Shown here: in pieces, positions 1-35,921 of the stretch | How positions within the stretch are numbered: position 1 is the first letter of the stretch | How the letters are laid out: every line of letters starts with the position of its first letter | Source of the DNA: a virus | Strand: one strand, 5' to 3' | Length of the DNA stretch: 35,921 bases | IMG/VR virus record: IMGVR_UViG_3300024308_000296 | Span: 1-35,921 of that record | Position numbers and translations under genes: made by a program | Notes under the pieces: generated by a model | The model's input: only the letters and a program-made list of their open reading frames with translations | Database searches by the model: none | Told to the model about the DNA's origin: nothing

Positions 1-705
1 TCACGTCGCGTAGTTGGTTGCTGCGGCGAGCCGCCACCGGACGCCACGATTCGATGTGACGAACATCAGCAGATGCGTTTTTCCGGCGGCAAGCGTGTAT
101 GGGGTGTCGCTGGGTGTGCGGACCGACGTCGGCAGCGTGACGACGCCACTCGTCACCGTCAGCTCAAGCGTGAACGAGAATCCATCGGACGGGCAGTTAT
201 CGAACGTGAACGCCTGGCTCGCCGTCATTGTGCGGGTATGGTAGTTACCGGCAGCCAGGTCAATGGAAGAAGCCACCACCACCTGGGGAATAAACGCACC
301 ATCGCCGGTGAGGATTGCCCAGTTCGTGGGATCGTTCGCTGGATCCGTCGTGCCTGCGCCGGCCGCGCGCCGGCGGTAGGTCTGGAAATTCACCTGGCTG
401 ATCACGGCGACGTTTTTTGCATAGTTCGTGCCGCTCACCCAGGGATTGACGCCGACGAGAGCAACCACATCCGCCGCTGCCGAGGTAGCTTGCTGCGCCG
501 CCGACGTGGCGGTGGCTGCTTTCGACTCCGCCTCCAGTGCATTGTTGCGCACGTTCTCAGCCACCGCCGTCATCTCGCCGTTGAAGTTGTCGGCCATGTG
601 CGTTGCGAAGTTGAACGCCATGGAGTTGTAGGTGCCGGCCGCGCGGTCCGAGAGCGCCGGGAACGGCGGGATGTCGCTGAGGGTTGGTACTGGTTGAACT
701 GGCAT
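1..705 (-). CDS. tail fibre-like protein with carbohydrate-binding-type segment
   Basis: A 234-residue virion protein, probably part of the tail tip or a fibre. The N-terminal 30 residues are proline-rich. Residues about 35-80 form an Ala-rich helical/coiled segment typical of fibre shafts. Residues about 86-132 (beginning NPWVSGTNYAKN and ending NDPTNWAIL) resemble the small CBM5/12-like sugar-binding module found in many tail proteins. The C-terminal 90 residues look all-beta. The start codon overlaps the stop of the upstream tail gene by one base (TGATG), so the two are probably translationally coupled. The stop codon occupies the first three bases of the window, so the gene is complete. 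Its exact role is unknown; tail fibre or fibre-attachment protein is an inference from position and composition. Confidence 0.6.
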   Translation of the reverse strand: MPVQPVPTLSDIPPFPALSDRAAGTYNSMAFNFATHMADNFNGEMTAVAENVRNNALEAESKAATATSAAQQATSAAADVVALVGVNPWVSGTNYAKNVAVISQVNFQTYRRRAAGAGTTDPANDPTNWAILTGDGAFIPQVVVASSIDLAAGNYHTRTMTASQAFTFDNCPSDGFSFTLELTVTSGVVTLPTSVRTPSDTPYTLAAGKTHLLMFVTSNRGVRWRLAAATNYAT

Positions 706-1631
706 CAGATATTGCCTTCCACTTTCAAATTAATTGATGTCGTACCCTCGGAGTCGGCTCGCATGCCGCCGCTCACAAATCCGAGCGTATTGAGATATCC
801 GTATTGCGGCAGGCCAGTCGCCTGAAACGGCACGGCGACATCCATGATTTCGCCAAGGATCGCGTCGGCCTGCATTGCCTGATCCGGGTTGATTACAATG
901 TTGCAGCTCACATCCCGCGCCCTCGCCCTCCTGGTGATCTTGTACGTCCCGTCCGGGTTGTACGTCCTGAGCGTGAAGCCCTTACGACTCGCTTCAGCGC
1001 CGAATGTCACACCACCCTTTCCATCGCCGATGAACTGGCGCCAGTCTCCGCACTTGATCGTGCCGATGGCCGCACGCCCACCGGGCGCAGCAGTAACCGT
1101 GATGGTCACCTCGGCATCTGGAGCCAGCGGGACATCGTCAAACGTGGCCTGCTCGATCGGCGTGAGCACCGTGAACAGCAGCTCATAGAAACCGGCCGCC
1201 TGGCTGTACAAATCGCCACTCCATGAACGGAGTTCGAAACCTCCTGCGCGAACGACCACGCTGTAGCTCGATCCCTCCATTCCGTAGAGAGCGATGCCGT
1301 TGAAGAAGCCAGGTTGAAAGACATATGTGAGCTGGCCGATCGCCACAACTTTCGTGTTCGAATAGTCATCGAAAGGCGCCATCCGGTTCGTAGGCCCCTC
1401 GCGATACCAGTAGGCCGCGTCGACATCCGGCTTTGCGGTGCGGCCGCTGTGCGCCTTACTGCAGGACCACACCGAACCGTCATAGGTTCGCTGATCCGCC
1501 AATGCATAATTGCCGCTGGCTACCCATGCCACTTCGCCATTCGCGGTATCAGGTTCGGCGATGGTCGTACCCACCTTGAGCATGCCGGCCTTTACATTGA
1601 TCGGCACCATGACCCGCGCGCTTACAGTCAT
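705..1631 (-). CDS. tail protein downstream of tape measure
   Basis: A 308-residue protein encoded directly after the tape measure gene, with an ATGA start/stop overlap. This is the position where siphophages place distal-tail and tail-tip assembly proteins. Residues about 33-80 (AWVASGNYALADQ through DAAYWYREG) form a CBM5/12-like segment like the one in the next gene. The C-terminal third is beta-rich and Gly-rich (ending LGFVSGG...LKVEGNI), which fits a structural protein. I do not recognise a specific lambda counterpart (M or L); 'phage tail protein' is the most that position and composition support. Confidence 0.6.
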   Translation of the reverse strand: MTVSARVMVPINVKAGMLKVGTTIAEPDTANGEVAWVASGNYALADQRTYDGSVWSCSKAHSGRTAKPDVDAAYWYREGPTNRMAPFDDYSNTKVVAIGQLTYVFQPGFFNGIALYGMEGSSYSVVVRAGGFELRSWSGDLYSQAAGFYELLFTVLTPIEQATFDDVPLAPDAEVTITVTAAPGGRAAIGTIKCGDWRQFIGDGKGGVTFGAEASRKGFTLRTYNPDGTYKITRRARARDVSCNIVINPDQAMQADAILGEIMDVAVPFQATGLPQYGYLNTLGFVSGGMRADSEGTTSINLKVEGNI

Positions 1632-4600
1632 GCGACCTCCTTCGTTCTTACCACGGTGACCACGTCGGTGCGCATGGCGTTGCCGCCATCCGTGGCATTT
1701 TCGAACTGCTCGGCAAGTTGCCCGGTGCTGTCGGCAGACCTGGCTGTGTTCGTAGCGGTGCTCTCCGCGGCGCGCTGCAGGCTTTCGACCTGGCGCCGCA
1801 GAAGGCGAACTTCAGCGACCAGCGCATCGGTGCCGGCAGCTGGTGCACGCATGCCTGCCATCAGGTCGCGGGTCTGGCCGGCGTTGAAGATACGGGCAGC
1901 GCCAGTGGCCTCCAGCTCTGGGCCGTTCTCGCCCACGATGCGCCAGCCGCCGATGTGATCGCCGCCAGCAGCGAAGCCAGGGATGCGCTTCATCTTCTCG
2001 TCGCTGCCAAGCATCGCATCGCGGATGGTGCCGAGCGGCATGCCGTTGTTCATCTGGCCGACCCAGAACTGCAAGCCGCCAGCATCTGGCGCACGCCCGA
2101 AGATCTCTCGGTACAGGCCACGAATCTGCGCCTCGGGCGATCCCTTGATCGCGTCGATGATGTCTCCGGTCGAGACGCCGCCCGCGGCCTTGTCTGTCCA
2201 GAAGTCCAGGCCCGCCTTGTCCGGCGCCCGGCCGAGCGCCGACTTGTAGGCGTCGTTAATTGCCGAGCCGGCCGCATTCACCGGATTCGCCCCGGCGGCC
2301 AGCACCGCGCCGCGCAGCGCTTCGAGCGCCTGCTCGATGGACAGGCCGGTAATCGAAATTCCTTTCAGGACGTCGATCTGCTCCTGCTCGCGCTCGAGCA
2401 TCAGGTCGTACTGCGCGATTTGGCTTTCCAGCGACTTGAGGCTGCGCTCCTCCACCGACAGCGACTTGTCGGTCAAACCCGACAAATCCTCGATACCGGC
2501 CCGGGTGGCGTAGAAGTCGCGCAGGTAATCCTGCTGGGTAGCGAACTGATCAGCCGAGCTGCGCCCCACTACCGACAGGGCGCTGCGCAGATCGGCCGCG
2601 TCGGGCAGCTTGCCGGACGCCCTGGCGATCGCGAGCGCCGCCTGTATTTGCGCTTGGGCCACCTGGCGATCTTCGGCCTCGCGCCCCTGCGCCGTCATTC
2701 CATCGAGGGCCGAGCGCAGCGACTGCGACAGCGCCTGGATTTTCTGGATGGATTGCGAGCGGACGTTGATCTCGTCTTGCACCGCTTTTTTCTGGCGATC
2801 GACGACGCGCTGCAGCACGGAGAACGCAGAATCGACGTTGCCCATCAGGGCCGACGCATCGCTCTTCGCCTTTTCAAGCGCTGCGGTCGCCGCCTCGTCG
2901 GCTGCAGTCTTTGCCTTCACCGCCTGGATCTGGTCAAACAGCGCACGGTTGCTCTCGTCGAGCGCGGCACGCTGTTGGGCGAGCAGCACAGCCTCGGACA
3001 GCGTCAGCTCGTCCAGCTCCCGCTGCAGGTCGGACCGCTCCTCGAAGATCTTGGCGTCGACGTCGGCAATCTGCTTGAACGCCGGCGCGATTTGCATCAG
3101 GGTGGCGTAGGCACGCGCGCCTGCCTCGGTCGTCAGGTCCAGGCCGGTGACCACGCTGCGGAACTGCTGCAGCGAGTCCTGGGCGCCCGTCTTGATGCCA
3201 AACTGGTCGAGCGTCGGCGCGATCCGCGCGCGCAGCGAGTTCGCCCGCTCCTGGTCCGTGTAGAAGTCGTTCAGGAACTGGTCCGCGCTCGACGTGAATT
3301 CGTCCAGCCCACCGACCAGGTTGACCAGCCGCTCGCGCGCGTCGACCGATGCCAGGCCCATTGCGGTGAAGGCCATCCCCAGCGAGTCGGTAACGACCGC
3401 CACGGCCTGGTAGTTAGTAGCCACGCGAGACAGTGTTTCGAGGTAGCCCTCGCCCACCGTCTGGAACTGCTCCAGGCCGCCGACGCCGAACTTGGCTAGT
3501 TCGTCGCCCAGCGAGGAGAATACGGCCGACAGCTCTTTCTCGATCTCGTCGTTCGACAGCCCTTTCAAGCTGACCTTGCCGATATCGACCACGAAGCTGC
3601 TCAGCTGGGCGGAGAAGGCATCGGAGCCGATGTCGAGCATCTTGCCTGCCTCGAATACGGTGTCGTACAGCGACATCAGGACGTTGGCGATCTGGCGATT
3701 GCCCTCCACGCCCAAGCCCTCGGTCTTCGTGCTGTACTTGTCGCTGCTGAACCAGCCCCCGTCCTTTTTGATGTCAGCGTACTGGAAGGCGTTGACACCG
3801 CCGGCCAGGATATTGGCGAAGCTCGAACTGTCCAGCATGAAGCCAGTATCCTCGACCGTGGTCTTGCCGCCGAAGATCTTGCCCAGGACCGAGCCGGTGA
3901 TCTTGCCGACGAGGCCGCCGGTGATCTTGTCCAGGGCCATCCCGATCAGACCACCCGTGGCCAGCACGCCGACGTTCGAGCGGCCGAACGCATCGGCGCT
4001 ACCGCGCGTAGCGAACTCTTCGCCAAAGTCGCCGGTCACGCCGGTGGTGCGCACCAGCAGCGAGGCGAATTGCTCGATGCCCGCCTCGATGTTGCGGAGC
4101 GACGTCAGCATGTCGTTACTGATGCCCAAGCCTTGGAGCGTGGCACCCTCGATGGCGTCGAGTGCGCGCCCGATCGATTCCGACTTGGCGTCCGAGCCCA
4201 GCACGGTGCCGGTGCCCTGCCTCTCCTGCCGTTGCTGCGGCAGGTTGACGCTGCCGCCACCGCCAAACGCGCCGCCCAGCACAGCCGCGATCGCTACGCC
4301 CGCTGCTGCCATACCCCATGGCCCCAGCGCGCTCATGAAGGACATGAACACGCCCGGCACCTTGGCGGTGTTGCGTGCCGCCTCACCGGCTACAACCGCA
4401 GCGGTTTCCACGCCCTGGCCAGCAGCCGTGCCGGAGGCTTTCGCCGTGGTCACGAACAGATGGGTGTACAGGGACTCCATCTGGTTGGCGAGCTCGATCG
4501 CGCGGAATGCCTTCTCGGCACCCGCCAGGACCTCGTAGCCTGACGAGTTTTCGTTGAAGAAACCTTTGGCCGCCGAGGCCATGTCGCCGTAGCCGCTGAT

Positions 4601-6601
4601 GCGCGACTTGACTTCCTTTGCGCTTATCGCGGCGGTGGCATCGGCGAAGCCTTTCGAGTCGGATGCATACTTGACGGCCGCGTCCTTGCGCGCCTTGTCG
4701 ATCTCGGCCTGGCGGATGCCGTATGCATCCAGGCCCGAGATCAGCTGGGTCATGGAGTCGCCGGCGGCACCGAAGGCGCCCTTCAGGGCGTCGCCGAAGG
4801 TTTGTGCTTTCGTCGGGTCCAGGAACCTGTCGAGATCCTCACCAGCCTTCTTGACGGCGTCGGCATTGGCTTGCATCGCCGCGCCTTCGCGTACTGCTTG
4901 CGCCCGCTCCCGGAGCGCGGCGGCCTCCTTGCGGTATTCCTCGGAGAGCGCACCGGTGATATCCAGACCGTCGGCCATCCAGGCATTCGCTTCGGCGCGC
5001 AGGGCCAGGTCTTCCAGGCGGGCGGCCTTGAGTTCACCCAGTGCCGCCGTTTCGAGACCGATCTGTTCATTCTCGTCGCGCTGCGACTGAAGTTCCGTCG
5101 CAGCCTTCATGCTGCCCGAACTGGCCGCATCGAGCGCTTTCTGGTACAGCTCGAGCGACTTCGTCCGCTCATCTTCCGCCTGCTTTACGAATTGCTGCTG
5201 GCTGATATAAGTCGCGACGGTGTCGACGTACTCGTCCAGCGATTGCTTACCCTCCGTGTAGCCATCATGCAGCTTGCCCAGGTTAGCGTAGAAGTCCGCG
5301 TCAATGCCAACTGACTTGCCGCTAATGCGATCCAGCAGGGCCTCGTATTCGTTCAGTGCCTTGATAGCGTTTTTTGTTGTCTCATCCTCGCCGAAGGAAT
5401 AGTTCAGCGTTTTGGTGGGACCGCCAGTTTTCGGATCGTCCTCGCCGCTCCCCGCACCACGCCGCGCCTTGCGGTTTAGGAATGCCTGCTCAAAGGGATT
5501 TCCTTGCTTGTTAATGAAAGTGTTCCACCTCTCGTTAGCATCTTCCAGAACCTTGTTCCGCTCTGCTAAAACTTTCTTGAGTTCGTCGGTTGGGCTGCGC
5601 CCTTGCAAAACCATTTTTGCGGCATTGATAGGGTTAGCAACTTCCGACATCTTCTGAAACACCGAAATATCTGCTGCAACGACCGCAAAGCTGCTTGCCA
5701 GGGCGAGGTTGCCGCGCACGAGGAAGAGCGCAACGTCCGCAACACGAGATAGGCCGAGAGCTAAGTCATCGGCCCATTCCCTCATTTCGCCGCCCACGAG
5801 CCCGTCCTCGGCCCTCATCACGTCTGCAAAGCCATCGGCCAAATCAGTAAGGGCCGGCAGTGCTGCAACCGTCACATCGGTAAACACCTCGTCGATTCGC
5901 TGGCCCAGACCAGTGAGCTTGTCCTGCAATGCTGTCGCTTGTGCGACCGCCTCACCCGAGACTGCCGAAAAATTGTCTACGTTGTCGGCCAGATCGTTGA
6001 AGAACGGCAGGAGGTCGACGCCGGACTTGCCGAACAGGTCGTTTGCCAACGCAGCCTTTCCCGCGGTGTCTTCATACCACTGCAAGTTCTTGGCGACCTC
6101 GACCATCACCTCGCCCGGGTCGCGAAGTTTTCCGGCGCTGTCCTTGGCGGAAACACCGATGGCAGCCAGCGCTTTTGCAGTCTTGCTCGACTTTTCATCG
6201 ACCGTGGTCAGGCCGCGCGCCAGCTTCACCAGTGCGGGGTCGACACTGCCTGCGAAGTCGACATCAAAGGCTTTGGCAACCTTTTGAATCTTCGAGAGGC
6301 TTTCAACACTGGTTCCGACCTTTTGTGAAAGGTCGTCCAACTCACCCATCGAATTGATGACATCACCGATTCTTGAACCCAGCGTTGCCAGAGACACTCC
6401 GGCTATCGCGAAACCAGCGATATTGCCGAAAGTCGATTGGAGCCCACTGATACGGTCGTTGAGTCCACTGACCTGGCTCGACAGGTTTTGCAGCGACTGG
6501 CTATTCAGCCGGCGCATCTCATCACCGACACCACCGAGCCGGCGGCGACTTTCCGCTGCACCTTCCACAACCATTTCAATGAGCGCGCGCGTCGATGCCA
6601 T
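1628..6601 (-). CDS. tail tape measure protein with two DUF4214-like units
   Basis: A 1657-residue tape measure protein, which sets tail length and is threaded through the tube. The N-terminal 300 residues have the usual tape-measure look (a hydrophobic stretch at about 61-75, then a GELDDLSQKVG-type region). Long charged helical stretches follow at about 340-700 and 1200-1400. There is a hydrophobic, Gly/Ala-rich segment at about 750-785. Near the C-terminus are two repeats of the form Y-x(4)-GRAPD-x-x-GL-x-FW (about 1452-1490 and 1497-1535), matching DUF4214, then a segment containing GGWRIVGENGPELEATG that is common near tape-measure C-termini. The start is preceded by a purine-rich GGGTAGGGA. 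It follows the G/GT chaperone genes, as in lambda. The DUF4214 pair is unusual here (see findings). Confidence 0.93.
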   Translation of the reverse strand: MASTRALIEMVVEGAAESRRRLGGVGDEMRRLNSQSLQNLSSQVSGLNDRISGLQSTFGNIAGFAIAGVSLATLGSRIGDVINSMGELDDLSQKVGTSVESLSKIQKVAKAFDVDFAGSVDPALVKLARGLTTVDEKSSKTAKALAAIGVSAKDSAGKLRDPGEVMVEVAKNLQWYEDTAGKAALANDLFGKSGVDLLPFFNDLADNVDNFSAVSGEAVAQATALQDKLTGLGQRIDEVFTDVTVAALPALTDLADGFADVMRAEDGLVGGEMREWADDLALGLSRVADVALFLVRGNLALASSFAVVAADISVFQKMSEVANPINAAKMVLQGRSPTDELKKVLAERNKVLEDANERWNTFINKQGNPFEQAFLNRKARRGAGSGEDDPKTGGPTKTLNYSFGEDETTKNAIKALNEYEALLDRISGKSVGIDADFYANLGKLHDGYTEGKQSLDEYVDTVATYISQQQFVKQAEDERTKSLELYQKALDAASSGSMKAATELQSQRDENEQIGLETAALGELKAARLEDLALRAEANAWMADGLDITGALSEEYRKEAAALRERAQAVREGAAMQANADAVKKAGEDLDRFLDPTKAQTFGDALKGAFGAAGDSMTQLISGLDAYGIRQAEIDKARKDAAVKYASDSKGFADATAAISAKEVKSRISGYGDMASAAKGFFNENSSGYEVLAGAEKAFRAIELANQMESLYTHLFVTTAKASGTAAGQGVETAAVVAGEAARNTAKVPGVFMSFMSALGPWGMAAAGVAIAAVLGGAFGGGGSVNLPQQRQERQGTGTVLGSDAKSESIGRALDAIEGATLQGLGISNDMLTSLRNIEAGIEQFASLLVRTTGVTGDFGEEFATRGSADAFGRSNVGVLATGGLIGMALDKITGGLVGKITGSVLGKIFGGKTTVEDTGFMLDSSSFANILAGGVNAFQYADIKKDGGWFSSDKYSTKTEGLGVEGNRQIANVLMSLYDTVFEAGKMLDIGSDAFSAQLSSFVVDIGKVSLKGLSNDEIEKELSAVFSSLGDELAKFGVGGLEQFQTVGEGYLETLSRVATNYQAVAVVTDSLGMAFTAMGLASVDARERLVNLVGGLDEFTSSADQFLNDFYTDQERANSLRARIAPTLDQFGIKTGAQDSLQQFRSVVTGLDLTTEAGARAYATLMQIAPAFKQIADVDAKIFEERSDLQRELDELTLSEAVLLAQQRAALDESNRALFDQIQAVKAKTAADEAATAALEKAKSDASALMGNVDSAFSVLQRVVDRQKKAVQDEINVRSQSIQKIQALSQSLRSALDGMTAQGREAEDRQVAQAQIQAALAIARASGKLPDAADLRSALSVVGRSSADQFATQQDYLRDFYATRAGIEDLSGLTDKSLSVEERSLKSLESQIAQYDLMLEREQEQIDVLKGISITGLSIEQALEALRGAVLAAGANPVNAAGSAINDAYKSALGRAPDKAGLDFWTDKAAGGVSTGDIIDAIKGSPEAQIRGLYREIFGRAPDAGGLQFWVGQMNNGMPLGTIRDAMLGSDEKMKRIPGFAAGGDHIGGWRIVGENGPELEATGAARIFNAGQTRDLMAGMRAPAAGTDALVAEVRLLRRQVESLQRAAESTATNTARSADSTGQLAEQFENATDGGNAMRTDVVTVVRTKEVA

Positions 6602-6613
6602 TGTCCCTACCCT

Positions 6614-6967
6614 CTAGTTATTCCGCTGACGCGCCCACTCTTCAAGGCACGCCCGCTCCATCATCTGAATTAGCAGGAAGGCATCCCGCTGTGCTTTCTT
6701 CTTCAGCCCCCGCATGCGCATGCAGGTCTCAACCCCCGGGTAGTGCAAGCCGGTAGCGCCGGCCATGCCGACGCTCCATTGCGTTTGGACGGCAAGCCAG
6801 ATGCCGAAGACTTCTTCGTTCTCAGGCCAAAGCCAATACTCGTCGGCGTCCGCCTCGATACCTTCCTCAGCGACTATCCCCATCGCCGCAAACGCCTCGT
6901 CTACGTGTTCCCGTTCAGCCTGTGCGTCATCGCCAAACTCGATTTGGCCGCGCGCCATCAGGCGCAC
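6614..6967 (-). CDS. tail assembly chaperone T part (DUF1799-like), probably made as G-T fusion
   Basis: A 117-residue frame beginning at a GTG with no convincing ribosome-binding site. The motif YWLWPENEEVFGIWLAVQTQW is typical of the small DUF1799-type proteins that occupy the lambda T position. The frame stays open upstream past 6985, where it lies in the -1 register relative to the G gene across an A AAA AAC heptamer. The protein is therefore most likely made only as the C-terminal part of a frameshifted G-T product that helps load tail tube subunits around the tape measure. It sits 12 bp before the tape measure start. Independent translation from the GTG cannot be excluded. Confidence 0.8.
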   Translation of the reverse strand: MRLMARGQIEFGDDAQAEREHVDEAFAAMGIVAEEGIEADADEYWLWPENEEVFGIWLAVQTQWSVGMAGATGLHYPGVETCMRMRGLKKKAQRDAFLLIQMMERACLEEWARQRNN

Positions 6968-6975
6968 GACCTCGG

Positions 6976-7305
6976 TTAGTTTTTTGCAGACGCGCCGACT
7001 TGTTCCATGTAGCAGCGCAGTACCAGCAGCGGCATGCCAGCACAGTTGATCATCTCTTCCAGGCCGTCGGTCGAGAACGGAACCGACTGGCCCGCTTTAT
7101 CAACGACGCCTTCCCAGCCTTGGGTGACGTCACGAATGAATGCCTTGACACCGCCGTTCTCCTGCCGGACAGCGTCGAGCTCGTCCTGGCTCAAGCGCTC
7201 GCAGTGGAGCTTGAAATCAAAATGTTCCGGCTTACCGTCTTCATCGGGCAAGGTGCCCTTGACTTTGACCGCGAGTTTGTTGCGCTTTACGAGCTTGAAC
7301 GCCAT
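6976..7305 (-). CDS. tail assembly chaperone G
   Basis: A 109-residue acidic/polar protein (begins MAFKLVKRNKLAVKVKG) lying between the tail tube and tape measure genes, the place of lambda gpG. Such chaperones bind the tape measure and recruit tube subunits and are not kept in the virion. The gene ends with the slippery A AAA AAC immediately before its TAA stop, so a fraction of ribosomes should extend it into the downstream T frame. Identification rests on position, size and the frameshift signal more than on sequence motifs. Confidence 0.8.
   Translation of the reverse strand: MAFKLVKRNKLAVKVKGTLPDEDGKPEHFDFKLHCERLSQDELDAVRQENGGVKAFIRDVTQGWEGVVDKAGQSVPFSTDGLEEMINCAGMPLLVLRCYMEQVGASAKN
6979..6985 (-). 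promoter_or_regulatory. -1 ribosomal frameshift heptamer A AAA AAC
   Basis: On the minus strand the last codons of the G gene read GCA AAA AAC TAA. The heptamer A AAA AAC is in the correct zero-frame register for a classical X XXY YYZ slip. After a -1 slip the frame continues (AAA AAA CTA ACC GAG GTC GTG) straight into the T frame. Position between the two tail chaperone genes matches the known lambda G/GT frameshift. Confidence 0.85.
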
Positions 7306-7333
7306 GGCGTTTCCTTTCAGTGTGAGTATTTCG

Positions 7334-8296
7334 TTACAGGCAGACCAGGCGCCATTCGTCGTTGCCGTTGATCGGTACCAGGCGCAGGTCGAAGCCGATC
7401 AGGCGATTGCCGTTGAGCTCGGACTTGCGCGGGTTGGTCAGCTGGACCGCCTGCGCAAACACCAGAACCTTGTTGCCGGTCGCGGTGCCGATGGTGAAGC
7501 CGAGGCTTTGGGTTTCGTTCGCCTTGACCGCGGCCATCAGTGCGACTTCCTGCGCTGGCGTGAGCTCCATCTCGACCGAGGCCGTCGACTGGCGATCTGC
7601 GATATCGACGACCTCGGTGCTCAGCATCGGCGTGAAGTTGACCGTGTTGCCGAAGTTCAGCTCCAGGCCGGTGCTGTTGTAGACCGTGCCGCCGGTCAAG
7701 GCACCGGCCGCATACGTCGCGCCGAGCGTGATATCGATGACATTCGCTTTCGTCATCGCCACCGGCTTTTTCCATGGAGTGAAGGTGCCCGTCGGATTCG
7801 GGGTCACGACGACCCCGCCGTCCAGGCCGGTCCACTCGAACCGGAGCATCGGCCGCTCGCCGACCTTGGCGGACAGCGTGCAGTTGCCCATCGACGCCAG
7901 GAGCTTATGCACCACGCCGTCATCGTAGTAGTACTGGGTGAGCGTCTTCAGTGCCGTCGACACAGGCGTGTATTCAACACGGGCCGGCGTCGTCAGCTGG
8001 CCTTCGGCGACCGCGCAGCCCAGCAGCAGCTGGCCCCAGGCTGGCGGCGTGGCGGCGGTACCGGAACCAGCCAGCTCGACCGAGTAGGACAGCTTGACGC
8101 TGGCCGGGCCGACCAGCTGCTCGCTGCCGCCGAAGTAGCCGCGGATCAGCGCGCGGTCGATCGACTGCGCTTCGAGCGGGGTTACGGTTGCGTCCGACAC
8201 GAGCACGGCATTGGCGGCACCGGTCGGCAGCGCGTCCGTGCCTGGCGTCGTTTCGACCTTCGCGGTCACGATAGTGTTCTTGATGCGACGGGCCAT
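7334..8296 (-). CDS. major tail tube protein
   Basis: A 320-residue protein that should polymerise into the tail tube. It begins MARRIKNTIVTAKVETTPGT; an N-terminus of this kind (opening with a conversion to T-x-G-T and a strand-rich body) is typical of siphophage tube proteins of the gpV type. The body is rich in beta-strand patterns, Gly and Thr. A strong AGGAG lies 6 bases before the ATG, at the end of the preceding 54-residue gene. It lies between the tail completion gene and the G/GT chaperones, the canonical place. No truncation is evident. Confidence 0.88.
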   Translation of the reverse strand: MARRIKNTIVTAKVETTPGTDALPTGAANAVLVSDATVTPLEAQSIDRALIRGYFGGSEQLVGPASVKLSYSVELAGSGTAATPPAWGQLLLGCAVAEGQLTTPARVEYTPVSTALKTLTQYYYDDGVVHKLLASMGNCTLSAKVGERPMLRFEWTGLDGGVVVTPNPTGTFTPWKKPVAMTKANVIDITLGATYAAGALTGGTVYNSTGLELNFGNTVNFTPMLSTEVVDIADRQSTASVEMELTPAQEVALMAAVKANETQSLGFTIGTATGNKVLVFAQAVQLTNPRKSELNGNRLIGFDLRLVPINGNDEWRLVCL

Positions 8297-8299
8297 CGC

Positions 8300-8464
8300 T
8301 TACTCCTGGTTCGGTTGAGCGGCCGGTTCCGGCTGCGGGTTGAGGTCAATCCACTCCCAGCGCACATCGTCGAATCGCCATTGGCCGCCACCTGGCGGCT
8401 GAGGGATGTCGCGCGCCGCTGGCGCGGTGGCGGGTTTCTTTTCGAGGTCGGTATCAGTTTTCAT
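8300..8464 (-). CDS. small proline-rich phage protein (54 aa)
   Basis: A 54-residue reading frame (MKTDTDLEKKPATAP..., then PPGGGQWRFDDVRWEWIDL) that starts two bases after the stop of the preceding tail-completion gene and ends three bases before the tube gene. The organisation is a Lys/Glu/Ala/Pro-rich N-terminus, a Gly-rich hinge, a Trp-rich core (W29, W36, W38) and a Pro-rich tail. Tight packing on both sides and the conserved-looking WRFDDVRWEW core support a real gene. Small Pro/Trp-rich proteins of this kind occur next to siphophage tube genes, but the function is unknown. Confidence 0.65.
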   Translation of the reverse strand: MKTDTDLEKKPATAPAARDIPQPPGGGQWRFDDVRWEWIDLNPQPEPAAQPNQE

Positions 8465-8466
8465 AG

Positions 8467-8898
8467 TCAGCTCAGGTTGCCGTCATAGGTACGGTGGTCA
8501 ACGGTATAGATCAGCCGCACCCACCCGGTTTTTTTGCCGTCCGCCGTGTTCTCTGCTTCCACGCCGATCAACTCCAGATCGGACACAATGCCGCCCAGGG
8601 AAGGATTGACCGCAAGGCGAGCGACCACGCGCTCAAGCAGAGGATCGACAGCCAGGTCGCCGCTTTCAGCGACGCTACGCGCGTAACACTCGACCGTGAT
8701 ACGGGTCGACCAGTCAATGGGAGCGCCAGCGATCGTTCCGCGCTGCGGCAGCGCCTGTTCGAACTGGACACTGACCGCCTCGGTTTCCTGCTCAGGGAAA
8801 ATGTAGGTCCGCGCCCGATTGATCGACTTGCACACGGGCGGCTGCATCTTCAGCTGGTCGAGTACAGCTGCAACGATTTTCGAGAATGCCGTGCTCAT
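8467..8898 (-). CDS. minor tail / tail completion protein (gpU-like)
   Basis: About 143 residues beginning MSTAFSKIVAAVLDQLK. The ATG at 8898 overlaps the preceding stop as ATGA, so it is preferred to the ATG three codons upstream. The protein lies between a gpFII-like joining protein and the tail tube, which is where lambda encodes U, the protein that terminates tail tube growth and joins tail to head. The alternation of short strands and the RTYIFPEQETEAVSVQFEQ segment fit this small alpha/beta family. Assignment is mainly positional. Confidence 0.65.
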   Translation of the reverse strand: MSTAFSKIVAAVLDQLKMQPPVCKSINRARTYIFPEQETEAVSVQFEQALPQRGTIAGAPIDWSTRITVECYARSVAESGDLAVDPLLERVVARLAVNPSLGGIVSDLELIGVEAENTADGKKTGWVRLIYTVDHRTYDGNLS

Positions 8899-9191
8899 TG
8901 CGTGCACTCGACGATCAACGTGGTCAAGCCGGTGCCGTCTGGCTGCGGCTCGACGATCACGTACGGCACGCCGGCGATCGAGATCTGCTGGCCCACCGGG
9001 TCCGCCATGACGGCATTCGACGCCACCTGGACGGATGGGCTGGTGTTGGCCGCGCCGACGCCAATCGAATCGGTGCTGCTCGGCTTGCGGAAGATGCCCG
9101 GCACCAGCACGCCGCCGATCTGCACCTGGACGTTTGCCAGGTGGTTCAGCACCATGCTGTTGACGACGGCTTCGAGGTTGGCGAAGAACAC
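8895..9191 (-). CDS. head-tail joining protein (gpFII-like)
   Basis: A 98-residue protein starting at GTG (9191), nine bases after the stop of the decoration protein gene. There is no clear Shine-Dalgarno sequence, so translation may be coupled. Segments VVNSMVLNHLANVQVQIGG and PVGQQISIAGVPYVIVEPQ resemble the small beta-barrel connector family of lambda gpFII, which completes the head connector and docks the tail. Length (lambda FII is 117 residues) and position fit. An ATG 12 codons downstream is a possible alternative start. Confidence 0.65.
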   Translation of the reverse strand: MFFANLEAVVNSMVLNHLANVQVQIGGVLVPGIFRKPSSTDSIGVGAANTSPSVQVASNAVMADPVGQQISIAGVPYVIVEPQPDGTGLTTLIVECTQ

Positions 9192-9200
9192 GGCGGTGGC

Positions 9201-9533
9201 TTAGCGGATGACGCCGTCGAGCAGCACAGTTGCGCTGGTCTCGGTGCCGCTCTTGGCAGCAGCAGCCGCGCCGACCAGGACGTTGTTGGTCGCGGTCTTG
9301 GTAATGCGGCGGGCCGTGTTGTCCCAGTAGACTTTCTCACCAATGGCGAGGGTGTCCGCCGTGACGGCGCCCAGGACGAAGACACCGTCGCGAACGGCCT
9401 CGACGGGGGTGCCCTGCAGGGCGTCGGTCGCAGCGATACCGAAGATGGCGCCGACCAGCGCGCCCTGGCCGCTGATGAGGTTGTATGGCGCCACGAGGGT
9501 GACCACGTTGCCAGGCTGGATGAAGTTCTTCAT
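9201..9533 (-). CDS. DUF2190-type capsid decoration protein
   Basis: A 110-residue protein (MKNFIQPGNVVTLVAPYNLISG...) with the hallmark features of the DUF2190 family: an N-terminal FxQxGxxVTxxAP-type segment, a mid-region ending in VFVLGAV and a GEKVYWD motif. These proteins are thought to decorate or stabilise capsids, replacing lambda gpD. It follows the protease-capsid fusion directly and precedes the head-tail connectors. Confidence 0.85.
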   Translation of the reverse strand: MKNFIQPGNVVTLVAPYNLISGQGALVGAIFGIAATDALQGTPVEAVRDGVFVLGAVTADTLAIGEKVYWDNTARRITKTATNNVLVGAAAAAKSGTETSATVLLDGVIR

Positions 9534-9566
9534 GATTATTCCGTAATGGATGGTGACCGAGCCGGC

Positions 9567-11630
9567 TTACTTGCCAGCGCCCTTGTACAGGCCGCGGTAG
9601 TCCACGGCCTTGGCTGCGAAGTCCAGGCGGCACTTCCAGGTGACGCCATCGACTTCGAAGCCGGCTTCGCTCTCGATGACCGGGCCTTCTGCACCGTCCA
9701 GGTAGCAGTATTCGACGGTGTCGATCTGGCTGTTGCTGCTGGCCAGGTACCAGGCTGCATCGTCGATCGAATCGAGGATCGGCTCGACGATCGGCTCGAC
9801 CGCGGTACGACCGCCAGTGCGGAATTCGTTCACGTCGCTTTGCTTGGCCGGCACGTAGTTCGAGCTGGTCAGCTGGTAGGCGTCCTGCTCCAGCGAGGCC
9901 GGCACGATCAGGAAGTTCGGCGCCAGGTTCAGCTCCTCGTCCTGAAGGCCTTTCTGCAGGCGCATCGCGGTGCGGCCGGCCTTCAGCGCGGCGAGGGACA
10001 GTACCGAGCCAGCGCCCGAGCCGCTGTTCTTGTGGTCAGCATGGAACAGCACCTTACCGTCGCCCATCGGAGAGTTGCCGGTCAGCTGGCTGTACACCAG
10101 GCGGTTCTCCAGGCGGCTGGAGCTCGCGCCGAACGCGGTGACCAGGCGCTCGAAGGCGCGCAGATCGTCATTGACGATGGCCTGGCGCGACAGCGACACC
10201 ATGCGGCCGAACGTCACCAGCTTGTAGCTGTCGCCGCCGTCCTGCATCGTGCCGTACTTGAACTCACCATGCTCGTTGGTCTGGAGCAGGTTCGGCGCGG
10301 CCGACAACTGAACGATGTTGATGTTCTTGAAGTCCGGCGCATTCGGCGCGCGGCGAGCCCACTGGGTGTAGGTGCCCAGGTTTTCCTCGTAGCCGGCGCG
10401 CATGCGCTTGTTGGCGACGTTGGCGAACAGGTTCGCGAAGTCGCTGGTACCGTGCATGCCCGAGCGGAAGTGCAGGATCTGCTGCGCGAGGCGCATGCGA
10501 TCCATGCCACGCGTGCTGACGCCAGCCGATTCGAGGAACTCGCGGCCGATTTCCAGCAGGCCCATGCCACGGTACTGGCGACCGTTGTCGGTCAGCTTGG
10601 CGCCGGAGTAGACGCGGTGCATGATTGCTTCTTCCATCCCGGCCATGCGGGTCTCGTGTTCGCTGCCGACCAGCTGCACGCGGACGTTCTGGTGTCCACC
10701 GCCTGTTGCGCTGCTGCGGGCCATCTCGTCCAGCACGGCGGTGCGCGCCTGGTCGAGCGAATTTCCGCTGCGGATCAGGCCCGCGGCCAGATTGCTTACG
10801 TTGTGCCGAGCGCACAGCTCGGTAATATCTGCCGCACGGGTTGCAGCCTCCTGGGCGGCACGCGCAGCGACGTCATCGGCAGCAGGCGCTGCGGCTGGGA
10901 CAGGTGCTGGTACTGGTGCCGGATCAGCGGCGCGGGTAACGACAGGCGCAGGGTTCTGGGCGCCCGACTGGGTAGCAGTGGTCATGTTGTCTTCCTGGTT
11001 GGATGGAGCGGTTTGGGCGGGCGCCCGGGTGATGAACTCGCACGGCATGCCGCTGGCTGGCGCGCTGCGCGTGCTGGCGTCGGCATCGGCCGGAACGGTG
11101 ACGAAACTAATTTCGTAAGGCTGCCAGCTAGCAGCCCGATACAGCGGCATGTTCACGCCGTCTGTACGATCAATCGCGCGTGTGATCTCGTACTTGGTAA
11201 CGTTGTAGCCGAACGAGATCGAGCGAATAATGCCGGCCTTGATGTCGGCGACGATGCCAGCCATTTCAGACCGGACTGAAAGACGCAGCGTAGCGCGGCC
11301 CTCGCCGTTGGCGATGCTCCCATTCAGTGCGATGCCGATGATCGACTGGACGCCACCATGTACACGATGGCCGTCGATGACCTGGACGGTCCCGGCCTCG
11401 AACCGCGACATATCAACGGCCTCCGGCGTAACCGCGAGTTCTTCCTCAAACTGGGTTTCGGTCCACCAGTCGTAGCGTCGAACTCGTGCCCCCGTAGTCC
11501 ACACCACCTCGACGGTGTTGTCGGCTTCGTTGTAGGTGGCCGGCATCAGCTGCGCCTCGCGCGAGAGCGGAGGCATGTTGCGCGGATCGCTGGCGGAGCG
11601 GCTTTGCGAAGTAGTGGTGGGCGTCGTCAT
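9567..11630 (-). CDS. prohead protease-major capsid protein fusion
   Basis: A 687-residue fusion. Residues about 25-185 are a prohead serine protease: His88 in VIDGHRVHGG and Ser139 in SISFGY are the likely catalytic residues. Residues about 195-290 are Pro/Ala-rich and then helical, like a scaffold delta domain. From about 325 to the end is an HK97-type major capsid protein (for example FRSGMHGTSDFANLFANV, LFHADHKNSGSG, YCYLDGAEGPVIE). Head assembly would require self-cleavage. The ATG at 11630 is used; a GTG at 11639 is in frame and could also serve. An internal start with a strong ribosome-binding site lies at 10985 (separate entry). A conserved dyad lies 24 bp upstream. Confidence 0.92.
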   Translation of the reverse strand: MTTPTTTSQSRSASDPRNMPPLSREAQLMPATYNEADNTVEVVWTTGARVRRYDWWTETQFEEELAVTPEAVDMSRFEAGTVQVIDGHRVHGGVQSIIGIALNGSIANGEGRATLRLSVRSEMAGIVADIKAGIIRSISFGYNVTKYEITRAIDRTDGVNMPLYRAASWQPYEISFVTVPADADASTRSAPASGMPCEFITRAPAQTAPSNQEDNMTTATQSGAQNPAPVVTRAADPAPVPAPVPAAAPAADDVAARAAQEAATRAADITELCARHNVSNLAAGLIRSGNSLDQARTAVLDEMARSSATGGGHQNVRVQLVGSEHETRMAGMEEAIMHRVYSGAKLTDNGRQYRGMGLLEIGREFLESAGVSTRGMDRMRLAQQILHFRSGMHGTSDFANLFANVANKRMRAGYEENLGTYTQWARRAPNAPDFKNINIVQLSAAPNLLQTNEHGEFKYGTMQDGGDSYKLVTFGRMVSLSRQAIVNDDLRAFERLVTAFGASSSRLENRLVYSQLTGNSPMGDGKVLFHADHKNSGSGAGSVLSLAALKAGRTAMRLQKGLQDEELNLAPNFLIVPASLEQDAYQLTSSNYVPAKQSDVNEFRTGGRTAVEPIVEPILDSIDDAAWYLASSNSQIDTVEYCYLDGAEGPVIESEAGFEVDGVTWKCRLDFAAKAVDYRGLYKGAGK
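10983..10996 (-). promoter_or_regulatory. internal ribosome-binding site and start for a capsid-only product
   Basis: Inside the protease-capsid fusion the minus strand reads AGGAAG, five bases, then ATG (10985-10983), in frame, at residue 216. Translation from here gives a 472-residue scaffold-plus-capsid protein beginning MTTATQSGAQ, without the protease. The start falls exactly in the linker between the two domains, so it is probably functional and would let capsid greatly outnumber protease, comparable in logic to the nested C/Nu3 arrangement of lambda. Confidence 0.65.
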
Positions 11631-11653
11631 GCAGCCCACTCTACGTATTGCAC

Positions 11654-11680
11654 TGTCTCAATTCTCGGAAAACTGAGACA
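11654..11680. repeat. 27-bp dyad, copy 1, upstream of protease-capsid gene
   Basis: Inverted repeat TGTCTCA (11654-11660) and TGAGACA (11674-11680) with a 13-base spacer that itself pairs partly, giving about a 12-pair hairpin with a 3-base loop on the minus strand. The same element, including the spacer, recurs at 16607-16633. It lies 24 bp before the ATG of the protease-capsid gene. On the plus strand it is followed by ATTTTT, so a terminator for antisense transcription is an alternative reading. Confidence 0.7.
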
Positions 11681-11694
11681 ATTTTTCGACGATG

Positions 11695-11874
11695 CTACTT
11701 TTCGGTTTTACTGGCGTAGTAACGGCCGCCGTCGAGCACCATGCTCTTGGCCCGGTATGTCGACGGGTCGCGAAGCGGCGTATCTCGCGCATCCGCCTCG
11801 ACCGACGCACCAGCTGCGGGAGCGGCCTTCTTCAGCTGGTCGCGCACGATCGGGTTATCTGCAATCTTGATCAT
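11695..11874 (-). CDS. small conserved-position phage protein (59 aa)
   Basis: A 59-residue basic protein (MIKIADNPIVRDQLKKAAP...), whose ATG overlaps the preceding stop by one base (TGATG at 11874), supporting translation. It contains no membrane segment. The Ala/Asp-rich middle and the ending RYYASKTEK give no recognisable family. It closes the block of five genes inserted between portal and capsid genes. Confidence 0.55.
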   Translation of the reverse strand: MIKIADNPIVRDQLKKAAPAAGASVEADARDTPLRDPSTYRAKSMVLDGGRYYASKTEK

Positions 11875-13634
11875 CAGGGGTCTACCTCGTTGAACCAAGT
11901 TGTTTTGTCGAACCGTTCGCCGTTCGCGCACAGCACACGCGCCACCCATCGCCATTCTTCACCTGGTTCGACGTCGACGCCGCCGAGCTTAACGACGACG
12001 AAGGTGCGCTCGACACCATCGACTGTGGCAACCTGGAGCTCTGGGCCTTCAAGGAGCTCGACGCCGTAGACGGGCGCGCTGACGCTCTCTTCGATTGCTG
12101 TCGTGTTGCGGTCCGCTAGTTCATCCGTGATGTCGGCTGCATAGTAGCTGATCTCGTCCCGGTCGCGGTCGACAGTCCATTTTTCGCCGACCTTGGTCGG
12201 AACTTTTGCACTCATTTGGTTGAACCTCACTCGTTTTCCACTTCCCTCAAATACGACCACACGGCTGCCGCTGCCCTCGAATATCACGAGCCGACTTCCG
12301 CTACTTTCGAATCGCACGATCCGAGACAGAGAGACCCATGACATGTCGATCGAGCCGGATACGCGCCGCAGATGAAACTGCATGTCGGCGGTGTCGACTC
12401 GAATATGAATGCCAGCAACGGGAAGGCGGCGCGTGACGCGCATGCCGACGGCTCCGCCATCCAGCGTCGTCACTGCGGCGGAGACCGGCAACGTATATGA
12501 ACCGGGCAGAGGCGCGGGAGCGTATTGCATTCCCACCTGGTTGCCGGTTGCGCCCAGCACCACCGGACTGACCCGCAGCCGACGGCCGGCGCGTATCGCA
12601 ACGCCCTGCCCGGCCACGGCCAGCGCCGCCGGCTGAACTCCGAACCGCCGCGAGGTCAGCATTCGGGCCGGTCTGGCGAGCACCGCCAGGCTGACCGGCT
12701 GGACGCTCATGCGGCGCGCGACGCGTAGTGCGACCTGGGCAGCGCTCACCGCCAGCGCGGCCGGGGCTGCGTGCAGACGTCTCGAAACGCGCATGCTGAC
12801 CTGGCCGCCGCCCAAGCTGAGCCCCGTAGGTCCGACCGACAGTCGACGCTCAATCGCGGGCGATTCTACCGCCTCATCCTCGGGCGCCTGATAAACCTGC
12901 CATGGTGCCCTGGACAGACTTGCCACCTCGTCGGCGCTGAGCGCTCGGCTGAAATGGTGCTGTGCGTAGATGATGCAGTTTGGATCCCGGGACGGGTTCT
13001 CGATCTGCTCAGAGCCTACCGAAATGTACTCGGCGCCGGTCGGCGTGATGTCTGACGAACCGGAGGTGGTGTAGGAGACCTCCTGGTCAAAAATAACCTG
13101 GCCGCTGGCTGCGACGCGCAGGAAGATCGAACGGCCAAGTCCGCGCAATATTGAAACCGCAAGGGTTATGCGGCGGCCATACAAAGTAGATGCGCCGACA
13201 TTGAACACCCTTGTCGCGCCGGCGCCGCCGATCCGAAACCGCACCTGGATTGCGTCTGCGCTGCTCCGCTCGACGACGAGCTGCGCGTCATCCTGGGTGC
13301 CAGACCGCCAGATTCCGCCGATGGCTGGCACGCTGCCGGTGGGCGCGCCTGCGATAATGATATCCAGCACAAGCGACTGATCGCTGGCAAGCTGGCCGGC
13401 CTCGCCGGGAATGCTGACGAATCCACCGGCGGCGAGCCCCCTGCAATCGAACGCCAGCCCTCCGGGGAATGCCCGTACTGCGTGGTTTGCGCCAGGTGCC
13501 CGCGCATTCGATTGCAGGCCTCGCACCACGTCGCGCAGCCCGGTGCCGCCCTGCACTGAGAACACCATGCCGCTGGCGATTCCCGCGCTGGCCACGCGCG
13601 CCAGGCCTTGCGGCTGATAGCGCATTCCTGGCAT
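11874..13634 (-). CDS. LamG-like virion protein with tandem 22-residue repeats
   Basis: A 586-residue probable virion surface protein. Residues about 20-250 look like a LamG/concanavalin A-like beta-sandwich, ending in SRAPWQVYQAP, a common ending of such phage domains. Residues 263-436 contain seven or eight units of about 22 residues opening RR-L/M/F and continuing V-x-P-x-x-L-x-V. Residues 438-471 are four decapeptide units of the form R-(I/L/V)-V-x-F-E-x-S-G-S. The last 110 residues (after KVGEKWTVDRD) form an Ig-like segment seen in fibre or adaptor proteins. It lies between the portal and capsid genes, so a head-attached fibre or decoration is possible; a tail fibre is the alternative. 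Confidence 0.65.
   Translation of the reverse strand: MPGMRYQPQGLARVASAGIASGMVFSVQGGTGLRDVVRGLQSNARAPGANHAVRAFPGGLAFDCRGLAAGGFVSIPGEAGQLASDQSLVLDIIIAGAPTGSVPAIGGIWRSGTQDDAQLVVERSSADAIQVRFRIGGAGATRVFNVGASTLYGRRITLAVSILRGLGRSIFLRVAASGQVIFDQEVSYTTSGSSDITPTGAEYISVGSEQIENPSRDPNCIIYAQHHFSRALSADEVASLSRAPWQVYQAPEDEAVESPAIERRLSVGPTGLSLGGGQVSMRVSRRLHAAPAALAVSAAQVALRVARRMSVQPVSLAVLARPARMLTSRRFGVQPAALAVAGQGVAIRAGRRLRVSPVVLGATGNQVGMQYAPAPLPGSYTLPVSAAVTTLDGGAVGMRVTRRLPVAGIHIRVDTADMQFHLRRVSGSIDMSWVSLSRIVRFESSGSRLVIFEGSGSRVVVFEGSGKRVRFNQMSAKVPTKVGEKWTVDRDRDEISYYAADITDELADRNTTAIEESVSAPVYGVELLEGPELQVATVDGVERTFVVVKLGGVDVEPGEEWRWVARVLCANGERFDKTTWFNEVDP
12222..12848 (-). repeat. tandem repeats within the LamG-like virion protein gene
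   Basis: Coding repeats. The region encodes about eight degenerate 22-residue units beginning RR and then four near-identical 10-residue units (about 12224-12320) whose DNA also repeats, such as the recurring TTCGAGGGCAGCGG on the minus strand. Such repeats can expand or contract by slippage and probably build a beta-structured shaft. Confidence 0.7.
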
Positions 13635-13635
13635 A

Positions 13636-14001
13636 TCAGCCCACCCTGGCCTGCAGGTACGACTCGACTGTTACCGCATTCGTGACGTTGCCGTAGGCGA
13701 TCGCGCGAGCGTACATCACGCCAGCGCTCATGGTGACGGAACCGCTCGCGACGCCAGCCGCGCTAGCCTGCCCGCCGACCGTGAAATAGTCGTACCAGTT
13801 GGTGCCGTCGTGCGACGTCTGCAGCACCAGGGTGGCCGGCACGGTCGGCGCGCTCGCGCCGTTGGTGATCTTGTACGCCCACTCGCCACCAGCGAAGGCG
13901 CGCACGTCGACCGCGGCGCCCATGACTGGCGCCCCCGCGTTGGTGCCGGCCGGGACATTGGTGGCCGCCAGGATGGCGACGGGTTGTTTCGTGATCGCCA
14001 T
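13636..14001 (-). CDS. small virion-type protein, beta-rich (121 aa)
   Basis: A 121-residue protein (MAITKQPVAILAATNVPAG...). The ATG at 14001 overlaps the previous stop (TAATG), so the longer frame upstream is not used. The LVLQTSHDGTNWYDYFTV segment and alternating hydrophobic pattern indicate a beta-sandwich of the sort found in small phage fibre, decoration or adhesion proteins. No family can be named with confidence. It belongs to the inserted block between portal and capsid. Confidence 0.6.
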   Translation of the reverse strand: MAITKQPVAILAATNVPAGTNAGAPVMGAAVDVRAFAGGEWAYKITNGASAPTVPATLVLQTSHDGTNWYDYFTVGGQASAAGVASGSVTMSAGVMYARAIAYGNVTNAVTVESYLQARVG

Positions 14002-14429
14002 TATTCTTTCTCGCTCCCGTCTGGTTGAAACAGCGCCTCGCCAACTTGCTGCGCGGTGAGGGGGTCGGGCTGCAGGCCGAGGGCGCATAGCGCGTCGGCA
14101 TTCGCCTGGGTGACGGCACCCGCGCCGACGAAGGCCTGCAGGGAGACCTGCACCAGCGGTGAGCCGATGCGCAACCGGCCCTGCTCGAGCAGCGGCTTCA
14201 CATGCCGCATACCCTCTTGGGCCTTGATGAAGTCGATCAGCGCATTGCCTTCCTCGATCCCGATCGTCTCGATGATCGTACCGTAGCCGACTTCGCGATC
14301 GTTACCGCAAGTGCGGCCTGCCGACAGCAGCTCGGCCAGCGCCTGGCAGTCGCGCGCGGCGAGCGCCGCGGCGCAGTCCGGCCGCCCGTGCGCAGCATGG
14401 CGCAGTTCAGCTTGTTGTTCTGGAGCCAT
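14001..14429 (-). CDS. phage protein of unknown function (142 aa)
   Basis: A 142-residue largely helical protein. The second half, GMRHVKPLLEQGRLRIGSPLVQVSL followed by AGAVTQANADALCAL, has the look of a small helical phage protein family often encoded beside fibre genes. It lies two bases after the preceding gene and overlaps the next by one base, so it is part of the virion operon. A chaperone or structural role is possible but not shown. Confidence 0.55.
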   Translation of the reverse strand: MAPEQQAELRHAAHGRPDCAAALAARDCQALAELLSAGRTCGNDREVGYGTIIETIGIEEGNALIDFIKAQEGMRHVKPLLEQGRLRIGSPLVQVSLQAFVGAGAVTQANADALCALGLQPDPLTAQQVGEALFQPDGSEKE

Positions 14430-14431
14430 GA

Positions 14432-14848
14432 TCAGGTCAGCGTCAGGACGCCGGCATCAGGGTCGAAATCCAGGGCCAGGCTCTCGCCGTCGGCCATCGT
14501 GATGCTCGTGCCGTAGTCGACATATCCGACCAACGGTTTACCGGCTGCGGTGTCGTTGTAAACCACGGCATAACGCAGCGGACCCACGGTACCGCCGCTG
14601 GCGGTAATCACCTCATCGGCGATCGATACCTTCGCCACGCCAGCCGCTTCCGACAGCGTGACACCATCCAGGCCGTAGCCGCCGGCCGGGTAAGCGCCGC
14701 CAGTCACCTGGGCGATGTCGGCCAGTCCCGACGCGGCCGCGCCCGGCACCGTGTTGGTCAGCGCGACCTTGAACGTATGCGCGCCGAAATTATGTACGCC
14801 ACGCAGCACCTGCTCGGCGAAGTCGGGGATTTTTTGCAACTGAGGCAT
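14432..14848 (-). CDS. small virion-type protein (138 aa)
   Basis: A 138-residue protein (MPQLQKIPDFAEQVLRG...). The VHNFGAHTFKVALTNTVPG segment and the VGYVDYGTSITMADGESLA segment near the end resemble small beta-rich phage proteins encoded in structural operons. It is the first gene of the block between portal and capsid, 42 bp after the portal stop. AAGGAA lies a few bases before the ATG. A structural or decoration role is an inference. Confidence 0.6.
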   Translation of the reverse strand: MPQLQKIPDFAEQVLRGVHNFGAHTFKVALTNTVPGAAASGLADIAQVTGGAYPAGGYGLDGVTLSEAAGVAKVSIADEVITASGGTVGPLRYAVVYNDTAAGKPLVGYVDYGTSITMADGESLALDFDPDAGVLTLT

Positions 14849-14890
14849 ATCAGATTTCCTTGATTGATTGGTGTGCGTGTCGATGCGGCA

Positions 14891-16372
14891 TCATGTCGGC
14901 TGGGCCACGCGATCGTCCTTGCCCTTGTCGGGCGTCGGCAAGTTCCCCCGCTGCATGAACAGCAGCGTTTCGAGGATGCCGAGCTCCCTGAGCTTGTCGA
15001 TGTCATTCTTCAACTCGGCGAACACGACATCGGGGTCATAGCCTCGCTGGCGCAACTTCTCGCTGAAACTCGCCATCCCGCCGCCGATCTCTGCCAGGTC
15101 GGCCTTAACGTCCTGCTCGGGGTTCACGTAATCCCACTTCGGCGGACTAAAATCCACCGACTTGTCCGCGGTCTTAATCAGCCCGGCCAGATAGGCGTGC
15201 TCGACGAATGCATCGTAGATCGGCACCAGTAACTTGGGGATCAGCGTCAACCACTGCATCTGCGTCACCGAGCGGCGGAAATCGATGATCCGTACCCGGG
15301 CGCTGCTGTAGTTCACGACACTCATGTCGCCGGTCAGGAAATGGTACGGCACGCCCATGCCGGCCGCGATCAGGTGCAGCGCGAACTTGACGTACTCGAC
15401 GTAGCCTGGCGCCGCCTTCGGCTCGACCACCGTGAACTCCATCCCGTTCGGCATGCCGAAGATGCTGCCGCCGCCCAGTTCGCCCAGGTCGCGGATGCCG
15501 GCAGCCTGCGCCTCGGCACCGCCGCCCATCGCCGCCGGGTTATCCATCGCGTTCACATCACCAGTCGCCAGTACCGACAGCCGGCTCTCCAAGTTCTTGC
15601 GCGCCAGCTCGGCGTCCTCGTAGACCTGGAGATCGCGCGTGCGGGCAATGACGCGCGCTAGGCGCGTGAAGCCCCGGCCCTGTCCTGGCCGCTCCGGGTT
15701 GAACAGGTGGATGATCTGGTTCGCCGGCACGCGCTGACTCTGCGAACGACCGCGCGCAACCGTCACCTCGCCCGGATGCTGATCCCACAGGTAGTAGGCC
15801 GCGACCGCGCCGAGCATGTCGTACTCGATGCCGTTGACAATCTGGTTCTCGTTGAAGCTGCCTGAACGCGCACTATCAAGCCAGTCGATTTCCAGCAGCT
15901 GCAGCTGGAGCGGGACGGGCAATCCGTCGGAGACGCGGCGGGTGCGCTTGCGCACCAGCACCTCGCCATCCTGCTCCATGGCCCAGTACGCTGCCTTGGT
16001 CATGCCGAAGAAATCGAACCGGCCATCTGCATCGCAGACTTTCATCCATGCTTTCAGCAGCTTGCTGAGACGGTCTTTCTCTGGCCCAGTTGGACGCGGG
16101 ACAATTCCTTCGCCCACGGTGGCAGCGACCAAGCCGTCCATGCCTGCCCAGATATAGGGGACATTCTGCACCAAGGCACGCGCCTTGACCCGCAGGGTTC
16201 GCGCGTCGGCCTGATGGTCTGCATTGGCGCTCGCTCCTGCCCGCCGTGGGCGCCAGGTGTCCCGCGGGCTGGCTGCTTCGTATGCGCGCTGCAGCTGGCG
16301 TCGCGCAAAGTGGCGGGCGATCCCGGCGTGAGGGTTCACGTAGCCAATGAGGCGGTCGATGAAATTGCGCAT
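14891..16372 (-). CDS. portal protein (lambda gpB family)
   Basis: A 493-residue portal protein, the dodecameric ring through which DNA enters and leaves the head. Recognisable lambda-family segments include the N-terminal basic NPHAGIARHFARRQLQRAYE, the FLTGDMSVVNYSSARVRI motif at about 350-370, and DSARSGSFNENQIVNGIE. The start is the ATG at 16372, which overlaps the gpW stop (TGATG); a TTG one codon upstream is not needed. Lambda has a separate S49 protease gene (C) after the portal; here the protease is fused to the capsid protein instead. Confidence 0.93.
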   Translation of the reverse strand: MRNFIDRLIGYVNPHAGIARHFARRQLQRAYEAASPRDTWRPRRAGASANADHQADARTLRVKARALVQNVPYIWAGMDGLVAATVGEGIVPRPTGPEKDRLSKLLKAWMKVCDADGRFDFFGMTKAAYWAMEQDGEVLVRKRTRRVSDGLPVPLQLQLLEIDWLDSARSGSFNENQIVNGIEYDMLGAVAAYYLWDQHPGEVTVARGRSQSQRVPANQIIHLFNPERPGQGRGFTRLARVIARTRDLQVYEDAELARKNLESRLSVLATGDVNAMDNPAAMGGGAEAQAAGIRDLGELGGGSIFGMPNGMEFTVVEPKAAPGYVEYVKFALHLIAAGMGVPYHFLTGDMSVVNYSSARVRIIDFRRSVTQMQWLTLIPKLLVPIYDAFVEHAYLAGLIKTADKSVDFSPPKWDYVNPEQDVKADLAEIGGGMASFSEKLRQRGYDPDVVFAELKNDIDKLRELGILETLLFMQRGNLPTPDKGKDDRVAQPT

Positions 16373-16584
16373 CAATCACCCCTGTGAGTGGTGAAGCCGA
16401 ACCGGAACAAGCGCGGGCCGCGGTTTTGCAAGCTACCATTGAGCACTCGCGCAGCATGGTCGCGCGCGGCAATCATCTCCGCGGTGCTTTGGTAGACGAT
16501 GCTACGACCGTCGAACACCACCGACTTTGCGCCGGAAGCGATCGCGGCATCCAGCGCGTCGAGGTCATTTTGAGAGATAGCCAT
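16372..16584 (-). CDS. gpW-like head-tail joining protein
   Basis: A 70-residue protein with the layout of lambda gpW (68 residues): a helical N-terminus (NDLDALDAAIASG), a short beta-hairpin (KSVVFDGRSIVYQS), a second helix (AEMIAARDHAARVLNG) and a basic tail (RGPRLFRFGF). It lies between terminase and portal as in lambda. Its ATG has only a poorly spaced GAGG, and a conserved dyad lies 23 bp upstream. Confidence 0.85.
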   Translation of the reverse strand: MAISQNDLDALDAAIASGAKSVVFDGRSIVYQSTAEMIAARDHAARVLNGSLQNRGPRLFRFGFTTHRGD

Positions 16585-16606
16585 GCCTCAACGGTAGCGA
16601 CCTGGC

Positions 16607-16633
16607 TGTCTCATTTCTCGGAAAACTGAGATT
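16607..16633. repeat. 27-bp dyad, copy 2, upstream of gpW gene
   Basis: TGTCTCA (16607-16613) and TGAGA (16627-16631) flank a spacer that differs from copy 1 (11654-11680) by one base. The element overlaps the stop codon of the Mor-like gene and lies 23 bp before the gpW ATG, almost the same distance as copy 1 from its gene. Confidence 0.7.
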
Positions 16634-16925
16634 ATTTCTTGCCGCCTGGCGTCTTGATGATCCTGTACACCGAGGCCCGGCTGATGTCGAGGCGTCGTGC
16701 AACCTCCGTCGCGTTGCGACCATCGAACAGGCGCATGACTTCCTTCACAATCTTTTCGCGCTCAGCCTTCGGGCGCCGCGGGATATAGGTCTCGATTCCA
16801 GCGAACTCGCGGCGGGCCATCTGCTTAAGCTCTGCCGCCTTGCCGCTCATTTCAGGAAACTCGATTGCGATGAACTCGAAGATCTTATCGATCAGATCGG
16901 GATCGTCGAGGATCGTCGTCGTCAC
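16632..16925 (-). CDS. Mor-family transcriptional activator-like protein
   Basis: A 97-residue DNA-binding protein. Its C-terminal half, YIPRRPKAEREKIVKEVMRL followed by FDGRNATEVARRLDISRASVYRI, matches the Mor/C family of Mu-type middle/late activators: a YIP segment, a dimer helix, then a helix-turn-helix. The start chosen is GTG at 16925, because AGGGAGG lies five bases upstream and the codon overlaps the terminase stop as GTGA; an ATG at 16988 gives 118 residues but has no ribosome-binding site and a 67-base overlap. The gene sits between TerL and gpW, an unusual place for a regulator, and its stop overlaps a dyad repeated before the capsid gene. Confidence 0.78.
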   Translation of the reverse strand: MTTTILDDPDLIDKIFEFIAIEFPEMSGKAAELKQMARREFAGIETYIPRRPKAEREKIVKEVMRLFDGRNATEVARRLDISRASVYRIIKTPGGKK

Positions 16926-18916
16926 CACTGCCTCCCTGCTGGCCGGCGCGACTGGGGGGCTGGGTTCGATTGCGGTTTCGGTTTCCATGGTTCTTGTGGT
17001 TGTAGTAATGCGGTTGGTACAGATGCAATCGAGTTGGTGGTGGCGGTGCCTTCGACAGCGAGCGGCTCAATCGACGGCGGGTCGCTGAACAGGTCGGGCG
17101 TGCTGGGTACGACGATCTCGCGCACCAGCTGCCACTGGCTCGCGGTCTTCTTGTGCAGGCCGAGGTAATGCGCGGCGGCCAGGTTGTAGACCATCAGGTC
17201 GCCAGCTTCATTGCGATCGTTCTTTTTCTTCTCCCAGACGCGTACCTTGCGACCACGTTTCCAGACGGTGACGCTGTACTCGGCTGTCAGCTGGTCGTAG
17301 TACTCGTCCTGCAGCCCCTCGGGGAAGTGCGTCGCGCCGGGGCCGTCCGCCAGGTGGTAGCGGCTCGCCAGGTAGTCCTTCGCGGTGTCGGTACCGATCA
17401 GCCACATCTTCGCGCCGTGCGGCATCACCTTGCCCATCCAGTTCACGTCGACCAGGGTCGGCTTGACCGCAAGGATCGGCTTGTTCGAGGTCGACGCTCC
17501 CTTGACCGCGTAGATATGCCGGTGCTGGCGGGTGCGCGTGAAGTTGTAGACCTCGTTGGTGTGAGCACCGCCAGAGTCAATGAACACGGCCGCGATGCCG
17601 ATCTCGCGACCGCCTGCGTGGCAGTACTTCCCTTTCAGCAGCACGTCGAGCTTGTCCCACGTAGCCTGCTCGGTCGGCGATCCCCACACCACCTGGTAGT
17701 CGACGATCCAGTCCTCCATTCCCTCGCCCCAGGCGACGACCTTGAGCTCGAGGCGGTCGTTCTGAGTATCCACCGCGCCGGTCAGCAGCAGGCCGCCCAT
17801 CGGAACTGTGCCCAGCTTATAGCCGCCGGCACGCGCCTTCAGCTCAGATGCCTTGGTCTGCTCTTTCTTCCGCTCCCAGCAGCGCGCCAGGCGCGTGTTG
17901 TAGAACGTGATCATCAATTCGTCGCTACCTTCATCGAGCCGGGCGCGAGCCGCGCGGTACTCCAACAGCAGCGTCTTCCACGGCACCCAGCCGTATGGCG
18001 CGAACATGCCGCTGATGACGAAGCTCTCGGTCTCACCATCTCCAGGCACGCCATCCGACCACGCGCCACGTGCGTACATGCGGCCCTTGTCGGTCTCCCG
18101 CATGAACGCTCCGCACTCGCAGCACGGATAGATGGCCTCGCCGGCATCATCCTCCTGGAGCCGTTCGAAGACCATCGGCTGCGCATGGCCGCAGTGAACG
18201 CAATCGGCCAGCGCCTCGCGCTGGGTCCCACGCTTGAAGAGGCCTTCAATGATCGAGCGCCCCGTAACTGTCGGCGAGCTGGGGAAGTAGCTCTTGCGGT
18301 TGCGCTCGAAGGTGGTTTGGCGCGCCTTCGCCAGGGCGACCGGATCACCCTCGCCGTTGACGTTGTTATCCGCCCGATCGACCTCATCGAACAGCACTCG
18401 CCGCGCCGGGATCTCGGACAGGTTGGCGGCAGCGCCGGCCGTTACGATGTGCAGCGAGCCGCCGACATATTCCTTGGTATCGAGCGTATTGACCGAGTCA
18501 CGCGCGCGTGGCGCAGCGACACGCTCGCGCACTGGCTGCACCGCGGCAATGGTCTTGCTGACCCGGGCGCTGGTACGCTTGGCTAGCTTGCCGGTCGGGA
18601 GGATCCACAGGAAGTTCGCTGGCGACTGGTGCACCGAGCAGCAGAACCAGTTCAGGCCGACCTGGGTCTTGAGCATCTGGGATGCTCCCATCAGCGCGAC
18701 CACCTTGCACGGATGGTTGTCTGACAGCGCGCGCATCACTTCGCGAGCATGCGGCGTGCGGTCCGTACGGTACTTGCCCGACTCGTTCGCACCCGACTCC
18801 TTCGGAATGATCATATGCTCGTCGGCCCAGGCATCGACCGTCATGTTCGGGTCGGGCAGCAGCCCACGTGCGATCGCAGGATAGAGGATGTGCGCAGCTG
18901 GCGTCAGGCCAATCAT
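16922..18916 (-). CDS. terminase large subunit (lambda gpA family)
   Basis: A 664-residue packaging ATPase-nuclease. The Walker A-like segment MGASQMLKT is at about 76-84 and the Walker B segment VLFDEVD at about 174-180. A zinc-ribbon-like CxxC pair is seen at C239/C242 and C265/C268. The C-terminal nuclease region begins near GAVDTQNDRLELKVVAWG and contains AVFIDSGG. Lambda-family large terminases cut at cos sites, which fits the candidate cos elements upstream of the small subunit gene. Start overlaps the small-subunit stop as ATGA. The C-terminus is Pro-rich. Confidence 0.95.
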   Translation of the reverse strand: MIGLTPAAHILYPAIARGLLPDPNMTVDAWADEHMIIPKESGANESGKYRTDRTPHAREVMRALSDNHPCKVVALMGASQMLKTQVGLNWFCCSVHQSPANFLWILPTGKLAKRTSARVSKTIAAVQPVRERVAAPRARDSVNTLDTKEYVGGSLHIVTAGAAANLSEIPARRVLFDEVDRADNNVNGEGDPVALAKARQTTFERNRKSYFPSSPTVTGRSIIEGLFKRGTQREALADCVHCGHAQPMVFERLQEDDAGEAIYPCCECGAFMRETDKGRMYARGAWSDGVPGDGETESFVISGMFAPYGWVPWKTLLLEYRAARARLDEGSDELMITFYNTRLARCWERKKEQTKASELKARAGGYKLGTVPMGGLLLTGAVDTQNDRLELKVVAWGEGMEDWIVDYQVVWGSPTEQATWDKLDVLLKGKYCHAGGREIGIAAVFIDSGGAHTNEVYNFTRTRQHRHIYAVKGASTSNKPILAVKPTLVDVNWMGKVMPHGAKMWLIGTDTAKDYLASRYHLADGPGATHFPEGLQDEYYDQLTAEYSVTVWKRGRKVRVWEKKKNDRNEAGDLMVYNLAAAHYLGLHKKTASQWQLVREIVVPSTPDLFSDPPSIEPLAVEGTATTNSIASVPTALLQPQEPWKPKPQSNPAPQSRRPAGRQW

Positions 18917-19482
18917 TCGAGATGCGCCCCCAGCTGGACATCCAGGCGCTCACCGAATGTATGCGCCATACTTTCCAGCAGCGCCCGCATCTCGCGTTCG
19001 ATCACGTCCTCGCACTCCTCGGCGGTGCCCAACGGCGCCACGTCTGCGGCGATCCGGCGCGCGCAGTTCATCAGCCCATCGCGCAGTGCGCGCGCTGCCT
19101 CGAAGATGGTCGAGTCGACGTCCGACTTGAGCAAGAACTGGCCGGCCATCTCGGCCAGCTTGATCTCGGCGGAAGCAGCCTCCGCCGCCTCCCGACGCGC
19201 GCGGCTCGAATCGTAGCTGGGAGTCTTCGCCGGCTTGACCTCGGACTCCGCACCTCCCGCACCCGCCGGGGCGGACGGCTGCGCCTCATTTGCCGTGTGG
19301 GCAGGTCGCTGGGCATTCGCGCGCGGGCGGGTGTTCTTCTGGTACAGGTGAGTCGCGTAATCGGGGTCCACCTTCTTATCGGTGACCGGAATCCCGCACC
19401 TGGTCACCGCGTCGTACGCGGACTGGCGCGAGATGCCCACCAGCTTGGCCCACTCGGCGATGGTTGTCAGGTTTTGCGTCAT
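18913..19482 (-). CDS. terminase small subunit (Nu1-like)
   Basis: A 189-residue protein. Residues 5-32 (TTIAEWAKLVGISRQSAYDA) form a winged-helix/HTH typical of Nu1-like small terminases that bind cosB. Residues about 50-90 are a Pro/Ala linker and the rest is helical and acidic, suited to contact with the large subunit. It is followed directly by TerL with an ATGA overlap. Three TTGTCAGG repeats begin inside its 5' end and extend upstream. Confidence 0.85.
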   Translation of the reverse strand: MTQNLTTIAEWAKLVGISRQSAYDAVTRCGIPVTDKKVDPDYATHLYQKNTRPRANAQRPAHTANEAQPSAPAGAGGAESEVKPAKTPSYDSSRARREAAEAASAEIKLAEMAGQFLLKSDVDSTIFEAARALRDGLMNCARRIAADVAPLGTAEECEDVIEREMRALLESMAHTFGERLDVQLGAHLE

Positions 19483-19511
19483 ATCGATTCGTTGTCAGGT
19501 CAATTGTCAGG
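19464..19511. repeat. three TTGTCAGG direct repeats (candidate cosB)
   Basis: Copies at 19464-19472 (TTGTCAGGT), 19492-19500 (TTGTCAGGT) and 19504-19511 (TTGTCAGG), spaced 28 and 12 bases. The first is within the start of the small terminase gene, the others just before it. This is the position of the R sites bound by Nu1 in lambda. Confidence 0.5.
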
Positions 19512-19582
19512 AAATGTTTTTCGGTTCCGCTAGTGCGATGACGGGGCCTGAATTACCCTTGCTAGCCCTACCCCAGAAAGAA

Positions 19583-19600
19583 CCTAACCCCGGGGGAGGG
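19583..19600. other. GC-rich dyad, candidate cosN nick site
   Basis: A perfect 8-bp palindrome CCCCGGGG (19588-19595) within a partly symmetric 18-bp segment. It lies about 75 bp upstream of the TTGTCAGG repeats in the direction of TerS transcription, giving the lambda-like order cosN, cosB, TerS. No direct evidence of cleavage; GC-rich dyads also arise by chance in such DNA. Confidence 0.3.
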
Positions 19601-19619
19601 GCTGGGCAGCCCGCCGGCA

Positions 19620-20375
19620 TCACTGGCCGCCGCCGCCCGGCCGCGGCCGGTTGAACTCGGTCTCCCAGTGGTGCGGGAACCGCTTCTCGACGGTGGCCTG
19701 GCCGACCTCGTGGAAGCGCAGGCGCTGCTGGTACTGGACCTGCTGCACGAAGATGAACACCGGGCGGATCGCCGAGCCGTGCGCGAACTTGCGCTTCAGG
19801 TAGATGCCCGGCAGGAGCCCCTTGTTACCGTTCGGCAGGACGAAGTACGTCACGCCCTGGCGCGCGATGGTGCGGTTCGAGCGCTGGCTGCCGGTGGCCC
19901 GCGACTCGTAGCCGGCACCGTGCTGCACCTTCAGCTGCGACAGCACCTGGCGGATCTGGCCACGGCGGACGTTGCCGTTGCCATCCAGGTCCGCGCCTTC
20001 ACCAGGCACAGCGAACCAGCCCTGCGGCATCATCCCGTTCGCCTGAAGCATCCGCTCCATGCCCTTCAGGCCGCGACCGCCGCCAAAAATCTGCGGCCCC
20101 AGGAACTTATCGGCTGGCGTACCCTTGCCCCACGGGTCGTCCTTCACCCACACGCGCGCCTCGAGGCGGTCCCTGGTGGCAGACTTCAGGAAGGTGCCGT
20201 TCAGGGCGTAGTTGGTCGGGCGATCAAATACGGCGCGCTTCTCGTCCTTGATGGCGGCCTGCACGTCCTTGCCGGTGCGGGTCAGCGCGATCGCCGCGAC
20301 GATCGGGCCACGCCGACCCATCTCCGCGACCTGGTTCGCTACCGCTGGGAAGCTGCTCCTCAAACTCATCCTCAT
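19620..20375 (-). CDS. gpZ/neck-like minor tail protein
   Basis: A 251-residue basic protein. The ATG at 20375 is preceded by GAGGAG with suitable spacing. The N-terminal layout (VAEMGRRGPIVAAIALTRTG, then KRAVFDRPTNYALNGTFLKS and an ARVWVKD strand) resembles lambda gpZ / minor tail protein Z, and the ending RLRFHEVGQATVEKRFPHHW resembles the helix near the C-terminus of such proteins. In lambda, Z lies between FII and U; here it lies upstream of the terminase and the candidate cos site, and no Z candidate is seen between the FII-like and U-like genes. The family call is moderate; an unrelated early protein is possible. Confidence 0.5.
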   Translation of the reverse strand: MRMSLRSSFPAVANQVAEMGRRGPIVAAIALTRTGKDVQAAIKDEKRAVFDRPTNYALNGTFLKSATRDRLEARVWVKDDPWGKGTPADKFLGPQIFGGGRGLKGMERMLQANGMMPQGWFAVPGEGADLDGNGNVRRGQIRQVLSQLKVQHGAGYESRATGSQRSNRTIARQGVTYFVLPNGNKGLLPGIYLKRKFAHGSAIRPVFIFVQQVQYQQRLRFHEVGQATVEKRFPHHWETEFNRPRPGGGGQ

Positions 20376-20416
20376 CGCCCTACTCCTCAAATTTCCGGCT
20401 TTGCCGACTACTTCTC

Positions 20417-20641
20417 AAACCCTGCAAGCCTGAAACCCTCATGGATACTGGCTCTTAGCAGGGTATGCACACATGCAGGGTTGTTTATGATGTGGCTGTC
20501 AAAAAAAACACATCGACCCTGCTACTGTTATTCGCGCCTACGTGCGCAAAACCCGGCAAACCCTGCATACCCTGCTGAAACCCACTATCCATGCGGGTTT
20601 GCGGCTTGCAGGGTTTGATTGCTACTCTGCATAACCCTGCA
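20417..20641. repeat. iteron cluster, eight ACCCTGC copies (candidate replication origin)
   Basis: ACCCTGC occurs at 20419-20425 (+), 20458-20464 (-), 20475-20481 (-), 20516-20522 (+), 20560-20566 (+), 20569-20575 (+), 20608-20614 (-) and 20634-20640 (+). Five copies extend to AACCCTGCA. An AT-rich stretch with a run of eight A lies between copies at about 20481-20515. The cluster fills the gap after the primase-helicase gene and runs into its last codons. Iterons plus an AT-rich element beside a replication gene suggest an origin; a promoter/operator cluster is the alternative. Confidence 0.6.
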
Positions 20642-23375
20642 ATGCGCGGTCCGCGCGGACCTTGCCCAGCTCCCGGAACTTGGCGATCTGCTCGTCCAAT
20701 GGGTGCGGGAAATCGTCGTTCTCGACCACGAACACCATCCTGGTCTTTTTGTGCTTGCTGTCGACAGCCACGCTCTTCTTGGCCTTGTGCTCACGCCCAC
20801 CGATCAGGCCGGCGAACTTGCACAGGGTGAGCGGCTTCTCCCCGCTCTTGTCGCACCACCGCTTGTAGATGATGTACAGGTCTTCGGACAGGCAGGAGCA
20901 GTACGGTGCATCCAGGTAGCCGTCCTTCCAGGCCCGGTGGAATGACATCCAGCCGGCCAGGCCGAACTCGATCACGCGCTCTTTCGCCAGCGTCATCGGT
21001 GGCTTGGAATGCTCGTTGAAGTCGTCCAGGGGCAGCGTCAACAGGAAGTGGTAGAAGGCCTCGATGGCGCCCTGCGCGATCGCATCCTTGACCTGGTTGT
21101 AGAACGCCGGATCCTGCTTGCGCCTGGCCTCGATGACCATGAACCGCCTGTCCTCCAGCTCGATCGGAATCGGCTGCGGCTCGTTCGAGAGGAACACCGA
21201 GTTCATGTGGTTGCGCTCGTCGCGCGCCGGCAGGTTCTTCTCGTTGATGTTCATGGTCTTGCCGGTGATCATGTACTTGAGCGTGCCGTTGTGGCTGTAC
21301 TTGTCGTCACGCGACAGCACCTCCTCGAACAGCACGAACAGCTTCTTGCTGCGCCAGGACGTGAAGGTCGAGTCCAGCTGGTGTTGGCTGGCCACCGTGC
21401 CGTAGTCGCCGAAGATCGGCAGCATCACGCCCTCAAAAAACAGCGACTTGCCGGTGCCCTGCTTCTCGCCGAACATCAGCAGCGCCGTTTGCATCTTGGC
21501 GCCCGGGTGCTGCAGCGGGTACGCAAGCCAGCGCAGGATCCACTCCATGTATTCGTCGGCCCGGTCTTCGGCATCGCACAGCGAGGCCAGGAGCGCGAGG
21601 ATCGGCTTGATCAGCTCAGGATTGTTCTTGGGCTTGAGCGGCCAGCCCAGGAAAATGTTCACGTGACTGGCCGGGTCGGCCTGCTGTGTCGGATCGAACA
21701 CCAGGTTGCGCGCCTCGATCGTCTTGCGCAGGGCATGCTCCTGCCATTTGCTGGTCAGCTCGGCCGTGTAGTCGGCGCGCACGGCGCCCAGCGACATTAC
21801 CTGCTGGCCGATGCCGTCCCAAACCGTCTCGGTACCGCGCAGGAGCGTGAGGTTATCTAGCATCTCGCCCAGCTTGCCGCCGCTGCCATTGCCTTCGACA
21901 GCCTTACCACCCACCAGGGTGGGCAGGGATTCGCGCGTGATAATCCGGCGGCCTGGCACCTTCTCCCAGTCCGCAGCAAGTTCCTTTCCAACCCACGCAA
22001 CAAATGCTGATCTCTTGAGGCGTTGCTTGCGGCGACTGTCCCATACATCAGTGGTCCCGTAGATCAGCTGGAAGTGCGCATGTAACACCTCCAGTGTCGG
22101 CGCGCGCATGTCGGACTGAATGTCCTGCGGCTCAGCGGCTGGTGACGGCTCAGGCAACGGCGCGTCGTTCAGGTAGGCTGGCGGCTCTTCATCCGATGCG
22201 CCCGTCTGCGGTTCCTCGGCCATGGTGAGGGCGCGGGAGCGCGCCGCCAACACCTGGTCGCGGACGACGTCGAGCGATTCGGCCAGGTACAGGTCATTGA
22301 AGTCGGAGTCCTTGCTGTCGGCGGCGCGGTTGGCGAACACCGGGATCACCACCGACGCGTTGCCCACCACCCGGGCGGCAGCGCGCGATCGCGACACGCC
22401 GGCGTTCTCGAACTTGAGCAGCTGGACACGCCGGCCAGCGCGAACGTCGGCCTCGATGTATGGCGTCTTGGTCGCGTCCTCGCGCCACGTGGCTCGGACG
22501 CATACGACGTCGCCACGCGCGTCCACCAACTCATGGTCGGCGCCATCGATGACCGGGGTCCATTCGGTGTCGTATTCCTTGAGCAGGAATTCACCCAGGC
22601 GCGCGACCACGCGCATGTCGTCATCGGCCAGGAACAGCAAGTGCGCATCGGGGAAGAGCTCGCGCAGCTGCCTGGCGACCGGCAGCAGGTTGCCGGCATT
22701 GAACGCGACCATGGTCGGCGTGTCAAATTCGGTCGCCATGCGCGCCGTCTCGCAGGTCGCATAGCCCTCGCCAATCTCGATCAGCCTGGCCTCGGGCGTT
22801 AGCCGGCCCAGCAGGCAAGCGCCGCCTACCATGTCGATGCCGCTGCTGAAGCGCTTCTCGCCGTCCGGCTGGATGCGCTGCAGGCCGGCCAGCGTGGCAC
22901 CGGCTTCGCTGTACTTCATCACCGGCACCAGGAGAACTCCGTCGCTGTCGACCCGGGTCTTCTCGCTCTGGACACGCTTGCGCGCCAGGTATGATGAAGG
23001 CTGGTCGCTGTCGGCGGCGGCGGCCCATGCCTGGCGCGCGCGGTTGGCCGCCATTTCGGCCTTACGCTGCTTGCGCGCGGCTTCTGCCTTGTCATGCGCT
23101 TCTTGCTTGCGATGTGCCTCGGCACGCTCCTCGGCCGAGATGCCCGACCAGTCCATCCTAAGGGGGATCGAATTCGGATCCTGGCCTTGCCAGACGCCGA
23201 ATGAGCCAGTTCGCACTTCGCGGCCGGAGTCGAGCCTCACCTGGCGGAAGAGATACCACGCTTTTTTCTTCGGGCCAAAGCGATGCGCCTTGCCGTCGAA
23301 TACCGGGTGCCCATCAGGAAGCGGCGGCAGGCCGGCTTCCGCCATCTGCGCGATGATCTGTTCGCGGGTCAGCAT
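20622..23375 (-). CDS. Toprim/SF3 primase-helicase
   Basis: A 917-residue replication protein. A basic, Ala/Lys-rich helical stretch follows the N-terminal 70 residues. A Toprim-type nucleotidyl-transfer domain lies at about 195-260 (RLIEIGEGYATCETA, then LLFLADDDM). A superfamily-3-like helicase (DUF5906 type) lies at about 570-780, with Walker A GEKQGTGKS at 636-644, Walker B-like KKLFVLFEEV at about 677-686, and a FLSNEPQPIPI sensor-like motif near 730. The general plan is that of phage P4 alpha, which primes, unwinds and binds origin iterons. The ATG at 23375 opens MLTREQIIAQM; upstream residues in the frame look non-coding. The gene ends inside the iteron cluster. Confidence 0.88.
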   Translation of the reverse strand: MLTREQIIAQMAEAGLPPLPDGHPVFDGKAHRFGPKKKAWYLFRQVRLDSGREVRTGSFGVWQGQDPNSIPLRMDWSGISAEERAEAHRKQEAHDKAEAARKQRKAEMAANRARQAWAAAADSDQPSSYLARKRVQSEKTRVDSDGVLLVPVMKYSEAGATLAGLQRIQPDGEKRFSSGIDMVGGACLLGRLTPEARLIEIGEGYATCETARMATEFDTPTMVAFNAGNLLPVARQLRELFPDAHLLFLADDDMRVVARLGEFLLKEYDTEWTPVIDGADHELVDARGDVVCVRATWREDATKTPYIEADVRAGRRVQLLKFENAGVSRSRAAARVVGNASVVIPVFANRAADSKDSDFNDLYLAESLDVVRDQVLAARSRALTMAEEPQTGASDEEPPAYLNDAPLPEPSPAAEPQDIQSDMRAPTLEVLHAHFQLIYGTTDVWDSRRKQRLKRSAFVAWVGKELAADWEKVPGRRIITRESLPTLVGGKAVEGNGSGGKLGEMLDNLTLLRGTETVWDGIGQQVMSLGAVRADYTAELTSKWQEHALRKTIEARNLVFDPTQQADPASHVNIFLGWPLKPKNNPELIKPILALLASLCDAEDRADEYMEWILRWLAYPLQHPGAKMQTALLMFGEKQGTGKSLFFEGVMLPIFGDYGTVASQHQLDSTFTSWRSKKLFVLFEEVLSRDDKYSHNGTLKYMITGKTMNINEKNLPARDERNHMNSVFLSNEPQPIPIELEDRRFMVIEARRKQDPAFYNQVKDAIAQGAIEAFYHFLLTLPLDDFNEHSKPPMTLAKERVIEFGLAGWMSFHRAWKDGYLDAPYCSCLSEDLYIIYKRWCDKSGEKPLTLCKFAGLIGGREHKAKKSVAVDSKHKKTRMVFVVENDDFPHPLDEQIAKFRELGKVRADRALQGYAE

Positions 23376-23457
23376 GACGGCTTTCGGGAGGGTGTGCTCG
23401 CAAGCATGAGAAAATTGAAACTCATCACTTCTCAACCCCTGCACGCATGGAGCACAC

Positions 23458-23721
23458 GTGACTGAAACTATGAATGAAATCCGAGAACGCGCCCACAAGG
23501 CGCATGCCGGCTTGGACTATGCCCTTGAGGTTTTTGGTGACGACCTCTCGCGGCGAGAGGGATATCATGGCCTCGATGGCATGGATGCTATCCACTTTTA
23601 TTTGGTGCATAAATTTCACTGGCTACCCCGAGATGTCAGGCAAATGAGCACGGACGAGATTCGCTTCGTGTTATCTCAAGAGCTAAAAGGCTGGACTCTG
23701 CCCTCAGCAGCTCGCCGCTAA
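23458..23721 (+). CDS. small plus-strand protein of unknown function (87 aa)
   Basis: An 87-residue frame starting at GTG (23458), five bases after GGAG; an in-frame ATG follows at 23470. The protein is mostly helical with Trp and His (YLVHKFHWLPRDVRQMS). The DNA is visibly richer in A/T than its neighbours and the frame is antisense to the leftward early operon, both marks of a late-acquired, independently expressed gene. It is followed by a 9-bp hairpin (23731-23754). No family recognised. Confidence 0.55.
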   Translation: MTETMNEIRERAHKAHAGLDYALEVFGDDLSRREGYHGLDGMDAIHFYLVHKFHWLPRDVRQMSTDEIRFVLSQELKGWTLPSAARR

Positions 23722-23824
23722 GCTCAGCAATGCAGCCGCCTGCAAGCGGCTGCAGTTGACGAAGTTTGAGCAACGCCAGTCGCGCTTTCTTTTCGTCGAG
23801 CGCGAAATCATTCATCGACTTCAT
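23636..23824 (-). CDS. possible small leftward-operon protein (62 aa)
   Basis: A 62-residue frame whose ATG overlaps the stop of the CII-like gene (ATGA) and is preceded by GGAGG. The first 25 residues (MKSMNDFALDEKKARLALLK) look protein-like; the rest is less convincing. It overlaps the 3' end of the plus-strand 87-residue gene by 86 bases, so at least one of the two may be shorter or not translated. Function unknown. Confidence 0.4.
   Translation of the reverse strand: MKSMNDFALDEKKARLALLKLRQLQPLAGGCIAELSGELLRAESSLLALEITRSESRPCSFA
23731..23754. terminator. strong hairpin without U-tract
   Basis: TGCAGCCGC and GCGGCTGCA form a perfect 9-bp stem around a 6-base loop, ten bases after the stop of the plus-strand 87-residue gene. 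No run of T follows on either strand, so it may stabilise a 3' end or pause polymerase and is not a textbook terminator. Confidence 0.35.
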
Positions 23825-24270
23825 TTCTCCTCCCTAGGCCGGCAGTAGATCTGGAACATCAGGGCCATCAGCTCCTGGGTGGTCTTGTGCATTTGCTGGC
23901 CGATCTCCTGGAGGTCTTCGCGCTCGCGGCGGTCGATCTCTCCATCGGCGACGGCGGCCGTGTAGGTAGCCGACAGGCGACCCAGCTCGACATACAGCTC
24001 ATGGAACTTAGCTTGCAGCTCTTCGCCACTCACTCCCTCGCCTTCAGGCAGCTGGACGAACACGCCACCGCTTGCAGCCGCGACCGCCTGGGCAAAATGC
24101 GTCGTGCCGGCGTAGGTCTGGATCAGAAGCGCGGTGTCCACGCGCATACCCTGGCCCTTGACCTCGTACACACGCGCTTCAAGGGCAGTCTTGGTCAATC
24201 CGAGCGTCCCAGCGGTGCCGTTCCACCCGTGCACCTTGATCATTTCTTGGTAAGCGGACAATAAATCCAC
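23821..24270 (-). CDS. phage regulatory protein, CII/YmfL-like
   Basis: A protein of about 149 residues that begins V(M)DLLSAYQEMIKVHGWNG and continues TLGLTKTALEARVYEVKGQG, the pattern of the phage regulatory CII (YmfL) family: an N-terminal helical DNA-binding region followed by a helical C-terminus (ELYVELGRLSATY, REDLQEIGQQMHK). The GTG at 24270 is chosen because AAGGA lies six bases upstream; the ATG at 24285 has AAGGA directly against it. It follows cro in the leftward operon, as CII-type regulators do, and probably influences the lysis-lysogeny choice or replication genes downstream. Confidence 0.72.
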   Translation of the reverse strand: MDLLSAYQEMIKVHGWNGTAGTLGLTKTALEARVYEVKGQGMRVDTALLIQTYAGTTHFAQAVAAASGGVFVQLPEGEGVSGEELQAKFHELYVELGRLSATYTAAVADGEIDRREREDLQEIGQQMHKTTQELMALMFQIYCRPREEK

Positions 24271-24315
24271 GATGTTTCCTTCCATTCCTTGGGTGTTGCG
24301 ATCCGATCAAGATGG

Positions 24316-24333
24316 GTAACCTTATGCAACCTT
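24316..24333 (-). promoter_or_regulatory. direct repeat AAGGTT, period 10, upstream of the CII-like gene
   Basis: The minus strand carries AAGGTT twice, exactly one helical turn apart (24333-24328 and 24323-24318), about 45 bases before the CII-like start. CII-type activators bind direct repeats on one DNA face, so an autoregulatory site is possible. Short and unproven. Confidence 0.3.
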
Positions 24334-24351
24334 GCTAACAGAAAATTTCCT

Positions 24352-24546
24352 ATGTGCAACTCAAAAATCGAGCGAAAGTTCCACGTCCACGTTGGGGATG
24401 ACGCTTTAGCTTTCGAATTAACCGTGCATGTTCAGAAGGGACCGCTGGTGATGCTCCGGGCTCATCTCACACCGAGCGGCATCGTGTGGAGCTATGAGCT
24501 CGGTTCCACGCTCAACTCAGGACCAGGTTCCGTCGCGACTCCATGA
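24352..24546 (+). CDS. doubtful small plus-strand protein (64 aa)
   Basis: A 64-residue frame (MCNSKIERKFHVHVGDDALA...) in the gap between cro and the CII-like gene, antisense to leftward transcription and overlapping the 3' end of cro by 55 bases. The alternating FHVHV, FELTVHV and MLRAHLTPSG pattern looks like a small beta-protein, but there is no ribosome-binding site before the ATG and no promoter seen. The gap otherwise holds only the AAGGTT repeats. Confidence 0.35.
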   Translation: MCNSKIERKFHVHVGDDALAFELTVHVQKGPLVMLRAHLTPSGIVWSYELGSTLNSGPGSVATP

Positions 24547-24719
24547 AGACGCGCGAGTTGCTGTAAGCCGCTGACGACCGCATAGGACGGGCGCTTGATT
24601 CCAGCTTTGCCCGCTTCCATGTCGCTAATCGACGTTTGCTTGAGGCCCACCGCGCTACCGATTTGCGCTTGGGTCAACCCGGCCTTCCGAAGGCCCGAAA
24701 TCGTATGAGGAATGTCCAT
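24492..24719 (-). CDS. cro: Cro-like HTH repressor
   Basis: A 75-residue XRE-type helix-turn-helix protein (MDIPHTISGLRKAGLTQAQIG, then VGLKQTSISDMEAGKAG). It is divergent from the CI-type repressor and shares the same recognition-helix pattern (LKQ-T/S-x-ISD-L/M-E), so both should bind the same operators. ATG at 24719 is chosen because the predicted transcription start is about 24719-24720; the ATG three codons upstream (24728) lies within the -10 element. The mRNA is thus predicted to be leaderless. It would repress cI and head the leftward operon. Confidence 0.82.
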   Translation of the reverse strand: MDIPHTISGLRKAGLTQAQIGSAVGLKQTSISDMEAGKAGIKRPSYAVVSGLQQLARLHGVATEPGPELSVEPSS

Positions 24720-24726
24720 GTCGAAC

Positions 24727-24755
24727 ATTATGGGAACTCCGGTATTTGCTGTCAA
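24727..24755 (-). promoter_or_regulatory. leftward early promoter (P-cro)
   Basis: Minus strand TTGACA (24755-24750), 17 bases, CATAAT (24732-24727): a near-consensus sigma-70 promoter. Operator O1 occupies the spacer and O2 abuts the -35 element, so bound repressor would block it. The start point falls at about 24720, at the cro ATG. Confidence 0.85.
24731..24746 (-). promoter_or_regulatory. repressor operator O1
   Basis: Minus strand AATACCGGAGTTCCCA, inside the P-cro spacer and -10. It matches O5 (26119-26134) at 13 of 16 positions. Confidence 0.7.
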
Positions 24756-24769
24756 CCGGAATTCCGGTT
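24754..24769. promoter_or_regulatory. repressor operator O2, perfect 16-bp palindrome
   Basis: AACCGGAATTCCGGTT, identical to its own reverse complement, between the divergent cI and cro genes. It matches O4 (26096-26111) at 14 of 16 positions and overlaps the -35 regions of both divergent promoters. Confidence 0.85.
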
Positions 24770-24780
24770 TAGTGCTGTTG

Positions 24781-24786
24781 GATAAT
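24781..24786 (+). promoter_or_regulatory. -10 element of the repressor maintenance promoter
   Basis: GATAAT seven bases before the repressor ATG at 24793, with no good -35 (the region 17 bases upstream lies in O2). A weak promoter that needs activation by repressor at O2 would fit lambda PRM logic. The start point would be the A of the ATG, giving a leaderless message. Confidence 0.5.
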
Positions 24787-24801
24787 ATCGGTATGTCGAT
24801 A
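24786..24801. promoter_or_regulatory. possible repressor operator O3 over the cI start
   Basis: TATCGGTATGTCGATA, a dyad with TATCG/CGATA arms spanning the cI start codon. It matches O4 at about 10 of 16 positions, so it is a weak candidate for Cro binding or negative autoregulation. Confidence 0.35.
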
Positions 24802-25506
24802 GGAGCCAGAGTAAAGCAGGCCCGCAAGGCAGCTGGTATGACTCAAATTGAGTTGGCAGCACGTGCCGGGCTGAAGCAAAGCACCATTTCCGATCTTGAG
24901 GTTGGGAAGTCACAAGGGACAACAAACGTTGCGTCTCTTGCCGCTGCTATGGCAGTGAATCCTCTCTGGCTTGAGACCGGCAAAGGCTCGATGTCGCCAA
25001 GCCAGGCCCCAAGCTCAGCACCTGACTCCGACGACAGTCCGTTCATGAAAAGCGCGGTGGCGATTCGCATCGGTGACGAACCGCAAACCGTACCGATTCG
25101 CAAGGTGAAGTTGCGATTGCGCGCGGGCGTAGCTGGCTATGAAACCGAGCCGGTGCTGGAAGATGGCGGCGTACTTCACATGCCCCTCTCCCTAATCGAA
25201 GCGCATCAGCTGATCCCTCACCAGCTTCTTGCGATGTACGTGAAGGGGTGCAGTATGGAGCCGATGCTGTTCGAGGATGACCTAGTCGTTATCAACACTG
25301 CCGATAAGACACCGCGCAACCGCGAGCTCTATGCAGTAAATTTCGACGGCGAAGCGTGTATCAAGCAGTTGATACATAAGGCCGGGCAGTGGTATCTGCA
25401 CTCACTGAATCCTGATTTCGGGCCACTGAACGTGCGTAGCGGTCAATGCGACATCGTTGGCCGCGTGGTATACCAACCTGGCCGTATGGTGACTGGTCGT
25501 CTGTAA
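24793..25506 (+). CDS. cI: CI-type phage repressor with S24 peptidase domain
   Basis: A 237-residue repressor. Residues 1-60 are an XRE helix-turn-helix (MSIGARVKQARKAAGMTQIE, LKQSTISDLEVGKSQG). Residues 60-110 are a linker. The S24/LexA-like autoprotease has Ser154 (GCSMEP) and Lys191 (ACIKQL) as the likely catalytic pair, and a probable Ala-Gly cleavage site at 114-115 (GVAGYE) or 111-112. RecA-stimulated self-cleavage would trigger induction. The ATG at 24793 is chosen over the longer frame because the HTH begins there and the -10 element lies just upstream. It is followed after 27 bases by the zinc-ribbon gene. Confidence 0.93.
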   Translation: MSIGARVKQARKAAGMTQIELAARAGLKQSTISDLEVGKSQGTTNVASLAAAMAVNPLWLETGKGSMSPSQAPSSAPDSDDSPFMKSAVAIRIGDEPQTVPIRKVKLRLRAGVAGYETEPVLEDGGVLHMPLSLIEAHQLIPHQLLAMYVKGCSMEPMLFEDDLVVINTADKTPRNRELYAVNFDGEACIKQLIHKAGQWYLHSLNPDFGPLNVRSGQCDIVGRVVYQPGRMVTGRL

Positions 25507-25533
25507 CCGGCCGCAAATCGCATAGGGGAATAC

Positions 25534-26043
25534 ATGGCGTTGAAGCCCTGCAGGGAATGCGGAGCGAAAATTAGCACCGAAGCAGCGGCATGTCCGCAGT
25601 GTGGCGCGCGGCCGAAGAAGTCGATGGGGCCAGTCGGCCGACTTCTTCTCGGATTCATCGTATTGGCGGTCGTGATACGAGTCTTCTCCCCAGGCTCAAC
25701 ATCCAGTGTCACCCCCGAGACACCGAAGCCGGTCAGAACACCGGAACAGATCGCCGCTGAGAAAGCGAAGGAGGCGCGGTTCCAACGCACTCTCGTAGTC
25801 GTGAAAACCATCAAGGAGTCGTTGCGCGATCCAGAGTCGGTCAAATGGCGAAATATTCTCTCCAATGAAGATGCGAGCGTCGTCTGCGTCGAGTACCGCG
25901 CCCGCAATGGCTTTGGTGGCGTGAACCTTGATCATGTTGTGTACGCCAAACAACAGCTCAGTACCACGAATGCCAGCTGGAATCGCTACTGCGCAAAAAA
26001 GGAACTGTACGACATGCAGCTAGTGGGCAAGGTCGTAACCTGA
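25534..26043 (+). CDS. zinc-ribbon membrane protein, lysogeny-expressed
   Basis: A 169-residue protein. A CxxC pair at C6/C9 and another at C20/C23 form a zinc ribbon. Residues 33-50 (VGRLLLGFIVLAVVIRVF) are one transmembrane helix. The rest should lie across the membrane: a charged helix (QIAAEKAKEARFQRTL) and a small domain with DPESVKWRNI and VEYRARNGFGGV, a combination seen in many small zinc-ribbon proteins. A good GGGGA precedes the ATG. Lying behind cI and before a terminator, it is probably transcribed in lysogens, so superinfection exclusion or host conversion is a reasonable guess; function is not shown. Confidence 0.75.
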   Translation: MALKPCRECGAKISTEAAACPQCGARPKKSMGPVGRLLLGFIVLAVVIRVFSPGSTSSVTPETPKPVRTPEQIAAEKAKEARFQRTLVVVKTIKESLRDPESVKWRNILSNEDASVVCVEYRARNGFGGVNLDHVVYAKQQLSTTNASWNRYCAKKELYDMQLVGKVVT

Positions 26044-26059
26044 TTTCCATCTAGAACTA

Positions 26060-26085
26060 GCTCCGTTACCGTGGAGCCATTTTTT
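26060..26085 (+). terminator. Rho-independent terminator after the lysogeny operon
   Basis: GCTCC (26060-26064) and GGAGC (26073-26077) form a short stem, followed after CA by six T. It ends the cI-zinc-ribbon operon just before the next promoter. The stem is only five pairs, so efficiency may be modest. Confidence 0.5.
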
Positions 26086-26095
26086 GATCGAAAAA

Positions 26096-26111
26096 TACCG
26101 GAATACCGGTT
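26096..26111. promoter_or_regulatory. repressor operator O4
   Basis: TACCGGAATACCGGTT, a near-perfect dyad matching O2 at 14 of 16 positions and ending at the first bases of the -35 element of the rightward promoter, exactly as O2 does for P-cro. Confidence 0.8.
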
Positions 26112-26138
26112 GACTTGAGATACCGGAACTCCCATAAT
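26110..26138 (+). promoter_or_regulatory. rightward early promoter
   Basis: TTGACT (26110-26115), 17 bases, CATAAT (26133-26138). It is a near-copy of P-cro including the operator inside the spacer and the flanking CCGG. It should drive the operon from 26166 to the integrase and be silenced by CI in a lysogen. The start point is predicted near 26145. Confidence 0.85.
26119..26134 (+). promoter_or_regulatory. repressor operator O5
   Basis: GATACCGGAACTCCCA within the spacer and -10 of the rightward promoter; the counterpart of O1. Confidence 0.7.
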
Positions 26139-26165
26139 TGCTCCATCACCCCTGATGGAGCGCAC

Positions 26166-26315
26166 ATGAACACCTACCGCGTCGTTGTCCGAACTGCCCT
26201 CGCAGCCTACGTCCGCAACATCCCAGCTGACTCGACCGCAGAGGCGGCAGAGGTCGCCGCAACTCAGTTTGCGCGGGTCGCGTGCGGCATCACCGTCAAG
26301 GGCAAGGTGCTCTGA
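26166..26315 (+). CDS. small first protein of the rightward operon (49 aa)
   Basis: A 49-residue protein (MNTYRVVVRTALAAYVRNIP...). GGAG lies seven bases before the ATG, about 21 bases after the predicted transcription start. The frame upstream of this ATG would start before the promoter, so it is not used. It ends in TGATG overlap with the next gene. The first gene after an early promoter is often a host-takeover or anti-restriction protein; nothing in the sequence shows which. Confidence 0.65.
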   Translation: MNTYRVVVRTALAAYVRNIPADSTAEAAEVAATQFARVACGITVKGKVL

Positions 26316-26761
26316 TGACCACTATCACGCAAGCAGCTTCGCCACTGGCTGACGCGATCAAGGCAGCGACCCAGTTCAAGCTCCTGTTGGATGTGCAGCC
26401 CGCCGGCGCACTTTTCAATCCATGCGGCAGCGGTGACGCACGCGAAAGCGTGTGCTATGCCCTGGCGTCGCTTTCACTCGCTCAAGCCACCTTGGCGGAA
26501 AAGGCCTCCAGCGGAGCTTTGACCCACGGGCATGACCAGGTAGATCTTTTGATGGAAGTCGCCTTCGGGCCCGACCGGATTCGCGAGAAGCGCAGCACCG
26601 CCTACATGGAGGGCGCCCGGTCATACCTAGAGCTTTGCGTGACTGGAGCCGAGATGCCGTGCAAGTACGGCACTGGCACGGCTGAGTTCGATGCCTACTT
26701 CGCTGGCCTGGACGAAGGCCGCGAAATCTGGCGCTCGCAGATGCGCAAGGAGCCAGCGTGA
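26315..26761 (+). CDS. phage protein of unknown function (148 aa)
   Basis: A 148-residue, mainly helical soluble protein (MTTITQAASPLADAIKAATQ...). The ATG at 26315 overlaps the previous stop by one base. The C-terminus (AEFDAYFAGLDEGREIWRSQ) has the feel of a small accessory early protein. Contains four Cys but no clear zinc motif. No family recognised. Confidence 0.6.
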   Translation: MTTITQAASPLADAIKAATQFKLLLDVQPAGALFNPCGSGDARESVCYALASLSLAQATLAEKASSGALTHGHDQVDLLMEVAFGPDRIREKRSTAYMEGARSYLELCVTGAEMPCKYGTGTAEFDAYFAGLDEGREIWRSQMRKEPA

Positions 26762-27009
26762 CTGTCACCGCCCTTCGCTCCGCTATCGCGCGCTGCGCCA
26801 TGCAGGCTAGCGCCGATGCGCCGGCCAATGCCGATGTTCGCCTGGCTGCATTCGTCGCACGCCTGTCCGGCTGCATGGAATCGCTCGGCGACCACGAACT
26901 GGACGCCATGCTCTGGGGCCTGTTCGACATGCCGGCCCCGCCGCTACCGAGCATCGCATCTGTGCAGAACCCGATACCGATGCCGAGTCCAGCACGGGTT
27001 TGGGGCTAA
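26758..27009 (+). CDS. phage protein of unknown function (83 aa)
   Basis: An 83-residue protein starting at GTG, overlapping the preceding stop as GTGA. The first 55 residues are helical (ALRSAIARCAMQASADAPAN, DHELDAMLWGLFDMP), the end is Pro-rich. No family recognised. Tight coupling to its neighbours supports translation. Confidence 0.5.
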   Translation: MTVTALRSAIARCAMQASADAPANADVRLAAFVARLSGCMESLGDHELDAMLWGLFDMPAPPLPSIASVQNPIPMPSPARVWG

Positions 27010-27011
27010 CA

Positions 27012-27110
27012 ATGGGCTTCCTCGCTCTATACCGCTACTACCGCTTCATCGGCAAGCCGATGCTGCAGGCCGCGCGTCTCGCACGCACCCACCGGATGCC
27101 GCGGCGGTAG
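27012..27110 (+). CDS. tiny basic protein (32 aa)
   Basis: A 32-residue frame (MGFLALYRYYRFIGKPMLQA...HRMPRR) filling the exact gap between two genes, two bases after the previous stop and two before the next start. Tyr-rich amphipathic N-terminus and a basic tail would suit a membrane-associated peptide. The gap-filling is the only support. Confidence 0.4.
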   Translation: MGFLALYRYYRFIGKPMLQAARLARTHRMPRR

Positions 27111-27112
27111 CC

Positions 27113-27301
27113 ATGCAACGCATCTCGCCAGACCGCGCCGCCCTCGAAGTTGCGCACCGCGCGCTCCGCACGGACGCCCGACTGGACGAAATGCTCGAAC
27201 ACCCGGCCCTCAAGATCATCTTGGAGGCCGTCGCCCGCCGGCACATGCAGCGCCGCGCGCGGATCGACGTGAAGATGCTGCAGGCCAACGACCACGATTG
27301 A
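27113..27301 (+). CDS. small helical phage protein (62 aa)
   Basis: A 62-residue basic helical protein (MQRISPDRAALEVAHRALRT..., ending RRHMQRRARIDVKMLQANDHD). Arg-rich second half could bind nucleic acid, but no motif is seen. It sits between the tiny gene and the ParB-like gene in the same operon. Confidence 0.5.
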   Translation: MQRISPDRAALEVAHRALRTDARLDEMLEHPALKIILEAVARRHMQRRARIDVKMLQANDHD

Positions 27302-27308
27302 CCATCCG

Positions 27309-28196
27309 ATGACAACAACAAACAGCCTCACTCCGAAGACCGACTTCGTCTCACTGAAAGTCGCCGCCGAGGACAAGAACAACCCGACCGTCTCGAAGGT
27401 GACGGCGTTCGCGGTCGACCCGCGCGTGCTGGAGGTCGAGGAAGGCTTCAATGCGCGCCCACTGAACACGGACCACGTGAACGAGATGGCCCTGGCCCAA
27501 CGCAATGGCGCCACCTTCCCTCCGCTCGAAGTACGCGTTGAGGACGGGCGCATCATCATCGTCGACGGACACCATCGCCACGCGGCGTCGCTGCAGAACA
27601 TCGCCGCCGGCTTCGACATCAAATCCTTGGACGTGCGCCACTTCCGCGGCAACGACGCCGACCGCGTGGCGCACATGATCACGAGCGCGAGCGGCTTGGC
27701 ACTCACGCCGCTGCAACTCGGCGTTCAATACCGCAAGCTGATCGGCTACGGCTGGACCGAGCCGCAGATCGCCAACCGCCGCGGGAAGTCCGTCCAGCAC
27801 GTCAAGGACATGATCCAGCTCGCCGAAGCGAACAGCGACGTGCACCAGGCCGTGAACGCCGGGCTCATCTCGGGCACCGCCGCGCTCAAGATGGTCAAGC
27901 AGCACGGCAGCCAGGCCGGCGCGGTCATCCAGGAGGGCCTGACGCAGGCGAAGGCCGAGGGAAAAGACAAAGTGACGCCGAAGGCGCTCGCGCGCACCAG
28001 GGCACCACGCAAGCCTACTGACAAGTTCATCGTCGCCTGGCTGGTCGCCAACGCGCGTGTCGCGAATATTCCAGCTGTCGCCGGCTATACGCACCGTACC
28101 CTCAGCCTGGCAATTTCCATCCCCAGTGAGGTCGCCGACAGCGACGACCTCTACACGCTGCTCGCGAACGCAGCTTCGTATAACACCACCACCTGA
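27309..28196 (+). CDS. ParB-like (ParB/sulfiredoxin superfamily) protein
   Basis: A 295-residue protein. Residues about 28-125 form a ParB N-terminal domain with the signature DGHHRHAA at 86-93; this fold binds CTP or cuts DNA in different families. Residues about 145-200 carry a ParB/KorB-type helix-turn-helix (YGWTEPQIANRRGKSVQHVK). No ParA partner or obvious parS set is visible, so plasmid-like partition is unlikely; phage proteins of this type are thought to regulate transcription or act as nucleases. The C-terminal 70 residues are a separate helical region. Confidence 0.78.
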   Translation: MTTTNSLTPKTDFVSLKVAAEDKNNPTVSKVTAFAVDPRVLEVEEGFNARPLNTDHVNEMALAQRNGATFPPLEVRVEDGRIIIVDGHHRHAASLQNIAAGFDIKSLDVRHFRGNDADRVAHMITSASGLALTPLQLGVQYRKLIGYGWTEPQIANRRGKSVQHVKDMIQLAEANSDVHQAVNAGLISGTAALKMVKQHGSQAGAVIQEGLTQAKAEGKDKVTPKALARTRAPRKPTDKFIVAWLVANARVANIPAVAGYTHRTLSLAISIPSEVADSDDLYTLLANAASYNTTT

Positions 28197-28206
28197 AAGG
28201 ACCACC

Positions 28207-28404
28207 ATGGATCGCAATCCAATTGGCCCCGGCTCGCCCGTCAAGTTCGACAGCGAAGCCGGCCCGCAGCAAGGCACCGTCACCGAGGTCAAGACCGACA
28301 TCGGCAACGGCGCACGCGTCGCCTACGTGCGCGTGCCAGGCACCCTGGACGGTGCGCCATGGCGCGTCCCTGTCAACGAGCTGCAACTGCTGGAGGCCGC
28401 ATGA
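28207..28404 (+). CDS. small beta-barrel-like phage protein (65 aa)
   Basis: A 65-residue protein (MDRNPIGPGSPVKFDSEAGP...) with short alternating strands (GTVTEVKTDIG, RVAYVRVPG, WRVPVNELQLL), like a small SH3-type barrel. The ATG follows AAAGGA with suitable spacing. Function unknown; overlaps the next gene by an ATGA. Confidence 0.55.
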   Translation: MDRNPIGPGSPVKFDSEAGPQQGTVTEVKTDIGNGARVAYVRVPGTLDGAPWRVPVNELQLLEAA

Positions 28405-28754
28405 CCGCAAAGGCGCAGAAGGCATTCGCCCTCTTCCTCCAGGACCTGCGCGATGGCCGCGCCCATGCCGAGCTCACGGGCTCGCTGGCCGAGCTCCTGG
28501 CGGCGGTGAAAGAGACCGGCAAGGCCGGTGAGATCACCCTGAAGATCAAGGTCAAGCCAGCGGGCCGCGGCAGCGACATCGACAAGGTGAACATCACCGA
28601 CCTGATCACCGCGAAGCTGCCGAAGCCGGATCGCGGCGAAGACTTCTTCTGGCTCACCGACGACAACAACTTGTCGCGCAACCACCCGCGTCAGCAGTCC
28701 CTCGAACTGCGTGAAGCGACCCCAGCCCAACCACAATCCTTCAAGGAAGCCTGA
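28401..28754 (+). CDS. phage protein encoded before DUF2303 (117 aa)
   Basis: A 117-residue protein (MTAKAQKAFALFLQDLRDGR...). The helical N-terminus is followed by a beta-rich segment (GEITLKIKVKP) and a WLTDDNNLSRNHP motif. Small proteins of this kind are often paired with DUF2303 genes in phage early operons, as here. Function unknown. Confidence 0.6.
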   Translation: MTAKAQKAFALFLQDLRDGRAHAELTGSLAELLAAVKETGKAGEITLKIKVKPAGRGSDIDKVNITDLITAKLPKPDRGEDFFWLTDDNNLSRNHPRQQSLELREATPAQPQSFKEA

Positions 28755-28756
28755 AC

Positions 28757-29638
28757 GTGAACGACAACAAAAACAGTACAACCGGCCTCGTCGGCACCAC
28801 CATCGCCAGTACCATCGAGCAAACCCACCTCGACGCCAGCACCATCGACAAGATCGGCGCCCTGTCGCTGGCCGCGAGCGCGGTCCAGGAAGTCAACGGC
28901 ACCACGCACCTGGTGATCCCCGAGGGTTTCAGGCACATCGACCTGACCGCAGCCCTGGAAAAGGCTGGCGAATATCCCAAGCGGAAGACCGGCACCGTGC
29001 AGCTGGCGGACCTGTCGAGCTTCAATGTCTACGTGGCCGACCAGGGCGAGTCGTACGAGACCTATATCTATGCCGACCCAGACGCGCGCACGTTGACCGC
29101 CGTCATGAACGAGCACGACAAGGAAGACGATCATGCGGGCTGGCGAGACTTCCGCGCCGTTTACAAGGCCGAGCTGAGCCGGGAGTTCACGAACTGGCTG
29201 AACGCCAACAAGAAGGTCATGGAGCAGGAAGAGTTTGCCATCTTCCTGGAAGACAACATCGCCGACGTGGTCGAGCCCTCCGGCGAAACGCTGCTGCAGG
29301 TCGCGCTGACCCTTCAGGCCAAGACCGAGGTGCAGTTCAGCAGCAGCAAGCGCCTCGACAACGGCCAGGTTCAGTTCACCTACAACGAAGTGGTCGATGC
29401 ACGCGCCGGCGCCAGCGGCATGATCGAGATCCCACGCGAGTTCACCATCGGCCTGCGCCTGTTCAAGAACGGCGAAGGCTACAAGATCCGCGCCCGCCTC
29501 AAGTACCGCCTGCACGGCAGCAAGCTGAAGTTCTGGTTCGAACTCGACCGCGAGGAGAACGCGATCGAGGACGCCTTCCAGGCATACGTCGACCAGGCCC
29601 GCGAGAACGGCTTTACCGTCCTCATCGGCAAGCCGTAA
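28757..29638 (+). CDS. DUF2303 (YfdQ-like) protein
   Basis: A 293-residue protein starting at GTG with AAGGAA eight bases upstream. Landmarks are HLVIPEGFRHIDLTAALEK in the first third and FTIGLRLFKNGEGYKIRARL near the end, the general plan of DUF2303/YfdQ proteins found in many temperate phage early operons and in E. coli prophage remnants. The function of the family is not established. It lies two bases after the preceding gene. Confidence 0.8.
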   Translation: MNDNKNSTTGLVGTTIASTIEQTHLDASTIDKIGALSLAASAVQEVNGTTHLVIPEGFRHIDLTAALEKAGEYPKRKTGTVQLADLSSFNVYVADQGESYETYIYADPDARTLTAVMNEHDKEDDHAGWRDFRAVYKAELSREFTNWLNANKKVMEQEEFAIFLEDNIADVVEPSGETLLQVALTLQAKTEVQFSSSKRLDNGQVQFTYNEVVDARAGASGMIEIPREFTIGLRLFKNGEGYKIRARLKYRLHGSKLKFWFELDREENAIEDAFQAYVDQARENGFTVLIGKP

Positions 29639-29652
29639 GCGACGAGCCCGCC

Positions 29653-30063
29653 ATGCCGAGATTCCACCGCCGTGCCGATTTCCAGGCCAAGGCCAACGTA
29701 CCAATGATGACGATGACCCGCGACCGGCTCGCCCTGGAGATTCGCATGGCGGGCGAGTCGCTCGCAGCCCTGCCAACGATCGACGCATACAACACCCTGT
29801 CGAAGATGCTGGCATCGCTGGATCGCGCCGGCATGCGGCCGGACTTGCTCGAGCCCGGCACCAAGCTGATGAATCGAATCTGCGACCGCTTCGAGGCTAC
29901 CGGTGCGATCACCGTGGAGCATGAGGAGGCCGCAGGCCTGCGCCAGGTGGCTGCAAACATCGACGCCGCCCTGCATCGCCTCCCGCTGCAGCGTTTCAAC
30001 CGAGCCGTGGCGGAGGTCGAAGCCTTCTTCGCCGTGGCCGATCCATCCACCAACGAACAATAG
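29653..30063 (+). CDS. phage protein of unknown function (136 aa)
   Basis: A 136-residue, mostly helical protein (MPRFHRRADFQAKANVPMMT...). It carries several Met near the N-terminus that could be alternative starts, and a helical end (LPLQRFNRAVAEVEAFFAVA). It lies between DUF2303 and the methyltransferase gene, three bases before the latter. No family recognised. Confidence 0.6.
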   Translation: MPRFHRRADFQAKANVPMMTMTRDRLALEIRMAGESLAALPTIDAYNTLSKMLASLDRAGMRPDLLEPGTKLMNRICDRFEATGAITVEHEEAAGLRQVAANIDAALHRLPLQRFNRAVAEVEAFFAVADPSTNEQ

Positions 30064-30066
30064 AAC

Positions 30067-32346
30067 ATGAAGCGCGACCTCATCACCATGCAACTTGACC
30101 TCGGTCACGAACTCATCATCGACAACTTCGCCGGGGGTGGCGGGACCAGCACAGGCCTAGAAGCAGCGTTCGGCCGCCCGGTCGACATCGCGATCAACCA
30201 CGATCCAGAAGCGCTAGCCATGCACGCCATCAACCATCCGCACACGAAGCACCTGTGCGAGAGCGTTTGGGACATCGACCCGATCGAGGTGACCGGCAAC
30301 CAGCCGGTGGCCCTGGTGTGGCTGAGCCCCGACTGCAAGCACTTCAGCAAGGCCAAGGGCGGCAAGCCGGTCGAGAAGAAGATCCGCGGATTGGCCTGGG
30401 TGACGCTGCGCTGGGCTGCGAAGTGCAAGCCGCGTGTGATCATGCTCGAAAACGTGGAAGAGTTCAAAACGTGGGGCCCGCTGATCCAGGACGAGTATGG
30501 CCACTGGAAGCCGGACCCGACGAAACGCGGCAAGACGTTTGAGTCGTTTGTCCGCCAGCTGGAGGCCCACGGCTACAAGGTCGAGTACCGCGAGCTCCGT
30601 GCGTGCGATTACGACACCCCTACGATCCGCAAGCGATTTTTCCTGGTAGCGCGGCGCGACGGCCTGCCGATCCAGTGGCCGCTGCCGACCAATGGCGCGC
30701 CGGACTCGCCGGCCGTCCGCGCAGGCAAGCTGCAGCCGTACCGCACTGCGGCAGAATGCATCGACTGGTCGCTGGAGTGCCCGAGCATCTTCAGCCGCAA
30801 GCGCCCGCTGGCAGAGGCCACGCTGCGCCGCATCGCCAAGGGCATCATGCGCTACGTGGTCGACGCGGCCGATCCGTTCATCGTGGGTCAGGGCGGGCCG
30901 ATCTATGCCGGCAAGCCAGTCACCGCCAACCAGCCGATCGGCACCCTGACGACTGAGAACCACCGCGCCGTGGTCGTGCCGAGCATCGTCCCGGTCACGC
31001 ACCAGGGCGGCGACCGCAGCGAATCGGTGCACGAGCCGTTCCGCACGATCACCGGCGCGCAGCGCGGCGAGAAGGCGCTGGCCAGCGCAACCCTGCGCCC
31101 GTTCGTGATGACCAATACCACCGGTCACCTCGGCGCCGACGTCAATAGTCCGGTACCGACCATCACCTCAGCAGGCAACCAGGCGTTGGCCGTCGCGACC
31201 ATGGTGCAGACCGGATACGGCGAACGAAAGGCCGCCTGGCACTGTCGTCACTGCTCGGCTGAGTTCGACGTTGAGCCAACCTGCGGGTGCACTGCGTGCG
31301 GCCATGAGGATGACTTGGTGCGAACCGCCGCCCAGGCACCGCGCGCGCTGGACATCGAGAAGCCGCTCGGCACCGTAGTCGGCTCAACCAAGGCCGCCCT
31401 GGTGACCGCCTTCCTGAATGAGCACGCTAACGCCAGCAACCAGCGCGTGATGTCGGTCGACGCGCCGCTGCGCACGGTCTGTGCCCAGGTGAAGGGCGGG
31501 CACTTCGGCCTGGTCTCCGCTGCGCTGGTCGGCGTGGGCGGCCGCGCCGGCGACAGCCGCCCGCGCGGCGCCGACGAGCCTACGGCGACGATCACGGCCA
31601 AGGGTGACACCGCGGTGGTGACCGCGTTCATGGCCCAGCACAACAAGGAGCGCAGCGGCGTCAAGGCGGGCCGCCCGGCAGATGCGCCAATCTCGACCCT
31701 CACCGCGTCAGGGTCGCAGCAGTCCCTCGTGACAGCTCACCTGACCAAGTTCCGCACCGGCTCGACCGGCAGCGACCTAGCCGACCCGATGCCGACGATC
31801 ACGGCCGGCCCGAAAGAAAACCCAGCCGGCGCGCCGCACGCGCTGGGCCTGGTGTCGAGCAGTCTGGTCAAGCTGCGCGGGACGAGCACCGCGAACGGTG
31901 TCGACGAGCCGCTGCACACGATCAGCGCCGGCGGCCAGCATCATGCCGAGGTGCGCGCCTTCCTGTTGGCCTACTACGGGACGGACCAGGACCAGACGCC
32001 GGGCTCGCCGCTGGCGACCGTCACGAGCCGCGATCGGTTCGGCCTGGTCACGATCCACGGCCAGGACTACGAGATCGTCGATATCGGCCTGCGCATGCTG
32101 GCGCCGCACGAGCTGTACCGCGCCCAGGGCTTCCCGGCTGGCTACGTCATCGACGAAATCCCGAATCCGGAGCTGCTGTTCGTCGGTGGCGAGCAGGTCG
32201 ACGGTGACCCACTGGCGCTCCCGCGCATCCCGCTGACGAAGTCGGCCCAGGTGCGCATGTGCGGCAATAGCGTGTGCCCGCCGTTGTCGGAGGCGCTCAT
32301 CCGCGCGAACTTCGCGCACGAACAGTTGATGGCGAGGGCGGCATGA
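30067..32346 (+). CDS. C5 cytosine DNA methyltransferase with long repeat insertion
   Basis: A 759-residue methyltransferase. Motif I is DNFAGGGGTSTG (19-30); motif IV is SPDCKHFS with catalytic Cys90; motif VI is LENVEEF (128-133); motif VIII is TIRKRFFLVARR (186-197); motif X is GNSVCPPLSEALI (733-745). Between VIII and X, where C5 enzymes hold their target-recognition region, lie about ten 40-residue repeats (289-663) and a zinc-knuckle (C393, C396, C406, C408, C411). No restriction enzyme partner is encoded nearby, so it most likely protects phage DNA from host restriction or alters expression. It is about twice the length of a simple C5 enzyme. Confidence 0.92.
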   Translation: MKRDLITMQLDLGHELIIDNFAGGGGTSTGLEAAFGRPVDIAINHDPEALAMHAINHPHTKHLCESVWDIDPIEVTGNQPVALVWLSPDCKHFSKAKGGKPVEKKIRGLAWVTLRWAAKCKPRVIMLENVEEFKTWGPLIQDEYGHWKPDPTKRGKTFESFVRQLEAHGYKVEYRELRACDYDTPTIRKRFFLVARRDGLPIQWPLPTNGAPDSPAVRAGKLQPYRTAAECIDWSLECPSIFSRKRPLAEATLRRIAKGIMRYVVDAADPFIVGQGGPIYAGKPVTANQPIGTLTTENHRAVVVPSIVPVTHQGGDRSESVHEPFRTITGAQRGEKALASATLRPFVMTNTTGHLGADVNSPVPTITSAGNQALAVATMVQTGYGERKAAWHCRHCSAEFDVEPTCGCTACGHEDDLVRTAAQAPRALDIEKPLGTVVGSTKAALVTAFLNEHANASNQRVMSVDAPLRTVCAQVKGGHFGLVSAALVGVGGRAGDSRPRGADEPTATITAKGDTAVVTAFMAQHNKERSGVKAGRPADAPISTLTASGSQQSLVTAHLTKFRTGSTGSDLADPMPTITAGPKENPAGAPHALGLVSSSLVKLRGTSTANGVDEPLHTISAGGQHHAEVRAFLLAYYGTDQDQTPGSPLATVTSRDRFGLVTIHGQDYEIVDIGLRMLAPHELYRAQGFPAGYVIDEIPNPELLFVGGEQVDGDPLALPRIPLTKSAQVRMCGNSVCPPLSEALIRANFAHEQLMARAA
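30931..32055 (+). repeat. ten tandem repeat units in the methyltransferase target-recognition region
   Basis: Each unit has the core P-x-x-T-(I/L/V)-(T/S)-x, a Gly-rich turn, then A-L/V-V-T-A-F/L. Cores begin near residues 290, 324, 362, 433, 467, 505, 541, 574, 615 and 648. A zinc-knuckle interrupts the series after the third unit. Confidence 0.8.
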
Positions 32347-32537
32347 GTAGCTTCGGATCGACAAGCCGGCTCAGCTCCGACCTGTACCGCCAGCAGACCG
32401 CGGCTGAACGTCCTATCACCCTGCGCCGCCGGCGCTGCGCATGCGGGAAGGTCGTCACGGCCAAGCAGCTCGTCCAGTACGGCGCCTGCGTTTCGTGCGT
32501 TCGAGCGGTCGCCAATCAGGTCAAGGAGGCAGCGTGA
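32343..32537 (+). CDS. small zinc-ribbon protein (64 aa)
   Basis: A 64-residue protein with Cys at 32, 34, 49 and 52 (CACGKVV ... CVSC), a small treble-clef or zinc-ribbon, after a basic RRRR stretch. The ATG overlaps the methyltransferase stop (ATGA), suggesting coupled expression. May bind nucleic acid or act as an accessory factor; not shown. Confidence 0.6.
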   Translation: MSSFGSTSRLSSDLYRQQTAAERPITLRRRRCACGKVVTAKQLVQYGACVSCVRAVANQVKEAA

Positions 32538-32791
32538 CCGGGCCAGTACCAACCACCCAGGACGAGCCGAACGACCCGGCCGCCTACAGGGAACACCTGC
32601 TACTGCTCAAGTCGATGCACTGCGCACGTCCGGTGGTCTACCAGGGCAAGAACCACTTCATCACGTGCCTGACCGCCAACCGCGACGGCGGGCACATCTC
32701 GATGACCGTCTACTTGGCCGGCATGGCGGGCGGCATTGACAGCAACGAAATCGAAGTGCGGCCAACAAATAAGGAAGGAACCCCAGCATGA
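32534..32791 (+). CDS. phage protein of unknown function (85 aa)
   Basis: An 85-residue protein starting at GTG with AAGGAGG upstream and a GTGA overlap with the preceding stop. Beta-rich centre (RPVVYQGKNHFITCLTANRD, HISMTVYLAGMAGG). No family recognised. Confidence 0.55.
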   Translation: MTGPVPTTQDEPNDPAAYREHLLLLKSMHCARPVVYQGKNHFITCLTANRDGGHISMTVYLAGMAGGIDSNEIEVRPTNKEGTPA

Positions 32792-33612
32792 CCCATATGA
32801 CATTGCAGGCGGTGCGCCAACTCATCGCTAACGATTCCTATGCGATTACGTTCCAGTCGATGGAGCAGTATCGCAGCACCCTGCTGCGCCATTTCGACAG
32901 CCTGGTCGAAGCTCCAATCGACACTCCAGCCAAGCTAGAGCCGGCCCTCGCCGCTCAGTCCCAGGGCGCACAGCCAACCGTCAAGGGCCGCAGCGTCTAC
33001 GCGTGGTACGTGACCTATTGCGAGACATCCGAAAAGCTGAAGGCCGCAAAAGGGTGCATCGAGCGCTACGCCGCTGCTCTTGCCGCGAAGGCCGAAGCGC
33101 CGGCCGCCCAGCAAGCCGCAGCACCTGGCCCGCTGGCCGACTGGAGGCTGGTACCAGATGAGCCGACCGACCAGATGACCTACATCGGCCAGAAGATGCG
33201 CTACGACCCGATGAACAGTATCAGCTCGATTTATTGCGCTATGCTCGATGCCGCCCCTAGCGCCCCCAGCACACCGGAAGCGCCGAAGGAGCTAGGTCTC
33301 GATATCGCGGTGGCGGTGAACCAGAGAATTAGCAAGTACATCGCGGGCAACAAGCCAGCGTTGATGCTGTTGAATGAAGAGGAGCTTGCGGCCTTGTACC
33401 GGTTCCAGGAAACCTGCGAAGACTCGGATTCAGGCGGCTACGACGTGGATAAGGACATGATGAAACGGCTGGCGGCGATTGGCGTGATCGAGTCGAAAGG
33501 ATTCGGGCGCTACCAGTTCACGGAGTTTGGTGACTTCGTGGTTAAACGCGCCGCTCAGCTCGGCGGCAGCCAGGGAGAGGGAAGGAGTTACCCGTGCCAA
33601 CCAGCTACCTGA
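32788..33612 (+). CDS. phage accessory protein with W-x-LVP-x-EPT module (274 aa)
   Basis: A 274-residue mosaic. Residues about 1-110 are helical and Ala-rich. Residues about 120-162 (DWRLVPDEPTDQM ... IYCAMLDAAP) are the short module that recurs in many phage accessory proteins of unknown function. The C-terminal 110 residues form a separate helical/winged-helix-like region (MMKRLAAIGVIESKGFGRYQ). Modular make-up suggests shuffling by recombination. It overlaps the next gene by 19 bases. Confidence 0.6.
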   Translation: MTHMTLQAVRQLIANDSYAITFQSMEQYRSTLLRHFDSLVEAPIDTPAKLEPALAAQSQGAQPTVKGRSVYAWYVTYCETSEKLKAAKGCIERYAAALAAKAEAPAAQQAAAPGPLADWRLVPDEPTDQMTYIGQKMRYDPMNSISSIYCAMLDAAPSAPSTPEAPKELGLDIAVAVNQRISKYIAGNKPALMLLNEEELAALYRFQETCEDSDSGGYDVDKDMMKRLAAIGVIESKGFGRYQFTEFGDFVVKRAAQLGGSQGEGRSYPCQPAT

Positions 33613-33830
33613 CCGCCGTCGAACTGGCCGAGCTGATCGGCTGCGCGACGACCAGCTTCGCGTGCATGCGCCGCTACCTGGAGCGCCACCAATGGCCCTT
33701 CGAACCCAACCTGCGGGGTTTCCCCCGCGTCAGCCGCGCGTATCATGACGCGCGTATGTGCGGCACCGCCGCGCCCGGCCTGACGCCAGTCGTCGACGTC
33801 GAGCCTGACTTCAGCATGTTTAAGCAATGA
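33594..33830 (+). CDS. DUF4224-like excisionase candidate
   Basis: A 78-residue protein starting at GTG with AAGGAG eight bases upstream. The sequence LTAVELAELIGCAT, then MRRYLERHQWPFEPNLRGFP followed by RVSRAY follows the DUF4224 pattern (LT-x-x-EL ... PF ... G-x-P-x-V-x-R), a small HTH protein usually encoded directly before phage integrases and believed to act as a directionality factor. It overlaps the integrase gene by an ATGA. Confidence 0.78.
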   Translation: MPTSYLTAVELAELIGCATTSFACMRRYLERHQWPFEPNLRGFPRVSRAYHDARMCGTAAPGLTPVVDVEPDFSMFKQ

Positions 33831-34927
33831 TCGGAAGAAGAAAATCACCGGATGGCATGCCGTTCCGCCTGTACGAGCGGATCGGCAAGTTCAAAGTCAG
33901 CTACGGCTACAAACTACCCGATGGAACATGGGCATTCCGCCTGACCGCGTCGGCAGACGATCCCGCCGCACGCGCAAGGATCCGCGCCGAAGCGATCGAC
34001 CGCGCCAACGAGCTCAACGGCGCTCCTATCGAAGGCGGCGAAACCGAGGCGCTATTCCGGCGCTACTTCGCTTGGCAGCGAGGCCTACCGTCCGAGAGCG
34101 AGGATCGCAAGGCCGACAGTACGCTTGACGAAAACGAGCACAATGAAGCAAAACGGATACTGAAGAGCTTCGGCAAGGTGAAGCCGGCATCAATCAAGCC
34201 CGTCCATATCTATAAATACCTGGACGGCCGGGCCGCTGAGGGCGCACCCGCCAAGGCGAATAAGGAAATCGCACTGCTCTCTGCCGTACTCGAATTCGGG
34301 CGCCGGAAGGGCGTGCTGGAGACGAACCCCTGCCGCGACATCAAGTACAACAAGACCAGGCCCGACACGCGCTACGTGACCCCGGCCGAGCTCGACCTGG
34401 TGGTGCGCGTGGCCCGGGAGCGCGGCGGCATGTACGTAGTAGCAGCGCTGTGCCTGCGCGCCGCCTACCTGACTGTCAGCCGCCCGGACGAGATGCGGAA
34501 GGTCATGCGCCAGGCGATTACGCCGAGCGGGATGGAAATGGCCGTGGGCAAGCGGAAGAAAGGCAGAGCCGAGCGCTTCAAGCTGATCGAATGGTCGACT
34601 GAGTTGCGAGCCGTGATCGACGAAGCCCTCGCCCTCCAGCGCACGACGAGCCTCTACGTGTTCGGCAACAGCGACGGACAGCCCTACACCACCAGCGGCT
34701 GGAACACGAACCTGCGCCGACTGATGGAACACGCCCGCAAAAAGGCCGAGGCCGAGGGCATCGAGTTCGCCAGGTTCACCCTGAAGGACATGCGCCCGGC
34801 GGCCGTCACGGACCGCGTTGACGACGGGGACGAGACAATCACCAACGCAACGGGGCATAGCAGCGATCGCATGGTTCGCCAGGTTTACGACCGCCGCAGG
34901 ACCAAGAAAGCCAGGGCGACCGAGTGA
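33827..34927 (+). CDS. int: phage tyrosine integrase
   Basis: A 366-residue tyrosine recombinase. Residues about 1-70 are the arm-binding domain, 75-170 the core-binding SAM-like domain, and 180-360 the catalytic domain. Likely catalytic residues are Arg219 (VSRPDE), Lys243 or a neighbour (GKRKKG), the K-D-M-R box at 320-323 where most enzymes have H-x-x-R, His344 (ATGHSS) and Tyr354 (VRQVYDRR). It lies 119 bases before the tRNA-His remnant that marks the phage-host junction, so it should integrate into tRNA-His. Early expression from the rightward promoter suits excision as well as integration. Confidence 0.93.
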   Translation: MIGRRKSPDGMPFRLYERIGKFKVSYGYKLPDGTWAFRLTASADDPAARARIRAEAIDRANELNGAPIEGGETEALFRRYFAWQRGLPSESEDRKADSTLDENEHNEAKRILKSFGKVKPASIKPVHIYKYLDGRAAEGAPAKANKEIALLSAVLEFGRRKGVLETNPCRDIKYNKTRPDTRYVTPAELDLVVRVARERGGMYVVAALCLRAAYLTVSRPDEMRKVMRQAITPSGMEMAVGKRKKGRAERFKLIEWSTELRAVIDEALALQRTTSLYVFGNSDGQPYTTSGWNTNLRRLMEHARKKAEAEGIEFARFTLKDMRPAAVTDRVDDGDETITNATGHSSDRMVRQVYDRRRTKKARATE

Positions 34928-35046
34928 AAAACGTTGGAAGATCGCAAAAACGCACAAGCGCCCATGCGGGTTACAGCCTGCGCCATGTTCCAAAGAATTC
35001 ATCTCGCAGCGCATAATAATCAAGACCTTACAGTGGCTTGAGCTTC

Positions 35047-35094
35047 GGATTGTGATTCCTGTTGTCGTGGGTTCGAGTCCCATCAGCCACCCCA
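35047..35094 (+). other. attR: 3' part of tRNA-His
   Basis: The sequence from GGATTGTGATTCC (anticodon GTG at 35051-35053) through the T arm (GTGGGTTCGAGTCCCAT) to the acceptor strand CAGCCAC, discriminator C and CCA (ending 35094) is the 3' two thirds of tRNA-His. The anticodon stem is broken by a C-T mismatch just left of 35047, which marks the probable left edge of the att core. To the left is phage DNA, to the right a terminator and the host gene. The intact tRNA-His should lie at the other prophage end, left of this window. It is not a functional tRNA gene here because the D arm is missing. Confidence 0.85.
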
Positions 35095-35114
35095 AGAATT
35101 CAGCAGTAAAACAG

Positions 35115-35151
35115 AGGGTTACATGCTTGCGCTGTAACCCTTTGTTGTTTT
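35115..35151 (+). terminator. Rho-independent terminator, originally of tRNA-His
   Basis: AGGGTTACA (35115-35123) and TGTAACCCT (35133-35141) form a perfect 9-bp stem with a 9-base loop, followed by TTGTTGTTTT. It lies between the tRNA remnant and the convergent host gene and would also end transcription coming out of the integrase operon. Confidence 0.88.
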
Positions 35152-35171
35152 CCGCTGCCTGCATGCGGCGC

Positions 35172-35921
35172 TCATCCCTGTGGGCTTTCACCCATCTGCC
35201 GGCAATACTTTGCAAGGTTCTCGGGCAAGTCAGCCGGGCACACCCCGCATTGCCTGTTCCCGGGCACGGCATAGTCGATGAACCTAGGGTATGGCAGGTT
35301 CAGCCCAGCCATCACCTCGCGAAACTCCTCCAACGTGCGCTCTCCGCCGAGCCGGGGGTTGCGCTTTTTTTCCTGCATGACCGAAGACACCCAGCGCTGC
35401 TGATAGTCATGGGCCGGGTAGACCAGCGTCTCGTCGGGCAGGGCGAACAGCTTGTCCCGTACGCTGTGATACAGCGCGTCCGCATCTCCCTGCTGGAAGT
35501 CGGTTCGCCCGCACCCCTCGATCAGCAGCGCGTCTCCGGTAAACACACGCTCTCCCAACAGGTAGGCGAAGTGGCCTGCCGTGTGGCCCGGCGTATGAAG
35601 CGGCTGGAACGCCAGCGATCCGACCCCGAACAGCTTCCCGTCCTCCAACTGGACATCGGCGCAGGAAACGCGCTCGGCCGCGGGCGCGGCGATCGCGCTT
35701 CCGACTTTCTTCTTCAGTTCCAAGGCGGCCGTGATGTGATCGGCATGAACGTGCGTGTCGATGCTGTACGCGAGCCTCAAGCCAAGGCGCTGAACCTCCG
35801 CGAGGTCACGGTCGAGCGTGACAATGACCGGGTCGATCAAGACCGCCTGCCCGGTTTCAGGACAGCCGATCAGATACGTGTAGGTGCTCGACAAGGGTTC
35901 GAAAAGCTGACGGAAGATCAT
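35172..35921 (-). CDS. persulfide dioxygenase-like metallo-beta-lactamase-fold protein (host)
   Basis: A complete 249-residue host protein of the ETHE1/SdoA type, which oxidises glutathione persulfide to sulfite using one iron. Metal ligands are seen at His57, His59 (THVHADHI, with Asp61 and His62), His113 (HTPGHTAG), Asp130 (TGD) and His171 (YPAHDY). The CGRTDFQQGD motif (137-146) is characteristic of persulfide dioxygenases and separates them from ordinary glyoxalase II. The C-terminus carries a CGVC pair. It is convergent with the prophage and separated by a terminator; it is not part of the phage. Confidence 0.88.
   Translation of the reverse strand: MIFRQLFEPLSSTYTYLIGCPETGQAVLIDPVIVTLDRDLAEVQRLGLRLAYSIDTHVHADHITAALELKKKVGSAIAAPAAERVSCADVQLEDGKLFGVGSLAFQPLHTPGHTAGHFAYLLGERVFTGDALLIEGCGRTDFQQGDADALYHSVRDKLFALPDETLVYPAHDYQQRWVSSVMQEKKRNPRLGGERTLEEFREVMAGLNLPYPRFIDYAVPGNRQCGVCPADLPENLAKYCRQMGESPQG

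Follow-up and report, generated by a model that had tools for sequence, protein, structure and literature searches.

In bacteriophage lambda, PL and PR are repressed by CI, which binds OL and OR, and rexA and rexB adjoin cI on the PRM transcript (PMC11077077). In phage T4, a hairpin at the e, soc, 49 and I-TevI genes hides the Shine-Dalgarno (SD) sequence in long transcripts, and the RNA made from the adjacent upstream promoter is without the 5' arm of this hairpin (PMC3014915, PMC2988022). In Bacillus subtilis, a hairpin guards sigG against read-through transcription (PMC5942855). We have analysed a virus record of 35,921 bp with a G+C content of 63%, and this whole stretch of DNA is referred to as the window. 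We consider it very probable that the window carries an immunity region of the OR/PR plus OL/PL type, in which a CI-type repressor shuts two matched promoters, and that the two promoter modules are alike through following the specificity of this repressor.

Layout of the immunity region

The terminase, portal and primase genes of the window are read leftward, the immunity region with cI, cro and a CII-like gene lies at about 24-26 kb, and a rightward gene run leads to the integrase. On the left, the immunity region is flanked by cro and the CII-like, primase and terminase genes, and on the right by the integrase. The genes and the terminator relevant to this study are as follows.

23821-24285, minus strand: CII-like activator (Phage_CP76 domain match), next gene in the leftward lytic operon
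24492-24719, minus strand: cro-type regulator (HTH domain match)
24793-25506, plus strand: cI-type repressor (HTH_3 and Peptidase_S24 domain matches)
25534-26043, plus strand: zinc-ribbon, probably membrane protein, 3' of cI in the lambda rex position (hydrophobic segment judged by eye)
26060-26085, plus strand: predicted intrinsic terminator of the cI operon (prediction from sequence)
26166-26315, plus strand: first ORF of the rightward operon, 49 aa (ATG 5 nt past GGAG; overlaps the next ORF)
27309-28196, plus strand: ParB-like protein (domain match)
30067-32346, plus strand: C5-cytosine DNA methyltransferase (domain match)
33827-34927, plus strand: tyrosine integrase (domain match), at the far end of the rightward gene run

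The rightward genes would form one transcript. Its 49-aa first ORF matched nothing in Pfam or PHROGs, and no N-type antiterminator was recognised; the same ORF is retained across the immunity classes described below. The first-pass annotation had set this layout against that of lambda, on the ground that the second operator set lies here beyond a lysogeny gene and a terminator. This contrast is wrong, because the rex genes of lambda likewise adjoin cI and are transcribed with it from PRM, and both PL and PR are under CI control. Accordingly, the zinc-ribbon gene and the terminator between cI and the right module match the lambda layout.

In terms of origin, a blastn search with positions 23400-26800 gave no match among named phages. 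The best named relatives of CI were the repressors of Pseudomonas phages F10, D3 and PMG1, which belong to the same family and are distant (approximately 33% identity over 97%). Curvibacter phage PCA1, which gave the best ParB match, was rejected as a relative since its gene order is unrelated. Considering that Massilia is the nearest named host of a relative and that repressors of the CI family are present in 13 of 62 Massilia genomes, the host is likely to be Massilia-like.

The two promoter modules

The promoter and operator features of the two modules, the left one between cro and cI and the right one upstream of the rightward operon, are given below.

24727-24755, minus strand: PR-like cro promoter, TTGACA, 17 bp, CATAAT (sigma-70 match, 11/12)
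24730-24743, minus strand: operator-like site 1, left, ACCGGAGTTCCCAT, lying in the PR spacer and -10 (differs from the consensus at 3 positions; its type follows the repressor class)
24754-24769, no strand: operator-like site 2, left, a perfect 16-bp dyad, AACCGGAATTCCGGTT (overlaps the PR -35 and the expected PRM -35)
24781-24786, plus strand: -10 GATAAT of the PRM-like cI promoter (from the sequence; kept in relatives)
26097-26110, no strand: operator-like site 2, right, ACCGGAATACCGGT (motif match)
26110-26138, plus strand: PL-like promoter of the rightward operon, TTGACT, 17 bp, CATAAT (sigma-70 match, 10/12)
26122-26135, plus strand: operator-like site 1, right, ACCGGAACTCCCAT (motif match)

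The twin promoters are the only two sigma-70-type matches within 23800-27400 (3.6 kb), both spacers contain TACCGGA-NN-TCCC, and 37 of 47 letters are common to the left and right modules. When the region upstream of cI was compared with the 3.3 kb downstream, the best ungapped match was formed by the twin modules with a score of 28, against 11-12 for shuffled DNA, indicating that their likeness is not due to chance. The motif ACCGGAATTCCGGT, with at most three mismatches, is found at 24730, 24755, 26097 and 26122, with one stray occurrence at 19385 and a chance expectation of 1.4. The centres of sites 1 and 2 are 25.0 bp apart in both modules, and only two sites per module were found at this threshold, where lambda has three operators. 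The first-pass annotation was borne out in describing near-copy promoters, as regards their coordinates, their consensus matches and the motif common to their spacers. It had also described a full 16-bp dyad abutting each -35. On the one hand, the left dyad is perfect; on the other hand, the right dyad (26096-26111, TACCGGAATACCGGTT) is imperfect, with two of eight symmetric positions failing, and both dyads overlap the -35 by two bases.

The cI ATG at 24793, which is also the expected PRM start, and the cro ATG at 24719 each lie 7-8 nt past their own -10, and both mRNAs are therefore predicted to be leaderless. The leaderless arrangement of cI is retained in classes I-III. Considering that left site 2 (24754-24769) covers the expected PRM -35, we would expect CI at this site to repress PRM rather than activate it.

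We propose that the CI-type repressor would be made from the leaderless PRM transcript and would shut both the leftward cro promoter and the rightward integrase-methyltransferase promoter by binding a pair of sites at each. Both operons would start once CI is gone, which for an S24-type repressor is expected upon induction. The two modules would stay alike because both must track the specificity of the repressor as the repressor changes. CI and Cro binding, the order of occupancy and induction at both modules are what we infer for this region.

Operator types among related phages

Protein searches with CI and ParB gave approximately 90 loci, some of which are overlapping pieces of one contig. 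The twin module was present in 31 of the 45 CI-relative loci, with both promoters of the same type and with scores of 14-32 against a shuffled maximum of 13; in the other 14 loci no twin was matched, owing to contig ends, a different context or excessive divergence of the sites. At least eight operator types occur among the relatives, and each phage has its own type at both of its promoters. The CI relatives have the S24 domain in common and differ in the HTH, and the operators change with the HTH. Class I (the window and L003-L005) has the operator ACCGGAATTCCGGT, class II (L006 and L007) has ATCGGAATTCCGAT, and class III (L008-L011) has TTAAACATGGTGTTTAA. ACCGG is paired with the HTH sequence GLKQSTIS, ATCGG with GMAQASLS, and TTAAACATGGTGTTTAA with a third HTH. 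Further types are found in L066; in L071 and L084; in L076, L079, L080 and L092; in L081; in L085; and in L093. The twin module is repeated in three Massilia chromosomal prophages, one of which, L117, has a further operator type. In phages found through ParB, the right promoter has a TATTCATTCGCGTATAG-like operator type in L012, L016, L017, L022, L029 and L039, and a AATACGTATGTAATAAT-like type in L018, L019, L027 and L030.

The Cro proteins of class II (L006, 2673-2927; L007, 2694-2927) keep the class I recognition helix GLKQTSIS found in the Cro of the window (24492-24719). Since the operators and the CI helix of class II differ from those of class I while this Cro helix is kept, we consider that the operators follow CI and not Cro.

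The likeness of the modules is also stronger within than between phages. Identity at site 2 was 0.68 within a phage and 0.56 between phages, and identity at site 1 plus the -10 was 0.80 within and 0.64 between (permutation, n = 17, p = 1e-4 in both cases, these p-values being optimistic since related phages are treated as independent). In the 5-nt gap after TTGAC, between the -35 and site 1, identity was 34% both within and between phages.

These results bear on the origin of the likeness, which the first-pass annotation had ascribed to either duplication or selection. If the right module were a recent block copy of the left one, the likeness would be a relic of copying rather than of selection, and the agreement at 37 of 47 letters in the window would fit such a copy. 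However, a copied block should not leave the gap no more alike within phages than between them, and the twin state persists through the operator types of the relatives, both copies having switched together. Accordingly, we consider recent duplication highly improbable. Identity confined to the operator and promoter letters argues instead for selection by a shared repressor, and it is this half of the earlier explanation that is favoured. The co-variation of operator type at both promoters across the relatives strongly supports, at the level of sequence, the earlier proposal that one repressor governs both divergent operons.

The inverted repeat at the expected right start site

The right promoter is followed by one further element.

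26140-26161, plus strand: inverted repeat GCTCCATCA-CCCC-TGATGGAGC, straddling the expected start near 26145; its 3' arm holds the SD GGAG (26157-26160)

This repeat begins one base past the base following the -10, and GGAG serves the ATG at 26166. An expected sigma-70 start near 26145, approximately 7 nt past the -10, leaves the first five bases of the 5' arm untranscribed. An Rfam search of the window gave no match.

The arms vary among the relatives and mostly still pair, partly via G-U; examples are GCCTCATCA/TGATGAGGC in L015 and the Massilia prophage L111, CACTTCGTC/GATGGAGTG in L029, and GCGTTCTCT/AGGGAGCGC in L019 and L027. The base in the 5' arm facing a G of the 3' arm was C in 46 cases, T in 14 cases and never A or G, and 81.5% of the alignment cells were paired, compared with 33-52% with slid partners. 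Formal covariation in a MAFFT alignment was modest (both members had changed in 3 of 9 pairs, a level reached in 92 of 500 shuffles), partly because two rows were misaligned by one base. In relatives with longer leaders, a short arm just past the -10 often base-pairs with the SD, the two being separated by an inner hairpin, and the summed arm-SD pairing score was 264 against 173 ± 13 for shuffled arms. In several relatives (e.g., L055, L071, L080, L082, L089 and L093) the SD pairing was not significant. Three held-out Massilia leaders gave a joint p = 2e-4; two were individually significant and L112 was weak (p = 0.2).

In predicted folds, the SD of read-through RNA has a pairing probability of 1.0. 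With a start at 26145 the predicted SD pairing is weaker, whereas with a start at 26143 a 6-bp hairpin touching the SD remains; whether RNA begun at the promoter escapes SD pairing thus hinges on the start site. We consider that the hairpin probably keeps the rightward genes silent when upstream transcription leaks in, as these folds suggest. The source of read-through would be the cI-zinc-ribbon transcript running past the terminator. Most of the 5' arm would be discriminator DNA of the promoter itself, outside the transcript. Ribosomes would find the SD of the first ORF masked in read-through RNA and accessible in RNA begun at the CI-controlled promoter. This element would be a guard like that of T4 gene e within an immunity region, kept while the surrounding operators change specificity. 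The wider model, in which terminator and hairpin form two layers that insulate the PL-type promoter against leaking PRM transcription, with only the RNA of the CI-controlled promoter being well translated, has in our view about an even chance of being correct.

A perfect 22-bp dyad that is unique in the window could also be a DNA operator, and the rightward operon encodes a ParB-like protein that might bind it, in which case the right promoter would be mainly under a regulator other than CI. However, almost every difference between the arms reads as G-U on the RNA strand (curated arms gave 17 G-U and 1 A-C, a comparison biased because the SD constrains one arm), which a DNA dyad leaves unexplained. 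An uncurated count of 36 against 4 was dropped, since the constant outermost T-G position inflated it. In other relatives, moreover, the arms still pair although tens of bases and a second hairpin separate them, an arrangement ill-suited to a dimer operator. We therefore regard control mainly by another regulator as improbable. It is rather less doubtful, and still unlikely, that the hairpin forms within the promoter's own transcript, through a start upstream of 26142 or another upstream promoter, and acts as a general translation brake. The hairpin that would remain with a start at 26143 fits such a brake, but the usual sigma-70 start, 6-9 nt past the -10, falls at 26144-26147 and removes most of the 5' arm, and the stretch from the terminator to 26110 gave no further promoter match.

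Comparison with known systems

In summary, the twin promoters are a textbook lambda-like two-sided switch, and the earlier description of them is largely correct apart from its contrast with lambda. As in lambda, cI and cro are divergent, at least one additional gene transcribed in lysogeny follows cI before the second operator set, and this set lies at the promoter of the integrase-side operon. Unlike lambda, each module has two visible sites instead of three, cro as well as cI is predicted to be leaderless, and the rightward operon opens with the 49-aa ORF followed by the ParB-like and methyltransferase genes, with no N recognised. Three operators per region are a detail of lambda; two operators here bar the description as lambda-identical and do not bar CI-controlled dual operators. 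The relatives form a natural series in which operator class after class has been replaced at both promoters, and this series can serve to assign operators to repressor HTHs.

A hairpin working as predicted would account for the silence of the integrase operon in the lysogen despite terminator leakage, and would extend the read-through guard of T4 and B. subtilis sigG to the immunity regions of temperate phages. Our searches of open-licence papers gave no report of a read-through hairpin at a temperate-phage PL-type promoter, which is weak as evidence of absence. Davis, Simons and Kleckner are said to have described in 1985 that Tn10/IS10 is protected from transcription arriving from upstream; that element is a transposon and not a phage immunity region. 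Compared with the T4 hairpins, which belong to T4 late promoters, the predicted hairpin in the window would act at the PL-type promoter of a temperate phage, under CI repression. Compared with sigG, which is a sporulation gene and not part of a phage immunity region, the common point is insulation from upstream transcription.
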